Shown here one piece after another: positions 1 to 64,000 of a stretch of 64,000 bases of DNA. The stretch lies in assembly GCF_024741135.1 (NCBI RefSeq), contig NZ_JANSUY010000001.1, positions 310,001 through 374,000 on the forward strand, read 5' to 3'. Position 1 is the first letter of the stretch. Each line of letters opens with the position of its first letter. The notes below the pieces were generated by a model, which worked only from the letters and a program-made list of their open reading frames with translations, did no database searches and had not been told where the DNA came from. Made by a program: the position numbers and the translations under genes. Origin of the DNA: Aquiflexum gelatinilyticum. Lineage in GTDB: Bacteria > Bacteroidota > Bacteroidia > Cytophagales > Cyclobacteriaceae.

Positions 1-721
1 AGATGATTTTTAAGCGAAATGATTGAACTATACTCTTCAAATATATATAATCTTCTAAGGTATTCTCAAAATTGGAAGATTTAATGCTTTTTTCAAAATT
101 CTGACAAAAATTGTAAATTTTCAATGCGCCTAGGGTACCGGAATTACCTTTGATAATATGTATTTTCTCTCCGATTTCGGGATAGTTTCCTGAATCAATT
201 AAGGATTTGGTTTCAACCAATAAATTAATACATTCTTCAATAAACTCCTCATATACTGAACGGATGTTTTCGGCATTGTTAAATTTCAATAAAGTATTTA
301 CCACTTTAGGATCCAGTTCTATTTCGTTTGGATTATCAATTCTAATCGGCACTTCATTTTTCCGTAAATGTCTGTCGATGGTTTCTAACAGATTTCGAGG
401 CTTGATAGGTTTGGAAATAAAATCATCGAAACCCGTAGAAATAAAGTAATCCCTGTCTTTTTCATTGGCAAAGGCTGAAACGGCGATAACAGGGATATTA
501 GCAATTTTTTCGTTTTTGATAACATTCAGGGTGTTGATTCCGTCAAGTACAGGCATTTGTATATCCATTAATACTAGATCAAATTTCCCGGTTTTGATTT
601 TTTCCAATGCCTCCCTTCCGTCAGAAGCAGTTCCAAATTCGTAGATTTGGCCGATGATATGCTCAAAAACTTTCCTGTTGAGAGAATTGTCATCTACAAT
701 AAGTACTTTTTTGGCTTTCAT
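1..721 (-). CDS. Response regulator with C-terminal HPt domain (partial at window edge)
   Basis: The minus strand reads MKAKKVLIVDDNSLNRKVF and stays open to base 1, so the 3' end is outside the window (about 240 residues visible). Residues 1-120 form a receiver domain: acidic pair in LIVDDN, phosphoacceptor Asp in LVLMDIQMP, Thr/Ser position in AVSAFAN, and Lys in ISKPIKP. After a linker, residues about 140-240 look like a histidine phosphotransfer domain, with the acceptor His in KIHIIKGNSGTLG. A lone REC-HPt protein passes phosphate between a hybrid kinase and another regulator. It is divergent from miaA with about 50 bp between the starts. It could also be the 3' end of a longer hybrid kinase, but the ATG before KAKKVL is a good start. 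No frameshift seen. Confidence 0.85.
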   Translation of the reverse strand, partial: MKAKKVLIVDDNSLNRKVFEHIIGQIYEFGTASDGREALEKIKTGKFDLVLMDIQMPVLDGINTLNVIKNEKIANIPVIAVSAFANEKDRDYFISTGFDDFISKPIKPRNLLETIDRHLRKNEVPIRIDNPNEIELDPKVVNTLLKFNNAENIRSVYEEFIEECINLLVETKSLIDSGNYPEIGEKIHIIKGNSGTLGALKIYNFCQNFEKSIKSSNFENTLEDYIYLKSIVQSFRLKII

Positions 722-773
722 TGTTTATAATTGATAATTTTGAAATTTACTTATTGCCTTTCTGACACACGCT

Positions 774-1685
774 TTGGATTCTAAAAATAAACATTTATTG
801 GTAATTGCAGGCCCTACTGCTGTGGGCAAAACTGAAATCTGTCTCAAACTCGCTAAAATATTTCAAACCGAAATAATTTCTTCGGATAGTAGGCAGTTTT
901 ACAGAGAAACTGAAATCGGTACCGCCAAGCCTACCGTCAATGAAATGGCAGAGGTCAAACATCATTTTGTCAATTCACTTTCAATTTTTGATATGTATGA
1001 TGTCCGAAAATTTGAAATAGAAACACTAGAGTTGTTGGAAAAGCTTTTTGCCAAACACGATTTGGTAATCCTGACAGGAGGTTCAGGATTATACATTGAT
1101 GCCATTTGTTTTGGATTTGATGAAATCCCGAATGTAGACCCTTCCATTAGGGAGCAATTGATTTTGGATCATAAAGAGAAAGGAATCCAAAATTTACAAT
1201 CAAGGCTCAAAAACCTTGATCCTGTATACTTTGAAGAGGTCGATATTCATAATCCCCAAAGGCTGATGAGGGCTTTGGAAGTCTGTATAGGTACAGGTAA
1301 GCTTTACAGTTCATTCAGAAAAAAGAAAAAAAATACCAGATTTTTCAATTGTATTTTGGTAGGACTCGAAAGAGACCGAGAAGACCTCTATGAAAGAATT
1401 GACAGGAGGATGGACTCCATGATCACAGAGGGGATTTTTGAAGAAGCCGAAAAATTATTTACCCACAGACATCTGAATGCACTTCAAACTGTGGGATATT
1501 CTGAGATATTTGGATATTTAGAAGGAAAATACGACAGGGAAGAGGCTGTAAGGTTACTCAAGAGAAATTCCCGGAGATATGCCAAGAGACAAATGACTTG
1601 GTTCAAAAAATACAGTGAAATGAAATGGTTTCATCCTTCAGATCTTCAAGGGATACTGGCTTTGGTTGCAAATACCAAAGAATAA
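774..1685 (+). CDS. miaA: tRNA dimethylallyltransferase
   Basis: Transfers a dimethylallyl group to N6 of A37 in tRNAs that read UNN codons. The 303-residue length fits the family. The N-terminal P-loop is GPTAVGKT, followed by the DSRQFYRETEIGTAKP region, which contacts tRNA and catalytic groups, then LTGGSGLYIDA and the C-terminal FAKRQMTWFK-type motif (here YAKRQMTWFKKY). The start is TTG: the frame is open upstream to a stop at 741 but holds no ATG, and residues before LLVIAGPTAVGKT are few in homologues. A CTG at 762 is the only alternative. It is convergent with the small membrane protein gene ending at 1751. Confidence 0.95.
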   Translation: MDSKNKHLLVIAGPTAVGKTEICLKLAKIFQTEIISSDSRQFYRETEIGTAKPTVNEMAEVKHHFVNSLSIFDMYDVRKFEIETLELLEKLFAKHDLVILTGGSGLYIDAICFGFDEIPNVDPSIREQLILDHKEKGIQNLQSRLKNLDPVYFEEVDIHNPQRLMRALEVCIGTGKLYSSFRKKKKNTRFFNCILVGLERDREDLYERIDRRMDSMITEGIFEEAEKLFTHRHLNALQTVGYSEIFGYLEGKYDREEAVRLLKRNSRRYAKRQMTWFKKYSEMKWFHPSDLQGILALVANTKE

Positions 1686-1750
1686 GAAAACCGGTTTAGG
1701 GCTTTTGGAAATCAAGAAGACCATTAATTGAGAATTTTAAAATTATACAA

Positions 1751-2122
1751 TCATCCAAGCTGTTTATGCCCCATTCCTTTTGCCACAAAGCTATAGGGTT
1801 TTTGGACAATTAGTTTGTTGTATTGGGAAACGGTGATTTTCAATGATTGGTAGATAGGCTTGATTTCCTTTTGAAACGTGGGTTCTGTCTTTGAAGTAAG
1901 GTTTGATTTTACCTTTTGGTATTCTGAATCAATCAAACGTAGAGATTCTTTGCTGAGGTTGGCATTGTTTTTTGTCAAAGAACCTGACTTTTCCAAACCA
2001 TCAAAAAAAGCCTGTTGGAGTTGCAAGATGGATTTTTTCTTGGCTAAAATAGATTGGTTGACCACAAGCCAAAACAATCCTGAAAAACCGGCAAGCATAA
2101 TTATGATAGGTAGATACCCCAT
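1751..2122 (-). CDS. Small membrane-anchored protein, weakly LemA-like
   Basis: 123 residues. One N-terminal hydrophobic helix (about residues 4-24, LPIIIMLAGFSGLFWLVVN) is followed by a Lys-rich, mostly helical soluble part. The C-terminal stretch SQYNKLIVQKPYSFVAKGMG resembles the end of LemA-type proteins (YN..I...P..l.A), but the protein is shorter than LemA and lacks a convincing full match, so the family call is tentative. It lies 7 bp downstream of pfkA on the same strand and is probably co-transcribed with it. Function unknown. Confidence 0.7.
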   Translation of the reverse strand: MGYLPIIIMLAGFSGLFWLVVNQSILAKKKSILQLQQAFFDGLEKSGSLTKNNANLSKESLRLIDSEYQKVKSNLTSKTEPTFQKEIKPIYQSLKITVSQYNKLIVQKPYSFVAKGMGHKQLG

Positions 2123-2129
2123 GGTAATT

Positions 2130-3104
2130 TTAAATACTTAATATTTCGATTAATTTCAAATGGTCGGGATTTAAGGCTTTGCTTTTCCCGATACAATCAG
2201 CAAATGGGGTATAGACGACTAGACCGTTCATGACACCTGCCATGCAATTGGATTCTCCTGCAATCAAGCCATCTACTGCAGCCATACCACACCTTGAAGC
2301 CAATACCCTATCCCGGGCTGTAGGACGCCCACCTCTTTGGATATGTCCCAATGTGGTGACTTTAAATTCCTTTTCGGGGTCATTGACTTTTTCGCGGACT
2401 TTCTGCATTATTTCTTCTGCACCGCCTTCAACATCACCTTCAGCTACGACAATGATACTTGAAGACTTGGATTTTCGGAGATTTTTCAGAGATTTTACCA
2501 CTGCTTTAAGGTTAGTGGAAGTTTCAGGAACCATTACAAATTCCGCTCCTCCTCCAATACCACATTCCACGGCGATGTAGCCACTGTCTCTTCCCATTAC
2601 TTCTATGAAGAAAATCCTATCATGAGCCGCTGCGGTATCTCTGATTTTGTCTATGGCATCCAAAGCAGTATTGACCGCGGTATCAAATCCTATGGTATAA
2701 TCAGTACCGTAAATGTCATTGTCGATAGTCCCGGGACAACCTATGACGGGAATTCCATATTCTTCAAAAAAAATCTTTGCTCCGGTAAAGGTACCATCTC
2801 CCCCAATCGCTACCAAACCTTCTATGCCGTTTGCTTTCAGCTGTTGATATGCTTTCGATCTACCTTCCTTGGTCCTGAATTCTTCACTTCTTGCGGATTT
2901 TAAGATGGTTCCTCCGCGCTGTATAATATTGCTTACCGAATGGGATTGCATCCTTTTAATGTTACCATTGATCATTCCATCATAGCCGTATGAAATTCCA
3001 AATACTTCCAAATCTCTAAAAATCGCTGTTCTGACAACAGCCCTGATGCAGGCATTCATACCCGGGGCATCACCTCCCGATGTGTATACTGCTATTTTTT
3101 TCAT
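2130..3104 (-). CDS. pfkA: ATP-dependent 6-phosphofructokinase
   Basis: Phosphorylates fructose 6-phosphate at C1, the committed step of glycolysis. The start is placed at the ATG before KKIAVYTSGGDAPGMN. An upstream in-frame ATG would add six residues that the family lacks. Motifs in order: GGDAPGMN (ATP site), GGDGTFTGA, PGTIDNDIYGTD (catalytic Asp), EVMGRDSGYIA (substrate site) and HIQRGGRPTARDR (effector and substrate Arg). The Gly after GGD in GGDGT is the residue typical of ATP users; pyrophosphate-dependent enzymes usually carry Asp there. About 324 residues, full length. Confidence 0.96.
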   Translation of the reverse strand: MKKIAVYTSGGDAPGMNACIRAVVRTAIFRDLEVFGISYGYDGMINGNIKRMQSHSVSNIIQRGGTILKSARSEEFRTKEGRSKAYQQLKANGIEGLVAIGGDGTFTGAKIFFEEYGIPVIGCPGTIDNDIYGTDYTIGFDTAVNTALDAIDKIRDTAAAHDRIFFIEVMGRDSGYIAVECGIGGGAEFVMVPETSTNLKAVVKSLKNLRKSKSSSIIVVAEGDVEGGAEEIMQKVREKVNDPEKEFKVTTLGHIQRGGRPTARDRVLASRCGMAAVDGLIAGESNCMAGVMNGLVVYTPFADCIGKSKALNPDHLKLIEILSI

Positions 3105-3294
3105 GTTTAATAGGTTTTCCAAAAGCCAAAATTACTCATATTTGGATGTCATGGTAATACAATCCGAAAATCTTTTGATTTGTTTTAGATTATCTTACAA
3201 ATAGGGATTTCCTATTCTGACATGAATTAAAAATTCAAAAACCTTGATTTTGTTTTCTTACTTTTTGGGCATTATTCTCTTTTATTTAAAAAAT

Positions 3295-3336
3295 AAGCCG
3301 GCATCCTTTTCATTGATTTTGCCAGGATGCCGGTTT
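3295..3336 (-). terminator. Rho-independent terminator of ssb
   Basis: Inverted repeat with arms 3298-3307 (CCGGCATCCT) and 3324-3333, extendable by three more pairs to 3295-3336. On the minus strand it is followed by the T-rich tract TTATTTTTT. It lies directly behind the ssb stop codon. Confidence 0.85.
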
Positions 3337-3340
3337 GAGG

Positions 3341-3688
3341 TCATGCGGAGGTCACTTTTTCTCCCAAAAGTAATACCTCTTCAGCTACTACCTCAGTGAT
3401 GTATTTTTTTGTACCGTCTTTATCTTCATAAGTACGGTTAGAAAGCTTGCCTTCAATCGCGATTTCAGAACCTTTATCAGTGTACTTCTCTACTATTTCT
3501 GCGGTTTTTCCCCATGCGACGATATTATGCCAAGTGGTTTCTTCCACTTTTTCACCTTTCGCATTTTTGAAAACATCCTTGGTGGCAATGCTGAAAGTTG
3601 CTTTTGCTTTTCCTGAATCAAAATGTTTTGTTTCTGCTTTGGCACCCAATCTTCCGATCAATTGTACCTTGTTTCTCATGTTGCTCAT
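3341..3688 (-). CDS. ssb: Single-stranded DNA-binding protein, short form
   Basis: Binds single-stranded DNA during replication, repair or DNA uptake. The OB fold covers nearly the whole 115 residues: RNKVQLIGRLG at the N-terminus, TTWHNIVAWGKTAEIVEKY in the middle, and the strand IAIEGKLSNRTYEDKDG. The protein stops at LLGEKVTSA and lacks both the Gly/Pro-rich linker and the acidic DDxIPF-type tip through which a main SSB recruits partners. It therefore looks like an accessory SSB; the replicative copy may lie elsewhere. Start at MSNMRNKV; the second Met (3679) is an alternative. Confidence 0.93.
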   Translation of the reverse strand: MSNMRNKVQLIGRLGAKAETKHFDSGKAKATFSIATKDVFKNAKGEKVEETTWHNIVAWGKTAEIVEKYTDKGSEIAIEGKLSNRTYEDKDGTKKYITEVVAEEVLLLGEKVTSA

Positions 3689-3935
3689 ATTTTTTTGTTT
3701 TGGTTAAATGAAAACTGCCTGTTTATCAAGCAATAGTCCAAATTTCTGTAAAAAGCTTTCTGTTAGTCGGTAGTTTGTCGTTTCTAATCGATTATAAACG
3801 TTTGTGAAACGGCTTTGAGCTCCAACATCTCTGAATTTCTGCCTCTTAGATTTAAAATTTTTGTACGGTTCTTAATTTGGCTTTAGATTTTATTAGCTTG
3901 CTTTTCGAATCAATTCATTTAAAAACCACACCAAA

Positions 3936-5438
3936 ATGAAAAAATCCATGCTATTTGTTTGTGCTTTTCTTCTGGCATTTCAGATCAATGCACAAGAAAA
4001 ACCAACTGAAAAACCCATTCAGGAAGGTGAGGTATTCACTTCTACCCAAACTGTCAAAATCAACGGTACCACCCACAGCCTCAAAACAAGGGCGGGCACA
4101 CTTCAGCTTAGAGATGAAAACAATGAACCAATTGCTTTGCATGGCTTTACAGCTTATTTCAAAGAGGATGGACCAACCAAAAGACCCATCATTTTTTCAT
4201 TTAACGGCGGCCCCGGTTCCTCTTCCTATTGGCTTCACATGGGTGTTATGGGACCAAAAAGAATTGTTGTCAACGATCCGGGATATACAAAAGCTGCACC
4301 TTATGAATTGGTCAACAATGATTATTCCATTCTCGATGTAGCTGATGTGGTGATGATGGATCCTATTGGAACAGGGTTGAGCATGCCGATCGGAAAGGCG
4401 GAGGGAAAGGATTTTTGGGGGGTGGATCAAGATATCAGATCTACTAGTTTGTTCATCATGCAGTTTTTGAAAGAATATGACCGGATGCAATCACCAAAGT
4501 ATTTGTTGGGTGAAAGCTATGGAACATTCAGAAATGCCGGAGTCATGAGTTATTTATTGGACAAAGGATATGCCCTCAATGGTGTGGTCATGGTTTCTTC
4601 GGTATTTGATATCAGGTCATTGGCTTTTCCTGTCCAAGAAAGTACTTCCTACCTTATTCATTTCCCATCCTATGCTGCTACTGCTTGGTATCATGACAAG
4701 ATTCCCAACAAAAACCCCAACTTGGAAGCTTTTGTCGATGAAGTGAGAAAATTTACCGAACAGGATTATTTGCCGGCTTTGTTTAAAGGAGGAAGACTCA
4801 GTCCTGCAGATAAAAACAGTGTGGCCGAAAAAATGGAAAATTATACAGGAATATCAAAGGATATTTGGAATAGAAATAACCTAAGGATGACAGCCAGTGA
4901 ATTTTTCAATGAATTGCTCAGAGAAGAGGGCATGACAGTCGGCCGATTGGATTCCAGATTCAAAGGCATCAATCCTATGCCTCAAAATCAATATGCTATT
5001 ACGGATCCTCAAAGCGATGCCATTTCGCCTGCCTATACCACAGGATTCTTGGATTACTTGCACAGAGATTTGGGTGTAAGCAAAAAACTGACCTACAAAA
5101 CTTCCGCCTATGCTTCACCTGGATTTAAATGGGATTGGTCACACCGAGGGAATGAAGGTTGGGGCAGTATGATTTCAGTGAATACGGCCATCGATATGGC
5201 GGATGCCATGAACAAAGACCCAAATGTAAAAGTGCTGCTTATGAACGGCTACTACGATTTGGCTACTGTGTTTTATGGAGTGGAACACACCATTGACCAA
5301 ATGAACCTGAGACCTGAAATCAGAAAAAACATCATCATGACGTATTATGAGGGAGGTCATATGTTCTATACCCACATGCCATCGCTCCAAAAATTCAAGA
5401 AAGATTTGGCGGACTTTATCAAGGATACCACCAAATGA
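3936..5438 (+). CDS. Secreted serine carboxypeptidase (peptidase S10 family)
   Basis: 500 residues with a Sec signal peptide (KKSMLFVCAFLLAFQINAQE, cleavage about after NAQ). The alpha/beta-hydrolase catalytic set is visible: oxyanion segment FNGGPGSSSYWLHMG, nucleophile Ser in LGESYGTFR, Asp in LMNGYYDLAT, and His in YEGGHMFY near the C-terminus. The family removes C-terminal residues from peptides. Export suggests peptide scavenging or envelope peptide turnover in the periplasm. A single-gene unit: a hairpin follows at 5484-5523. Confidence 0.92.
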   Translation: MKKSMLFVCAFLLAFQINAQEKPTEKPIQEGEVFTSTQTVKINGTTHSLKTRAGTLQLRDENNEPIALHGFTAYFKEDGPTKRPIIFSFNGGPGSSSYWLHMGVMGPKRIVVNDPGYTKAAPYELVNNDYSILDVADVVMMDPIGTGLSMPIGKAEGKDFWGVDQDIRSTSLFIMQFLKEYDRMQSPKYLLGESYGTFRNAGVMSYLLDKGYALNGVVMVSSVFDIRSLAFPVQESTSYLIHFPSYAATAWYHDKIPNKNPNLEAFVDEVRKFTEQDYLPALFKGGRLSPADKNSVAEKMENYTGISKDIWNRNNLRMTASEFFNELLREEGMTVGRLDSRFKGINPMPQNQYAITDPQSDAISPAYTTGFLDYLHRDLGVSKKLTYKTSAYASPGFKWDWSHRGNEGWGSMISVNTAIDMADAMNKDPNVKVLLMNGYYDLATVFYGVEHTIDQMNLRPEIRKNIIMTYYEGGHMFYTHMPSLQKFKKDLADFIKDTTK

Positions 5439-5483
5439 CATTCATTTGGGAATAAGCAAAATATAAAGGAATGTCTTGGATAG

Positions 5484-5523
5484 CCATTTGGATTGTCATT
5501 TTTTGATAGTCCAAATGGTTTTT
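5484..5523 (+). terminator. Terminator after the S10 peptidase gene
   Basis: Arms CCATTTGGA (5484-5492) and TCCAAATGG (5510-5518), a 17-nt loop, then a run of T from 5519. Located 45 bp after the stop codon. Confidence 0.7.
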
Positions 5524-5630
5524 GTATTTTAGGGATTGACGACCATTAAAAAAGGTTTCTGGCTCCATATTGCAATCACAATTTCTGACTTAAGAACTTA
5601 CAAAATCCTTTTTTTACAATAATTCAAGAA

Positions 5631-7199
5631 ATGAGACCCCTGTTAATGCTTTTAAAATCGAAGGTGTCAACCCTATTTAGAAGATATTGGGTTTTGTTTT
5701 TATTCCCGATTTTAGTGGCGGGTATTTCAATTGACGGTATCCAAAAATGGGTCATCCAATATGGTTCTGATATCCCCAAAGTATGGACCGATGAGGCGAT
5801 AAAAGATTGGGAACTTCCCAATTTCAATCCTGAATTTTCGGCAAAGCCGGTATCGGCTGCATTTTATTATAACCTCCCTGAAAGGGTTATCTACAAAACC
5901 TATACTGTGTACCATCCTGACCATGAACCTGAGGGATATTGGGATTGGCTACATAGTATAGATGCGGAAATTGAGTTGGATGAATCCAAATTACTGACCG
6001 AGGAAGACTTTGTGAAGGCAGGAGAGTTGCTGTTTGATTATCCGATTGATTCTCTTGGCGCCATTATTTCCAAAGAAAATGTGCGTGATGTTGGGTTTTA
6101 TGAATATAGTGAAATGCCGCTTTCCAAGGATGGAATCATGCCATTTGCCAGATGGATAGTAACTGGAAAAGGAAAGGTTTATTTGGGAAATCTCTCCTGT
6201 GGGATGTGCCACACCAAGGTAATGCCAGATGGTTCATTGTTGAAGGGTGCACAAGGCAGCTTTCCCGGAGATAAGGCTTTTGCGTATGGGCTGCAAAAGG
6301 CTCCTGAAAATGACGTCAAGGCTGTCAGTGGTTTTCTTTTTTCCTCTCCTTGGGCGGAGGGAGATCCACACGGGGAATTGCTCTCCAAGAAAAAGCAAGA
6401 TATCCTTGATGCGTACGCCGCCGTACCCACAGGAGCTTTTGGCAGACAGGGGACAAGTATCCTTTTTCCCCCGCAGATTCCTGATTTGATAGGTGTTAAG
6501 GACAGAAAATATCTTGACCACGGCGGTCTTGGGCAACATAGAAATATTGAAGATTTGATGCGGTATATCGCCATGAACCAATCTCTGGATTTTCTGAATA
6601 TGTATGGAAGTTTCAATCCACTTGGATTAAATGATGAAGTAATCAATAGCGGCAAACCCATTATGTTCCCTGGCACATACGACAGACATTCAGACAAGCA
6701 ATTGTATGCCTTGGCAAAATATGTTTATTCCATCAAAGCTCCTGAAAACCCCAACAAACCAAGCCAACTTACCGAAAAGGGAAAAGTGATTTTTGCGGAA
6801 CAGGGTTGTGTTACCTGCCATACTCCACCGTATTATACCAATAATAAACTCACCCCTGCGGATGGTTTTGAGATTCCTGAGGAGCATTATGACAAGTATG
6901 ACATTTTTGACATTTCCGTAGGAACAGATCCTGGATATACAACGAAAACAAGGAGAGGCACCGGCTATTATAAAGTCCCATCTCTAAGAGGACTTTGGTA
7001 TCGGGGACCATTTTTCCATGATGCTTCTTTGGCAAAACTGGAGGATGTCCTGGATCCCAAAAGGTTAGAAAGTGAATATGTGCCCACGGCATTTATTGGT
7101 GCCGGAATCAAAAACAGGGCAGTATCCGGACACGAATTTGGATTGGAATTGGATCCCGAAGATAAAAAGGCATTGATAGCATTTCTGAAAACCCTTTGA
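5631..7199 (+). CDS. Membrane-anchored di-haem c-type cytochrome
   Basis: 522 residues. A hydrophobic N-terminal segment (VLFLFPILVAGIS) is likely a signal anchor, so the rest faces the periplasm. Two CxxCH haem sites are present: CGMCH near residue 193 and CVTCH near residue 398. The second half has the PSLRGLWYRGPFFHDASLAKLEDV block seen in cytochrome-c-peroxidase/MauG-like proteins, where it carries distal-side residues. Likely an electron carrier or peroxidase-like oxidoreductase; the substrate cannot be told. The YceI-like gene starts 3 bp after it, implying an operon. Confidence 0.88.
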   Translation: MRPLLMLLKSKVSTLFRRYWVLFLFPILVAGISIDGIQKWVIQYGSDIPKVWTDEAIKDWELPNFNPEFSAKPVSAAFYYNLPERVIYKTYTVYHPDHEPEGYWDWLHSIDAEIELDESKLLTEEDFVKAGELLFDYPIDSLGAIISKENVRDVGFYEYSEMPLSKDGIMPFARWIVTGKGKVYLGNLSCGMCHTKVMPDGSLLKGAQGSFPGDKAFAYGLQKAPENDVKAVSGFLFSSPWAEGDPHGELLSKKKQDILDAYAAVPTGAFGRQGTSILFPPQIPDLIGVKDRKYLDHGGLGQHRNIEDLMRYIAMNQSLDFLNMYGSFNPLGLNDEVINSGKPIMFPGTYDRHSDKQLYALAKYVYSIKAPENPNKPSQLTEKGKVIFAEQGCVTCHTPPYYTNNKLTPADGFEIPEEHYDKYDIFDISVGTDPGYTTKTRRGTGYYKVPSLRGLWYRGPFFHDASLAKLEDVLDPKRLESEYVPTAFIGAGIKNRAVSGHEFGLELDPEDKKALIAFLKTL

Positions 7200-7202
7200 T
7201 CC

Positions 7203-7724
7203 ATGAAAGTAAAAATCCTGCTTTTACTGGTTTTTTTGTTTCCATTTCAGATTTTCTGTCAAAGCAAAAATACAATAGATCCAATCCGATTTCAGATAAA
7301 AAACGCCGGAATCAATGTGGATGGTACCATATCGGATTGGGAGTATGAAATTTCCTTTGATCCAAAAAATCTGATTGATTCCAAGATTAAGGCAACTGCT
7401 AATCCACAAAGCATTGAAACAGGGATCAAGCTTCGGGATAAACATTTGCAGGGAAGGCAGTATTTCAATGTGGAAAAATTCCCTGAAATCAGAATTTCAT
7501 CAAAAAGATTTACTTCGAAAGGAAAAGGGAGATTTGTAGGGATTTTTGAGCTTCAGGTCAAAGATGTAAAGAAGGAAATCACTATCCCTTTTGCTATGAT
7601 TAAATCGGGAAAAAATCAACGTTTTTCAGCGGAGTTTACGATTAACAGGTTGGATTATGGAATTGGTGAAAGCAGTCTTGTTCTAGGTGATGAGGTAAAG
7701 ATTCTGATAAATTTCGAGAAATGA
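7203..7724 (+). CDS. Secreted YceI-like lipocalin-fold protein
   Basis: 173 residues with a signal peptide (KVKILLLLVFLFPFQIFCQS). The body has the YceI pattern: an N-terminal strand around IRFQIKNAGINVDGTI, DPKNLIDSKIKATANPQSIETG, RDKHLQGRQYFNVEKFPEI (the D...L.....F.V..yP.i block), and a C-terminal FTINRLDYGIGE. YceI proteins bind isoprenoid or quinone-like lipids in the periplasm. Directly behind the cytochrome c gene, it may bind a lipid electron carrier for that protein; this link is inferred from position only. Confidence 0.85.
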   Translation: MKVKILLLLVFLFPFQIFCQSKNTIDPIRFQIKNAGINVDGTISDWEYEISFDPKNLIDSKIKATANPQSIETGIKLRDKHLQGRQYFNVEKFPEIRISSKRFTSKGKGRFVGIFELQVKDVKKEITIPFAMIKSGKNQRFSAEFTINRLDYGIGESSLVLGDEVKILINFEK

Positions 7725-7825
7725 TTTTTGAGTCGTTTTCAAAGATTTTTTTGATGTAATTCTCTGTTTTTCAATATTTAATATTTTTTTGTAGATTGTT
7801 CTTTTCCACCAAAATAAACCTTTAA

Positions 7826-8974
7826 ATGAACTACTTATCAATTTTGAAATTGTGGGCTTTTGTCCTGATCCCTGTGTTTTTTGGGACAATTTATTTCTTC
7901 ACAGAAGAAGAGGAAAAGTCTGAGGTTATTACCTTTTTAGGAGAAAATAACCTTGACCAGTTGATGGGAATAACGCTTTGCCGGGAGATGGCTTACGTCC
8001 CGGAGGATTTTCTGACCAAACCGATTGGGGTTTCAAATGTCCGAATAGGTTCAATTGATTTTCCCATCAATACTAGTTCAAAGGAAGCGCAGGAAATGTT
8101 TAACCAAGGAATGGCGTATTATTACAGTTTTGACTATGTGCAGGCGGCCCGGTCTTTTAATGATGGGGTGAGACTGGACCCGGAAGCTGCAATGATCTGG
8201 AATGGCCTGAGTGTTACTTACACAAACCTTTCAGATACTGTCAAATCCAAGGAATTTGGAACCAAAGCTTTTGAACTGGCCAGAAAATCAGGAAACAGAT
8301 TTGAATACCTTTATACAAAATCTAATTTTTTGGCTTTGGAGCCGCCAAGTGGAATGGAAGAGTATCAGGCACTTTATGACAGTGTTTATGCAGTAAAAGA
8401 TGCGCTGGTTTCCGCAGACCATGTGGATACAGAAAGATTTTTTCGCTTTGCAAGTGACCACGTTGAGCAATTTTATTCCAAACCAACAGGTTTGCCTTTG
8501 ATCTTGGCTGCATTGCCCGAACACCACCACATTTTCAGAAAAGTGACCAAAAATTCATTGCTTTTGCATGAAGGAATCCAGATTAATCCCATGTCTGTCG
8601 ATACTGAAAAACTGGCAAAATTGGCTTGGGAAATAATGGAGCCCATTCAAATGCAGAAATTGGATGACTTGGCAGGTTCATTCGGTCAAGCAGAGGCTAA
8701 CGGCAAAGGGAGCACCGTGATCAAAGAAGTCGCTCTAGCGGCTACTGAAGGACGGATAGAAACTCTTTTGGTAGAAGAGGACAAGATTATTGCCATAAGG
8801 ATTACCAATCTTGTCACCGGAAATACTCAAAACAAAGACTTGGACAATCCAATCGTGGATGATCTTTTGGATGATATGGGTGAGTTGGTGATAAAAATGG
8901 GAGGAGAAGTGATGGTGCTTCCTGCAGACAAAATGCCTTCTAAAACAGGGCTTGCTGCCATTTACAGATACTAA
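7826..8974 (+). CDS. Chimeric protein: TM + TPR N-terminus joined to C-terminal half of a baeRF (bacterial eRF1-like) protein
   Basis: 382 residues. Residues 6-25 form one membrane helix (ILKLWAFVLIPVFFGTIYFF). Residues about 85-165 are TPR-like (QEMFNQGMAYYYSFDYVQAA, FNDGVRLDPEAAMIWNGLSV). From about residue 200 the protein changes character and matches the C-terminal part of bacterial archaeo-eukaryotic release factor homologues: DTERFFR, KPTGLPLILAALPEHHHIFR, a WEIMEP helix, AATEGRIETLLVEED, DDLLDDMGELVIKMGGEV and the terminal LPADKMP...GLAAIYRY. The N-terminal eRF1-like domains that normally precede this part are missing. Either an in-frame deletion joined two genes or this is a real domain fusion; the membrane helix would put a normally cytosolic domain in the periplasm. 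A terminator follows at 8995. Domain calls are from memory of the families. Confidence 0.8.
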   Translation: MNYLSILKLWAFVLIPVFFGTIYFFTEEEEKSEVITFLGENNLDQLMGITLCREMAYVPEDFLTKPIGVSNVRIGSIDFPINTSSKEAQEMFNQGMAYYYSFDYVQAARSFNDGVRLDPEAAMIWNGLSVTYTNLSDTVKSKEFGTKAFELARKSGNRFEYLYTKSNFLALEPPSGMEEYQALYDSVYAVKDALVSADHVDTERFFRFASDHVEQFYSKPTGLPLILAALPEHHHIFRKVTKNSLLLHEGIQINPMSVDTEKLAKLAWEIMEPIQMQKLDDLAGSFGQAEANGKGSTVIKEVALAATEGRIETLLVEEDKIIAIRITNLVTGNTQNKDLDNPIVDDLLDDMGELVIKMGGEVMVLPADKMPSKTGLAAIYRY

Positions 8975-9303
8975 GCGTATTTTGTTTTAATCGTATATGG
9001 GGATTTGGCTTTTAAGTCGGGTTCCCATATTTTTTTCTTTTTAATTATTGGGGAAATTTTCCCTTCCTAAAAGTTTTGAACCGAGCGGGTAATTCAATTT
9101 ACATGATTTGGGTATTGTGATTTTCATTTTTTCCGGATTTATACTCCGCGAATTCCAGAACGAAGCAATTTCACTTTTTGTAAGGGTAATAATTTTATAA
9201 AAACATTGGGATTTGTCTCAGCCGCTCACAACCAAGTCAAGATCGCCTGCACGATTTTCGATGTTACTATTTCCCTATATTTGCACCTCATTCGCTAGCA
9301 ACT
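8975..9303 (+). promoter_or_regulatory. Intergenic region with terminator and ptrB promoter -7 element
   Basis: No gene in these 329 bp. After the terminator (8995-9037) the DNA is AT-rich. TATATTTG at 9276-9283 matches the Bacteroidota -7 consensus TAnnTTTG, with about 20 nt to the ATG at 9304. No clear -33 TTG at the right distance was found, so the promoter call rests on the -7 box and its position. Confidence 0.5.
8995..9037 (+). terminator. Terminator after the TPR-baeRF gene
   Basis: Arms ATATGGG (8995-9001) and CCCATAT (9024-9030) with a T-rich tail immediately after (TTTTTTC, 9031-9037). Confidence 0.6.
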
Positions 9304-11439
9304 ATGAATAAATCAATCCAAACCATTTTAATTATCCTCACAGGAATGAGTATTGCATGTTCCCCGGAAATACCGGAATCAACTTTACCTGATGTAGCAC
9401 CACCCTTGGCTACCGTCAAACCATTTGAAATCACCGCCAAAAACGGGCACAAACGCGTGGACAATTATTATTGGCTCAACGACCGTGAAAACCCTGAAGT
9501 CATCGATTACCTGAATGCTGAAAATGCCTATTTGGACACCATGATGGCACATACCAAGGGCTTTCAGGAGCAGCTTTTCAATGAACTGCGTGCAAGGATC
9601 AAAGAAGATGATTCGTCTGTACCCTATAGATTGGACGATTATTATTACTATACCCGATTTGTGGAAGGCGGAGAATATCCGATTTATGCAAGGAAAAAAG
9701 GCTCTCTCGAAGGTGTTGAAGAAATCATCATGGATGGAAATGAACTCGGAAAAGGAAAATCTTTTCTCAACTTTTTTACTTCGGTAAGCCCGGACCATAA
9801 CCTTGCCGCCATCATTATGGATACCGTGGGTAGAAATTTCTATACTGTGATGATCAAAGACCTCCGTACCGGAGAAATACTTCCTGACAAAATCGAAAAT
9901 ATCAGAAGCTCGGCAGTCTGGACCAATGACAACAAATCATTTTTCTATTCCATTCCTGATCCGGTTACACTGAGGAATTTTCAGGTTAAGCGACATTTCC
10001 TAGGTCAAGACTCCTCCAAAGATGAGGTGGTGTTTGAGGAAAAAGACCAGACTTTGAGCTGCGGTGTCGGAATTACCAAATCCAAAAAATACATCATTAT
10101 CGGTTCCGGCCGTACGGATGCCTCTTATTCCCTCTTCATGGATGCAGATAATCCCGGCAAACCAAAACTGATCGCTCCGGTGCAGGACAATGTACAATAC
10201 AGCGTGGACCATGCTATTGGCGATAAATTCAACATCTACACCAACTTGAATGCAGTCAATTACCGATTAGCAGAAGCACCTGTTGCAGATCCAGCCGTCG
10301 CCAATTGGAAAGATTTGATCCCACATAGGGCAGATGTTTTCTTAGAAGGCGTGGAATATTTCAAGGATTATTACGCTGTCCAGGAGACCTTAGAGGGCCT
10401 TGCAAATATCCGCATCATCAAGTGGGCTGACAATTCGGAACATCAGATGGTATTTGAAGAGCCTGCTTATTCTGCAGGGATCGGTTATAATCCTGAGTTT
10501 GAAACCAAGACTTTGCGGTATTCCTATACTTCAATGACCACGCCAAATTCCACTTACGACTATGACATGGAAACCAAGGAAAAAACTCTGATGAAAGAGC
10601 AGCCTGTCTTGGGGGATTTTAACAAAGCAAATTACAAGACTGAAAGGATCATGGTTCCTTCCCGTGACGGAAAGCGGATCCCGTTGTCCATTGTTTATAG
10701 AATAGATCAATTCAAGAAAGACGGGGCCTCTCCGGGATGGATTTATGGTTATGGCTCTTATGGAGCTTCCATGGATGCTTACTTCAGCAGTTCAAGATTG
10801 AGTCTGTTGGATAGAGGATTTGTCTATGCCATTGCACATGTGCGTGGAGGTCAGGAAATGGGTGGAGATTGGTATGAGGATGGCAAGATGATGAATAAGA
10901 AGAATACCTTCAATGACTTCATCGATTGTTCCAAATGGCTTCAGGATAACCAATATGTGGCCAAAGACAAACTCTTTGCCTCGGGTGGAAGTGCAGGAGG
11001 ATTGCTTATGGGAGCGATCGCCAACATGGCACCTGAGCTTTACCGTGGTATCATTGCCCAAGTAGCTTTTGTCGATGTCATCACTACCATGATGGATGAG
11101 ACTATTCCATTGACCACTTTTGAGTGGCAGGAGTGGGGAAATCCAAACATTCAGGAGCAATACGAATATATGCTTTCCTATTCTCCTTATGATAATGTGG
11201 AGGCAAAGGATTATCCAAATATCTTAGCCACTACCGGTCTTCATGATTCACAGGTACAATATTGGGAACCTGCAAAATGGGTAGCTCTACTCCGAACCAA
11301 AAAAACTGACAAGAACCGACTTTTCCTCAAAACCAATATGGATGCGGGACATGGGGGTGCGAGCGGAAGGTTTGAAAGCCTAAAAGAGTTGGCTTTGGAG
11401 TATGCTTTTGTGTTTGATATTCTTGGGATTACAAAATGA
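9304..11439 (+). CDS. ptrB: Oligopeptidase B-like S9 prolyl oligopeptidase family lipoprotein
   Basis: 711 residues. The N-terminus KSIQTILIILTGMSIACSPE ends in a lipobox (SIAC), so a lipoprotein is predicted. An N-terminal seven-bladed propeller begins with NGHKRVDNYYWLNDRENPEV. The C-terminal alpha/beta-hydrolase domain shows YGSYGASMDAYFSS, HVRGGQEMGGDWYEDGK, nucleophile Ser in ASGGSAGGLLMG, Asp in GLHDSQVQYWEP, and His in DAGHGGASGR. The motifs fit oligopeptidase B, which cleaves short peptides after Lys or Arg, better than classical prolyl oligopeptidase. Transcribed alone between two terminators. Confidence 0.92.
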   Translation: MNKSIQTILIILTGMSIACSPEIPESTLPDVAPPLATVKPFEITAKNGHKRVDNYYWLNDRENPEVIDYLNAENAYLDTMMAHTKGFQEQLFNELRARIKEDDSSVPYRLDDYYYYTRFVEGGEYPIYARKKGSLEGVEEIIMDGNELGKGKSFLNFFTSVSPDHNLAAIIMDTVGRNFYTVMIKDLRTGEILPDKIENIRSSAVWTNDNKSFFYSIPDPVTLRNFQVKRHFLGQDSSKDEVVFEEKDQTLSCGVGITKSKKYIIIGSGRTDASYSLFMDADNPGKPKLIAPVQDNVQYSVDHAIGDKFNIYTNLNAVNYRLAEAPVADPAVANWKDLIPHRADVFLEGVEYFKDYYAVQETLEGLANIRIIKWADNSEHQMVFEEPAYSAGIGYNPEFETKTLRYSYTSMTTPNSTYDYDMETKEKTLMKEQPVLGDFNKANYKTERIMVPSRDGKRIPLSIVYRIDQFKKDGASPGWIYGYGSYGASMDAYFSSSRLSLLDRGFVYAIAHVRGGQEMGGDWYEDGKMMNKKNTFNDFIDCSKWLQDNQYVAKDKLFASGGSAGGLLMGAIANMAPELYRGIIAQVAFVDVITTMMDETIPLTTFEWQEWGNPNIQEQYEYMLSYSPYDNVEAKDYPNILATTGLHDSQVQYWEPAKWVALLRTKKTDKNRLFLKTNMDAGHGGASGRFESLKELALEYAFVFDILGITK

Positions 11440-11562
11440 AATAAGCTCAATCAGAGCGAAATACATAGAAATACGCCTTCGGCGAAATAGTTGTAGCATC
11501 AATCCTTTTTATGGGGATTGATGCTTTTTTATTTCAATTTTTTTCTACCTTATTTTAAATTT
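11440..11562 (+). repeat. Diverged single copy of the 105-bp intergenic repeat found at 19.4-19.7 kb
   Basis: GAAATACGCCTTCGGCGAAATAG (about 11470-11490) parallels the GAAATATGCCTCGCGAAATAG core of the hisF-hisIE tandem unit, and TATTTCAATTTTTTTCTACC (from about 11530) parallels TATTTCAATTTATATCTATT of that unit. Here the two parts are separated by the terminator hairpin 11496-11524. The CGCC-TTC-GGCG part is itself a small hairpin. Confidence 0.5.
11496..11530 (+). terminator. Terminator after ptrB
   Basis: Perfect 10-bp arms GCATCAATCC (11496-11505) and GGATTGATGC (11515-11524), a 9-nt loop, then a run of T to 11530. Confidence 0.88.
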
Positions 11563-11612
11563 TAATCCTAGTCAGTCTCATGTCTTAAGTCTTAAATCTC
11601 ATATCTACAAAA

Positions 11613-12398
11613 ATGTTCCAAAACCAAGTCATCTGGATAACAGGAGCTTCCTCAGGATTGGGGAAGTACATGGCCTTTGAATTTGCAAAGCAGGGGGCAA
11701 AACTAGCCCTAAGCGCAAGAAGGGTTGATAAGCTTGAAGAAGTTCTGAATCAAGTAAAGGCATTAGGAGCCGAAGGTTTTTTGGTTCCCTGTGACGTACT
11801 TGAGGAATCTGAAATCGAAAAAGCTGTTCAGGAGGTCATCCACCATTATGGGCGTCTGGATGTGGCTGTTGCCAATGCAGGGTTTGGTGTTTTTGGCAAG
11901 ATTGAAGACTTGTCTGCAAAAGAATGGCGGAGGCAGATGGATGGCAACGTCACGGGACTGGCGATGACAGCCAAGTCTGCGATTCCTCATTTGAAAGCAA
12001 GTAAAGGAAGGTTGGTGCTTATTGGGAGTGTGGCCGCTTATGTACCCAATCCCAAAACCGGTGCCTATGGTGCATCTAAAGCTGCCGTCCGTTCTATCGG
12101 ACAGACTTTGCAGTTGGAATTGAAAGGCACGGGTGTAAGCTGTACGGTAATCCATCCGGGATTTGTAGATTCCGATATCACGAGGGTGGACAATGCCGGT
12201 GTGTTTCATCCTGAAATTAATGACCCAAGACCGAAAAATCTCATGTGGCCAACGGACAAAGCCGCGAAGGTTATGGTCAATGCAATATTAAAGAGGAGAA
12301 AATCCTTTGTCTTTACCGGACATGGCAAATTTATCGCTTTTATCGGTCAGCATTTTCCAAAATTGGGCGAGTGGATGATTGGGAAAATGGGGAATTAA
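11613..12398 (+). CDS. Short-chain dehydrogenase/reductase
   Basis: 261 residues of the classical SDR fold. Cofactor loop TGASSGLGKYMAFEF (TGxxxGxG). The next strand ends in ARR, and the basic residue there suggests NADP(H). NAG motif in VANAGFGVFG; catalytic Ser in LIGSVAAY; catalytic Tyr and Lys in YGASKAAVRS; then HPGFVDSDIT. The substrate cannot be deduced. The gene is preceded by a C/T-rich simple-sequence leader (11576-11612). Confidence 0.92.
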   Translation: MFQNQVIWITGASSGLGKYMAFEFAKQGAKLALSARRVDKLEEVLNQVKALGAEGFLVPCDVLEESEIEKAVQEVIHHYGRLDVAVANAGFGVFGKIEDLSAKEWRRQMDGNVTGLAMTAKSAIPHLKASKGRLVLIGSVAAYVPNPKTGAYGASKAAVRSIGQTLQLELKGTGVSCTVIHPGFVDSDITRVDNAGVFHPEINDPRPKNLMWPTDKAAKVMVNAILKRRKSFVFTGHGKFIAFIGQHFPKLGEWMIGKMGN

Positions 12399-12461
12399 GA
12401 AAACTGCATTAAATATTATTCACAATAATCCTGTAAATTGAGGTCATCAAACCTGTCTCAT

Positions 12462-13550
12462 ATGAAATACTTTATTATTATTTTTTTAAGTTGTATAGCG
12501 GTTTTTACTTTTTCGTGCCAATCTTCAGAAGAGACCATTAATCCAAAAAGAGAAAGTATCTCGGAATCAGTCTACGCCTCCGGTCTCATCAAAGCTAAAA
12601 ACCAATACCAAGCTTTCGCCAATGCAAACGGAATTGTTCAGGAGATCTTTGTCAGTGAAGGTGACTCCGTAAAAATTGGAAGCCCGATTTTGGTCATTTA
12701 CAATGAAACTGCCAGGCTGAATAGGGAAAATGCCGAACTGACACGGGCATTTGCAGACCGAAAAGCGAATCAATCCCGGCTACGAGAATTGGAAAACAAC
12801 ATTGAAAATGCCGAAAATAAATGGCGGAACGATTCCCTGCTTTATGAAAGGCAAAGAAGGTTGAAAGAACAGGGAGTGGGATCCGCTGTTGATTTGGAAC
12901 AAAGACAACTGGCCTTCGAAAATTCACGAAATGCCTACCAAAGTGCCAAGCTGATCTATCAGGATGTCAAAAGGGAAATAGAATACAACGAAAAAAGCGC
13001 TGCCAAAAACCTCTCTATCTCCAAAGCCCTGGAAAGTGACCTTGTCCTGAAAAGTGAGGTAAACGGAAGGGTTTATGATTTGCTCAAAGAAAAGGGTGAA
13101 ATGGTCAATGCGCAGACCCCCTTGGCTGTGTTGGGAAGTGCTGATGAGTTTGTTTTGGAAATGCAGGTGGATGAATACGATATCGTCAAAGTCAAACATG
13201 GTCAAAAAATAATTGTGACCATGGATAGCTACAGAGGAGAGACATTCGAGGCGGTAGTGTCCAAAATCAATCCTTTGATGAATGAATCTTCGAAGAGTTT
13301 TTTGGTGGAAGGGGTTTTTGTAAATGCACCTCCTGTTTTGTATCCCAATCTCACCCTTGAAGCTAATATTGTGATAGAAGTAAAGGAAGACGCGCTGATT
13401 TTGCCAAGGTCTTTTATCCTGAATGATGCTTTTGTGATCAATGCTGCAGGTGATACCTTACCGGTCAAATTGGGACTCAAAGATCTACAAAAAGCAGAAA
13501 TACTGGAAGGGATAGATGAGACAACCTCAGTAATCAAACCTGTCAAATGA
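12462..13550 (+). CDS. Lipoprotein periplasmic adaptor (HlyD/MacA-like) of an ABC efflux system
   Basis: Bridges an inner-membrane transporter to the outer membrane. The start is the ATG giving KYFIIIFLSCIAVFTFSC, a signal peptide with a lipobox Cys (C19); an upstream in-frame ATG (12438) would bury it. A split lipoyl/barrel-sandwich region (NANGIVQEIFVSEGDSVKIG and, later, LKSEVNGRVYDLLKEKGEMV) flanks a long coiled-coil hairpin rich in Glu, Asn and Arg (about residues 75-170). A beta-barrel part follows. Its 3' end overlaps the permease start by 4 bp (ATGA), so the two are translationally coupled. No TolC-like gene is nearby. Confidence 0.88.
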   Translation: MKYFIIIFLSCIAVFTFSCQSSEETINPKRESISESVYASGLIKAKNQYQAFANANGIVQEIFVSEGDSVKIGSPILVIYNETARLNRENAELTRAFADRKANQSRLRELENNIENAENKWRNDSLLYERQRRLKEQGVGSAVDLEQRQLAFENSRNAYQSAKLIYQDVKREIEYNEKSAAKNLSISKALESDLVLKSEVNGRVYDLLKEKGEMVNAQTPLAVLGSADEFVLEMQVDEYDIVKVKHGQKIIVTMDSYRGETFEAVVSKINPLMNESSKSFLVEGVFVNAPPVLYPNLTLEANIVIEVKEDALILPRSFILNDAFVINAAGDTLPVKLGLKDLQKAEILEGIDETTSVIKPVK

Positions 13551-14806
13551 AAGTTTCCCTCATCATAGAAATAGCCAAGGCGCTGATGCTTGCCCGGTTC
13601 AAACAAACCATGATTGCCGCCATCGGGGTGGTTTTTAGCATTACGATGTTTGTGGCTTTGCTGGGATTTATGAATGGCTTGAACAAACTCTTGGATGGCT
13701 TAATCCTCAACAGGACTCCGCACATCCGATTTTACAACGAAATCAAACCATCGGTCAACCAGCCAATCGACCTTGCCGATGAATTCAGCAATTTTTACAA
13801 TATCATCAGGTCGGTCAAACCCGCTGCCAGCCGCTTAAGCATTTATAACAATGAGGCCATTATCAGGACACTTGAAGAGGATCCAAGGGTTTTGGGTGTG
13901 GCACCAAAGTTATCCGCACAGGTTTTTTACAATGTCGGAACCATTGATATCACCGGTGTCATCAACGGCATAGATGTCGAAGCTGAAAGCAAACTTTTTG
14001 CCTTCACAGATTATGTGACAGCAGGAAATTATATAGACCTTAAAAATACATCCAACAGCATCATTTTGGGAAAAGGCGCTGCGGACCGGATGATGGCCGA
14101 AATTGGGGATGTTATCCAAGCGACCACTTCTCAGGGCAACAGGGTTCAATTGAAGGTGGTGGGATATTACCAGTCCGGTTTGGGGGATTTGGACAATGTC
14201 CAATCTTATGCCTCCATTGGCACGGTCCAGAAAATGATGGGAGAAACCGCTTCCTATGTGACTGATATCCAAGTCAAATTGAAGGACTTTAACCTTGCTC
14301 CCGCTATGGCACGGGACTACAGGGATATCTTTGGGATCGATGCAGATGACATACAGACTGTAAATGCACAGTTTGAAACAGGGACAAATATCAGGACTTT
14401 GATCAGCTATGCCGTGGGGATTACCTTGCTGATTGTTTCAGGATTTGGGATTTACAATATCCTGAACATGATGATTTATGAAAAAATGGATACCATCGCC
14501 ATCCTGAAGGCCATTGGCTTTTCGGGTAGGGATGTGAATAATATTTTCATCACCATCGCCTTAACCATCGGTTTTGTAGGAGGAACTATCGGATTGATTC
14601 TTGGATTTATGGCCGGTTTGGGCATTGAGCGGATCCCCTTCGAGACGGAGGCACTTCCGACGGTCAAAACCTTTCCGGTAGATTTTAACCCGAAGTATTA
14701 TATCATCGCGGCGATATTCAGTATTGTGACGACGTATTTTGCCGGATATTTTCCTGCCCGCAAGGCGAGTGGGGTCGATCCGGTGGAGATAATTAGGGGA
14801 AAATGA
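13547..14806 (+). CDS. ABC transporter permease, FtsX/MacB type
   Basis: 419 residues with four membrane helices in the MacB/LolC arrangement: one at the N-terminus (about 20-40, MIAAIGVVFSITMFVALLGF), a large periplasmic domain (about 45-280), and three at the C-terminus (ISYAVGITLLIVSGFGIYNI, the IALTIGFVGGTIGLILGFMA segment, and YYIIAAIFSIVTTYFAGYF). ILKAIGFSGRDV is the cytoplasmic coupling motif, and the end ARKASGVDPVEIIRGK is typical of the family. Works with the adaptor upstream and the ATPase at 15166. Confidence 0.92.
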   Translation: MKVSLIIEIAKALMLARFKQTMIAAIGVVFSITMFVALLGFMNGLNKLLDGLILNRTPHIRFYNEIKPSVNQPIDLADEFSNFYNIIRSVKPAASRLSIYNNEAIIRTLEEDPRVLGVAPKLSAQVFYNVGTIDITGVINGIDVEAESKLFAFTDYVTAGNYIDLKNTSNSIILGKGAADRMMAEIGDVIQATTSQGNRVQLKVVGYYQSGLGDLDNVQSYASIGTVQKMMGETASYVTDIQVKLKDFNLAPAMARDYRDIFGIDADDIQTVNAQFETGTNIRTLISYAVGITLLIVSGFGIYNILNMMIYEKMDTIAILKAIGFSGRDVNNIFITIALTIGFVGGTIGLILGFMAGLGIERIPFETEALPTVKTFPVDFNPKYYIIAAIFSIVTTYFAGYFPARKASGVDPVEIIRGK

Positions 14807-14927
14807 GGGGAGGTGGGAAGAGTAAATTCTGAATTAATAATGAAGAATGGAAAAGAGGCGAGAAACGAGAAAAGTTGGCAGTCGCAGTCAGCAATAACAG
14901 CGTTAAGTCAAGAAAGAGCCTACACTA

Positions 14928-15009
14928 GTCATTTCGAAGGAGGTACGACTGAGAAATCTTTTAATAAATAAAAGAAATGTAAAATAGACCTCTCCTTCGT
15001 CGAGGTGAC
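14928..15009. repeat. Imperfect palindromic element, MITE/REP-like
   Basis: Starts GTCATTTCGAAGGAGG and ends CTCCTTCGTCGAGGTGAC, so the ends are near inverted copies (GTCA..TCGA / TCGA..TGAC). The middle has GACTGAGAAATCTTTT opposite AATAGACCTCTC. About 82 bp with no coding capacity, the size and shape of a non-autonomous intergenic repeat. Copies elsewhere in the genome are expected but not seen in this window. Confidence 0.55.
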
Positions 15010-15076
15010 AAGGTAAAGTCTTTGTTGATAAGAATCATTTTCATTTAGATTGTCCGCTTCTCGACCCGATAACCTG

Positions 15077-15164
15077 ACAACGCGAAGCAGACAACAATTA
15101 GAACCACTACAACAATTATAACGACTACAACCATTACAACAACTACAACAACTACAACCACTAA
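15077..15164 (+). repeat. A/C-rich simple-sequence leader upstream of the ABC ATPase gene
   Basis: Degenerate (CAACTA/CAACAA)n track with very little G on the plus strand, running up to the ATG. Its first 37 bases (15077-15113) match 31445-31481 upstream of smpB at 33 of 37 positions by hand alignment. Confidence 0.7.
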
Positions 15165-15165
15165 C

Positions 15166-15849
15166 ATGCAGGAAACACCTGTCCTAGAAGCACAAAAAGT
15201 AAACAAATACTTTTTTAGCCCTGATAAAACACAGGTGCTGAAGGAGGTGACTTTTCAGGTGACCAGGGGAGAATTTGTGTCTATTATGGGAAAATCAGGC
15301 TGTGGCAAATCAACCCTCCTTTATATCCTCAGTACCATGGATACAGATTATGAAGGTAAATTATTGATTGACGGTGAGGTGATCAGTGGAAAAAGCCCAA
15401 GTTACCTTTCCAAAATCCGGAATGAAAAAATCGGATTCGTATTTCAGTTCCATTATTTGCTCAATGAATTTTCGGTTTTGGAAAATGTCATGATCCCAGG
15501 CCTGAAACTCAACAAGAAATCCCAGCCCGAACTCGAACACATCGCCATGGAAAAGCTGAAAATTTTTGACATGCAGGACCATGCGCTCAAGAAAGCAAAC
15601 CAACTTTCTGGTGGGCAAAAACAAAGGGTTGCCATCGCACGCTCCCTGATGAATGATCCTTTGATCATCATGGGAGACGAACCGACCGGCAATCTTGACA
15701 AAAGAAACTCAGATATTGTCTTTAATATTTTCAAAGAACTGGCAAAAGAATTCAAACAGACCATGCTCATTGTCACCCACGATCCTGAGTTTGCAGCCGG
15801 AACAGACAGGATCATTGAAATGGAGGACGGCTATATCATAAAACAATAA
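15166..15849 (+). CDS. ABC transporter ATP-binding protein, LolD/MacB type
   Basis: 227 residues; hydrolyses ATP to drive the FtsX-type permease. Walker A GKSGCGKST, Q-loop in FVFQFHYLL, signature LSGGQKQRVAIARSL, Walker B IIMGDEPTGNLD and the H-loop His in LIVTHDPEF are all present. GNLDKRNSD after Walker B is typical of the LolD/MacB group. It sits about 360 bp after the permease gene, beyond the repeats, so it may have its own promoter. Confidence 0.94.
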   Translation: MQETPVLEAQKVNKYFFSPDKTQVLKEVTFQVTRGEFVSIMGKSGCGKSTLLYILSTMDTDYEGKLLIDGEVISGKSPSYLSKIRNEKIGFVFQFHYLLNEFSVLENVMIPGLKLNKKSQPELEHIAMEKLKIFDMQDHALKKANQLSGGQKQRVAIARSLMNDPLIIMGDEPTGNLDKRNSDIVFNIFKELAKEFKQTMLIVTHDPEFAAGTDRIIEMEDGYIIKQ

Positions 15850-15928
15850 AATTGCTTTTTTAAACCATTTTATGCCTGTTTTGTCTAAATTTCAGTTTCA
15901 TTTTTATCAAAATCTATCTCCATATCCT

Positions 15929-17023
15929 ATGAAAAATTATCTCTTTTTGATTCTTTTTTTTGCAATCTATTCATGCCAAGAAAAAGAATCTCCCGATCCC
16001 AATCCATCTTCATTGTATTTTCCTCCTTTGTCCGGTAATACCTGGGAGACCACCACACCCGCTTCCCTCAATTGGGACTTGGAAAAATTGGAAGACCTCA
16101 AGGAGTTATTGGAAAACAACAGCTCCCGTGCTTTCATCATTCTCAAAGACGGGAAGATCGTCGTAGAAGAATATTTCGGAACCAAAATCAGCGGCGGACA
16201 GCCTTTTGACCAAAGTTCTCTGTGGTATTGGGCATCTGCAGGGAAGACCCTCACTGCAACCTTGACTGGGATTGCCCAAGAAGAAGGTAAGCTGGACATC
16301 CAAAAACCAAGTTCTGATTATATGGGGAAGGGTTGGACTTCACTTACCACGCTACAAGAAGATAAAATCACGGTTTGGCACCATCTCACCATGACCACAG
16401 GTCTAGATGATGGAGTGGCAAATAAGGATGATTTTTCGAAGGAAAGTTTGGTTTTCAAAGCTGATCCCGGAATCCGTTGGGCATATCATAATGCTCCATA
16501 TACTTTATTGGACAAGGTGATAGAAGGGGCAACCGACAAATCTTTCAGCCAATATTTCAATGAAAAACTAGCTTCCAAAATCGGAATTAACGGAACTTGG
16601 CAGCGGGTTGATTTCAATAATGTGTTTTTTAGTGATGCCAGGTCCATGGCTAGATTCGGGCTTTTGTTTTTGGCAAAAGGTGACTGGGATGGACAAAGCA
16701 TCATTAATGATAAAAATTACCTGGACGACATGATCAATACTTCCCAAAGCTTCAATGAAAGCTACGGATATCTTTGTTGGCTCAATGGTAAGGGAAGTTA
16801 TATGCCGCCTGGAGTTCAAATAAAAGTTCCTGGTTCCTATGCCCCGAATGGACCAGATGATATGTATTGCGGTTTGGGAAAAAACGGACAGTATGTTTGT
16901 GTGGTACCGTCCCAAAATCTTGTCTTGGTAAGGATGGGCGAAAGCCCGGATCAGGCTTTGGTTCCTTATGCTTTTTTGGATGATATCTGGGCAATCTTAA
17001 GAAATATCATTCCCGCCAATTAA
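15929..17023 (+). CDS. Serine hydrolase lipoprotein, class C beta-lactamase-like family
   Basis: The start is set at the ATG giving KNYLFLILFFAIYSCQE (lipobox IYSC); the earlier ATG at 15872 would add 19 residues ahead of the signal. Penicillin-binding fold: the SxxK motif is SAGK in WYWASAGKTLTATLTG and the Tyr motif is YHN in WAYHNAPYTLL. The third motif is not obvious. Such proteins are often esterases, D-aminopeptidases or amide hydrolases rather than true beta-lactamases. About 364 residues; no partner gene is evident. Confidence 0.85.
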   Translation: MKNYLFLILFFAIYSCQEKESPDPNPSSLYFPPLSGNTWETTTPASLNWDLEKLEDLKELLENNSSRAFIILKDGKIVVEEYFGTKISGGQPFDQSSLWYWASAGKTLTATLTGIAQEEGKLDIQKPSSDYMGKGWTSLTTLQEDKITVWHHLTMTTGLDDGVANKDDFSKESLVFKADPGIRWAYHNAPYTLLDKVIEGATDKSFSQYFNEKLASKIGINGTWQRVDFNNVFFSDARSMARFGLLFLAKGDWDGQSIINDKNYLDDMINTSQSFNESYGYLCWLNGKGSYMPPGVQIKVPGSYAPNGPDDMYCGLGKNGQYVCVVPSQNLVLVRMGESPDQALVPYAFLDDIWAILRNIIPAN

Positions 17024-17077
17024 GTACTTCAGTCAAATGATTTGTATCTTCGGGGCGTAACCAAAATACCAGTTTTT

Positions 17078-18496
17078 ATGAGCAAGAAGACCGAATACAG
17101 TTTATTTCAGGATGTTTGTGGGTTTGTGGATGAGGCAGCTAGGCATATGGATATTCATCCCGGATTATTGGAGCAGATCAAAGAATGTAACAGCATATAC
17201 AAATTCAATTTCCCTATCCGAAATGATGATGGTACTTATGAAACTTTGACAGGATATAGAATACAGCATTCACATCATAAACTTCCCTGCAAAGGAGGAA
17301 TTCGATATAGTGACCAAGTTGATGAAGAGGAGGTTAAAGGTCTTGCTTCACTCATGACTTATAAATGTGCTTTGGTAAATGTTCCCTTTGGTGGTGCCAA
17401 AGGTGGGGTAAGTATAGATCCAAAAAAATACACAGTAAACCAACTTGAAAAAATTACCCGGAGGTATACTTCTGAATTGATCAAGAAAAAATTCATAGGC
17501 CCTGCCATCGATGTGCCCGCCCCTGATTACGGCACGGGAGCACGCGAAATGGCTTGGATTGTAGATACTTATGAGGCTTTCAATCCGGAGGTGATCAATG
17601 CAAAAGGCTGTGTAACCGGGAAGCCACTTTCCCAACACGGAATCGACGGCAGGACTGAAGCGACTGGTCAAGGTGTGTTTTTTGGAATCCGTGAGGCGGT
17701 GAGTGTGGAAGAAGATATGACCGCTTTGGGTCTTTCCACAGGTCTGAGGGGAAAAACCGTAATTGTACAGGGGCTTGGAAACGTGGGTTTTTATTCTGCC
17801 AAATACCTTAGCGAAGCTGGAGCAAAAGTGATTGGGATCGCTGAATGGAATGGGGGAATCTTCGATGAGAAGGGAATCAATGTTGAGGCATTGAAGAAAT
17901 ACCAAAATCAGACAGGAGGATTTAAAGGATACGCATCAGGAGAATTTATAGAAAAAAGCAAGGAACTGCTTACCTATCCTTGCGATATCCTAATTCCCGC
18001 TGCCTTGGAAAACCAGATTACTAAAGAAAATGCGGCCAAGATCCAAGCCAAGATCATCGGGGAAGCTGCCAATGGTCCGGTTACCCAGGAAGCGGAAAGA
18101 ATTTTGAACGAAAATGGAAAAATGATCATTCCTGATATGTATCTCAATGCAGGAGGGGTGACGGTTTCTTATTTTGAATGGCTAAAAAATCTTTCACGTG
18201 TGTCTTTTGGCAAACTGGAAAAAAGATATGACCAAGAAAAATACAGGAAACTTCTCGGCACTATCGAAAATGCCACTGGGGAGGAATTTACAGACGAGGA
18301 AAAAGCACAGCTGATCCAAGGAGCTTCCGAAAGGGATTTGGTTCTTTCCGGTTTGGAAGAGACAATGGTCAATGCCTACCATGCCATGAATAAAGTGAGG
18401 CAGGAAAAAAACATTAAAAGCCTTAGAACAGCCGGTTTTATATTAGCATTGGAGAGAATTTCGGTCAGCTATATGGATCTTGGAATTTTTCCTTGA
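17078..18496 (+). CDS. gdhA: Glutamate dehydrogenase (Glu/Leu/Phe/Val dehydrogenase family)
   Basis: Interconverts glutamate and 2-oxoglutarate plus ammonia. The start is the ATG before SKKTEYSLFQDV; an upstream in-frame ATG (17042) adds 12 unlikely residues. The substrate domain shows HHKLPCKGGIRYS, with the substrate Lys, and VPFGGAKGGVSIDP, with the catalytic Lys, followed by PAPDYGTGAREMAWI (catalytic Asp). The Rossmann domain shows VQGLGNVGFYSAKYL. About 472 residues, longer than the roughly 425 of short hexameric enzymes. The coenzyme cannot be decided by eye, and a branched-chain or Phe dehydrogenase is less likely. Confidence 0.88.
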   Translation: MSKKTEYSLFQDVCGFVDEAARHMDIHPGLLEQIKECNSIYKFNFPIRNDDGTYETLTGYRIQHSHHKLPCKGGIRYSDQVDEEEVKGLASLMTYKCALVNVPFGGAKGGVSIDPKKYTVNQLEKITRRYTSELIKKKFIGPAIDVPAPDYGTGAREMAWIVDTYEAFNPEVINAKGCVTGKPLSQHGIDGRTEATGQGVFFGIREAVSVEEDMTALGLSTGLRGKTVIVQGLGNVGFYSAKYLSEAGAKVIGIAEWNGGIFDEKGINVEALKKYQNQTGGFKGYASGEFIEKSKELLTYPCDILIPAALENQITKENAAKIQAKIIGEAANGPVTQEAERILNENGKMIIPDMYLNAGGVTVSYFEWLKNLSRVSFGKLEKRYDQEKYRKLLGTIENATGEEFTDEEKAQLIQGASERDLVLSGLEETMVNAYHAMNKVRQEKNIKSLRTAGFILALERISVSYMDLGIFP

Positions 18497-18592
18497 TTAA
18501 TTTTGGTTAAAAGAAAAAGTTCGAAAGGTTGGAAGGTTTTAAGGTTGAAAAGTTAAGGTCGACCAATATGCCGGCTCTCACGCCTTGGATCT

Positions 18593-18639
18593 TTTGTCTC
18601 CCGTCCCAAATCTCATGTCTCAAATCTCCCATCTAAATA
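18593..18639 (+). repeat. C/T-rich simple-sequence leader upstream of hisF
   Basis: Contains TCCCAAATCTCATGTCTCAAATCT... directly before the hisF ATG. It resembles the leader of the SDR gene (11576-11612, TCTCATGTCTTAAGTCTTAAATCTC), differing mainly by one heptamer-like unit. Confidence 0.55.
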
Positions 18640-19395
18640 ATGTTAACAAAAAGAATAATCCCCTGTCTGGATATCAAAGATGGCAGAACAGTCAAAGGAG
18701 TGAATTTTGTGCAGTTGCGCGATGCAGGAGACCCGGTGGAATTGGCAAAAATCTACTCAGATGAAGGTGCGGACGAACTAGTTTTTTTAGATATCACAGC
18801 CACTGTTGACAAGCGTAAAACTTTGGCCGAACTGGTTACAAAAATTGCAAAAGCCATCAATATCCCTTTTACTGTTGGTGGAGGAATATCTACAATCGAA
18901 GACGTAAAAGTTCTCCTCAATGCAGGTGCAGATAAAATCTCTATCAATTCTGCGGCAGTTCATAACCCGCAGATCATCAATGACATGGCACTGGAATTTG
19001 GCAGTCAGTGCGTGGTGGTAGCCATAGATACACGTAATGTCGATGGAATAGACTTTGTTCATACTCATGGAGGAAGGAAACCGACTTTACTCCAAACCCA
19101 AGCTTGGGCTAAAGAAGTCTGTGACCGTGGCGCAGGAGAAATTCTCCTTACTTCCATGGATCATGACGGTACCAAAGGAGGCTTTGCCAACGAGATTACG
19201 GCGGAGATATCCTCTATGCTTTCCATTCCTGTCATCGCTTCAGGTGGTGCCGGAAACAGCGAACATTTCAAAGATGTGTTTACCTTTGGCAAGGCGGATG
19301 CTGCATTGGCAGCAAGTATCTTCCACTTTAAAGAGATCCCAATCCCTGAACTCAAGACTTATTTGAGTTTTGAGGGTATATCTATAAGGAAGTAA
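18640..19395 (+). CDS. hisF: Imidazole glycerol phosphate synthase, cyclase subunit
   Basis: With HisH, HisF closes the imidazole ring of imidazole glycerol phosphate and releases AICAR during histidine synthesis. A 251-residue (beta/alpha)8 barrel. Catalytic Asp near position 11 in [15 protein letters not shown]; second catalytic Asp in [11 protein letters not shown]; phosphate loops [12 protein letters not shown] and ASGGAGN. The hisH, hisA and other his genes are not in the window. hisIE follows after 367 bp of tandem repeats, so the usual tight hisF-hisIE spacing has been opened. Confidence 0.97.
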
Positions 19396-19408
19396 AAACT
19401 AAAATAAT

Positions 19409-19720
19409 GTTGAAATATGCTTTGCGAAATAAAAAATGAAATAAGGTTGAAATATGCTTCACCTATTAACCCTATTTCAATTTATATCTATTTTATTTCC
19501 ACTTTATATCAATTTAAAGAAATATGGTTGAAATATGCCTCGCGAAATAGATAGAAATAAGCTTCACCTATTAACCCTATTTCAATTTATATCTATTTTA
19601 TTTCCACTTTATATCAATTTAAAGAAATATGGTTGAAATATGCCTCGCGAAATAGATAGAAATAAGCTTCACCTATTAACCCTATTTCAATTTATATCTA
19701 TTTTATTTCCACTTTATTTC
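19409..19720. repeat. 105-bp tandem repeat, three copies, between hisF and hisIE
   Basis: The segment GCTTCACCTATTAACCC starts at 19456, 19561 and 19666, exactly 105 bp apart. Copies two and three are essentially identical. The first has a diverged left part (19409-19455), and the third ends inside the unit near 19720. Each unit contains GAAATATGCCTCGCGAAATAG and a T-rich arm CTATTTCAATTTATATCTAT that is loosely complementary to the A-rich arm, so it can fold. There is no variable spacer and no coding capacity. With flanks it fills the whole 367-bp gap. Confidence 0.9.
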
Positions 19721-19762
19721 AACCATCTTTCTTTTACTTATAAATCACATTGGAATTAAAAA

Positions 19763-20371
19763 ATGAATAACCTCAATATAGATTTTGACAAAGTAGACGG
19801 GCTTATCCCTGCCATCATTCAGGATGAAGTGACAGGTGCTGTCCTTATGCTTGGTTACATGAATCAAGAAGCTTTTGACATGACCATTTCTACCCAAAAA
19901 GTCACTTTTTATAGCAGGACTAAAAAGAGGCTTTGGACCAAAGGTGAAACTTCCGGCAATTTCCTGATGCTCAAATCTATCAAGTTGGACTGTGACAATG
20001 ACACACTTTTGGTCCGCGTAAATCCTGTTGGGCCTGTTTGTCACAAAGGAGATGATACCTGTTGGGCGGAGAACAACAGCAGTAAAACACTCTTTATCGA
20101 CCAACTCAGGGATATCATCAAAGATCGCAAAAACAATCCAACCGAAAATTCCTACACCGCATCACTCTTTTCAAAAGGGATCAACAAGATCGCCCAAAAA
20201 GTAGGGGAAGAAGCAGTGGAAATCGTCATTGAAGCCAAAGACGACAACAAAGATTTATTTTTAGGCGAAGCTGCCGATTTGCTTTTCCACTACCTCATTC
20301 TCCTGGAAGCAAAAGAAATCGAACTCGACGAGGTGATGGAAGTGTTGATCAAAAGGCATAAGGGAAACTGA
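19763..20371 (+). CDS. hisIE: Bifunctional phosphoribosyl-AMP cyclohydrolase / phosphoribosyl-ATP pyrophosphatase
   Basis: Carries the second and third steps of histidine synthesis. 202 residues. N-terminal HisI domain (about 1-110): GYMNQEAF, SRTKKRLWTKGETSGN, the metal-binding LDCDNDTLLVRV and the Cys-bearing GPVCHKGDDTCW. C-terminal HisE domain (about 115-200): ASLFSKGINKIAQKVGEEAVEI followed by EAKDDN and LLFHYLILL. A complete fusion. Convergent with the small membrane gene at 20418. Confidence 0.96.
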   Translation: MNNLNIDFDKVDGLIPAIIQDEVTGAVLMLGYMNQEAFDMTISTQKVTFYSRTKKRLWTKGETSGNFLMLKSIKLDCDNDTLLVRVNPVGPVCHKGDDTCWAENNSSKTLFIDQLRDIIKDRKNNPTENSYTASLFSKGINKIAQKVGEEAVEIVIEAKDDNKDLFLGEAADLLFHYLILLEAKEIELDEVMEVLIKRHKGN

Positions 20372-20403
20372 AAATCAAATTCCATATTTGAATTTTTGAT
20401 TTT
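20371..20403. terminator. Possible bidirectional terminator between hisIE and the next gene
   Basis: AAAATCAAATTC (20371-20382) faces GAATTTTTGATTTT (20390-20403), an imperfect inverted repeat with a two-base bulge, between convergent genes. AT-rich, so weak. Confidence 0.35.
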
Positions 20404-20417
20404 ATCAGGAGAGATAT

Positions 20418-20696
20418 TTATTTGGGTGTATTCTTCAGTTCAAGGGAATCTTGAAGAACAATTACTAAAAATACCAACAATCCTAATACTCCCATCGGTA
20501 AAGTGATGAAAGTGAAAAAGGGGAGAACCATCCAACCACAATTGCTTTCATTGCAGGGTTCCCCTGTTGAAAGTTCAGTAAGATAACTTCCAAGGACTCC
20601 TATGAGATAGGGAGAAAGTGCGAAAAAAATAATTACAAAAAACCAAACAGGGAATCGGGTAATGTAATGTCGTTTTCTTTTTATGATTTTTGCCAT
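20418..20696 (-). CDS. Small two-helix membrane protein of unknown function
   Basis: 92 residues: a basic N-terminus (AKIIKRKRHYITRF), a first membrane helix (about 15-38, VWFFVIIFFALSPYLIGVLG), an outside loop with two Cys (PCNESNCGW), and a second membrane helix (about 55-82, LPFFTFITLPMGVLGLLVFL). The loop cysteines could form a disulphide. No family recognised. Confidence 0.65.
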   Translation of the reverse strand: MAKIIKRKRHYITRFPVWFFVIIFFALSPYLIGVLGSYLTELSTGEPCNESNCGWMVLPFFTFITLPMGVLGLLVFLVIVLQDSLELKNTPK

Positions 20697-20812
20697 AAAT
20701 GGAATTACAAAATTTTAGCTTTAGAATTTTCAGTTTTGTCTTACAGAATCCCTTCTAAGAATGGTTTTTTATAAAAATTGAAACATAAGTAGGCCTCAAC
20801 CTGCCCTTGATT

Positions 20813-21358
20813 TCACCAATCCCAAGCTACAATAATCCAAACTTCACCGTCTTCATTGGGATAGCGGCTGAGTTCTCGGAAGCCGACCCGGTAGTGGGCG
20901 GCAAGTGACCGGTAGTTACGCTCGGAGATTTCTGTGATGGCAAAGTCAAAATTTTTGCCGTGAACTTCATGGTAGAGTTCGTAGCATTTGTCAAAAATGC
21001 CCATTCCACGATAATCCTTTGCAACAGCAACCTGACCAACAACGATGTAATTGTAATCTGAAAGTGGGGTGCCGTTTACTTCGATTTGGTCAAACTGCTC
21101 AAACATCGGGATCAACATCGAAATATCGTACCTGCTTTCGACTGTCATGCCGAGGATGTAAGCCACAACTAGGTCGCCATCTTTGGCTATGATATGCGGT
21201 GCAAATGAATTCATTTTGGCAAGGTCTTCTACGCTGTGCTCCGCAAAGACAAACCCCTGATCCAAGGATTCTAGATTTTTGATATGATTTTCTTGTTGGA
21301 GTTCAAGGATGCCGACAAATTCCTCGTAGGAATCAGCTGTTTTGAATTGGAGTGACAT
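20813..21358 (-). CDS. GNAT-family N-acetyltransferase
   Basis: The start is the ATG before SLQFKTADSYEEF; an upstream in-frame ATG (21388) adds ten residues. About 181 residues. The acetyl-CoA pyrophosphate loop is in GQVAVAKDYRGMGIFDKCYE (R-G-M-G form of Q/RxxGxG/A). Next comes ITEISERNYRSLAAHYRVGF, the usual motif-B region of GNAT enzymes that act on small molecules or N-termini. The substrate is unknown. Confidence 0.85.
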   Translation of the reverse strand: MSLQFKTADSYEEFVGILELQQENHIKNLESLDQGFVFAEHSVEDLAKMNSFAPHIIAKDGDLVVAYILGMTVESRYDISMLIPMFEQFDQIEVNGTPLSDYNYIVVGQVAVAKDYRGMGIFDKCYELYHEVHGKNFDFAITEISERNYRSLAAHYRVGFRELSRYPNEDGEVWIIVAWDW

Positions 21359-21401
21359 AGGAAAAAACCACGGACTTCTAGCTGTCAATGGTACTGTGAA
21401 T

Positions 21402-22397
21402 TTACATCAAAAACCCATTCTCAACGGGGTATGGCTTGGGAATATTTTCATCATCAAGCATTTCCCTCAAATCGATTTCTATGCCACGGGTGATAGATGA
21501 AATAGGTACATCATTGTATGCCCCTTCAAATGGATTTTCGGAATAATCTCCAATTTTTTCCATCAGGAAAAATATCCATATAATCATCCCGGAGAAAGGG
21601 ATGGTCATCCAAATCCACAATTCATCAGATGTCAAAAAAATGTCCAACAGGCCAAAGGGAATCAATAGGCAAAATACCCAAGTCATCCACAAAGCTACAG
21701 ATGCATACTGACGGGGAAGAGGGAAATTCTTGATCCGCTCTGACATACCCTGATTGTCATAGAGCCGCCCGATCAATTGGTGAAACCAGACCTGCTTGAA
21801 ATCACTGATCAATCCTTTGTTTTTTATTTCTTTGATGACTTCAGATTGCTTTTTCAAAATCTGCGAAGGTATATTGGATTTTGTTCTGAAATGCGCCAAC
21901 TCTGATTCAGAAAGATATTCTTTCAATTCTTTGTCCAGTCCGTTGTTCAGTATTTCAGCATATGTGGGAACAAATACAATGTTTTGGGGACCGAACTTGT
22001 GTTCCCAAGACTTGGGAATTCGCATCATATACCGCAGGGAAATCACCCAGGCCAAGTGGCGGTAGATGAGACTTTTTTTCAGAATTTCTGTTTCATGGTC
22101 GGGATTTTCATTCAGAAGACTGATGACAGCAGTGGCAAAAGTCCGGCTGTCGTTGACTATTGCTCCCCAGATTTTGCGTGCCTCCCAAGTCCTGTCATAG
22201 GAGGAGTTGTTTTTGAAACCAAGGTAAAAAGAGACTGCAATACCGATAATGCTGATTGGTTGCCAAGGCAGGGTAAACTTGATTTCTGTGACCTGATAAA
22301 GAATGGTAATGATAGCGGCATAGACGAGTCCATAATAAAAAGGTTTTTTGGACCACTTGAAGGTCATCAAAAAGCTGTAATTCCTGTTTACGTACAT
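21402..22397 (-). CDS. Bestrophin-family anion channel
   Basis: 331 residues. Bestrophins form pentameric chloride channels in the inner membrane. The N-terminal FKWSKKPFYYGLVYAAIITIL gives the first membrane helix. Characteristic stretches follow: GIAVSFYLGFKNNSSYDRTWEARKIWG (pore-lining region), a middle amphipathic part, and then two helices around VALWMTWVFCLLIPFGLL and IWMTIPFSGMIIWIFFLME. The end has NPFEGAYNDVPISSITRGIE, the well-conserved bestrophin C-terminal block. Complete. Confidence 0.92.
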   Translation of the reverse strand: MYVNRNYSFLMTFKWSKKPFYYGLVYAAIITILYQVTEIKFTLPWQPISIIGIAVSFYLGFKNNSSYDRTWEARKIWGAIVNDSRTFATAVISLLNENPDHETEILKKSLIYRHLAWVISLRYMMRIPKSWEHKFGPQNIVFVPTYAEILNNGLDKELKEYLSESELAHFRTKSNIPSQILKKQSEVIKEIKNKGLISDFKQVWFHQLIGRLYDNQGMSERIKNFPLPRQYASVALWMTWVFCLLIPFGLLDIFLTSDELWIWMTIPFSGMIIWIFFLMEKIGDYSENPFEGAYNDVPISSITRGIEIDLREMLDDENIPKPYPVENGFLM

Positions 22398-22473
22398 ATC
22401 GGTTAGACTTTATTTCTTTCAAAAATCAATTTATTGCCAAAGAATCTTTATTCAAGATGGGTTTTGTGCCTTT

Positions 22474-23307
22474 TTACTCCAGAATTCTTTCGAATAATTC
22501 ACGGCATTTGGTCTCTACTTTGGCGGTATTTATCTTTTTATTTTGCTGCAAAGAAGCCAAGAGGTCAATGTATTTTTTGGAAATATCTTCTTTGTCAGTC
22601 AAAAATCCGGTCAGGTGCTGTAAAAAAAGCTGATTTTGATACCAAACCAACAAGTCCTTTTGAAGCTCACTCATCCTAACATGTACTTCTTTCACAAAAA
22701 TAGAATTGAAACCTGATTCTATCCTGAGATTTTCCAAAGCTATAATTACCCGTATTCCTTCGTATATGTCTTTTAGTGCCTTGGTATCGAGTTTCGTTTT
22801 ATTGTCAAGGTTAAAAAACTCCAGCTCCTCACTGATTATCTGGGTCGTGGAGGTATTGACCATGAGTGGCTTGAGGCCTCTGCTGTATTGGTAGACTTCA
22901 TTGTAAAGTTCATCCCAAATCTGAAGCGGGGTGGATACGATAAGGTCATAAACCTCAGCATACACTTTGTTTTTTTCTGATTCAAGGGCTTTGGTGTAGG
23001 AATTGAATACGACATTGTCTCTCATCTTGACTGATTCCACCTGCTTCATAATCATCTTCAGGTGTTTGGTTTTCTTAAGTCCTTTAAAGATTTTTTTGAA
23101 GGGTGAAAAGAGCTGGAATTTGAGGTTTTCTTCTTTAAAATGAATTCTTGAAAGGAAGTCTACATAGATTTCAAGGAATATCAGCTTCTGTTCCAATTCC
23201 ATGGATTTTTTCCCCCTATACCTTTTGCTCAATGATAAAAAAGCTGATTTTGCGTCTTCAAACTGCTGTGTGAACAACCTGAAAATAGGGGAAACCTTTC
23301 CTTGCAT
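22474..23307 (-). CDS. Helix-rich protein, possibly a divergent CHAD domain
   Basis: 277 residues, nearly all predicted helix, rich in Lys, Glu and Leu. The spacing of basic helices (EENLKFQLFSPFKKIFKGLK; later LKDIYEGIRVIIALENLRIE and SELQKDLLVWYQNQL) recalls the paired four-helix bundles of CHAD domains, which bind polyphosphate. However, the conserved CHAD histidines are mostly absent, so the call is weak. The gene ends just before bestrophin and lies 3 bp after the DUF2027-Smr gene, in the same operon as that gene and photolyase. Confidence 0.6.
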   Translation of the reverse strand: MQGKVSPIFRLFTQQFEDAKSAFLSLSKRYRGKKSMELEQKLIFLEIYVDFLSRIHFKEENLKFQLFSPFKKIFKGLKKTKHLKMIMKQVESVKMRDNVVFNSYTKALESEKNKVYAEVYDLIVSTPLQIWDELYNEVYQYSRGLKPLMVNTSTTQIISEELEFFNLDNKTKLDTKALKDIYEGIRVIIALENLRIESGFNSIFVKEVHVRMSELQKDLLVWYQNQLFLQHLTGFLTDKEDISKKYIDLLASLQQNKKINTAKVETKCRELFERILE

Positions 23308-23310
23308 GGC

Positions 23311-24261
23311 TTAAGAGATTCTGACCAATGTAGCGCCGTATCCAAACCGGCTTTTTTGTGTGTCCTGAAAATACTTAATATTTCCTAAATGACTCAAATA
23401 CTTGTGGATTTCTTTTCGGAGTACGCCGTTGCCGATGCCGTGGATAAAGGTGATTTCATCCATTCCTGAAGCGATGGCGTAATTGAGGTTTTTTTCGAAG
23501 GTTTCCATCTGAAGGCGAACCATTTCACCGTTGCTCATCATCGAGAAATCTTTGGTAAGCTGCTCAATGTGAAGGTCGATTTCTCTAGGAGGCTTTTGAA
23601 ACTTCAATACAGGAATGGTTTTTTCGGTATTGAGCTGTTCGTTCAATTTTTGAATATCTATTTCTTTGGTTTGATCAGAAAGTTTGAATACATAGCCACT
23701 TTTGTCCAAAATTGGAGCAGTACCCCGGCTTTTGAAAAAGGAAGAAGCTTTGAATTTGACTCTTCTCTCGAAAGAGGGTTCCATCTTTTCTATCTTGGAA
23801 TGAATGGGAAAAAACTGTACCAAAAGCATCGGCCACTCCTCAAAATCCTGGATTGATTTTTCCCCCAGTTTTTGGGTAGTTTTCTTTTTGAGCATCCCTG
23901 CAAAAATGGTTTGACCATTGCTGCCAAAGACTTCAGTAGCCATCAGGATATAATCACGGTCAGAATTGTTGCTGATGTAAATGCTGTGGTCTTTGTCATT
24001 GAGGGGAAGATACGCGATAAATAAGCCCTCCTCTTTTGAAGTTTTAACCTTGGAAAAAGAATTTGGCAGGTCTGCGACAACTTCTTTTTGATCTCCAAAG
24101 TATTGCTTTTCTGCACTCGATATGACGACAATTTCATTTTTCATGGCAGGAATCCGGAATCCGTCTTCTATCTCTACTTCCACCCTTCCACTCGCGGATA
24201 TTTTTACAATTACTCCTGATTCGTTGCCGTGAAGCAATCGGACTTTGTCTCCTATGTTCAT
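23311..24261 (-). CDS. DUF2027 and Smr domain protein
   Basis: 316 residues. The N-terminus NIGDKVRLLHGNESGVIVKI is a small beta-barrel of the kind seen in MutS2/Smr-associated proteins. The middle is the Bacteroidota DUF2027 region. The C-terminal Smr domain (about 235-316) shows REIDLHIEQL, then FIHGIGNGVLRKEIHKYL (the HGxGxGxLR motif). Smr domains cleave or bind branched DNA or RNA. Its start overlaps the photolyase stop by 4 bp, so it is translationally coupled to a DNA-repair gene, which weakly favours a nucleic-acid role. Confidence 0.85.
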   Translation of the reverse strand: MNIGDKVRLLHGNESGVIVKISASGRVEVEIEDGFRIPAMKNEIVVISSAEKQYFGDQKEVVADLPNSFSKVKTSKEEGLFIAYLPLNDKDHSIYISNNSDRDYILMATEVFGSNGQTIFAGMLKKKTTQKLGEKSIQDFEEWPMLLVQFFPIHSKIEKMEPSFERRVKFKASSFFKSRGTAPILDKSGYVFKLSDQTKEIDIQKLNEQLNTEKTIPVLKFQKPPREIDLHIEQLTKDFSMMSNGEMVRLQMETFEKNLNYAIASGMDEITFIHGIGNGVLRKEIHKYLSHLGNIKYFQDTQKSRFGYGATLVRIS

Positions 24262-25559
24262 GTGTTCAATGCGGTTTTATATGTTTCTATGGCCCTTTCC
24301 CTTGCAAATTTATGGTCAACCATAGGTTTTGGATAATCGGGTTTTCCGAATTCGGGTACCCATTTTTTGATATACCGGAGGTCTTTGTCAAACTTCTCAG
24401 TCTGGGATTCGGGATTGAATACCCTGAAATATGGCTGGGCATCAGTCCCTGTCCCTGCAGCCCATTGCCAACCCCCGTTGTTGGAAGACAGTTCAAAGTC
24501 AAGTAATTTTTTTGCAAAGTACGCTTCTCCCCATCGCCAATCAATCAAAAGATGCTTGGTAAGGAAACTCGCTACAATCATCCTTACCCTATTGTGCATA
24601 AATCCGGTAGCATTGAGTTCCCTCATACCTGCATCTACGATCGGATATCCGGTCATTCCTTCGCACCACTTTTCAAAATCACCCTCATCTGTCCGCCAAG
24701 GAATATGGTCGTATTTCGGCTTGAATGCTTGGTCTGTCACCTGTGGGTTGTGGTGGAGAATCATCATATAAAATTCCCTCCAGATCAATTCATTGAGGAA
24801 GGTATCATTGAGCTTTGAAGCCTCCAAAGCGAGTTTCCTTACACTGATGGTACCAAATCTTAAATGAATTCCCAATCTGGATGTTCCCTTTATTCCGGGA
24901 AAATTTCTTTGAGAATCGTATTTCTGGATCAGGGGTTTGTCAATTTCAAGAGGAGGGATTTGGATGTCTGATTTCTCAAAACCCATTTCTTCCAATGCAG
25001 GAACAGGTAGGGGAGAAGTCTGGTAGAAATTGTTTTTTTTGGGATCAAGGTTTAGAAGCTGAATGGATGCTTTGCTGAATTTTTCCAGCCAAACTTTGCT
25101 GTAAGGAGTGAAGACTTTGTAAAATTCCCCGCTTCCATTGACGATTTCTTCCTTTTCAAAGATGACCTGATCTTTGAAATCCAAGAACTGGATTCCTTTT
25201 TCTTTTAACAAATCCTTGATGGCTTGGTCCCTTTCTTTGGCATATGGTTCATAGTCCCGGTTGGTATAGACATTTTGGATGTCATATTCTCCGAGTAATT
25301 CTCTGTAAATCTCAATCGGTTTGCCGTATTTGACCAAAATAGAGCTTCCGAATTCCTTCAGGGATTCACCCAATTTTAAGATTTGGGAATGGATAAATTC
25401 TACCCGAGCATCTTTTTTGTCATCAAGTTTGTCCAAAATTTCCCTGTCAAAGATGAATAGCGGCAGCACATTTTTTTCCTGTGAATAGGCATAATACAGG
25501 CCGGTGTTGTCCTCGAGTCTCAGATCCCTTCTGAACCAAAATAGGCTGATTTTTTCCAT
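24258..25559 (-). CDS. phrB: Deoxyribodipyrimidine photolyase, class I
   Basis: Uses blue light and FADH- to split cyclobutane pyrimidine dimers. 433 residues. The N-terminal antenna domain begins SLFWFRRDLRLEDNTGLYYA. The FAD domain has GIKGTSRLGIHLRFGTISVR, NELIWREFYMMILHHNP, MTGYPIVDAGMREL, GFMHNRVRMIVASFL and SNNGGWQWAAGTGTDAQPYF. These are the class I photolyase signatures. Full length; first gene of a minus-strand operon with the DUF2027-Smr and CHAD-like genes. Confidence 0.94.
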   Translation of the reverse strand: MEKISLFWFRRDLRLEDNTGLYYAYSQEKNVLPLFIFDREILDKLDDKKDARVEFIHSQILKLGESLKEFGSSILVKYGKPIEIYRELLGEYDIQNVYTNRDYEPYAKERDQAIKDLLKEKGIQFLDFKDQVIFEKEEIVNGSGEFYKVFTPYSKVWLEKFSKASIQLLNLDPKKNNFYQTSPLPVPALEEMGFEKSDIQIPPLEIDKPLIQKYDSQRNFPGIKGTSRLGIHLRFGTISVRKLALEASKLNDTFLNELIWREFYMMILHHNPQVTDQAFKPKYDHIPWRTDEGDFEKWCEGMTGYPIVDAGMRELNATGFMHNRVRMIVASFLTKHLLIDWRWGEAYFAKKLLDFELSSNNGGWQWAAGTGTDAQPYFRVFNPESQTEKFDKDLRYIKKWVPEFGKPDYPKPMVDHKFARERAIETYKTALNT

Positions 25560-25606
25560 ACTGTTTGTTTCATTTCAGGTATCAATATCCTGCAGGCAAA
25601 ATTGTT

Positions 25607-28600
25607 TTAATCTTGCTTCCCTTTTGGCGTATTTTTTACAGGAGGATCCATCTGATAATCCAAAGGGCTTACTTTCCTTTCCAGGCTGTCCAAAGGAATT
25701 GGGGTCCAATTTTCTTTGCCATCATTGTATCTCAAAAAATCATCTTGGTCATTGATCCTGAGGCGCTGATTTTCTTTGTTTCTGATTCTATCCCAAAGCT
25801 CACCAAAGGTATTGAAAGAAAGGTTTTGGGAAACAGAGACCCCGTATGTCGCCACATTCCGTGCAAGGGAAAGGGAAGTGAAAGTATTGAAATTATTTCT
25901 GTTATATACCCTGACCCTATACCTGCCATCTTGCGTGACAAGGTATTCGGCTTGCCAATCTCCTGCTATACTGTTTAGGTCTGCATTGCCCTGCAAATCG
26001 GTAAATCCTCCGTCCCTGGTGACTCTCAGTCTTCCATCCAAAAAAGTATAGGCCACCCTTAGCTGGAAAGTCTCAAGTGCACTTTGGTCCAGGTTGGCCA
26101 GGTCAATGTCGACTTCTAGGTTTTGATCCACCTGAGCGATGAAGCTGTTGAGTTGGGATGAAAGCAGCTGACTCAGGTTAGACGTGGCGATGTTGCTGAC
26201 GCCGCTGAACTGGCCTTCCGGAGAAAGCGACCGCATCATGATGACTGAAAAAACCTGCCTGTTTTTTTCTTGCTCATCATTTGCTATCCTGTTTTGGAAT
26301 GCGGAAATGTAAGTTTGGATGTTTCCTTCGGTGGGAAATTCAGCAAAGTCAAAATTGAAGGTAATCTCAGGAGAAAGAATCTGACCTTTTAGGTTCATCA
26401 GGACCTTAAGCGGGAATCTCCGCCGCATTGCAGGGTCTTCCAGAGCTGCATTTTGATTGGTCTGAAGGCTTTGGAGTGAAACACTTTCCAAATAGTAGGC
26501 ATTGATGTCCATGATGCCTTCATAGGGATCTCCAAACCATGAAATCCTACCACCGGGCTGCACGATAAATTCCTTTCTCAGGATGTTATACAGCGAAAAA
26601 TTGTATTTGGCTTCTGTGATTTCATAGTTGCCCGACATCGAAAAATTACCTTGGGTATCAATGTTCATCGTCAGCACGCCCTTTCCTCTACCTTGAATGG
26701 TTTCCCCTGTCCTTGGATCGATCTGAATTTCGGTGTAGGCATCAGGCGTCACATCAAAGGTGAAATTCATCCGCACATTGTTGATGTCAAGTTTTTCGAC
26801 AGTTTCTTCTAAGGATATTACCCTTGCCGTATCACGGACATTAATGATTTTGATAAAGTCCTCTTGGGCTTCATAGCTTTTGGATCCTAGAGGGATAAAA
26901 ATTCTCGTGTTTTTCTGAGAAGTCGCTCTTGCAGTAATATCCAGGTTATTGGCTGCGCCAAAAATATTAAGGTTCCCGGTCGCATAGGCAGTACCATAAA
27001 ACTGGTCATTGTCTTTGGAGCCTGTGTTGAGAACTTGGAAATTTTCCAAGTTGGAAGTAATATCCAGGATAAAATCCGAAAAATAATCGTGTGAAATACC
27101 GCCCCGCATCCTTGCCCGGTTTCCATTGATATCTCTTACTGTAAGTTCTTTGAAGCTGATTTCATTGGTATTGAAGATCAGATTGCCATCGACAGTGTAT
27201 TGGGTTTTGAGGTAATTGACAAGGAGTGTTCCACCTGTGACTATGCCATTTCCCATCACAACAGGAAATGCAATGGATCCACCAATGTCAAAATCACCTG
27301 AAACAGTACCTCCCATTTTAGTGATATAGTTGGATAAAAAAGGTTCCAAAACAGACAAATCCGCCTCATTCAATTTGGCATTTAGGTTAAGTTGGTCATC
27401 GGTACTTCCCAAAAAGCCGTTGATGGCAATCACATTTTTACCGTTCCTGATATTGTTGATTTCAACATTGATAACCTTGTCAGCGATGAATGTGGCGGCA
27501 TCGATGTTCCCTACCAGAAAGTTATTGATATTCAATTCATCAATATTCACCTGTCCGTTGATACCAATAGCACCATAGAAATCTGTGAATCCAAAATTCC
27601 CGTTTGCGAGCCCTTTAAATTCTTTTGTGCTCAGGGTGTTGAAAAAGTCAAGGTTGACATTGTGGATTTCCAACCCAAGCATTTCATTGGGATTTGGAGA
27701 AATGGTTCCGTTGAGCGCTATGAACTGATCCTCATTAAAGAGTTTGATGTTGTCAAAAAGGAAAGATTTTTGGGCAATGAAAATGCTGTTTTCTGGATCA
27801 AAATTCCATGTTTTATCAAGTATTTTCAGTTCTGAAGGCTCAAATACTACTGTCGTATGGTCAGGGTAGATTGTGATTTCATTATTGATTCTGACATAGC
27901 TTCCTGTCTCCAATTGGTCCTGGTCATACCTGAAATCAATACTTGACTCATTCCATATGGCCTCAATCGCAAGGTTGTTGAATTCCAAACCACTGCTGAG
28001 TACTTGTTTTTTGGAAAAGATATAAAAGGACGCTAGGACGTCTGAGCTATTAATAAGTTTAGAAGTGTTAAAATCTAAATTGGTGTCGTATAGAAAGTTT
28101 CCATCATAATAGACGGTATCGATACTGGAGAAAAAGTTAAAAATCGTGTTCTCAGGAGTTTGATAAAATGCTCCTTCAATGATCGTGTTTTTTGATATCG
28201 AAGCCCTAGGCTCTAGAAGGTTGATAATTGGATTGATGTCAATAAATTTCAGGTTGAGGTCTATGTTGTATGGTTCCTCATTCGCATCTGCTCTCAGTGC
28301 AATTTTTTCATCAGAATTTGTCAGAATTGAAAAATATTGCTGACTTAAATTCTGTATGTCGTCGAGGAGTTGCCTCACTTTGAAATTTCCTTGGATTCCT
28401 GCAACAAGCAAATCAGAATTCAGTGAGATGAGCCTTGATTCGTCTGTGTATAAAGATTGGAAATAGAAATTGTCCACAAATAGATTTCTTCCCTCATAGC
28501 TGAGATCCACATCACTGAACCTTGCGATTCCTTCAATATTATCCAAGGTTACACCTTTGGTATCAATTACTATTTTTCCGCTGACAAAGGTATCTTTGTC

Positions 28601-30226
28601 CAAAAATTTCAATTCTTTCAGGAATGCGGTGTCAATTTTAACCGTCATTCTAATGGAGTCTTTTCCCTCCCGGACATCCAAAACTCCACTGAGCTCTCCT
28701 TTGAGATTGGGGTCATCTACTTTAATGTTTCCACGAAACAAATCTTTGCCATAGGTGGCGTCGGTCACAATATTGGCGTAATTATAGCCATTGATCCCTG
28801 CGCTTTTGATATCAGCATCTACTTGAAGTAGGGCTGTTTCCAAAGTCAATCCTGTCCCATTGACCTGTCCTGTCATGGTTACTTTTTGAAATCTTTCAGG
28901 ATCTTCGACCAATACACCTATATCAAGGTTTTCAAGCTGAAGCCTGCCAGTATAGGTAGGTTGATCTTTTTCAGTTTTATAACTAAGGCGGCCGATGATA
29001 TTCCCGATGCCGGTTCTGAAATTTCCGTTTGCAGTAAAATAATTGAGATATCCTGAAAAGTCAGTGTCAAAACGGACATCTCTGAATTTGTTGATTTCCT
29101 TTCTGGCATTTTCGCCGATATAGGGAGAAAGATCGTTGCTGTTCAGCACTGAGTTCATCAGCGACATCTCAAAGAATGAACTGTCGATATTGGGTAAGCC
29201 ATCGATTTTGAATTTTCCAAAAAGTGCACTTTTTTCCCCAAATCTGATGAGAAGCTCATCAGAGGCAAGGTCGTCTACGGTACCTTCGATTTCTCCGCTG
29301 ATAAATATCCTGTCCTCGATATTGTTTAGCCCTTCAGTAAAATACTTCAAATCCTGAATATCCAGAGCCGCCTCATCCAACCTTGCTAAAATATTGACCT
29401 CATGGATGAAGTTCGAAAGTCCTTTTGTTGATGTGTAACTGAATTTGAGGTAGTCCTTGATTTCGGTATCATTGGATCTCAAAAACAAGTCATCAAATTC
29501 CATGAAGGTAGGACTGTATGTAAAATCAGTCTTCAGCTGTTGGAATACTAGTCCTGAAGTGGATTCCAAACCTCTAAAGTAATTCACTTTTATCCCTATT
29601 GTCTGACCTTGGAAATAAAAGTCGTCGGCATCAGCTATGAGATCTCTAAACTGAAGTTTATTAAAATCAAAACCGCTTTCGATAGGAATACTTCCATAAT
29701 TGATGATGTCCAATGAGGTCTCTTTGAGGCTGACATTACCGATATCAAACCTTGAAGCTTTTTGGTTTGGATCCTTTGGCCCACTTGGAAAAAGGAGGTT
29801 GATTTGATAAAAAAATTCTGCAATGTTGATAAAATCTTCTTCGGGGTGGAAGAGTAACCTTACATTTCCCCTTTCCAGTTTGACCTGGTCCAGTCCGGGG
29901 TTCTCACTTTTTAAGAGTCCCGAAATTGAAAAATCTATGTAAACATCCTTTAAATCTACCATCAAACTGTCATGATGGTCATAGATGAGTACATCCTGAA
30001 GGCTGATAGCATCCCACCACCTGATCCGCACTTTGGCAATACTGGTTTCGAATCCGGTGTTTTTACTGAGGTAAGAGGTGAATGATTTTGTGATTCTGGT
30101 TTGGACTGCAGGGATCTGCAATGCGATCACCAGAAGAAAAAATGCCAGAAAAAGTAAAAGAACCAACCTGAAGACGACCTTTAAGGCTTTCAGTAATTTT
30201 TCCGTAACTTTGGGGTTCTTTTCCAA
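25607..30226 (-). CDS. tamB: TamB-like translocation/assembly protein
   Basis: 1539 residues. A single N-terminal membrane helix (about 15-37, VFRLVLLLFLAFFLLVIAL) is followed by a very long periplasmic beta-rich body with repeated I.G..... F/L patterns. The C-terminal DUF490/TamB domain includes GRGKGVLTMNIDTQGNFSMS, the EYNFSLYNILRKEF-type block (here KYNFSLYNIL), VQPGGRISW and IFAY-like PLKVLMNLKGQILSPEITF. Such proteins span the periplasm and move lipids or help assemble outer-membrane proteins. The start is TTG; no ATG exists in the first 80 codons that would keep the helix. The start lies only 12 bp from tsaD on the other strand. Confidence 0.88.
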   Translation of the reverse strand: MEKNPKVTEKLLKALKVVFRLVLLLFLAFFLLVIALQIPAVQTRITKSFTSYLSKNTGFETSIAKVRIRWWDAISLQDVLIYDHHDSLMVDLKDVYIDFSISGLLKSENPGLDQVKLERGNVRLLFHPEEDFINIAEFFYQINLLFPSGPKDPNQKASRFDIGNVSLKETSLDIINYGSIPIESGFDFNKLQFRDLIADADDFYFQGQTIGIKVNYFRGLESTSGLVFQQLKTDFTYSPTFMEFDDLFLRSNDTEIKDYLKFSYTSTKGLSNFIHEVNILARLDEAALDIQDLKYFTEGLNNIEDRIFISGEIEGTVDDLASDELLIRFGEKSALFGKFKIDGLPNIDSSFFEMSLMNSVLNSNDLSPYIGENARKEINKFRDVRFDTDFSGYLNYFTANGNFRTGIGNIIGRLSYKTEKDQPTYTGRLQLENLDIGVLVEDPERFQKVTMTGQVNGTGLTLETALLQVDADIKSAGINGYNYANIVTDATYGKDLFRGNIKVDDPNLKGELSGVLDVREGKDSIRMTVKIDTAFLKELKFLDKDTFVSGKIVIDTKGVTLDNIEGIARFSDVDLSYEGRNLFVDNFYFQSLYTDESRLISLNSDLLVAGIQGNFKVRQLLDDIQNLSQQYFSILTNSDEKIALRADANEEPYNIDLNLKFIDINPIINLLEPRASISKNTIIEGAFYQTPENTIFNFFSSIDTVYYDGNFLYDTNLDFNTSKLINSSDVLASFYIFSKKQVLSSGLEFNNLAIEAIWNESSIDFRYDQDQLETGSYVRINNEITIYPDHTTVVFEPSELKILDKTWNFDPENSIFIAQKSFLFDNIKLFNEDQFIALNGTISPNPNEMLGLEIHNVNLDFFNTLSTKEFKGLANGNFGFTDFYGAIGINGQVNIDELNINNFLVGNIDAATFIADKVINVEINNIRNGKNVIAINGFLGSTDDQLNLNAKLNEADLSVLEPFLSNYITKMGGTVSGDFDIGGSIAFPVVMGNGIVTGGTLLVNYLKTQYTVDGNLIFNTNEISFKELTVRDINGNRARMRGGISHDYFSDFILDITSNLENFQVLNTGSKDNDQFYGTAYATGNLNIFGAANNLDITARATSQKNTRIFIPLGSKSYEAQEDFIKIINVRDTARVISLEETVEKLDINNVRMNFTFDVTPDAYTEIQIDPRTGETIQGRGKGVLTMNIDTQGNFSMSGNYEITEAKYNFSLYNILRKEFIVQPGGRISWFGDPYEGIMDINAYYLESVSLQSLQTNQNAALEDPAMRRRFPLKVLMNLKGQILSPEITFNFDFAEFPTEGNIQTYISAFQNRIANDEQEKNRQVFSVIMMRSLSPEGQFSGVSNIATSNLSQLLSSQLNSFIAQVDQNLEVDIDLANLDQSALETFQLRVAYTFLDGRLRVTRDGGFTDLQGNADLNSIAGDWQAEYLVTQDGRYRVRVYNRNNFNTFTSLSLARNVATYGVSVSQNLSFNTFGELWDRIRNKENQRLRINDQDDFLRYNDGKENWTPIPLDSLERKVSPLDYQMDPPVKNTPKGKQD

Positions 30227-30238
30227 GAGGCAAGCGAA

Positions 30239-31243
30239 ATGAAGATAAATATTCTGGCTATTGAATCATCTTGTGATGAAACGTCGGCAGCGGTCATTTC
30301 TGATGGCAAAATACTCAATAATATCATCGCCACGCAATCGGTACACGAAAAATATGGGGGTGTAGTTCCTGAACTTGCCTCTCGTGCCCACCAACAGCAC
30401 CTTATTCCTGTAGTCCATGAAGCAATAGCCTCATCAGGAATTAGTAAAGAGGAACTTTCAGCTATTGCCTTTACCCGTGGGCCGGGATTGATGGGCTCGT
30501 TGTTGGTCGGAGTGTCGTTTGCCAAATCGCTTGCATTTGCTTTGGGGATACCATTGATAGATGTCAACCACATGCAAGCGCATATTTTAGCCCATTTCAT
30601 TGAAGAACCAAAACCTTCATTTCCATTTATTTGTCTGACTGTAAGTGGTGGGCATACCCAATTGGTCTTGGTCAAGAACTATCTGGAAATGGAAGTGATA
30701 GGAGAGACGACAGACGATGCTGTGGGTGAAGCATTTGACAAAACGGCCAAACTCCTAGGTCTTCCTTACCCCGGCGGGCCTTTAATCGATAAATATGCAA
30801 AAACAGGCAATCCAAAAGCTTTCAAATTCCCTGTTTCTGATATGCCTGAGTTAAGCTTTTCATTCTCAGGTATCAAAACTGCGGTTCTTTATTTCCTTCG
30901 GGACAACCTCAAGGAAAACCCAGATTTCATCAGCGAGAATCTGAATGATATCTGTGCCTCAGTCCAATATACACTGATCAAAATGCTTACCCAAAAACTG
31001 ATAAAAGCAGCTAAAGAACATAAAATCAAGGAAATCGCAATTGCCGGTGGGGTGTCGGCGAATTCCGGATTAAGAGAGGAATTGACACAACTTTCTTCCA
31101 AATTTGGTTGGAAAGTATTTGTTCCAAAATTCGAATACTGTACTGATAACGCAGCTATGATTGCCATGGCGGCACATTACAAATACCTTAAAGGGGAATT
31201 TTGCGGATTGGATGTCGTGCCGGAAGCGAGGATGAAGATTTGA
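30239..31243 (+). CDS. tsaD: tRNA threonylcarbamoyladenosine biosynthesis protein TsaD
   Basis: Transfers the threonylcarbamoyl group onto A37 of ANN-decoding tRNAs, with TsaB and TsaE (not in the window). 334 residues of the ASKHA fold: ILAIESSCDETSAAVI, AFTRGPGLMGSLLVG, the metal-binding VNHMQAHILAHF (two His), TVSGGHTQLVLV, DDAVGEAFDKTAKLLGLPYPGGP, IAGGVSANSGLRE and CTDNAAMIA. Complete. Divergent from tamB. Confidence 0.97.
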   Translation: MKINILAIESSCDETSAAVISDGKILNNIIATQSVHEKYGGVVPELASRAHQQHLIPVVHEAIASSGISKEELSAIAFTRGPGLMGSLLVGVSFAKSLAFALGIPLIDVNHMQAHILAHFIEEPKPSFPFICLTVSGGHTQLVLVKNYLEMEVIGETTDDAVGEAFDKTAKLLGLPYPGGPLIDKYAKTGNPKAFKFPVSDMPELSFSFSGIKTAVLYFLRDNLKENPDFISENLNDICASVQYTLIKMLTQKLIKAAKEHKIKEIAIAGGVSANSGLREELTQLSSKFGWKVFVPKFEYCTDNAAMIAMAAHYKYLKGEFCGLDVVPEARMKI

Positions 31244-31521
31244 GGATAGTATCAAGTACTAAGTGTCAAGTATCAAGAACCGAGAGACGAGAGCCGAGAA
31301 GCAAAGAGGCGAGAAAATAGAAGAGAGATGGACTGTCAAAATTCATGTTTCAAATACCTGAAGCGTAAGGCAAGCCCTTCGACTTCTACTTCGCTCAAGG
31401 GTCGTTTAATCAACAATTAACCAAATAACCATTTAACCCCTTCGACAACGTGCAGCAAACAACAATTACAACCACTACAACCACTACATCTTTACAACCA
31501 TTACAAATAGTATAACCAAGC
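31244..31521 (+). repeat. Simple-sequence intergenic region upstream of smpB
   Basis: The first part (31246-31320) is purine-rich and made of degenerate short units (AAGTACTAAGTGTCAAGTATCAAG, GAGAGACGAGAGCCGAGAAG). Its complement resembles the C/T-rich leaders at 11.6 and 18.6 kb. A short hairpin-like stretch follows (CCCTTCGACTTC...GCTCAAGGG). The last part (31445-31510) is an A/C-rich leader whose first 37 bases match 15077-15113 at 33 positions. No gene. Confidence 0.65.
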
Positions 31522-31992
31522 ATGGCTGTTACCAAAAAGAATAAATTCGATAAAATCATCAACATCAGGAACAAAAAGGCAAGTCATGAATTTGAGTTTC
31601 TGGATACCTATACAGCAGGAATAGTCTTAAGCGGGACCGAAATCAAATCGGTGCGTGAGGGCAAAGTTTCGCTTACAGAAGCATATTGCTATTTTCAAAG
31701 AGAGGAATTGTACATCAAGCAGATGCATATAGCCCCATATTCTATGGCTGCAAGTTATAACCACGAGGCAGTCCGAGAGCGAAAGCTTTTGTTGAACAAA
31801 AGAGAACTGGAAAAAATAGAAACAAAATTTTCGGAAAAAGGCCTTTCTATCATTCCAATCAGGATTTTTATCAATGACAAAGGATTGGCAAAAATTGAAA
31901 TCGCAGTGGCCCGGGGTAAAAAACTCCATGACAAAAGGGAAGATATCAAAGAAAAAGATGTGAAAAGAGAACTTTCAAAAATGAAGTTTTAA
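31522..31992 (+). CDS. smpB: SsrA-binding protein
   Basis: Binds tmRNA and brings it to stalled ribosomes in trans-translation. 156 residues: NIRNKKASHEFEFLDTYTAG at the N-terminus, LSGTEIKSVREGKVSL, YIKQMHIAPYS, the RERKLLLNKREL helix, and the basic C-terminal tail RGKKLHDKREDIKEKDVKRE. The tmRNA gene itself is not visible in the window. Confidence 0.97.
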   Translation: MAVTKKNKFDKIINIRNKKASHEFEFLDTYTAGIVLSGTEIKSVREGKVSLTEAYCYFQREELYIKQMHIAPYSMAASYNHEAVRERKLLLNKRELEKIETKFSEKGLSIIPIRIFINDKGLAKIEIAVARGKKLHDKREDIKEKDVKRELSKMKF

Positions 31993-32047
31993 AACATTTG
32001 AATTCTACAACAGGTTTTTCCGACCAAAGATTTTATATTAGTGGACT

Positions 32048-32554
32048 ATGGAAAAACGTGTTTTGGTTTTAAATCTTGATCATTCTCCCGTTGCCGTTGT
32101 TTCAGTTCAAAAGGCATTTATCCTGACTTATTTGGAAAAAGTAAGCTGCCTGACTTTTTATGAAGACCTCACTATCAGGACTGTAACTAAAAGTTTTCAA
32201 TATCCCGCCGTCATCAGATTGAACGAATACAAAAATATCCCTTACAAGGGAGTATTGTTGAATAGGGCCAACATTTTTAAAAGGGACAGTCAGGAATGCC
32301 AATATTGCGGTTCTAAAAAACAGCTTACTTTGGACCATGTATTGCCAAGATCAAAAGGAGGAAAATCCAATTGGATCAATCTGGTGACAGCCTGCCACCG
32401 ATGTAATGTGTACAAAGGAGACAAAACTCCCGAACAAGCAGGTATGCAACTCAGAACCCAACCTTTCAAACCAAGCTTGGGGTATTTTTTGGCAGAATAT
32501 GCAGAGAGGCATGCCGAGGAGTGGGTCCCTTATCTCGAGTTGAGGCCGGTTTAA
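32048..32554 (+). CDS. HNH endonuclease family protein
   Basis: 168 residues. The N-terminal half (MEKRVLVLNLDHSPVAVVS) is a beta-rich part common to this bacterial HNH group. The HNH core runs from about residue 83: CQYCG, TLDHVLPRSKGGKSNWINLV with the catalytic His, and CHRCNVYKGD. The two CxxC pairs bind zinc. This is a free-standing, widely conserved chromosomal HNH protein; no methylase or mobile-element gene sits beside it, so a restriction role is not indicated. Confidence 0.9.
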   Translation: MEKRVLVLNLDHSPVAVVSVQKAFILTYLEKVSCLTFYEDLTIRTVTKSFQYPAVIRLNEYKNIPYKGVLLNRANIFKRDSQECQYCGSKKQLTLDHVLPRSKGGKSNWINLVTACHRCNVYKGDKTPEQAGMQLRTQPFKPSLGYFLAEYAERHAEEWVPYLELRPV

Positions 32555-32628
32555 AGTAAATCGCTCTCTGATTTTTTTTAAAAAGAATATGGAACGGTTA
32601 TTGCCTTTTTTGATCCAAAAAGGGACTG

Positions 32629-35154
32629 ATGCGGCTGAAAGGAAAATATCTGGTCAGAAAAAAGGTTGTCTTTGGTTTTGTTTTAGCTTTTATTTTGGTT
32701 CTTGGTGTGAGCACGGTTACCTATTTCAGCATCCGTAACTTACTTGATACTGTAGAGGATCTGACTCAACCAAATGAAAAACTCCAGCAGCTTAATGGCC
32801 TCATGGCCGATGTTTATGTATTGGACTTTACCAAAACTGAGCGGACTTCGGATAAAGATTCTGTTGCGGAACTCGCTAGAAAAAGGGTCAAAGAAAGGCT
32901 GGAATGGCTTAAATTGAACTCTACAGATTCTGCAGAAATAGGGACATATGAAGAGCTCAGCTTGACTATTTCTGAACTGATGGTCGTATTTGCAGGATTG
33001 GAAGAAGTCCGGAATTACCTTGCCAACAGGAATTTCAGTGCAGAGGCTTTGAAAGGGATTGAGATCAGGATCAAAAGGCAGCAGGAATTGAGCGATATGC
33101 AGTTTTTGGGAAAGCTAAGAACGAAAGAATTACTCTCCTCTTTGTCACCAAAAACCTTAGCACCCGATTCTGTTGGTCCGGAAATCAATGATCTTGGTGA
33201 AGAAATTGAATTTGATATTCAGAATGAATTGATTGAAATAGCCGATGACATCAAAAAGTCTGAAAAAGTTTCATTCGAGTCCCTGCCCATTAAGTACAAT
33301 GACCAAGATTCCACACTTTTGGCCATCCGAAAGTCGGTTGAGATAATTTTCAAAGATGAGCAACGGCTTCAAAACAGGTTTTTAAGATTAGAGGCTAACC
33401 TCATTGAAAAAAATACAGCTATATTTTCACAAATCCAATCCATTGTTTCTGACCTTCAAACGGAAGTGTTGGATGGATATAAAAGCCAAACAAATTCTGC
33501 CTACAAACTCACTTATTCCGTCTCATGGATTCTGGGAGCATTGGTTTTTTTGGGTGTAATAGGCTCATTGGGGTTTGCCTATAGTATCCTAAAGGAGGTA
33601 GACAAAGAAAACCTTTACAGAGAGAAATTAGAAGAAGCCAAAAAGTATTCAGATAAACTTGCCAAAGCCAAGCAGGATTTTCTCTCCAATATGAGTCATG
33701 AAATCCGAAATCCGCTTCATGTCATCCAAGGCTATCAAGAAGCTTTGGGAAAATCCAATCTCATCGGCCAACAAAAAGAGTTTGTCAAGAGAATAGGTTT
33801 TGCATCTGATACGCTCAAGTCAGTGGTCAATGATATTTTAGATTTTTCGAAACTGGAAGCCGATCAGATTAAAATCGTTCAGGAACCTTTTGAACCTGTA
33901 GGTTTATTTCTTTCCATCAAAAATTCTTTTGCCTTAAAGGCGGAAGAAAAAACCCTTTTTTTCAATTGGAAACTAGAGATTCCACAAAGTAAGTGGCTTC
34001 TTGGAGACGAGTTGAGAATCAACCAAATCATGAACAATCTTTTGGGGAATTCCTTCAAATTTACCCAAAACGGAGGTATAGATGTTCATGTCATTTGGGA
34101 GAAAAACAATCTCCATATCAAAATTGCTGATTCTGGCATGGGAATGACCCAAGAAATCAGAAAGAATATTTTCAAGGAATTTAATCAAGGTGATTCAGCT
34201 GTAAACAGGAAATTTGGAGGAACAGGATTGGGTCTGGCGATTGTCAAAAAACTCGTAGATAAACTTGAAGGAACTATTCATGTGGAAACAGAAGTAGATA
34301 AGGGAACAGTCATTTCATTGATGCTTCCTTGTCCTTCTGTCACGCCTCGTCTTGTTGAAGCTGACCAAACTTTCGATTTTTCACTCCGGGGATTTAATGT
34401 TTTGTTGGTAGATGATGACCCGCTTGGATTGCAACTGCTCAAATTGGTATTTGAAAACCATGGAGCATATGTGACGGATATTCAGGGAGGGGAAGTGTTT
34501 TTGGAACAATTTATTCCCTTAGAATTTGATGTTGCAATCATTGACATCCAAATGCCTAAAGTAAGTGGTTTGGAAGTAATCAAACTGATCAAATCAAACA
34601 TAAAATACAAGAACCTTCCGGTTATAGCCATTACTGCCAATGTTTTTGTAGAGGAGGAAAGAAAACTATTGGAGCATGGATTTGATGGTCTGCTATTAAA
34701 GCCTTTCAATGAAACCGAAATAATCAACAAAGTCGGGTTAGTGTTGGGTCTTTCCCCGATACCTTCAAAGCAAATCAGCAAGGTTAAGGTTGATCCGGAT
34801 TTGGTACAAGATGACTATGACCTGTCGGATTTGATGAGGTTTTGTATGGGTGACAGGGAAATGTTGATTGAAGTTATTCAGGATTTTGTCAATGCAACCA
34901 ACGGTGATTTGAGAGGGTTAAAATCATCATTGCAAAAATCGGATTTCGAAAAAGTGATGGAAATAGTCCACAGGATGTCAAGCCGTCTGGGACAGCTGAA
35001 AATCCGTACCTGCCAATTGGCAATGGAAATAGAAAGAGATCTCAAACGAGGAAAAAACATTGAAACAGCCCTATCAATTGAAAAGTTGGTCATGGAAACC
35101 AATCAGGTTTTGGTCAAAATTCAAGCTGATTGGCTATTAGAAGCAGCCCAATAA
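32629..35154 (+). CDS. Hybrid sensor histidine kinase with receiver and HPt-like domains
   Basis: 841 residues. First membrane helix about 12-32 (VVFGFVLAFILVLGVSTVTY), a helical periplasmic sensor of about 260 residues, and a second helix about 297-320. HisKA H-box in FLSNMSHEIRNPLHVIQGY; HATPase N box in LRINQIMNNLLGNSFKFT and G boxes in GMGMTQ and FGGTGLGLAIVKKL. Receiver domain with VLLVDDDPLG and phosphoacceptor in AIIDIQMPKVSG, Lys in LLKPFN. The last about 110 residues are HPt-like with His in EIVHRMSSRLGQL, where the usual Lys-Gly after the His is replaced. The stop codon is 1 bp from the stop of the sigma-54 regulator on the other strand, a likely partner. Confidence 0.9.
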   Translation: MRLKGKYLVRKKVVFGFVLAFILVLGVSTVTYFSIRNLLDTVEDLTQPNEKLQQLNGLMADVYVLDFTKTERTSDKDSVAELARKRVKERLEWLKLNSTDSAEIGTYEELSLTISELMVVFAGLEEVRNYLANRNFSAEALKGIEIRIKRQQELSDMQFLGKLRTKELLSSLSPKTLAPDSVGPEINDLGEEIEFDIQNELIEIADDIKKSEKVSFESLPIKYNDQDSTLLAIRKSVEIIFKDEQRLQNRFLRLEANLIEKNTAIFSQIQSIVSDLQTEVLDGYKSQTNSAYKLTYSVSWILGALVFLGVIGSLGFAYSILKEVDKENLYREKLEEAKKYSDKLAKAKQDFLSNMSHEIRNPLHVIQGYQEALGKSNLIGQQKEFVKRIGFASDTLKSVVNDILDFSKLEADQIKIVQEPFEPVGLFLSIKNSFALKAEEKTLFFNWKLEIPQSKWLLGDELRINQIMNNLLGNSFKFTQNGGIDVHVIWEKNNLHIKIADSGMGMTQEIRKNIFKEFNQGDSAVNRKFGGTGLGLAIVKKLVDKLEGTIHVETEVDKGTVISLMLPCPSVTPRLVEADQTFDFSLRGFNVLLVDDDPLGLQLLKLVFENHGAYVTDIQGGEVFLEQFIPLEFDVAIIDIQMPKVSGLEVIKLIKSNIKYKNLPVIAITANVFVEEERKLLEHGFDGLLLKPFNETEIINKVGLVLGLSPIPSKQISKVKVDPDLVQDDYDLSDLMRFCMGDREMLIEVIQDFVNATNGDLRGLKSSLQKSDFEKVMEIVHRMSSRLGQLKIRTCQLAMEIERDLKRGKNIETALSIEKLVMETNQVLVKIQADWLLEAAQ

Positions 35155-35155
35155 A

Positions 35156-36490
35156 TTATTTGAGACCGTATTTTTCCATTTTGTTATACAGGGTCTTTCT
35201 GTCCATGCCCAACAATTGGGAAGCTTTGGATTTATTGAACCTGACTTCTTTCAAAACCTTGTCAATCATTTCTTTTTCTTGGATAACCAGATTGTTTTTA
35301 TAGTCAAAAACGTTCGTTTCGGATTCCTGTTTGTATTCGAGCAAATCCTGCGGTAATAAATCTTTGGTGATGATCTTATTTTTACACAAAAGAACTGCTC
35401 TTCTGACAATATTTTTCAACTCTCGTAGATTTCCTGGCCAAGAATATTCCATAAAAATCCTTTCTACTTCTGCATCAATATCGCTGACATTTCGAGCCAA
35501 CTTCAAATTACTTTGGTGGATGAAATGAGTTGTGAAAAGTTTGATATCTTCTTTTCGGTTTCTCAGTGGCTGAAGATCAATCGTAAATTCATTCAATCTG
35601 TGGTAAAGGTCCTCTCTGAAATTTCCATCCTGACTTCCTGATTTAAGTTCATCATTGGTCGCAGCTATAATGCGGACATCAATATCAGTTTCTTTGTTGG
35701 CTCCGATTTTTCTGATTTTCCTTTCTTCAATGGCCCTGAGTAATTTGATTTGAATCTCATAGCCTAGATTGCCCACCTCATCCAGAAAAATGGTCCCACC
35801 ATTTGCCTGTTCAAAATGCCCTGTTTTGTTGTCCAAAGCTCCCGTAAAAGATCCTTTTATATGGCCAAAAAGTTCACTGCCCGCAAGTTCAGAAGACAAT
35901 GCGCCACAATCAATCGCTACAAATGGCTTGTCCCTTCGATTTGAATTTTGATGGATTTTCTTCGCTATGTATTCTTTTCCTGTTCCTGTTTCTCCCAATA
36001 TCAGTACACTCAGGTCTGTAGGAGCAACAAGACTTATAAATTCCTCCATCTTTGTAGCATTGTGGCTTTTTCCTTTGACATAATCAGGACCCTTGCTTTC
36101 CAAATTTGTTGGGGTAGATTTTGAATTAACAGGGCCTTTTAAAGATTCATTTACTGTTACTAGCAATTCATCTGGACTGATCGGTTTTGTGATGTATTCA
36201 AATGCACCCATTTTCATCGCTTTGACAGCTATTCTAATGTCAGAGTAATTGGTTATCAGGATGACATTTATTTCCGGGTTATTCTTAGTGGATTGTTCTA
36301 AAAGCTCAAGGCCGGTACCGTCCGGAAGCCTATAATCTGTGATGATAAGGTTGGGCCAGTTGGATTGGATCAACTGCATTGCTTGCGAAATGCTGTTGGC
36401 CGATTGGACTTGAAAGTTATTTTTCTCTAAAAAATTTCTGATAATCCTAGAGTAGGTAATGTCATCTTCGATCAAAAGTATTTTTTGCAT
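35156..36490 (-). CDS. Sigma-54-dependent response regulator, NtrC family
   Basis: The start is the ATG before QKILLIEDDITYSR; an upstream in-frame ATG (36535) adds 15 residues overlapping a terminator region. Receiver domain (1-120) with phosphoacceptor in LIITDYRLPDGTG and Lys in ITKPISPDE. AAA+ domain: Walker A LGETGTGKEYIAKKI; sigma-54 contact loop GSFTGALDNK (GAFTGA with Ser); Walker B GGTIFLDEVG; sensor WPGNLRELKN. C-terminal Fis-type HTH: SKASQLLGMDRKTLYNKM. Activates RNA polymerase with sigma-54, probably in response to the convergent hybrid kinase. Confidence 0.94.
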   Translation of the reverse strand: MQKILLIEDDITYSRIIRNFLEKNNFQVQSANSISQAMQLIQSNWPNLIITDYRLPDGTGLELLEQSTKNNPEINVILITNYSDIRIAVKAMKMGAFEYITKPISPDELLVTVNESLKGPVNSKSTPTNLESKGPDYVKGKSHNATKMEEFISLVAPTDLSVLILGETGTGKEYIAKKIHQNSNRRDKPFVAIDCGALSSELAGSELFGHIKGSFTGALDNKTGHFEQANGGTIFLDEVGNLGYEIQIKLLRAIEERKIRKIGANKETDIDVRIIAATNDELKSGSQDGNFREDLYHRLNEFTIDLQPLRNRKEDIKLFTTHFIHQSNLKLARNVSDIDAEVERIFMEYSWPGNLRELKNIVRRAVLLCKNKIITKDLLPQDLLEYKQESETNVFDYKNNLVIQEKEMIDKVLKEVRFNKSKASQLLGMDRKTLYNKMEKYGLK

Positions 36491-36524
36491 CTCTATCCTT
36501 TCAGGTTTGAATAGAGAGTATAAC

Positions 36525-36558
36525 AAAAAAGACACCAGAATATTTCCGGTGCCTTTTT
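36525..36558 (-). terminator. Terminator of the small secreted protein gene
   Basis: AAAAAGaCACC (36526-36536) faces GGTGcCTTTTT (36548-36558), one mismatch, about 11-nt loop. On the minus strand it separates the gene at 36580 from the sigma-54 regulator. Confidence 0.65.
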
Positions 36559-36579
36559 AATCCGATAATTTAAGATTGA

Positions 36580-36906
36580 TTAGTCTTCAATCACTTCTCC
36601 TAGGGCTGTATACTTTTTGACAAGTTCTTCGCCTCCATTGTCAAACTTTATCACAAAATGATTCGGTACATTTTCGCCGCTCACCTGCCATGCTTCGCTG
36701 ATTTTCAAAGCTTTCAAAGCCTCATCTTTTTCGATGGCTTCTTTGACGGGAGCAGGAAGATTAGCCGGATCCACTTTTACTTTTTCTTGTTCTTGCGACA
36801 TGACCATTCCAGAATTTGCATCTGTAGCGATTGTCGGGTTTGCCATTAATGGAGCTGTAGCCAGTCCGATTGCAAACATTGCGGGGATAATAAATCTGGT
36901 TTTCAT
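36580..36906 (-). CDS. Small secreted protein, PepSY-like
   Basis: 108 residues with a signal peptide (KTRFIIPAMFAIGLATAPLMANP). The mature part, VDPANLPAPVKEAIEKDEALKALKI then EAWQVSG and HFVIKFDNGGEELVKKYTALGEVIED, has the one-helix, antiparallel-strand pattern of Bacteroidota PepSY-like periplasmic proteins. Highly charged and acidic at the end. It lies just upstream of the sigma-54 regulator but is separated from it by a terminator. Function unknown. Confidence 0.75.
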   Translation of the reverse strand: MKTRFIIPAMFAIGLATAPLMANPTIATDANSGMVMSQEQEKVKVDPANLPAPVKEAIEKDEALKALKISEAWQVSGENVPNHFVIKFDNGGEELVKKYTALGEVIED

Positions 36907-37447
36907 AATAAATTGGTTTTAGTTAAAATTGATAATTGGTTTTATTTCTTAAAATTTCTCTTTCTAAGCATTTGGCATAGAAATAGACTTTTTTTAATTC
37001 TTGTTTTTTTAATTATTAATCGAATTTCACACCGCCGAGGCTTTCTAGAGTCATCATTACCGGACCTTGAAAAGATGCTTTTAATATCGGTTTCATGTTT
37101 ACCCTATTTGCACATGATGTGCCAAAGGGAAAAATGGTCTTGATTGGCTCAAAAAAAGGTTTTCCTGATTTAAATGTGGGGAGGGTCTTACCCAAACTGT
37201 AGAAAAAATCCCCAAACATTGGGGAAATGACCATTTGCAAGTCAAGTTACCTACAATTTTCTTTCCTTTATTTCCCATGGTTTTGGTGGAAGATTTGCAT
37301 GCAGGAATTTTTTAATCGAAAAAGAGGTGAGTGGGCAATACTTTGGCAGGTAACAAAATTTTATATAAACCGAACTTTATTTACTTCTATATCCTTCTAA
37401 AAAAGATTTACCTTTGCTTTTCCAGTAATTATTCGTGTTCAAATCCA
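36907..37447 (+). other. Gene-poor region with two palindromes and a purF-like promoter element
   Basis: No convincing gene in these 541 bp. A 20-bp near-palindrome TTTGCACATGATGTGCCAAA lies at 37108-37127 (core GCACAT-g-ATGTGC) and a perfect TCCCCAA-aca-TTGGGGA at 37209-37225. TACCTTTG at 37409-37416 fits the -7 consensus TAnnTTTG, about 30 nt before the PurF-like ATG; the -33 is unclear. A 74-codon minus-strand ORF (37016-37240) spans the palindromes and has no recognisable features. Confidence 0.5.
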
Positions 37448-39331
37448 ATGAGTGACCAAATCAAACATGAATGTGGTATTGCGATGATCAGGCTCCGAAA
37501 GGAACCCCAATACTACATCGAGAAGTACGGTTCGCCGCTATATGCTCCCAACAGATTGTATGTCCTGATGCAAAAGCAGATCAACAGAGGTCAGGACGGC
37601 GCAGGAGTTGCCAACATCAAGCTTGACACCAAACCCGGCACTCGATATATCAGTAGGTACAGGTCAATCGAACCCCAAGCTGTCAATTACATCTTTGACA
37701 AAATTTACAAGAAATATAAAAAAGCCAAAAAATTAGGCGGTAAAAAAGGCCTCAACAGTGCCAATTGGCTGAAGGAGAATGTGGCTTTTTCCGGTGAAGT
37801 ATGGTTAGGTCATCTTCGTTACGGCACCCATGGTGAAAATAGCATTGAAACCTGTCATCCATTTTTAAAGCAAAATAACTGGAGGAGCCGAAACCTTGTC
37901 ATGGCTGGAAATTTCAACATGACCAATGTAGAGGAACTTTTTAGCAAGTTGGTTCAGCTAGGACAGCATCCCAAAGAAAAAACCGATACCGTCACCGTCA
38001 TGGAAAAAGTAGGTCACTTTTTGGATGAAGAAAACCAAAGGATTTTTGATAAATACAAGCACCAATATTCCAACGAACAGATTACAGCTGTCATCGAAAA
38101 TGAAATTGATGTTGCGCGAATACTAAGAAGATCTTGCAGGGATTTTGATGGCGGATATGCGATGGCGGGGATTATCGGCAATGGTTCAAGCTTTGTCGTG
38201 CGAGATCCTTCAGGAATCAGGCCTGCCTATTATTATGCAGATGAGGAAATCGTAGTGGTAGCTTCAGAAAAGCCGGCCATCAAATCTGCATTCAATGTAG
38301 ATTACAAACAAATCAAAGAAATTAAACCGGGACACGCTCTTGTAATCAATAAAGATGGATCGTATGCCGAGCATGAAATCCTTCCTGCTAGGGAAAAGAA
38401 ATCCTGCAGTTTTGAAAGGATTTATTTCTCAAGAGGAACTGATCCTGATATCTACAGAGAAAGAAAATCGCTTGGTAGAGCACTTGTGCCTCAGGTACTC
38501 AAAGCTATAGATTTTGACCTCAAAAACACAGTTTTTTCATATATTCCAAATACTGCAGAAACAGCTTTTCTCGGAATGATTGAAGGTCTCGAAGATTATT
38601 TGAGTGCCAAAAGGAGGGAAGTGCTGTTGGAAGGAAAGCCGCATCTTGAAGACCTTGAAGAACTCCTCAATTTCCGCCCAAGGGTAGAAAAACTTGTAAG
38701 CAAGGATGTGAAATTAAGGACTTTCATTACCAATGATTCCGACAGAGATGCCATGGTAGCGAATGTTTACGATACTACCTATGAAGTTGTAAGGGCGGGA
38801 ATAGATACACTTGTGGTCATCGATGATAGCATTGTCAGGGGAACAACATTGGAAAAAAGCATTTTGACGACTTTGGACAAATTAAATCCCAAAAGGATCA
38901 TCATCGTGTCTTCTGCACCTCAAATCCGGTTTCCGGATTGCTATGGGATCGATATGTCAAAGTTGAAGGAGTTTATTGCTTTCCGTGCTACGGTTGAATT
39001 GCTCAAAGACAAAGGAATGAGTTACCTCATGGATGAAGTTTACGAAAAGTGTAATACCAATCAGATCCTAACGGAAAACTATGTAAAAGCACTTTATGAT
39101 CCTTTTACTGACCAAGAAATTTCTGATAAAATAGCAGCCATCATTACCACAGAGGAAATCAAAGCTGAAGTTAAAGTCATCTACCAAACAGTCGATAACT
39201 TACACAAATGTATTCCTGATCATTCTGGAGATTGGTATTTTACAGGAGATTTTCCTACATCCGGAGGAATGCGTGTTGTAAATAGGGCTTTTGCCAATTA
39301 TATGGAAGGGAAAGTGGTCAGGGCTTACTGA
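37448..39331 (+). CDS. purF: Amidophosphoribosyltransferase-family protein (PurF-like, long form)
   Basis: PurF converts PRPP and glutamine to phosphoribosylamine, the first step of purine synthesis. The start is the ATG before SDQIKHECGIAMI; the longer frame from 37331 adds 39 residues unlike the family. The nucleophile Cys follows a short propeptide (HEC), as in class II amidotransferases. Glutaminase motifs: QINRGQDGAGVAN, LGHLRYGTHGENS and SGIRPAYYY. The PRPP loop is LVVIDDSIVRGTTLEKS. At 627 residues it is longer than usual (about 470-510), with a Lys-rich insertion (IYKKYKKAKKLGGKKG). Bacteroidota often carry this long form, possibly beside a standard PurF, so the exact role is not certain. 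Confidence 0.85.
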   Translation: MSDQIKHECGIAMIRLRKEPQYYIEKYGSPLYAPNRLYVLMQKQINRGQDGAGVANIKLDTKPGTRYISRYRSIEPQAVNYIFDKIYKKYKKAKKLGGKKGLNSANWLKENVAFSGEVWLGHLRYGTHGENSIETCHPFLKQNNWRSRNLVMAGNFNMTNVEELFSKLVQLGQHPKEKTDTVTVMEKVGHFLDEENQRIFDKYKHQYSNEQITAVIENEIDVARILRRSCRDFDGGYAMAGIIGNGSSFVVRDPSGIRPAYYYADEEIVVVASEKPAIKSAFNVDYKQIKEIKPGHALVINKDGSYAEHEILPAREKKSCSFERIYFSRGTDPDIYRERKSLGRALVPQVLKAIDFDLKNTVFSYIPNTAETAFLGMIEGLEDYLSAKRREVLLEGKPHLEDLEELLNFRPRVEKLVSKDVKLRTFITNDSDRDAMVANVYDTTYEVVRAGIDTLVVIDDSIVRGTTLEKSILTTLDKLNPKRIIIVSSAPQIRFPDCYGIDMSKLKEFIAFRATVELLKDKGMSYLMDEVYEKCNTNQILTENYVKALYDPFTDQEISDKIAAIITTEEIKAEVKVIYQTVDNLHKCIPDHSGDWYFTGDFPTSGGMRVVNRAFANYMEGKVVRAY

Positions 39332-39436
39332 TATTTTCCAACACATTTTCAAATGACCAAATTTCAAGTCGGCCAAGCCCTTGTTTTTGGTCATTGTTTG
39401 TTTTATTAGATATTCAATTGAAAACCTACAATAATC

Positions 39437-40489
39437 ATGGAAGTAAACGTACCCTTGTTGAAGCAGATTTGTGAGATTGCCGGAGCCCCTGGCTTTGAAA
39501 AAAGAATCAGAGACATGGTTATAGAACTTGTCACCCCACTTGTCGATGAGGTCAAAACCGACAATATGGGCAGTGTCATTGCCATCAAAAAATCCAAAAA
39601 AAATCCTGATTCAAAGAAAGTCATGGTGGCAGCACACATGGATGAGATCGGGTTTATTGTCACCCATATTGATGAAAAAGGATTTGTCAGGTTTCATACT
39701 TTGGGAGGTTTTGACCCGAAAACTCTGACTGCGCAGCGGGTGATTGTCCATGGCAAAAAGGATTTGGTAGGCGTCATGGGTAGCAAACCCATCCATGTCA
39801 TGACAGCTGACGAAAGGAATAAATTACCTCAGATCACCGACTTTTTTATTGATTTAGGCATGAGTAAAGAAGAGGTTGAAAAATATGTCACAATAGGTAA
39901 TCCTATCACTAGAGACCGGGAATTGATAGAAATGGGTGCCTGTGTCAACTGCAAATCAATAGACAATAGGGTGGCGGTATTTATACTTTTAGAGACACTG
40001 AAAGTGTTGGAAAATCCTGCATTTGATGTATATGCCACATTTACTGTTCAGGAGGAAGTCGGAATTCGTGGAGCAAATGTAGCTGCCCATGGAATCAACC
40101 CAGATTTTGGGATAGCTTTGGATACTACCATTGCCTTTGATGTGCCCGGTGCCCAGGCTCATGAAAAAGTCACTGAGCTTGGCAAAGGAACTGCGATCAA
40201 AATCATGGATGCTTCGACCATCTGCGACTATAGGATGGTGGCTTTTATGAAGCAGACTGCAGAACAACACCAAATCAAGTGGCAACCCGAAATCCTTACG
40301 GCAGGCGGTACGGATACAGCAGGCGTTCAGCGTATGGGCAAGCAGGGTGCTATCGCTGGAGCAATTTCCATTCCGACCCGACATTTGCATCAGGTAATAG
40401 AAATGGCGAATAAAGAAGACATTTCCAACAGTATCCTCCTACTGAAGGCTTGTTTGGAGGATATTGATACCTTTGATTGGAGTCATTGA
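39437..40489 (+). CDS. M42-family metallo-aminopeptidase
   Basis: 350 residues. The two-zinc site can be followed: VMVAAHMDEIGF (His and Asp), SIDNRVAVFILLE (bridging Asp), QEEVGIRGANVAAHGI (catalytic Glu pair), ALDTTIAFDVPG (Asp), and TRHLHQVIEMANKED near the end (His). The family cleaves N-terminal residues from peptides, or acts as a glutamyl or deblocking aminopeptidase, in the cytoplasm; endoglucanase labels seen for it are historic. A terminator follows at 40512. Confidence 0.93.
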   Translation: MEVNVPLLKQICEIAGAPGFEKRIRDMVIELVTPLVDEVKTDNMGSVIAIKKSKKNPDSKKVMVAAHMDEIGFIVTHIDEKGFVRFHTLGGFDPKTLTAQRVIVHGKKDLVGVMGSKPIHVMTADERNKLPQITDFFIDLGMSKEEVEKYVTIGNPITRDRELIEMGACVNCKSIDNRVAVFILLETLKVLENPAFDVYATFTVQEEVGIRGANVAAHGINPDFGIALDTTIAFDVPGAQAHEKVTELGKGTAIKIMDASTICDYRMVAFMKQTAEQHQIKWQPEILTAGGTDTAGVQRMGKQGAIAGAISIPTRHLHQVIEMANKEDISNSILLLKACLEDIDTFDWSH

Positions 40490-40511
40490 GAAAAATAATA
40501 TTTCCATTTTC

Positions 40512-40550
40512 AAAAGACCGAGGTTTGATTTATTCATTCCTCGGTCTTTT
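40512..40550 (+). terminator. Terminator after the M42 peptidase gene
   Basis: Perfect 12-bp arms AAAAGACCGAGG (40512-40523) and CCTCGGTCTTTT (40539-40550), 15-nt loop, T run. It isolates the peroxide operon that starts next. Confidence 0.92.
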
Positions 40551-40610
40551 TGTTTGATTTATTTGTCATCTAATTTGATTTTTCATGAATAAAAAAAATA
40601 AACAAATTTT

Positions 40611-40660
40611 ATATCGCTTGCGATATATATTAACCCTTATATTTGTATCGCTTACGATAT
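40611..40660 (+). promoter_or_regulatory. Promoter with two palindromic operators of the OhrR-type operon
   Basis: Operator 1 is ATATCGC-TT-GCGATAT (40611-40626), a perfect inverted repeat. Operator 2 is TATCGC-TT-ACGATA (40646-40659), the same with one mismatch. Their centres are 34 bp apart. TATATTTG (40638-40645) is a good Bacteroidota -7 element, and TTG (40618-40620), inside operator 1, lies 17 bp upstream as the -33 element. The repressor would therefore cover both the -33 and the start site. OhrR encoded at the end of the operon is the natural candidate. Confidence 0.75.
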
Positions 40661-40683
40661 AATTAAGTTCAAACATGCGATTT

Positions 40684-41169
40684 ATGAAAAATAGGTTTTA
40701 TGATTTTTCTGCCAATAACCTTCAAGGAAAAGAAGTATCCATGTCAGAGTTCAAAGGAAAGACTGTTTTGGTGGTCAACACCGCTAGCCAATGTGGCCTG
40801 ACTCCACAATATGAAGGATTGGAAAAACTCAACCAAAAGTACAAAGACAAAGGATTAGTGATTCTTGGATTTCCCTGCAACCAATTCGGAAATCAGGAAC
40901 CGGGAGATTCCAAAGATATAGCAGAAGGATGTCTTCTCAATTATGGAGTAAGTTTCCCCATGTTTTCTAAAGTTGAAGTCAATGGAAAGAATGCCCATCC
41001 TGTATTCAAATACCTCAAAAAGGAATTGGGAGGGATTTTTGGATCTAGGATAAAGTGGAATTTTACCAAGTTTTTGCTGGACAGCGAAGGAAAACCTGTC
41101 AAGAGATTTTCACCTATCACCAAACCTGAGGAAATCGATAAATACCTTTCCAAATTCCTCAAAAAGTAA
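40684..41169 (+). CDS. gpx: Glutathione peroxidase-family thiol peroxidase
   Basis: Reduces hydroperoxides with a reactive Cys; in bacteria usually fed by thioredoxin. The start is the ATG before [11 protein letters not shown], as in homologues; an in-frame ATG nine bases earlier (40675) is possible. Peroxidatic Cys in [27 protein letters not shown] supplies the second Cys and the Gln; WNFTKFLLD supplies the Trp and Asn of the catalytic tetrad. Complete. First gene of a four-gene operon controlled by an OhrR-type repressor. Confidence 0.94.
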
Positions 41170-41187
41170 TTTTAATTCTACCTATAA

Positions 41188-42429
41188 ATGACAAAAGAAA
41201 ATCCGCTAAACCTTCCATTTACTCTTCCAAATGGAGTCCTGATCAAAAACAGGCTCTTCAAATCAGCTATGAGTGAAGGACTTGGCAATAAGGATGGTTC
41301 GCCCAAGCCAATGCTCGATCTCCTTTATCGTAAATGGGCGAATGGAGGAATTGGTCTATGTGTCACGGGAAATGTCATGATTGACAGAAGGGCACTTGGC
41401 GAACCGGGAAATGTTGTCATTGAAGACGCTTCAGGATTGGAAGGATTGAAAACTTGGGCCAAAAACGCCACTTCCAACGGGACACACTGTTGGGTTCAGT
41501 TGAACCATCCCGGGAAACAGGCTCCGAAGGGATTGAACAAGGTAACAGTTTCCCCGTCTGCCATTCCTTTTAGAAAGGACATGCAGTCCTTTTTTGATAC
41601 CCCTAAGGAGTTGACCGAAACAGAAATCCAAGACTTAATCCAAAGGTTTGCATTCGCTGCAAAACTTGTAAAAGAAGCCGGGTTTTCAGGGGTTCAGATT
41701 CACGGTGCACATGGGTATTTGGTCAGTCAGTTTCTTTCTCCCCATCATAATCAGCGTACCGACCATTGGGGAGGTGACCCGGAAAGACGCAGAAGGTTTG
41801 TTTTGGAAGTTTATCAGGCAATGAGAAATGAAGTAGGAACTGATTTCCCAATTGGAATCAAGCTCAACTCTGCTGATTTTCAGCGGGGTGGTTTTACAGA
41901 CGAAGAATCCTTGGAAACAATCAAAGCTTTGGAAGCTGTGGGGATTGACCTCATAGAAATATCCGGCGGAACATATGAAGCCCCTGCGATGATGGGAGCA
42001 AAACGAAAAGAAAGTACGATAAAGCGGGAGGCTTATTTCATGGATTTTGCTGTCAAAGCAAGGCAGGCCGTAAAGACGCCGTTGGTATTGACCGGAGGAT
42101 TCAGAAGTTTTGAGGGAATGGCGGAGGCGATCCAATCAGGAAATGTTGACTTTGTCGGCTTGGCTAGGTTGATAGCCGTAGAACCGGATGCGCCTCTCAG
42201 ACTCCTGAATGGACATTCTCCCAAGATCTCCATCCAACCTATCAAAACCGGAATCGGACCTATCGACAAAATGAGTGTCATGGAGACTGTGTGGTACCGC
42301 GAACAGTTGGAAAGAATGGGCATAGGAATGGAACCCAAGCCAAACTTATCCGCCTTTGTCGTATTTCTGAAATTCGCTTATAAACTGATATTTAAAAGAA
42401 AAGGGGCACTTAAGGAAAGAGCATCCTGA
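41188..42429 (+). CDS. Old Yellow Enzyme-family NADH:flavin oxidoreductase
   Basis: 413 residues, an FMN-binding (beta/alpha)8 barrel that reduces alpha,beta-unsaturated carbonyls with NAD(P)H. Motifs: KNRLFKSAMSEGLG at the N-terminus, WVQLNHPGKQ, QIHGAHGYLVSQFLSPHHN (substrate and catalytic Tyr region), RTDHWGGDPERRRRFVLEVY, and C-terminal LTGGFRSFEGM and DFVGLARL for the FMN phosphate. Starts 18 bp after gpx in the same operon, which suggests removal of reactive carbonyls formed from lipid peroxides; that role is inferred from position. Confidence 0.92.
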   Translation: MTKENPLNLPFTLPNGVLIKNRLFKSAMSEGLGNKDGSPKPMLDLLYRKWANGGIGLCVTGNVMIDRRALGEPGNVVIEDASGLEGLKTWAKNATSNGTHCWVQLNHPGKQAPKGLNKVTVSPSAIPFRKDMQSFFDTPKELTETEIQDLIQRFAFAAKLVKEAGFSGVQIHGAHGYLVSQFLSPHHNQRTDHWGGDPERRRRFVLEVYQAMRNEVGTDFPIGIKLNSADFQRGGFTDEESLETIKALEAVGIDLIEISGGTYEAPAMMGAKRKESTIKREAYFMDFAVKARQAVKTPLVLTGGFRSFEGMAEAIQSGNVDFVGLARLIAVEPDAPLRLLNGHSPKISIQPIKTGIGPIDKMSVMETVWYREQLERMGIGMEPKPNLSAFVVFLKFAYKLIFKRKGALKERAS

Positions 42430-42460
42430 TTTTTATTTTCAATTAAAATCTCCAATAATT

Positions 42461-42901
42461 ATGGAATCAATTTTCAATCCCACCATTCAGCCCAAAACCA
42501 ACATCGGACAGACCATCGTCAGGGTCCTGCTAGGCAGTTTTTTGCTTTTTGCAGGCATCAGCCATCTTTCCTTTAATCGGGCAGAATTTTTGGGGCAGGT
42601 ACCGCCTTGGGTTCCCATGGATCCGGATCTAGTTGTAATCCTATCAGGAATTGTGGAAATCCTCCTTGGAGCATCCTTGCTTTTCCTTGCCTCCAAAAGG
42701 GCGCAAGTCGGTTGGGTGGTAGCGCTTTTCTTTGTGCTGATTTTTCCAGGTAACATTTCGCAGTATGTCAATGGGATTGACGCCTTTGGGTTGGATACTG
42801 ACCGTGCACGGTTTATCCGTTTGTTTTTCCAGCCGGTCCTGATAGTTATGGCATTGTGGTCTACAGGCGCTTGGCAGGCTTGGAGGAAAAAAAATAATTA
42901 A
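42461..42901 (+). CDS. DoxX-like membrane protein
   Basis: 146 residues with four membrane helices (about 20-38, 58-78, 85-103 and 118-138) and the DoxX-family opening RVLLGSFLLFAGISHLSF. DoxX proteins associate with membrane thiol and peroxide metabolism in several bacteria, and the position between an Old Yellow Enzyme gene and ohrR agrees with that. Spacing is 31 bp from the previous gene and 4 bp to ohrR. Confidence 0.85.
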   Translation: MESIFNPTIQPKTNIGQTIVRVLLGSFLLFAGISHLSFNRAEFLGQVPPWVPMDPDLVVILSGIVEILLGASLLFLASKRAQVGWVVALFFVLIFPGNISQYVNGIDAFGLDTDRARFIRLFFQPVLIVMALWSTGAWQAWRKKNN

Positions 42902-42905
42902 AGAA

Positions 42906-43358
42906 ATGGATCAGTTAAAACTTGATAACCAGATTTGTTTCCCGGTATATGCCGCCTCAAGGTTGATTATCAGGGAATACCAGCCCCATCTGGACAAACT
43001 TGGGATTACTTATCCCCAGTATTTGGTGTTGTTGGTTCTTTGGGAGGAGGATGGAATTTCTGTCAATGACATTGCCCATAAGTTGATTTTGAATACCAAT
43101 ACAGTGACGCCGCTTTTGAAGCGGATGGAGACATTGGGATTGGTTTCCAGGATTCGATCTGAAGAAGATGAGCGTAGGGTTATCCTCACGCTGACAGCAA
43201 AAGGGAGTGCCATGAAATCAGAAGCTGCGCATATTCCATTCAGCTTGATGGCGGACATTTCCCCTGATGCCCTCAAGATGGAGGAATTGGTAGCCATGAA
43301 AATTAAACTGGAAGAATGGATTGGTTTTTTAAAAAAGAAATCTGAAAAAGAGTTATAG
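42906..43358 (+). CDS. ohrR: Organic hydroperoxide-sensing MarR-family repressor
   Basis: 150 residues. The N-terminus DNQICFPVYAASRLI has the sensing Cys (C11) in the position seen in OhrR, where peroxide oxidation releases DNA. Next come LGITYPQYLVLLVLWEEDGI and the winged HTH: ISVNDIAHKLILNTNTVTPL with wing residues RIRSEEDERRVILTLT. Last gene of the gpx operon; it probably represses the operon through the palindromes at 40611-40659. There is only the one N-terminal Cys, so a one-Cys mechanism is expected. Confidence 0.92.
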   Translation: MDQLKLDNQICFPVYAASRLIIREYQPHLDKLGITYPQYLVLLVLWEEDGISVNDIAHKLILNTNTVTPLLKRMETLGLVSRIRSEEDERRVILTLTAKGSAMKSEAAHIPFSLMADISPDALKMEELVAMKIKLEEWIGFLKKKSEKEL

Positions 43359-43436
43359 AATTTAAATTCGCTTGTTTGCCTGTAAACCAATATCTACTTC
43401 ATTCGGGACGGAGGGCGATGTACTGTACATGTAGGC

Positions 43437-43470
43437 AAAACCCCGGAGATTTTGAAATCTCCGGGGTTTT
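43437..43470. terminator. Bidirectional terminator between ohrR and a beta-barrel gene
   Basis: Perfect 16-bp arms AAAACCCCGGAGATTT (43437-43452) and 43455-43470 with only two bases between, so a slightly larger loop is expected. A-run and T-run on both sides serve both convergent genes. Confidence 0.93.
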
Positions 43471-43488
43471 GGTTTATTGGATGTACTA

Positions 43489-44610
43489 TTAAAGACCGAA
43501 CCTATATTGGATCCCCGTCATCAATTGGGTTCTTGAACCCAAAAAGCCAACTTCGGCACGGAACATCAGACTTTTATTTAATTGGTATTGAGATCCAACA
43601 ATAAAATTCCACAAATCAGCAGGTCTTCGTTCCATAGAATATTGGACTGTACTGGATTCCCCATTATTAAGCGCACCGTCCACAGCCACAAGAAAGGTGC
43701 TGGCTTTTTCAATAGCTAGATTGGCGGCGGTAAACTTTGCAATATTGACAGGATTCAGTCTTTCTACTCTGGTAAGTCCTTCCCACCATTCATCTACCTT
43801 TACCTGTGCAAGTTCGACTTTTTCAAAACCTAGATCTACTTTTGGCTGGAGTTGATCAACAGGAAGTACTTCATTTAGGTTTACTGATCCACTTTGTTCA
43901 TTATTGATGTCTATTCTGAATCCTCCTACCCATACTGCTAGAGCGCTCTCAGGTTTGTTGAGTTTAAAGTTTTTGCCAAACCTGGGGCCAAAAACAAAAG
44001 TCCTCGTTGGTACCCTTAATTGCGGTACATCGGTCCAGGTGATATTCAAATCCAAAGCTAAAAACCCACCGCCAACCCCAATTGTTGGGGTCATGCCAAT
44101 TCCAAAAGTTCCGGCATTGAAATCAACCTTGGAACCCGCCGAGAATACTTCTGAATGGATATTGAGTGAATCAGGTAGCCATACCCCAAATCCAACTTCG
44201 GTTGACGCTTGAGTTCTTGCCAGAACACCATAAACATTCAAAAATGGGAATAACCAAACATCCGGCCTTACCGAAATAGCACTCGCCCTCGACACAGCTG
44301 TATTGAACCTAACGATGTCATCCACGTCAAGTTTTTGTCCCCCATTAAATCCAACCATCAGGTTTTCCAGGATAAGATCTGACTCTTGCCATAAATAGTT
44401 TACACTTACTCCGGCGGAATAAGGGAGAGAAAATCCTGCTTTGGTAGCCCTGTCTCCCCAGATTGGAAGAGCATAAGGGTATTCGGCGGATTTGAGGGAA
44501 TCAATATAAGATTGGTTTTTTTGCCCTACTTCTCGATTTGTAAATACCTGGGAGAAGCCGGTGGTGATGGAAAAAAGAAATACAAACCAAGTAAATAGGG
44601 AATGCTTCAT
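43489..44610 (-). CDS. Secreted outer-membrane beta-barrel-like protein of unknown function
   Basis: 373 residues with a signal peptide (KHSLFTWFVFLFSITTGFSQ). The rest is beta-rich with alternating hydrophobic residues and ends in SRTQLMTGIQYRFGL, an aromatic C-terminus typical of outer-membrane barrels. Asn/Gly-rich turns include GVSVNYLWQESDLILENLMV and FGIGMTPTIGVGGGFLALDL. No specific family recognised. Transcribed alone, towards the terminator at 43437. Confidence 0.8.
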   Translation of the reverse strand: MKHSLFTWFVFLFSITTGFSQVFTNREVGQKNQSYIDSLKSAEYPYALPIWGDRATKAGFSLPYSAGVSVNYLWQESDLILENLMVGFNGGQKLDVDDIVRFNTAVSRASAISVRPDVWLFPFLNVYGVLARTQASTEVGFGVWLPDSLNIHSEVFSAGSKVDFNAGTFGIGMTPTIGVGGGFLALDLNITWTDVPQLRVPTRTFVFGPRFGKNFKLNKPESALAVWVGGFRIDINNEQSGSVNLNEVLPVDQLQPKVDLGFEKVELAQVKVDEWWEGLTRVERLNPVNIAKFTAANLAIEKASTFLVAVDGALNNGESSTVQYSMERRPADLWNFIVGSQYQLNKSLMFRAEVGFLGSRTQLMTGIQYRFGL

Positions 44611-44730
44611 AATGGAAAATCAATTTGATTGTTTATAATGATAATATGCTGAGGAAATTCTTCTCTTGTAATTTGTAAACTGAGTGGCTAATCGAATCAG
44701 GTTATAAAAGGATTGGGGTTAGGATTTGAA

Positions 44731-45429
44731 TCATTTTCCGGTTCCAATAGGAATTCGGAGGTAGACGTTGAGTGAAGAATTGTTCACTTTGGCATCGGTA
44801 TTTTTTTTGACATCGACGAGACCATAATAGTAAAGAACTCCTACGCTCATACTTTTCAATTCATTTTTAAGTTTGTATCCCATTCCTCCCACAAGTCCAA
44901 AATCCAATCTTGTGAAATCATCGCTCACATTCTTTCGAAATTCAAGATCACCACCATTACTTTCCAAATTGAAATAGTCAAATGCTCTCGAACGCAACCC
45001 CGGTTGAATCCCTCCCTCCAATAACATTCTATTTTTAATCCGACGTTGGTACATGATCGGAACATAGAAATAGTTGACTTTGGTGGTCAAAACACCATCC
45101 ATGAAGACTTCATCAAAACCCGGGTCGTCTAGCAGATAAGTAGGCATTCCTGTGGCACCGACATTTGATCTGATAAGAACCCCGGTACTGACGAAAGAAT
45201 TTTCTTTGAGCATGACATGAAAGTAAAATCCCAAATTGAAGTTATTCAACCCTTCTGATTCATTGTATCCATTAAAATTTGACCTGTTTAAGCCTCCTGT
45301 TAATCCAAATTCAATTTTCTCGGTATTGAGAGCCTCTCCAAATAATAAACCAATGATGATCTGGGCATTGCCCTTGATTGAGGTTAAAAAAAACAAAAAC
45401 AGAAAGAAGATTTTTACTTTGTTTGGCAT
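44731..45429 (-). CDS. PorT-like outer-membrane beta-barrel protein
   Basis: The start is the ATG giving PNKVKIFFLFLFFLTSIKGNAQ, a signal peptide; the frame is open 13 codons further upstream. About 232 residues of antiparallel barrel pattern: FGLTGGLNRSNFNG, FNLGFYFHVML, VPIMYQRRIKNRMLLEGGIQ, FGLVGGMGYKL, and last strand LNVYLRIPIG. The PorT/outer-membrane-beta-barrel type is common in Bacteroidota. Ligand unknown. Confidence 0.82.
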   Translation of the reverse strand: MPNKVKIFFLFLFFLTSIKGNAQIIIGLLFGEALNTEKIEFGLTGGLNRSNFNGYNESEGLNNFNLGFYFHVMLKENSFVSTGVLIRSNVGATGMPTYLLDDPGFDEVFMDGVLTTKVNYFYVPIMYQRRIKNRMLLEGGIQPGLRSRAFDYFNLESNGGDLEFRKNVSDDFTRLDFGLVGGMGYKLKNELKSMSVGVLYYYGLVDVKKNTDAKVNNSSLNVYLRIPIGTGK

Positions 45430-45600
45430 GATGAATTGACCCGTAGGAATAGGAATCAAGTTCACCAAAAAACAGATTACATTTTGAGACCAAATAACTT
45501 AATTTGCCTCATTTAATGGAATATTTGCAGGTTAATCCCAAAAATAATTTAACGGGGAGTGATAGTGGCTCCTAAAAAACAAGAATCAAAACATTGGTGA

Positions 45601-46662
45601 TTATTCTATACCCTGAAAGACAAATGGCGGAGTAACCTTAAACATTGCAGAAGATTCGCCTGCATAGGTTTCGTTTTTTTCTACACTGAGCTTTTTTGTT
45701 TTTGCTCCAGGGTTAAAGTCTAATTTCTTCAGGTCTACCCAAAAAGTATTTGGAGTCAAGGCAGTTTCGAAATAGTAAACGAGGTTTTTTTGATCGGAAA
45801 CAGACCTCCATCGGGTAGAGGAGATATTTGGTTCATCAGGCGTCGAAATCCCAAAAGGAACTGAGCAATTCCTGATGACACTGAAGACTGAAGGGATCGC
45901 GATTTCCATTTTGTCGGTTTTTGGAATAGCATCGATGTAATAGGAAGCCCTCACAAACCTGTCCGCAGCACGATTTGTACCCGGCAGCATGATGGTACCC
46001 GGAATGCTCTTCCAGTATTTATTGAGTCCAAGCTGTTCTTCAAAAATAGGGGAATTTGTCATAACGGTATAGGACGGGTCATGGTGGATGACAAGTTTGC
46101 CTCCGACATATTCAAAGATAGCATTGTCTCCTGTCGCATCTGAAAGTGAAAGGTGGACGGTGGTAAACATTTTTGTTCCCGGAATATAATCGGAGACCAA
46201 GACAACATTTCCCAATCTAAAATGATCGACAGCTTCTTTGACGGTAGCAAAATTATCTAAGGCATATTGCGCCCAAAGAGAAATTGCCAATCCTTTTTTG
46301 CCGGATTTTGGGTCATACTTTGGATATTCTGATTCCACAAGCCACAAAAGATTGGCAACAAGACCTTTTTCATTCATGCCGTCGGCAGATGCAATATCCC
46401 AGGCTGTGGTAACAATACTTCCATATTTTGAAGTCCACTCTATTGAGTTTTCCCCAGCACTTCCAGAGCGTTTCGTTGCCCTTGGGAGAACCCAAAGGTT
46501 AGCCGGGATTTCAGTTTTCCAATCCATAGACCTGGCAGTGATTATGGTTTGGCTTGGGCCATTGTAAACTACCCTAGTGCATGCATTCACGAAGAAATGA
46601 TTTCCCAATAATAAAGATGTCACTAGGAATAGGATGATGTTGGTTTTGTGGAACTTGATCAT
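45601..46662 (-). CDS. Secreted linear amide C-N hydrolase (choloylglycine hydrolase/penicillin acylase family)
   Basis: 353 residues. A signal peptide ends at VNA-C28, leaving Cys as the N-terminal nucleophile of an Ntn hydrolase (CTRVVYNGPS). The family residues follow: Arg and Asp in ITARSMDW, GMNEKGLVANLLWLVE (Asn region), and VMTNSPIFEEQLGLNKYW. Family members cleave conjugated bile acids, penicillin V or N-acyl homoserine lactones. Here the substrate is unknown, and the bile-salt label should not be assumed. Confidence 0.9.
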   Translation of the reverse strand: MIKFHKTNIILFLVTSLLLGNHFFVNACTRVVYNGPSQTIITARSMDWKTEIPANLWVLPRATKRSGSAGENSIEWTSKYGSIVTTAWDIASADGMNEKGLVANLLWLVESEYPKYDPKSGKKGLAISLWAQYALDNFATVKEAVDHFRLGNVVLVSDYIPGTKMFTTVHLSLSDATGDNAIFEYVGGKLVIHHDPSYTVMTNSPIFEEQLGLNKYWKSIPGTIMLPGTNRAADRFVRASYYIDAIPKTDKMEIAIPSVFSVIRNCSVPFGISTPDEPNISSTRWRSVSDQKNLVYYFETALTPNTFWVDLKKLDFNPGAKTKKLSVEKNETYAGESSAMFKVTPPFVFQGIE

Positions 46663-46881
46663 AGAATGCTAATTTAAAGGTCAGTCTTGCCCAATTTTAA
46701 AAATTATATTCAGTCATTATTTCCATTTCACCTGCCTGAATGGTGAAAAGATTACTGACATAGGAAAATTGAATATACTTGTAATGTAATAAATCACTTT
46801 CCATTTAGAATGTTTAAAACAAACCATTTTATTGATTGTACATTTGAAATAAAAAGTAATTAGTTTTTCCTATGTTTTAAA

Positions 46882-47271
46882 TTAAAAAACAGCATAAATA
46901 ATTAACAATCCGATACTCATCGAAAAAGGAGAAATGATTTGAAAATAGATTGGTTTCAAGATCTCAGCACTTTTTAAGGAATAGCTGTGGTGCCATTTCC
47001 TTGGTACAAAATAAAGAACAACAGAAGTGCCCAAGATAAACCAACCCACAACACTGAATACCTGCGGAAATCTGGAGTAGTCCGCATAGCCTATCAATCC
47101 CATTGCAGGAATCATCCTAACCGTAATTTCGGTATAATTGATCAGGTTGGTGCTTCCGGCTTTTTTTAAGATTTCTCTCGCCTTTTGGGGTGCAAATAGC
47201 ATCAAAAAACCTGTAGCGATGAAAAACAAACCAAAGAGAAGTACAATCCATTTTGAAAGAATTTCAACCAT
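46882..47271 (-). CDS. Small four-helix membrane protein
   Basis: 129 residues with four hydrophobic segments (about 7-27, 50-63, 69-87 and 105-128) and short polar turns (APQKAREILKKAGS, PRKWHHSYSLKSAEIL). No family recognised with confidence. Flanked by about 220 bp and 309 bp without genes; no operon partner. Confidence 0.65.
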   Translation of the reverse strand: MVEILSKWIVLLFGLFFIATGFLMLFAPQKAREILKKAGSTNLINYTEITVRMIPAMGLIGYADYSRFPQVFSVVGWFILGTSVVLYFVPRKWHHSYSLKSAEILKPIYFQIISPFSMSIGLLIIYAVF

Positions 47272-49806
<2,535 letters not shown>

Positions 49807-49831
49807 TTTTAGGATAAGTTTTATTTGATTG

Positions 49832-49861
49832 AAAAGGTGGTCTGGAAACGGGTCACCTTTT
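49832..49861. terminator. Bidirectional terminator between katG and the hydroxylase gene
   Basis: Arms AAAAGGTG (49832-49839) and CACCTTTT (49854-49861), 14-nt loop, T-rich on both strands, between convergent genes. Confidence 0.8.
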
Positions 49862-49865
49862 TTAT

Positions 49866-50675
49866 TTATTCAGGTTTTTCCTTAGTGGTATGCGCTATAA
49901 ACCGCTTTTCAAAACCAGCATCTTCTGTCTTCATCCACACATCCCAAAATGTGAAATACAGGCCGTAATTACAGCGGTACCTCAGGTGGTGCAGGTCATG
50001 GTGTGTCGCACCTACCATCCATCTGGCAAGTGGGGAGCGTAAAGTCGAACTTGAGTAGACCTCCACTCCAGCATGATTGATCACGGCGGTGATGGACATG
50101 GTCAACAACAAAGCCAACAAGACTGAAAAATGCATGGGAAGAAAAAGGACTAAAACCGGTAAAAAGATTGCCTGAAGTAAAGCCTCTATTGGGTGAAAGG
50201 AAAAGGAAGTAAATGAACTTGTGTAAAGGCTATTATGGTGGATATTATGGAAATGCCTGAGGACTTTGGGTAGGTGCATCCATCTGTGAAGCCAATAGTA
50301 GTAAGTCTCGTGAATAAACATAGCCAGGAAAAAGCTGATTGGAAGCCAAAGGATATCCCAAGTGGTGAGCGCCGTATATAGCTTGGTGTATCCACGCTGC
50401 CAGAAGATCAGCATAACCGCTCCCGAAACAGCAAATATGATCGCCCCGAGAAAAGAATACCAGATTTCCGTCTTGACCTGAGGGACTTTTACCTGTTGGT
50501 GAAGCCTGCGGTAAGGGAGGGCGTCTCCTAGTTTTTTGTAGACCAACTCATGGTACACCCAAGCCAAAAGCAGGTACCTGAAAAAAATCCCTGCCAAAAG
50601 GATTGAAAAAATGATCAGGAAATTTTTGGGTTGGGTATAATCTGTAGCCAATAACCAATCGAGGTTGAAATCCAT
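49866..50675 (-). CDS. Fatty acid hydroxylase / sterol desaturase family membrane protein
   Basis: 269 residues with four to five membrane helices and the three His boxes of the di-iron family: HETYYYWLHRWMH, HNIHHNSLYTS and THHDLHHLRYRCNYG. These coordinate two irons for O2-dependent hydroxylation or desaturation of lipids or carotenoids. The substrate is unknown; Bacteroidota commonly carry such enzymes for fatty acyl or carotenoid hydroxylation. Confidence 0.92.
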   Translation of the reverse strand: MDFNLDWLLATDYTQPKNFLIIFSILLAGIFFRYLLLAWVYHELVYKKLGDALPYRRLHQQVKVPQVKTEIWYSFLGAIIFAVSGAVMLIFWQRGYTKLYTALTTWDILWLPISFFLAMFIHETYYYWLHRWMHLPKVLRHFHNIHHNSLYTSSFTSFSFHPIEALLQAIFLPVLVLFLPMHFSVLLALLLTMSITAVINHAGVEVYSSSTLRSPLARWMVGATHHDLHHLRYRCNYGLYFTFWDVWMKTEDAGFEKRFIAHTTKEKPE

Positions 50676-50806
50676 TATTGAGTTACTTTAAACCGTGAAT
50701 TTAAAGAAAAAATAGATGGACAATGTTTTTGATAATTGTTAATATTCACAAAAGCATCAGAATTTGAATTCCTTTAGGATACCCTTCTCCATATCAAATT
50801 AATCTG

Positions 50807-51385
50807 TCAACGAAATTGCTTTGGTTTCAGATGTTGTTCTGCCAGGTTGACGATTTCTGTAATCCTATTTTGACGTGTTTCCGGTCGCTTGGCAAGTACA
50901 AGCCACTGTAGAATATTTCTTTTATCTGACCTGCTCAACCCCTCAAAGTAGGTTTTTGCATTTGGCTTTGTTTGAAATTCGGCCTCCAGATCGGGAGGGA
51001 TGATCAGGGCTTCGGCATCATCCAAAATTGTCCAAGAGCCATTTTGCTTTGCAATGGCAATCACATCGAAACCTGCCTTTGTCATCAGTCCTTGGGCCGT
51101 CAACCGCTCGATTTTTTCTTTGTTTATCTTCGACCACACGCTTTTAGGCTTTCTTCTGCTAAAGAACTGCATGTATTTTTGGTCATCAAGCGGTTTTGAT
51201 TTACTGTCTATCCATCCAAAACAAAGCGCCTCGTCCACCGCTTCATTGTAGAGAACCGAGGCAGTATTTGATTTCTTTTTATAGTAAATAAGCCAAATGG
51301 ATTGCTTGACATGGTGGTTCTGTTGAAGCCAATCACGCCATTCTTGCCGGGATTTTGGATAAAATGTTTCGGTCTCTTTTTCCAT
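50807..51385 (-). CDS. YdeI/OmpD-associated family protein
   Basis: About 192 residues starting at the ATG before EKETETFYPKSRQEWRDWL; another ATG lies seven codons upstream. Family features: WLIYYKKKSNTASVLYNEAVDEALCFGWID, then FFSRRKPKSVWSKINKEKIERL, and C-terminal basic LVLAKRPETRQNRI. Function in the family is poorly known (cationic peptide resistance has been linked to YdeI). Cytoplasmic, no signal peptide. Confidence 0.88.
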   Translation of the reverse strand: MEKETETFYPKSRQEWRDWLQQNHHVKQSIWLIYYKKKSNTASVLYNEAVDEALCFGWIDSKSKPLDDQKYMQFFSRRKPKSVWSKINKEKIERLTAQGLMTKAGFDVIAIAKQNGSWTILDDAEALIIPPDLEAEFQTKPNAKTYFEGLSRSDKRNILQWLVLAKRPETRQNRITEIVNLAEQHLKPKQFR

Positions 51386-51445
51386 CTCAATCGTCTGTGA
51401 AATCAAATCTAACTATAAGGAATGCCCACAGTAGTGTGGGAAAAT

Positions 51446-52402
51446 TCATCGGTCCAAGTTGTGTTCAGGGCAATCTAATCTTAATTCATTTTCAGCAAGT
51501 TGGGTTTTCAAAAGTTTGCAATAATGAATACCATTGTTTATTTGGTAATTAGAACATGTAAAACACATTCTTTGAATAGTAATAATGCCTGCTTTATTTA
51601 GTTCGTATATTAATTTTAGCAACCCATTAAGCATTATTGTTTTTTGTTCTTCAGTCAATAGTTCAATGGGTTTCTCTATCGAAGAAGCAAAAAAAGATGC
51701 TTTTTTAGCTATTTTTTCTCCATCATTTGTCAGTGAAAGAGAATAACTCCTTGTGTCAACAGGATCGGTTTCTTTGGTCAATAATTCTTTAGAAAGTAAA
51801 ACTTTAACACTATCACTAATAGTAGCTTTAGTCATATTGAACTCGGTCGCCAAATATCCCACCTTGCATTTTTCTGCCGAATGAAAATAAATAAAAATTA
51901 AAATTTGAATCTGTATCGGGCTTAATGAATTCTCTTTGCTTTCATTCCATAATAACACTCTAAAAGCCTCTGAGATTCTTTCCAAAGCCACAACAATTCG
52001 ACTTTCAGTTTTTTGATTTTGTTCGACTAAATTGAATGGTGAATAATTTATCCCCATATTTTTAGCTACATAAATCCAGGCTTTTCTTCCCGACTCAAAA
52101 GTTTCAAGAATCCTAACGTATTCGCTTACTTCATATTTATCTGTTTCAGCAAGTTCTCTGTCTGTAATTTCAAATATTTTTCCTTCAATATAATCAGCTT
52201 GATTTCTTGAGTTTATAGCAATGGGGTGATGCTCAACTTGACTTTTGGCTAGAACTGTTGAATCGGTGATCCGCAGATTTTCAATTTTATACCCTAATAA
52301 TTTATCCCGCTGTCCTTTTAAAATTCGACCATAGGTTTCAATCTGTACTTTTTCTAACTGCAAAGTACCATAAGAGAAGAGTAAATGTGTAGTCTCATTC
52401 AT
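51446..52402 (-). CDS. GGCT-like domain fused to MarR-type repressor with four-cysteine tail
   Basis: 318 residues in three parts. Residues 1-115 are an AIG2/gamma-glutamylcyclotransferase-like domain (LLFSYGTLQLEKVQIETYGR, with the YGTL loop). Residues 116-275 form a complete MarR-like winged helix (ALERISEAFRVLLWNESKEN, LSPIQIQILIFIYFH, EFNMTKATISDSVKVL, DPVDTRSYSLSLTNDG). The tail has Cys280, 283, 295 and 311 (CX2CX11CX15C), a plausible zinc, Fe-S or thiol switch. Met116 (52055-52057) is where a stand-alone MarR would begin, so the fusion joins two whole proteins. Overlaps the DUF2024 gene by 4 bp. Likely a redox- or glutathione-linked regulator of its own cluster; that role is inference. 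Confidence 0.82.
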   Translation of the reverse strand: MNETTHLLFSYGTLQLEKVQIETYGRILKGQRDKLLGYKIENLRITDSTVLAKSQVEHHPIAINSRNQADYIEGKIFEITDRELAETDKYEVSEYVRILETFESGRKAWIYVAKNMGINYSPFNLVEQNQKTESRIVVALERISEAFRVLLWNESKENSLSPIQIQILIFIYFHSAEKCKVGYLATEFNMTKATISDSVKVLLSKELLTKETDPVDTRSYSLSLTNDGEKIAKKASFFASSIEKPIELLTEEQKTIMLNGLLKLIYELNKAGIITIQRMCFTCSNYQINNGIHYCKLLKTQLAENELRLDCPEHNLDR

Positions 52403-52662
52403 TTGCAGTTTTCCATTTCATTGATAAAATAACCTTGGTTTTTTATTTCTACTTCCCATGCTGGTTGGAGCGTTTCTATATGACAAAACCTACATTCATT
52501 TGATGTAATAGGTTGCCCTTGCTGACCTTTGGTGATCAAATATTCTTTGCCATAACTATAGATTATTGCAGCGTCTTTTATTTCTTCGGGGGCAATAATG
52601 TCAAAGTGCATTATTCCACCATCTTTTTTTGTAACATAAGTGTCCCAAACTGCTACTTTCAT
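52399..52662 (-). CDS. DUF2024 family protein
   Basis: 87 residues beginning KVAVWDTYVTKKDGGIMHFD, the DUF2024 signature, with a C-x2-C-H motif in SNECRFCHIETLQP. Small, cytoplasmic, found mainly in Bacteroidota; no known function. The Cys pair suits the thiol theme of the cluster. Its stop overlaps the start of the GGCT-MarR gene by 4 bp, so the two are translationally coupled. Confidence 0.85.
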   Translation of the reverse strand: MKVAVWDTYVTKKDGGIMHFDIIAPEEIKDAAIIYSYGKEYLITKGQQGQPITSNECRFCHIETLQPAWEVEIKNQGYFINEMENCK

Positions 52663-52759
52663 TTTTTTAAAGTTTTGATTTTTGATCGGGTTTAAACAAG
52701 AAAATCAAGAAACAAATCAAGTACAAATAAAATCCTTATTGTTGATTTGTATAAATTAA

Positions 52760-52795
52760 AGCCTTGCAAAGGTAGGATCCCAACTTTGCAAGGCT
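52760..52795 (-). terminator. Terminator or attenuator behind the secreted CxxC protein gene
   Basis: Perfect 12-bp arms AGCCTTGCAAAG (52760-52771) and CTTTGCAAGGCT (52784-52795) with a 12-nt loop, followed on the minus strand by TTTAATTTAT. It sits between the secreted-protein gene and the DUF2024 gene, so readthrough would decide how much regulator is made. Confidence 0.75.
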
Positions 52796-52800
52796 ATTAA

Positions 52801-53538
52801 TTATTTTACTTTGTAAGGTAATGACAAATTTCCGCTGGCTATTGAATATACTTTATAAACGCCAAGCATAGGTTTATCACCACCACCGTGACCCCCATCT
52901 CCGCCTGTGGTTACCTGCATAAAAGCCGCAACTCCATCATAGGAGAAATCCTTTTTGTTGCTCATTCTGTAATCAGGAACAACCACCCTAATTGTGTTTC
53001 CATTTGTGATGACTTGAAATCCCGGTGAGTCCATATACATTGGCATCCCAGGATTAGTTGGAGGCAGTACCACACTTTTGTCCTTTGGGTCAAACTCCTT
53101 TACAGCCAATCCGCCTTCCACTCTTTTATCTTCAGTGAGAATTACCCAGTGTGGATGCCAAATTATACCGTCATTTGCAAAATTGCGGTCTGAGTTTTCA
53201 TCCCAAAGTGGTGTGTCGTCAAAATCCGGATGTGAAGTTAAGGCAAGAGCCAATATTCCTTCGGTGTTACCAAACCCAACATCAGTTGGCTTTAGGGAAG
53301 TGGGGAATACATATCCCAAAACAGGTGCTCCATTAAGTTGCCCGGCCGGTTTGGGAGTGGTATTGCCTGCTGTTCCCTTTACAGTAATCTCCCAAATTGT
53401 TGCACCAATTTCGGGTGAATGCTTAATCTCAACATTTTGGATTTGAAAATCATCATTGTTATAGTTTCTGCACTTTTCGCAAGCATAGCTTTTAAAAGCA
53501 AAAACTGAAAGTCCTAAAAGAAGAAGTATTTGTTTCAT
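52801..53538 (-). CDS. Secreted protein of unknown function with N-terminal CxxC
   Basis: 245 residues with a signal peptide (KQILLLLGLSVFAFKSYA) followed at once by CEKCRNYNN. The mature part is beta-rich, with aromatic and His residues (DDTPLWDEN, IIWHPHWVILTE) and a flexible GGDGGHGGGDKP loop near the end that could bind metal. No family recognised. Between the mini-thioredoxin gene (75 bp upstream) and the DUF2024/GGCT-MarR pair. Confidence 0.75.
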   Translation of the reverse strand: MKQILLLLGLSVFAFKSYACEKCRNYNNDDFQIQNVEIKHSPEIGATIWEITVKGTAGNTTPKPAGQLNGAPVLGYVFPTSLKPTDVGFGNTEGILALALTSHPDFDDTPLWDENSDRNFANDGIIWHPHWVILTEDKRVEGGLAVKEFDPKDKSVVLPPTNPGMPMYMDSPGFQVITNGNTIRVVVPDYRMSNKKDFSYDGVAAFMQVTTGGDGGHGGGDKPMLGVYKVYSIASGNLSLPYKVK

Positions 53539-53613
53539 ATTTTGAAATTTAATGGTTAACCAAAAGTCAGAAGCCTATAAATGATATGTAATCCGACTTA
53601 TTAAGGAAGTTTT

Positions 53614-53847
53614 TTACCCTTTTACATCAGCTATCGATGCTCCAAAATTGATGTGTAATACATTCCCGTTCGGTGTTAATAATGCGGGCACAGATTGTAC
53701 ACCTGCTTTTTCAGCTTCTAAAATCCGGCTTCTGTCTTTACCAATGTGAACAAGTTCTACATTGTCTGATCCAATTAAATTAACAATGTCGTGCTCTGCA
53801 CTTAGGCATACCGGACATCCTGCATGATAGAAAATAGATTTTTCCAT
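53614..53847 (-). CDS. Mini thioredoxin/glutaredoxin-like protein (CPVC)
   Basis: 77 residues. The active-site motif CPVC is at residues 11-14 (YHAGCPVCLSAEHDI), with a cis-Pro in QSVPALLTPNGNVLHINFGA. This is the minimal thioredoxin fold of glutaredoxin-like proteins, cytoplasmic, no signal. First gene of the minus-strand thiol cluster, directly behind the palindromic promoter at 53886-53919. Confidence 0.88.
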   Translation of the reverse strand: MEKSIFYHAGCPVCLSAEHDIVNLIGSDNVELVHIGKDRSRILEAEKAGVQSVPALLTPNGNVLHINFGASIADVKG

Positions 53848-53885
53848 TTTTTTTAAGATTAGTTGTTATTGGCATTATTGCCACA

Positions 53886-53919
53886 CAATTATAGTAAGGA
53901 ATCCTAACTATCCAAAAAA
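53886..53919 (-). promoter_or_regulatory. Promoter of the thiol cluster with palindromic operator in the spacer
   Basis: On the minus strand, TTTTTTG (53913-53919) as -33, a 19-bp spacer, then TATAATTG (53886-53893), one base off TAnnTTTG, as -7; the ATG is about 38 nt downstream. A 21-bp near-perfect palindrome ATAGTAAGGAATCCTAACTAT (53891-53911) fills the spacer and overlaps the -7 box, where a MarR dimer would block polymerase. Confidence 0.7.
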
Positions 53920-54218
53920 CTTTTGTGAAATTTCATCTAAATATTTTTAAAAAATTGATTTTCAACTATTTAGGAATGTCAAAAAGGAAGGGAATTGGTT
54001 TACTGTGAAATTAAATTTGTTTGATTTATTTGTAAAATGCTTTAGAGAGAACCTATTGGCCTAGATTCATTGTTGAATTTAAACGTATCCCGACCATATA
54101 TAGGGATGATACTAGATCAATATCAACATATATGCATCCCGTGCTATAGGGACAATTAATATCTGATTGGATAGAAAAATCATCCAATCAACCCTAACCA
54201 ACAATTATCAAATCAATC
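53912..54218 (+). other. Rest of the divergent gap before the LLM oxidoreductase gene
   Basis: No gene. AT-rich. GGGATG (54103-54108) and CATCCC (54135-54140) form a loose inverted repeat about 80-110 bp before the ATG at 54219. No clear TAnnTTTG element was found on the plus strand. Confidence 0.35.
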
Positions 54219-55232
54219 ATGATCAATAAAAATATAGCTTACTCCATCTTAGAACTTGCTATTGTTCCTAAGGGTGGAACCATCAAACAAACATTGAACA
54301 ATTCACTAGCACTGGCCCAAGCCGCTGAGTCAATGAATTATAAGCGGTATTGGTTTGCGGAGCACCATAATTCTGAGTATATCGGTAGCAGTGCCACTTC
54401 CATCCTGATTGGGTACGTGGCAGAAAATACCCAAACCATCCGGGTAGGTTCCGGTGGGATTATGCTGCCCAATCATTCTCCCCTGATTATCGCGGAGCAG
54501 TTTGGAACCTTGGCGCATCTCTATCCCAACCGGATTGATTTGGGTCTTGGAAGAGCGCCGGGTACAGATTCGGCGACGGCACAAGCAATCAGGTCTGATT
54601 TTATGATGGCAGCTCACTCTTTTCCGCAGGAAGTAGAAAAAATTGAGGGTTATTTTTCCATCAAAAACAAAAGTGCCAAAGTAAGGGCCTCCATTGCGGA
54701 AGGCACGGATGTACCGCTGTATATTTTGGGATCGAGTACAGACAGTGCGCATTTGGCTGCAAAAAAGGGATTGCCTTATGCCTTCGCCAGCCATTTTGCA
54801 TCCACTTACCTGATTCAGGCTTTGGGCATCTACCACCGGGAATTTCAGCCTTCGGAGTTTCTGGATAAACCATATACTTTGGCAGGGGTGAATGTATTTG
54901 TGGCAGATACAGATGAAGAAGCAGAAAGGCTGTATACTACTTTGATCCGGATGTTTTTTAGTGTGTTGACAGGTGCCAGAGATGGCCTACAACCACCGAC
55001 AGAAATGACCCAGGACCTGAAGGAAATGGTGCAACATCCTTCCCTGCAGCAGATGCTGAAATATTCCTTTGTAGGAAGTAAGCAAACAGTAAAGAAACAG
55101 GCAAAGGAATTTTTGGCGCAAACCCAAGTGGATGAAATCATCGCCACTTCGACCATGTATGCCGTTGAGGACAGGATTAAGTCTGCCAGGCTTTTTGCAG
55201 AAGTAATGGCGGAGATCAATGCGCAGAATTAA
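54219..55232 (+). CDS. LLM-class flavin-dependent oxidoreductase (luciferase-like monooxygenase)
   Basis: 337 residues of the bacterial-luciferase barrel. Family stretches: YWFAEHHNSEYIGSSATSIL, VGSGGIMLPNHSPLIIAEQF, LYPNRIDLGLGRAPGTD, and the later PLYILGSSTDSAHLAAKKGL and YAFASHF (FMN/F420 pocket). This subgroup (MsnO8-like) uses FMNH2 and O2, but the substrate is unknown. Single gene, with about 350 bp to the next. Confidence 0.92.
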   Translation: MINKNIAYSILELAIVPKGGTIKQTLNNSLALAQAAESMNYKRYWFAEHHNSEYIGSSATSILIGYVAENTQTIRVGSGGIMLPNHSPLIIAEQFGTLAHLYPNRIDLGLGRAPGTDSATAQAIRSDFMMAAHSFPQEVEKIEGYFSIKNKSAKVRASIAEGTDVPLYILGSSTDSAHLAAKKGLPYAFASHFASTYLIQALGIYHREFQPSEFLDKPYTLAGVNVFVADTDEEAERLYTTLIRMFFSVLTGARDGLQPPTEMTQDLKEMVQHPSLQQMLKYSFVGSKQTVKKQAKEFLAQTQVDEIIATSTMYAVEDRIKSARLFAEVMAEINAQN

Positions 55233-55578
55233 GAGTAAATTCCTTGAAATTTTGCCTAAAAATTTATTGCTGCCATTATCGTCAGGGCACTATACCTCCA
55301 TTGGTCATCCCCAATCCCATTTACTTCTACCCGTGTGGTATTGTATTAATATATTGCCTGCAGGTCAAGGGTTTTTGTTTTGTTTTTGAAAGGTGTAAGT
55401 GAATACCCCAAGCAAAAGAGGCATTTATAAAGTAAATATCACTTACTTTAATGGAAGTTTTTTATCCCGACCAAGTCATTTTTTGGTTGACAAAATTTAA
55501 TTCAATTTCTGCTTAAGGAAAAAAGCTTGTAGAAATTCCAACCTTTCAGTAGTTTGAACAATAAACCCATAACCATCC
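55233..55578 (+). other. Intergenic gap with inverted repeats before the ManD-like gene
   Basis: No gene in 346 bp. GTAAGTGA (55395-55402) and TCACTTAC (55439-55446) form a perfect inverted repeat 36 bp apart, and the second copy is nested with AAAGTAA/TTACTTT (55429-55449). These could be paired operator half-sites. No firm promoter was recognised. Confidence 0.4.
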
Positions 55579-56922
55579 ATGAAAAACAAAAACACTGGAA
55601 TTCAGAGAAGAGAGGTACTTAAGCAACTGGGATTAGGAACCGCAGCAATGGGCTTGTTTAGCGGAACTGCTTTTGCTACATCAGATAAACAGACTCCTTC
55701 CTACGCCAAAGGGATGGCACCCGTCACCATCAAAAGCGTCAAAGCCATCACGACCAGACCCAGCGGGTCCAACCTGATTGTCGTGAAAGTCGAAACTTCC
55801 GAGCCCGGTTTGTATGGTTATGGCTGTGCCACCTTTACCCAGCGGGCATTTGCGGTGCTTCCTGCGATCGAATACCTGAATGAGTTTTGTGAGGGAAAGG
55901 ACGTGGACAACATTGAGGACATGTGGCAATCAGCCTATGTAAGTTCCTATTGGCGGAATGGTCCGGTGCTCAACAATGCTTTGAGCGGTCTTGACCAGGC
56001 ACTTTGGGATATCAAAGGCAAAAGGGCAAATATGCCTGTGTACCAAATATTGGGTGGAAAATGCCGTTTTGCAATTCCTTGTTATGCCCATGCCAACGGG
56101 AAAACCCCCGAGGAAGTGGCTGCCGATGTGCAGAAATTTATGGATCAGGGATACAAATATGTCAGGATCCAACAGGGAGGATATGGCGGAGCGAATATTT
56201 CAGGAACTCCTGATTTCAAAAAAGCCGGTTTTGCAAAAGATACCGATGGGTTTATGGATCAGCGGGTTTATCTCCAGTCAGTTCCCAAGATGTTTGAAGA
56301 AGTCAGGAAAGTCTGTGGGCATGAAGTACAACTTTTGCATGATATCCATGAGCGCGTCCGTCCGATAGATGCCATCAATCTGATCAAGAATCTGGAGCAA
56401 TATGATCCTTTTTTTATTGAAGATCCTTTTTCTCCCGAGAATATGGAATGGTTCAAGCAACTTCGTGCCACCACTTCTGTACCGATTGCAATGGGAGAAT
56501 TGTTTAACAATGTGAATGAATTCAAAGAACCGATGACCAACCATTGGTTTGATTATATCAGGATCCATGTGTCGCAGATTGGAGGTTTGACACCGGCGAT
56601 GAAGGTGGCGAGACTTGGGGAGTTTTATGGCATCGACACGGCTTGGCATGGTCCGGGGGATGTTTCGCCTGTTGGTCATGCCGCCCAGGCACATATGGAT
56701 TATGCCATCTGGAATTTTGGCATTCAGGAAGCTGCCCAGTTTTCTGATCAATTGAGAGAAGTATTTCCTGGTTGCCCCACGATGAACAATGGCTATATGT
56801 CAGTCAATGAAGCCCCTGGTTTTGGGGTGGAGGTGAATGAAACCCTCGCCGCAAAATATCCCATGACGACCAAATCGAGTTGGACCGTCAGGAAGGCTGA
56901 CGGAACGATTATCAAGCCTTAA
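55579..56922 (+). CDS. Tat-exported enolase-superfamily dehydratase, ManD/RspA-like
   Basis: 447 residues. The N-terminus IQRREVLKQLGLGTAAMGLF is a twin-arginine signal with cleavage near AFA-TS. The body matches the D-mannonate dehydratase/RspA group: LSGLDQALWDIKGKRANMPV, YVRIQQGGYG, metal Asp in LLHDIHERVRP, metal Glu in IEDPFSPENMEW and GELFNN, and catalytic-loop His in TAWHGPGDVSPVGH. Cytosolic ManD enzymes dehydrate mannonate or gluconate. Export suggests action on a sugar acid in the periplasm, but no sugar transport or uronate genes are nearby, so the substrate is open. Confidence 0.87.
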   Translation: MKNKNTGIQRREVLKQLGLGTAAMGLFSGTAFATSDKQTPSYAKGMAPVTIKSVKAITTRPSGSNLIVVKVETSEPGLYGYGCATFTQRAFAVLPAIEYLNEFCEGKDVDNIEDMWQSAYVSSYWRNGPVLNNALSGLDQALWDIKGKRANMPVYQILGGKCRFAIPCYAHANGKTPEEVAADVQKFMDQGYKYVRIQQGGYGGANISGTPDFKKAGFAKDTDGFMDQRVYLQSVPKMFEEVRKVCGHEVQLLHDIHERVRPIDAINLIKNLEQYDPFFIEDPFSPENMEWFKQLRATTSVPIAMGELFNNVNEFKEPMTNHWFDYIRIHVSQIGGLTPAMKVARLGEFYGIDTAWHGPGDVSPVGHAAQAHMDYAIWNFGIQEAAQFSDQLREVFPGCPTMNNGYMSVNEAPGFGVEVNETLAAKYPMTTKSSWTVRKADGTIIKP

Positions 56923-56959
56923 ATTAAAAAATCAGGTAATTAATATTAAATGAAGGTTT

Positions 56960-57082
56960 ATGAAAAACAAATATCAAATTCATATACTCATCGTTTTTAG
57001 TGTGGTGGCAGGATCTTTCCTCTTTTATGTAATCTTTCATTTTGGAGAAAAATTCGGTAAGTATCTAGCTGGAATATTTTAA
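56960..57082 (+). CDS. Small single-helix membrane peptide (40 residues)
   Basis: ATG at 56960, TAA at 57080-57082. The product starts KNKYQIHILIVFSVVAGSFL and has one membrane helix (about 7-27) followed by HFGEKFGKYLAGIF. The basic start, single helix and short amphipathic tail look like a genuine small membrane protein. 37 bp after the ManD-like gene, possibly in its transcript. No homologue recognised. Confidence 0.5.
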   Translation: MKNKYQIHILIVFSVVAGSFLFYVIFHFGEKFGKYLAGIF

Positions 57083-57097
57083 AAAAATGGGTTTAAA

Positions 57098-57200
57098 AAT
57101 TCAACAATTCCTCATTCACCATCCCCGGTAGTGTCACTTCAATCCAGGTGTTCTTTCCATTTTTCTCTTGATCGCCAACAATGCGTTTTCCATTAAACTT
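57098..57200 (-). pseudogene. Degenerate fragment related to the gene tail at 63838-64000
   Basis: The minus strand encodes ENALLAIKRKMERTPGLK and then, after a one-base deletion, VTLPGMVNEELLNF. This parallels EEALFAIKREMERTPGLKVTLPEMVDEEILN at the right end of the window. By hand alignment about four of five bases agree over roughly 95 bp. Upstream similarity is lost, so only a 3' fragment survives. A competing frame gives a short ORF, but only the frame above is conserved between the two loci. Confidence 0.6.
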
Positions 57201-57274
57201 GCTTAAAAATTGAAAAATCAAATGCATACCTTCATAAAATTGTCAAATCTGTCTCACCAATAATTAATCCAATT

Positions 57275-59173
57275 TCAATTCGCAGGAATATAAATGTCAA
57301 AAGTTGCTCCTTTGTTGACTTCGCCGGTGGCTGTGATGATTCCTTCATGGTTTTCCACTATTTTTTTCACAATGGAAAGTCCAATGCCTGTTCCGGAGTA
57401 TTCATTTTTTCCGTGAAGACGCTGAAACACCTCAAATATTTTTTCGCTGTATTGTTGGTCAAAGCCAATCCCATTGTCAGAGAAGGAAATGTGACAGTAC
57501 TTTTTTTGGGGTAAAAGTTTTTCATTTTTTAATTCCTTTCCGTACTCATTTCGGGCTTTGATTTTAATATAAGGAGGCATTGTTGGATTCGAAAACTTCA
57601 ATGCATTTCCCATTAAATTGTGCATGAGTTGCTCAAACTGAAAAGGGATGATATTGGCTACACAAAGATCATTTGCTTCAATGATGGCATGTTTTTCCAA
57701 TATATCCTCTTTGTAGTCCTCTATGATGAGGGCAACAATCTCTCCAAGGTCGGTAGGTTCCAATCTGGGTTCATTTTTGTTCATCCTTGAATAGGTCAAT
57801 AAATCCTGAATCAAGTTTTGCATACGTTGGGCGGCATGTTGCATCCTGTTAAAATAGTCCTTTCCTTGTTCTGACAGGTTGTTGACTTCTTTCCCTTGGA
57901 TCCGTGAGGCGAAGGTCTGGATTTTGCGAAGGGGTTCTTGCAGATCGTGGCTGGAGATATAGGCAAATGACTGTAGTTCTTTGTTTAACTTCTGGAGTTC
58001 TATGTTTTTTAATTCCAGGTTTTCCTCCGCTTTCTTTCGGTCGGATATGTCATTGATTGCACCTAGAAAATATTGCTTGTCTCCAATTTTTATGATTTCG
58101 GAGGATGTTAGGCCATAAAATTTCTCACCGGACTTTTTGATAAACTCAATTTCTTTGTTTTTGATTCTACCATTTGCTTTTATTTCTTGAATGATTGCTT
58201 CTCGTGATTCAGCATCTATCATTCCAATTTCAAGGGAAGTTTTGTCGATTGCTTCTTCCCGGCTAAAACCAAAAGTATTTATGAATTCATCATTGACCAT
58301 TAAAATTTTGCCTGACTTAACGTCTGATAAGGTCTTGCATATGGGAGAAAGATTAAATAAGGTAAAAAATTTCTCCTCGCTTTCTCTGAGGTCTGCAGTT
58401 CGCAAAGCGACTTTTTCTTCTAATTCTTTGGTAAAGGATTTTTCGGCATGGGTGTCAGTAAATGAACCCACCCACTTGACGATTGTATTATTTTCATCAA
58501 ATATTGGATTGGCTTTTCCTTTATGCCATCTATATTCCCCTTCTTTGCTTTTCAGGCGGACATCACAGATATACTTTTCGCCTGTTGCCAGGCTGTTTTT
58601 CCAGACTTGATTGATATTCTCGTAATCATCAGGATGGACGATTGCGATCCAGTCTTTTTCGCCTAGGGCCTCGATTCCTGTATATTCTTTCCACCTGAAA
58701 GAGGAAAATTCACCATTCCCATGTGCATCAGTCACCCAAACAAGCTGAGGTAAAGTTTGGACCAGAGAGCGAAATCTTTCCTCCCTTTCTTTCAATTCGT
58801 TTTCGATCTTAACCTTGTCGTCGATATCGGTGTTGGTGCCGATCCACCGGTGTATTTTTCCGTTTTCATCGGTGATAGGCACTCCTCGTGTGAGAAACCA
58901 ACGGTATTCTCCATCAGCCCGCCTGAGTGGAAATGTAAGTTCAAAGGGTTCGTTTGTCACCCATAGTTTTTTTGATATTTCTAAAATCCTTTCCACATGG
59001 TCCGGATGGTGTACTTTTTGCCATCCCCAACCCTTCATTTCTTCCAATGTTAGCCCTGAGTAGTCCAGCCACCGCTGGTTATACCAAAAAATATTCCCAT
59101 CTCCGTCGGCTATCCAGGCGAGGTTTTGAATGTTATTACTAAAAATTCTGAAGCGTTCTTCACTTTCCTGCAA
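57275..59173 (-). CDS. Multi-PAS sensor histidine kinase, C-terminal part of an interrupted gene
   Basis: 632 codons from a TTG inside LQESEERFR. It continues the reading frame of 59222-60361 exactly; only TAA at 59222-59224 separates them. Three PAS/PAC modules (NIQNLAWIADGDGNIFWYNQ, TLPQLVWVTDAHGNGEFS, LSPICKTLSDVKSGKILM) precede a HisKA domain with H-box FAYISSHDLQEPLRKIQTF and a HATPase with FEQLMHNLMGNALKFSNP, SFSDNGIGFDQQ and YSGTGIGLSIVKKIVE. Alone it lacks a good start codon, so it may be silent or made at a low level by reinitiation or readthrough. Confidence 0.85.
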   Translation of the reverse strand: MQESEERFRIFSNNIQNLAWIADGDGNIFWYNQRWLDYSGLTLEEMKGWGWQKVHHPDHVERILEISKKLWVTNEPFELTFPLRRADGEYRWFLTRGVPITDENGKIHRWIGTNTDIDDKVKIENELKEREERFRSLVQTLPQLVWVTDAHGNGEFSSFRWKEYTGIEALGEKDWIAIVHPDDYENINQVWKNSLATGEKYICDVRLKSKEGEYRWHKGKANPIFDENNTIVKWVGSFTDTHAEKSFTKELEEKVALRTADLRESEEKFFTLFNLSPICKTLSDVKSGKILMVNDEFINTFGFSREEAIDKTSLEIGMIDAESREAIIQEIKANGRIKNKEIEFIKKSGEKFYGLTSSEIIKIGDKQYFLGAINDISDRKKAEENLELKNIELQKLNKELQSFAYISSHDLQEPLRKIQTFASRIQGKEVNNLSEQGKDYFNRMQHAAQRMQNLIQDLLTYSRMNKNEPRLEPTDLGEIVALIIEDYKEDILEKHAIIEANDLCVANIIPFQFEQLMHNLMGNALKFSNPTMPPYIKIKARNEYGKELKNEKLLPQKKYCHISFSDNGIGFDQQYSEKIFEVFQRLHGKNEYSGTGIGLSIVKKIVENHEGIITATGEVNKGATFDIYIPAN

Positions 59174-59221
59174 GGCATCCTGCGTTAGTTTTTGACTGTG
59201 AATATCAAATCCAATTCCGAT

Positions 59222-60361
59222 TTAGCCCATTAACGTACCATCCTGAAGAAAGCGTGGGTTGCCGGTAAAAAAATGCCACCGATATTCCCCATCGTGGCGT
59301 CTAACCCTGATCGAAGGAATAACAAAGGAATCTCGATTTTTAAAAGCGGCTCTATAAATGTCCAATGCAATGTCTACATCCTCCGGATGGATGACGCTGT
59401 CCCATGACCTGCCCAAGGCTTCTTCGAAAGTAAGCCCGGTATAATCCAGCCATGTCTTATTCCAGTAACTGACAGAAGCCTCTAAGTTAGGTTCTACTAT
59501 ATAGGAAACCATTGGGAGGTTATCCGCCAAGGCCCGGTATCGCTCCTCACTTTCTTTTACTTTAAGGTGCATCAAAGTCTGAGAGGTTACTTCAGACGCT
59601 ATCATGCCGATACCAACTATTTCATTGTCTGCGTTTTTCTGGGGATAGAGGACAAAATTGTAATACTTCAAGGTTAGTTTGCCGTCCTTGACGATTTTCA
59701 CCGGAGTTTCGATGGCATTAAAGGGGTTGCCGGTCTGGTATATCTCAGCAAAAATTGCTTTGTACCCCTGTTCTTCTAATTCTGGCAATACCTCAAAATA
59801 GGGTTTTCCTACCACCTCATCGCCTTTTCCCCAGATTTCCAATACCGGTTTATTGGCTTCAGTAATGATAAAGTCCGGGCCATTAACGATTCCAATGGCA
59901 GAAGGGGATGAATGGATTAATTGGCTGTATCGCTTTTCATTTTCTTCAATTATTTTGGAGGATTCCAATTGGTCGCTGATATCCCGGGTTATGCCGGAAA
60001 TTTCTTCCACATTGCCATATGAATCCAATACAGGGACAAAAATGTAATCATAAAAACGTTTGCCCATTGAGGCATGTGTAAATGAAACCTGACCTCTGAT
60101 GCTCTGTTTTGTTGCGATCACTTGGTCTATTTCTTGTTGGTGCATCTCTGCATGCCACTTTTCATACCCTAATTCTGACAGTTTTTTCCCGATGGATTGT
60201 TCCCAGGTCAATCCCCACATATTCAATAAAGCATCATTGGCATAAGTGATCTTATAGTTTAAATCAAAGACATGAATTAAGTCCGGCGTGTTCTGGGTGA
60301 TAGCCTCAAAAAGCCTGAATATTTTGTTTTCCCGGGACATAATGTATTGGGTAAAATCCAT
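59222..60361 (-). CDS. PAS-domain protein, N-terminal part of an interrupted histidine kinase
   Basis: 379 residues, three PAS modules (LIHVFDLNYKITYANDALLN; SAIGIVNGPDFIITEANKPV; MVSYIVEPNLEASVSYWNKT) with PAC tails. It ends QDGTLMG, then TAA, in the middle of the third PAC motif; the next codons read IGIGFDIHSQKL in the same frame. In the following PAS repeat the equivalent text is HRWIGTNTDID, so the stop sits where a Trp is expected. No membrane helix or kinase core remains in this part. Whole gene 57275-60361 would be about 1028 codons. A sequencing error is possible. Confidence 0.85.
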   Translation of the reverse strand: MDFTQYIMSRENKIFRLFEAITQNTPDLIHVFDLNYKITYANDALLNMWGLTWEQSIGKKLSELGYEKWHAEMHQQEIDQVIATKQSIRGQVSFTHASMGKRFYDYIFVPVLDSYGNVEEISGITRDISDQLESSKIIEENEKRYSQLIHSSPSAIGIVNGPDFIITEANKPVLEIWGKGDEVVGKPYFEVLPELEEQGYKAIFAEIYQTGNPFNAIETPVKIVKDGKLTLKYYNFVLYPQKNADNEIVGIGMIASEVTSQTLMHLKVKESEERYRALADNLPMVSYIVEPNLEASVSYWNKTWLDYTGLTFEEALGRSWDSVIHPEDVDIALDIYRAAFKNRDSFVIPSIRVRRHDGEYRWHFFTGNPRFLQDGTLMG

Positions 60362-60584
60362 TATTTTGACAGAAAAAGATTACAAAAATCACCCATTATT
60401 GTCGTATAAAATTTAGGGAGCCAAGATCAGATCTTAGATTTCTATTTTTGGTAAACCAAAAATAGTCATGAAGTGCGGAATATTCAAGGGAAATAGAAAG
60501 GTAGTTTTCATCAAAAAATGTATTCACATAGCACTCAAATAGTCTATTTCAGTAATAATGACTTAAATCAGATTACCCAAAGGA

Positions 60585-61361
60585 TCACTTGTCAGTGGAG
60601 CTATCATGAAGTAGGCAATTCAGATATTTTGCATTGTGAAATGCATCACCCATGGTATTGTTAAAATAGACAAAAACAGTTTTACCTTCTTCAATCCATT
60701 CAAGAATATAGGTAGCATATTCATTCAAAAAATCCATGGAATAGCTTTCACGGTAATTACCGTCCGGACCATGAAATCTGATGTACATGAAATCTGATAT
60801 AAGGTCCGGCATTTGTGTTGCGGAATTTGCTTTGTCATGAATGACAATGCTTGCGCCATAAAAACCTATCAAATCATATACATTTTGGTCATACCATGAT
60901 TTGTGGCGAAACTCCACAGCAATCTTCCAACTACTTGGTATGTCAATTTCTTTGATACATTGTAAAAGGTTTTCCAATTGGCCGAAAGCATGAATACCAA
61001 GGCTATGGGGTAACTGAATCAGCAGACATCCCTTTTTATCATTGACAGCATTGATTGATTTGAAGAAATTGGACACATCTCCGGATTTGAAATCCAGACT
61101 TTTGCTATGGGTTATTGATTTCCATAATTTGAAGGTGAATTTAAAATTTTCAGGTACCGACTCTGCCCACCTTGCCACCGTTGTCGGTTGTGGAACCTTA
61201 TAAAAGGAGCTGTTTATTTCAATACTGTTAAAAAAAGTAGCGTAGTAAGTTAAGCGGCTTGCGTTTTCATAGGGTGGAGGAAATGAATATTTAGGAATGG
61301 GAAGCTGTAATCCGCTGAGTCCGGAATAGAAGGCCAGTTTATTCTCTATTATAAACTCCAT
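60585..61361 (-). CDS. DUF72 family protein
   Basis: About 258 residues. The start is the ATG before EFIIENKLAFYSGLSG; the frame runs on to 61427, but that stretch lies inside a terminator hairpin. DUF72 (YecE-like) barrel motifs: TYYATFFNSIEINSSFYKVP, ESVPENFKFTFKLWKSITH, CLLIQLPHSLG, VEFRHKSWYD, FMYIRFHGPDGNYRESYS and VFVYFNNTMGDAFHNAKYL. Function unknown. Single gene. Confidence 0.9.
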   Translation of the reverse strand: MEFIIENKLAFYSGLSGLQLPIPKYSFPPPYENASRLTYYATFFNSIEINSSFYKVPQPTTVARWAESVPENFKFTFKLWKSITHSKSLDFKSGDVSNFFKSINAVNDKKGCLLIQLPHSLGIHAFGQLENLLQCIKEIDIPSSWKIAVEFRHKSWYDQNVYDLIGFYGASIVIHDKANSATQMPDLISDFMYIRFHGPDGNYRESYSMDFLNEYATYILEWIEEGKTVFVYFNNTMGDAFHNAKYLNCLLHDSSTDK

Positions 61362-61411
61362 ACTTTTTTTACCATAGTTTGAATTGGAGGAATTTTTGTT
61401 CAGCCAAAAAG

Positions 61412-61443
61412 AAGCCTGCTTTTCCAAATGGAAAGGCAGGCTT
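61412..61443 (-). terminator. Terminator of the upstream membrane-protein gene
   Basis: Stem 61412-61425 with 61430-61443 (AAGCCTGC...GCAGGCTT plus TTTTCC/GGAAAG), AAAT loop, followed on the minus strand by TCTTTTTGG. It ends the gene at 61528 and rules out the 5'-extended start of the DUF72 gene. Confidence 0.85.
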
Positions 61444-61527
61444 TTTTGGTTTGTATAAATCTTGATACACGAGAATATCTATGAATTTATTTCCTCTTCG
61501 GCAGTCCATTTTGCCGAAAATAATAGA

Positions 61528-62565
61528 TTAAACAACATCTCCGCGATCATAATAAGAAGGATCTGTTTTGCCGGCCATGTGATCATGCTTCAAATAATTC
61601 TCTCTTAAATTTTTTACTCCCAAAAATCCTCCAAAGGCGGCTGCCATTGCTCCAAGGGTAAGTGCTATAGCTAAGTAGATCGCCGCATTGGCCACAGCAT
61701 TGGCAATTTCTTCAGCTTTGACTTTTGCCTTTTCTTTGGTTTCCTGTACAAATGCGTCAAATTCCTCGCGTGCCCTTTCAAATTCCGCCACACTGTTATC
61801 AACCGTATTCTTCGCTTCAGCCTCTGTCATTCCGGTCCTTTCAACAAGAATATTCACCAAAGCCTGCTTATCGATGGCTTCAAAAGACTGTTCGAACCTA
61901 TTTTTGGTCTTCCCAAAAACTTCTTCAATGGTGGAATCTCTCCTACCGGGTCGTCTTGCCATTTCCGAAGCTCCTTCTTGGGCATCATTGACAGATCTTC
62001 TAGCTTGTGATTCCAGGTACTGGGGATCGAGTTTATCCTTATTGGTATCTTCAAGCAAGGAATAAAATTCGTCCTTGGCACCGTCGAGTGATACTTCAAG
62101 GTCTGCAAACTGATCCTTTATTACAGGACCAAGCTGGTCTGCTACCACATCGCCAGTGGTGGAAATTATCCCACCAAAAATATTGCCCACACCTGAAATA
62201 ATACTCCCTACGACTGAAGTTAACAGCCAGGCTGATACAAGTGTATACAAAGCCCAAGTCATGATTCCCTGAATAACCCCGCTGGTATTAGTGAACGAAA
62301 CCCCGACTCGGGCCGCTACCAAACCGCCGACAAACAGCACGATCAAATTGCTTACTACCCACCAGATGATAGATCCTGTGCCTAATCCGCTTAAAGGATC
62401 GCTTTCCTCAGTTGGCTCGATACTCCATAAACCAATGGCCAGTCCTATTAAATTTAGGATCAGCATTAAGGATAAAGCAGCGATTGTACCTGCCAAAATG
62501 GCCCTCCATGAGATCCCTTTTCTGGGAACCTTGTTGTAAAAATTCAATTCAGTAACGTTTTCCAT
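61528..62565 (-). CDS. Membrane protein of unknown function, glycine-zipper-like
   Basis: About 345 residues starting at the ATG before ENVTELNFYNKV. Four N-terminal membrane helices (in order: WRAILAGTIAALSLMLILNL, IIWWVVSNLIVLFVGGLVAA, IQGIMTWALYTLVSAWLLTS, a Gly/Ile-rich segment GSIISGVGNIFGGIIS), a charged helical middle of about 160 residues, then one C-terminal helix (AIYLAIALTLGAMAAAFGGF). It resembles stress-associated membrane proteins with an N-terminal RGVSWRAILAG motif (here KGISWRAILAG). Function unknown. Confidence 0.78.
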   Translation of the reverse strand: MENVTELNFYNKVPRKGISWRAILAGTIAALSLMLILNLIGLAIGLWSIEPTEESDPLSGLGTGSIIWWVVSNLIVLFVGGLVAARVGVSFTNTSGVIQGIMTWALYTLVSAWLLTSVVGSIISGVGNIFGGIISTTGDVVADQLGPVIKDQFADLEVSLDGAKDEFYSLLEDTNKDKLDPQYLESQARRSVNDAQEGASEMARRPGRRDSTIEEVFGKTKNRFEQSFEAIDKQALVNILVERTGMTEAEAKNTVDNSVAEFERAREEFDAFVQETKEKAKVKAEEIANAVANAAIYLAIALTLGAMAAAFGGFLGVKNLRENYLKHDHMAGKTDPSYYDRGDVV

Positions 62566-62852
62566 AATCATTAGTTTAAAATAATTAGTAATTTTAAACA
62601 AAGTTGAGAAAAACCTAAAAAATATTTCTTACACCAAAACTATAAATATTTATAATATTATGGTTTAAGAATGGTATCGCAATTAAAATTAAAAGATTTG
62701 TACCATTAAATGAAGGTACTTAGGCTTTTATTGCTTGTCATTTTAAAAAATCCCCACATTATCTGAAATAATTTTGTAAAGAATATGTAAACGAGTATCC
62801 TTTAGATTGCACGCAGGGCCAAAGAGACTTTTTAGGAAAACCAAAAATAAAA

Positions 62853-63701
62853 TTACTTAGTAGGGTTTTGCAAGCGGCAGACCATGATTCCGGATTGGGA
62901 TTGGTTGCCTTCGAGGTAATCTGACAGGGGTTTTTCTGAAACTTCCACCTTCATAGAACCTGAGCTTGCATGCAGCAAATGGATTCTTCCCTGCCTTTCG
63001 ATCGCAAATCCCACATGCACTATATCCAGATTGGTCATAGAAGTGGTGATGGCAATCAAGTCGCCGGAATGGATTTTTGTTTCGTGTAAGTGGATTTCAT
63101 CTTTGGGGATGAAATGGTATTGCCTGCGGGAAATAAGTTCCTCGGTGATTTGGAGTTGGCGCACAAAATCCGGATTTGCCAATTGTGGATAGAATTTTGG
63201 GTTGGAGGACATGAAAGAAGGGTTGTTTTCATAGACCCTCCCTCCGATCTCTTTGGTTATGTCCTTCAAAATCCCCTTTTGCTCATTTTCATAAATCCAG
63301 TCTGAAAAGTAATGGAACCTGGAAGGATACCCTTTGTTGGTTCCTTCTCTGTAGCGCAAAAACTCAAGTTCCTTTTCATAGCTGCCTATGGAAAAGCTGT
63401 TTTGCGCAGCAAGTCGGGTCAGGGTGACTACAGACTCCAGAAAAGTGGTGCAATCCAATCCCGTAAGGTTGATTACGAGTTTTTCATCTCCAGGTATTTC
63501 AAGAGTCTTTTCCACATAGGCGGTTTCAAGAAACCTGAGGCCTATTACAATGTTTAGGTCGTTTAAAGATTTTTTAGAAAGGTCTTTACCGGAAAGCTCT
63601 AGTAGAATGGATTCCAGTCTTTCACGGCTTTCTGCAGAGCAAACGGTCTGAGCTGGACTTAGCAGCGGGATGAAAAATAAGAATATGGCGGTCAATTTCA
63701 T
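62853..63701 (-). CDS. DUF1460 family secreted amidase-like protein
   Basis: About 282 residues. The start is the ATG giving KLTAIFLFFIPLLSPAQT, a signal peptide; an upstream in-frame ATG (63758) adds 19 residues before it. DUF1460 text: NLTGLDCTTFLESVVTLTRL with the probable nucleophile Cys, LRYREGTNKGYPSRFHYFSDWI, LHETKIHSGDLIAI and DIVHVGFAIERQGRIHLLHASS with the catalytic His. These NlpC/P60-like enzymes act on muropeptide or N-acylmuramoyl amide bonds in the envelope. Confidence 0.88.
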   Translation of the reverse strand: MKLTAIFLFFIPLLSPAQTVCSAESRERLESILLELSGKDLSKKSLNDLNIVIGLRFLETAYVEKTLEIPGDEKLVINLTGLDCTTFLESVVTLTRLAAQNSFSIGSYEKELEFLRYREGTNKGYPSRFHYFSDWIYENEQKGILKDITKEIGGRVYENNPSFMSSNPKFYPQLANPDFVRQLQITEELISRRQYHFIPKDEIHLHETKIHSGDLIAITTSMTNLDIVHVGFAIERQGRIHLLHASSGSMKVEVSEKPLSDYLEGNQSQSGIMVCRLQNPTK

Positions 63702-63837
63702 TATTGTAATTGGATTAGAATTCACATTCAAATTGCATGATTTTTTTGGAAATGCCATGCGAACTGAAAAAAGACAATTCCAAAATCAAGGTTTATATTG
63801 GAATATTGGTTTGGGGTTTGAAATTTGGCTTGATCCT

Positions 63838-64000
63838 TTATTTTTTATTTCCAAATCTCAAATCGTTCAAAATCTCTTCATCCACCATCTCCGGCAGGGT
63901 CACCTTCAATCCCGGGGTTCTTTCCATTTCTCTTTTTATGGCAAATAATGCTTCTTCATTTCTAGCCCAGGCACGGCGGGAGATGCCGTTGTTGACATCA
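63838..64000 (-). CDS. C-terminal end of an unidentified protein (partial at window edge)
   Basis: The minus strand is open from base 64000 down to TAA at 63838-63840. It encodes DVNNGISRRAWARNEEALFA and onwards to NDLRFGNKK (54 codons with the stop). The 5' part lies outside the window. A degenerate copy of its last ~35 codons lies at 57.1 kb. No family could be assigned from this tail. Confidence 0.65.
   Translation of the reverse strand, partial: DVNNGISRRAWARNEEALFAIKREMERTPGLKVTLPEMVDEEILNDLRFGNKK

Follow-up and report, generated by a model that had tools for sequence, protein, structure and literature searches.

Gene content of the locus

The window analysed here, a 64,000-nucleotide stretch of the Aquiflexum gelatinilyticum genome, carries on its minus strand four genes with cysteine motifs, and all four ORFs of the original prediction were recovered in place and on that strand (51446-53847). 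The features of the locus are as follows.

53891..53911, minus strand: putative operator, palindrome ATAGTTAGGATTCCTTACTAT, with a 15-mer core at 53894-53908 and the Trx start 46 bp further on
53886..53893, minus strand: putative promoter -7 element TATAATTG, directly against the operator
53614..53847, minus strand: Trx, mini-thioredoxin with CPVC, 77 aa
52801..53538, minus strand: CEKC, predicted secreted protein, 245 aa, with a hydrophobic N-terminus followed by the CEKC motif
52399..52662, minus strand: DUF2024 protein, 87 aa, with CRFCH (CxxCH), Pfam 119 bits
51446..52402, minus strand: fused ORF, 318 aa, with GGACT (8-115), MarR winged helix (160-219) and Cys4 tail (280-311)
52048..52057, minus strand: fusion junction, about 2 bp short relative to the ATGA overlap in L002, L003, L005, L006 and L010
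51470..51565, minus strand: Cys4 tail, Cys280/283/295/311, with four Cys in 52/52 rows
50807..51406, minus strand: YdeI/OmdA-type gene downstream, possibly cotranscribed, OmdA Pfam 72.3 bits

A YdeI-type ORF likewise lies 3' of the MarR gene in L065.

The mini-thioredoxin scores under the Pfam cut-off (Thioredoxin_3, 15.6 versus 24.8), but at least 90% of 33 rows keep C11 and C14 of its CPVC motif. For CEKC, neither Pfam nor NCBIfam gave a match at E <= 1, nor did a PDB sequence search at the same threshold; its structure model is poor (mean pLDDT 52.4), and Foldseek returned nothing for the model at E <= 0.001. The family has a conserved core, HPDFDDxPLxDENxD...DGxxWHxHWV. The cysteine motifs proposed as a common theme of the cluster are all present in the window; however, the two CEKC cysteines are kept in only 12/27 and 11/27 rows, and the theme is therefore a family trait only in part. 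The DUF2024 protein matches PF09630 well above threshold (cut-off 27) and has a relative in the PDB (2hfq, E 1.5e-18), and 24/25 DUF2024 copies contain CxxCH. Signal-peptide-like extensions precede the copies in L004-L008 and, more weakly, in L013; the window copy has none. The motif is as likely to form a zinc knuckle as to mark an exported c-type haem protein.

The MarR-Cys4 regulator and its fusion to a GGCT domain

The regulatory part of the fused ORF matches Pfam MarR_2 at 37.9 bits (cut-off 27, residues 160-219) and MarR at 25.3 bits (cut-off 24.6), which places it in the MarR family. The named MarR equivalogs of NCBIfam remain far under their cut-offs (BilQ 40.4/125, AdcR 28.8/175, OhrR 20.4/200), and the protein gave no Pfam match to Rrf2 at E <= 1. 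A winged helix followed by Cys280, Cys283, Cys295 and Cys311 had been predicted correctly, and all four cysteines are retained in 52/52 aligned homologues (38 loci, the window and 13 plasmid loci, after an ORF outside 170-260 aa had been dropped). Plasmid homologues share 51% identity in Spirosoma, 45% in Hymenobacter and about 26-33% in Deinococcota, Cyanobacteria and Proteobacteria. AlphaFold2 predicts a MarR fold that matches MarR structures (mean pLDDT 80.6), with the Cys4 tail as the low-confidence, poorly defined part of the model. Among the 60 of 85 PDB chains listed as MarR relatives, none passes position 155 of the 201-position profile, leaving the Cys4 tail uncovered.

Since the homologues have the MarR domain and the Cys4 tail in common, the tail appears to be the likelier sensing site. 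It may be read as a sensor of zinc or copper in an operon that serves metal stress, for which the four-cysteine tail itself, the His- and Asp-rich core of CEKC and a weak resemblance to AdcR, a zinc-responsive family, would speak. However, no metal efflux gene was recognised in the annotations of the plasmid neighbourhoods or in the ORF lists, and we regard metal sensing as improbable.

The GGCT domain named in the original prediction passed the profile search (GGACT, PF06094, 35.9 bits versus 22.8, residues 8-115). It contains YGTL, which we take to be the YGxL loop of GGACT proteins, and E91, presumably the equivalent of the catalytic Glu, is among the positions conserved in nine rows; a PDB sequence search with this part gave no match at E <= 0.01. 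The fused protein has one match within its own genome. Although the predicted GGCT-MarR fusion is indeed a single ORF in the window, it was seen nowhere else: GGCT adjoins MarR in 8/40 mapped MarR-Cys4 loci, the two are separate ORFs in L002, L005, L006 and L010, and they overlap by ATGA in L005, L006 and L010. The phylum sample has GGCT beside MarR in 0/25 mapped loci and none near MarR in the 26th (L172).

The original prediction made GGCT the sensing domain, with a gamma-glutamyl or glutathione-type ligand through which it would control the MarR domain. The window does encode both domains in a single ORF, each above its Pfam cut-off, but the relatives keep separate genes, most loci lack GGCT and the fusion is private; we consider this model exceedingly improbable, and no evidence supporting glutathione sensing was found. 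GGCT as the regulator's sensor was rejected on the grounds of the unfused relatives, the low adjacency and its absence from the phylum-sample maps. The domain looks like an accessory enzyme, not a sensor.

Alignment of the DNA with relatives indicates how the fusion may have formed. The window is about 2 bp short at the junction, so that the GGCT frame enters MarR at the second codon, and a TTG-to-ATG difference just 5' of the junction creates an in-frame ATG at 52057 that could provide an alternative MarR start. The fusion apparently arose by a 2-bp deletion at the ATGA overlap, which would have taken out the stop codon of GGCT and the start codon of MarR at once. Because the window lacks about 2 bp and the other loci are unfused, the fusion is either recent and confined to this genome, or it reflects an assembly error. 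An error, with separate GGCT and MarR genes in the real genome, would agree with the unfused state elsewhere, with the draft status of the assembly (57 contigs) and with a change of only about 2 bp. Nevertheless, further substitutions in the same stretch, including the one that creates the in-frame start, look like true divergence, and we consider a sequencing or assembly error unlikely. The GGCT-MarR fusion looks like a quirk of one genome.

L156 holds a second fusion in this operon, between a DUF2024 domain (87.3 bits) and a globin-like one that scores slightly under the Bac_globin cut-off (20.3 versus 21).

Putative operator, co-occurrence and spread

The palindrome tAGTTAGGAnTCCTnACTA lies 5' of Trx in 31/31 loci examined, matching GTTAGGAnTCCTAAC at 12-14 of 14 positions, and the operator 5' of Trx is the sole site of at least 12/14 in the window. 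A TATATTTG-like sequence follows the palindrome in most loci; the -7 element was assigned from what we take to be the Bacteroidota -7 consensus. Sites without mismatch to GTTAGGAnTCCTnAC occur in 8 of 22 MarR-positive genomes, every one at the MarR locus, and sites with one mismatch also occur away from MarR in these 22 genomes, at about the rate of a reversed control pattern. Sites of at least 12/14 were present in 20/23 loci (the 23 include three GGCT-only loci, of which L021 has a site), 20/20 loci, 4/13 plasmid loci and 20/26 loci of the phylum sample. The control set, whose base composition is not matched to that of the loci, contained one such site in 442,032 bases from 34 regions and no copy of the 11-mer TAGGAnTCCTA. 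Many loci have more sites 5' of CEKC, DUF2024 and MarR, and 16/26 phylum-sample loci have one 5' of an annotated haem or module gene, not counting L171, in which the site does not precede the gene. Furthermore, the 11-mer core recurs 5' of distant homologues in Deinococcota, Cyanobacteria and Proteobacteria. In the 13 plasmid loci (130,257 bp), 11 sites match the core at 9/10 positions or better; in 9/13 a core site lies at most 120 bp before MarR (in Thermus, before the gene for cytochrome c'-beta). The operon and its putative operator are well supported.

The fused protein matched 23 loci in a search of genome contigs. In the set of relatives it matched 9/59 genomes, its own included and some weakly or by GGCT only, and none of the congeners (G001-G004). 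Forty loci with a MarR-Cys4 gene were mapped, among them the near-duplicates L014/L018, L011/L012, L067/L068 and L075/L083; L021, L022 and L024 are GGCT-only, and L073 lost its MarR at ORF calling. ORFs called in the mapped loci include Trx in 31, CEKC in 20, DUF2024 in 24 and YggS in 11, with Trx in L008 and L011 visible by tblastn only.

Across the order, 19/231 genomes, including that of the window, have a strong MarR-Cys4 match (E < 1e-38; the next matches, at 9e-10 or weaker, were set aside). CEKC is found in 12 of these 19 genomes versus 1/212 others (Fisher 1.8e-14), and Trx in 15/19 versus 3/212 (Fisher 2.2e-17); both values ignore relatedness, and several of the 19 genomes are close kin. 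The co-occurrence expected in other genomes was borne out: the gene set is real, conserved and rich in thiols, and its MarR-family regulator carries a Cys4 tail. It constitutes a small stress operon, present in many Bacteroidota. A phylogenetic tree joins the window with Parapedobacter, Flavobacterium, Lutibacter, Cyclobacterium and G126 in one group of 17 rows (99/99). The same-family genomes G015, G020, G021, G167 and G216 fall elsewhere, a pattern suggestive of horizontal spread.

Haem-protein neighbours, proposed mechanism and known systems

The first loci pointed to several neighbours related to nitric oxide (NO), namely truncated globin (L009, L016), protoglobin (L014), RIC and hemerythrin (L004, L016), flavohaemoglobin and Rrf2 (L069, L073, L086), NnrS (L096) and the cytochrome P460 family (L090). 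In a fresh sample of the phylum, 28/395 genomes had MarR-Cys4 at E <= 1e-20, and 26 loci were taken, leaving out three places already among the earlier loci. Of the 34 control regions, 20 came from the sampled genomes, 13 from earlier MarR-positive genomes and one from the genome of the window. A haem protein stands beside MarR in 12/26 fresh loci (truncated globin 3, protoglobin 4, cytochrome P460/c'-beta 5), whereas the counted haem, iron-repair and catalase genes turned up in 1/34 control regions, as a RIC gene. L153 and L009 are one locus, which also supplied the globin seed; with L153 removed, the comparison is 11/25 versus 1/34 (p = 1.4e-4). The haem gene lies upstream on MarR's strand in 11 of the 12 (the protoglobin of L172 is convergent with MarR), and operators lie 11-41 bp 5' of the haem gene in L159, L170, L172, L175 and L176. 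Additionally, 22 genomes of the order gave seven strong protoglobin matches, three of them no more than 6 kb from MarR, against an expectation of about 0.013. All six P460-type proteins, Thermus included, carry a C-terminal CxxCH. Protoglobin and truncated globin bind gases, and these haem proteins also bind gases besides NO. The Thermus neighbour of MarR-Cys4 is PDB 7ead, a cytochrome c'-beta. For the cytochrome c'-beta family an NO-binding role has been proposed (PMC11928373).

Neither RIC (6/19 versus 41/212, p 0.23) nor NirK (1/19 versus 6/212, p 0.46) co-occurs with MarR-Cys4 above background in genomes of the order, and denitrification was rejected as a genome-level companion. Seeds for Hmp, Rrf2, NnrS, catalase, MOSC, Tpx and RIC matched 0/26 phylum-sample loci; seen in single loci only, these were rejected as general partners. 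The MsrA seed matched one test and one control region. Five loci (L158, L161, L167, L169, L174) show no haem or module genes within 5 kb of MarR, and a haem protein is also missing from the operon in the window.

The order of the genes, the operator, the invariance of the four tail cysteines, the link to haem genes in relatives and the private fusion are all read from the sequence. We infer further that the regulator is a repressing dimer, that it answers to an NO-type signal through a cofactor, and that Trx, CEKC, DUF2024 and GGCT have the roles set out below. A MarR-Cys4 dimer would bind tAGTTAGGAnTCCTnACTA over the promoter and repress Trx-CEKC-DUF2024-GGCT-MarR. The four tail cysteines would hold a metal or Fe-S centre that reacts with NO or related species, upon which the regulator would leave the DNA and the operon would be expressed. 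Trx may then act in thiol or nitrosothiol repair, CEKC may be a secreted protective protein, and GGCT may be a gamma-glutamyl-type enzyme made alongside DUF2024 here; in other lineages, truncated globin, protoglobin or cytochrome P460/c'-beta would be under the same control. With MarR encoded in its own operon, the response would be self-limiting.

The co-occurrence of Trx and CEKC, the operator placement and the haem-gene association support this reading. Counted against it are the RIC and NirK results, the five loci without haem or module genes, the haem-free window operon, the seeds without matches in the phylum sample, the other gases bound by the haem proteins and the thiol-redox neighbours of several plasmid loci, which would suit a general thiol or peroxide signal. 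On balance, we place about even confidence in a repressor that controls its own operon and detects NO, or a closely related thiol- or metal-reactive species, at its Cys4 site, and the operon probably helps cells to withstand NO or related oxidants.

The main rival keeps the same operon and operator and takes the Cys4 tail as a zinc or thiol redox switch, with disulfide, peroxide or electrophile stress as the signal and Trx re-reducing the repressor, in the manner of the RsrA/sigmaR-thioredoxin loop. The mini-thioredoxin called in 31 mapped loci fits this arrangement, as do thioredoxin, redoxin, Tpx or TlpA adjoining the homologues in L091, L092, L093, L095 and L096. So does the catalase that G194 and the Hymenobacter plasmid cluster carry directly 3' of MarR. 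In contrast, haem gas-binding proteins recur in the fresh sample and thiol peroxidases do not, and only one of ten catalase genes in 22 genomes lies near MarR. We regard such a switch as somewhat less likely than NO sensing.

Building on the NO reading, we propose tentatively, with slightly less than even confidence, that MarR-Cys4 represents an undescribed family of NO-sensing repressors spanning Bacteroidota, Balneolota, Calditrichota, Deinococcota, Cyanobacteria and Proteobacteria, which would recognise the core TAGGAnTCCTA and control interchangeable NO-binding haem proteins together with DUF2024, CEKC and mini-thioredoxin. MarR-Cys4 is a predicted MarR-family stress repressor with a wide, testable regulon. 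If the proposal holds, it would provide a regulator class for NO or redox stress and its DNA target, well beyond one phylum, and first testable roles for DUF2024 and the CEKC family. It also links 7ead, the solved cytochrome c'-beta of Thermus, to a particular candidate regulator and its operator.

No described system with this gene set was found, as originally claimed: the literature search returned no account of the gene set or of its operator and no paper with the long operator strings, although a paper containing one 11-mer operator string alone could escape it. Several known systems nevertheless share parts of the arrangement. The cytochrome c'-beta/P460 proteins (7ead and relatives) neighbour MarR-Cys4 in Thermus and in 5/26 phylum loci but are absent from the window operon. 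MepR and further MarR repressors with solved structures share the MarR fold and winged helix, although the Cys4 tail is uncovered among the 60 of 85 chains listed. In the RsrA/sigmaR-thioredoxin loop, a cysteine-metal regulator has thioredoxin in its regulon; however, RsrA is an anti-sigma factor, whereas the window regulator is a predicted DNA-binding repressor. NsrR represses NO-detoxifying haem proteins (PMC12343034) but has the Rrf2 fold, whereas the window protein matches MarR. ArnR of Corynebacterium, reported almost exclusively from Actinobacteria, is a MarR/ArsR-like NO sensor with a [4Fe-4S] cluster and represses hmp, which encodes flavohaemoglobin (PMC12343034); it likewise combines a winged helix with a C-terminal cysteine site. 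ArnR has three cysteines (179, 193, 223) in a larger C-terminal domain, whereas the window protein has a CxxC plus two cysteines in a tail of about 35 residues; because it has four cysteines (280/283/295/311) and not three, MarR-Cys4 does not appear to be an ArnR member. ArnR is nonetheless its nearest functional parallel.

Flanks of the operon in the window

Two features lie at the downstream side of the minus-strand operon:

51426-51441, minus strand: hairpin CCCACA-CTAC-TGTGGG, directly 3' of the stop codon of the fused GGCT-MarR-Cys4 ORF
47581-49806, plus strand: catalase-peroxidase (KatG-like) ORF, approximately 1.6 kb past the operon and on the opposite strand

The hairpin may terminate the transcript ahead of the YdeI-type gene. 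By its sequence, the plus-strand ORF looks like a KatG-type catalase-peroxidase; a KatG seed matched none of the 26 test regions, which are the MarR-Cys4 loci of the phylum sample, and none of the 34 control regions.

DUF2024 variants and distribution

At the homologous locus L156 (5569-6201), a single ORF upstream of MarR-Cys4 combines DUF2024 with a globin-like domain, and is a second, independent fusion within the operon. The DUF2024 ORFs of L004-L008 and L013 carry signal-peptide-like N-terminal extensions ahead of DUF2024 with its CxxCH, and these may be exported haem or zinc proteins; the window copy has no such extension.

Among the surveyed genomes of the order, CEKC occurs in G162, and the mini-thioredoxin in G055, G060 and G076, each without a strong MarR-Cys4 match (E < 1e-38). 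L014 and L018 come from MAGs labelled Flavobacterium and Chitinophagaceae, yet their MarR rows are identical and so are the genes around MarR; one of the two contigs is probably misbinned.

GGCT domains and AAA-type ATPases

The GGCT stretches of L021 (5290-6345), L022 (6001-7083) and L016 (6603-7325) sit inside longer ORFs, in which GGCT appears to be joined to an AAA-type ATPase. In L016, an AAA ATPase follows MarR and scores 178.8 bits against the IteA model NF042959, below its cut-off of 510.
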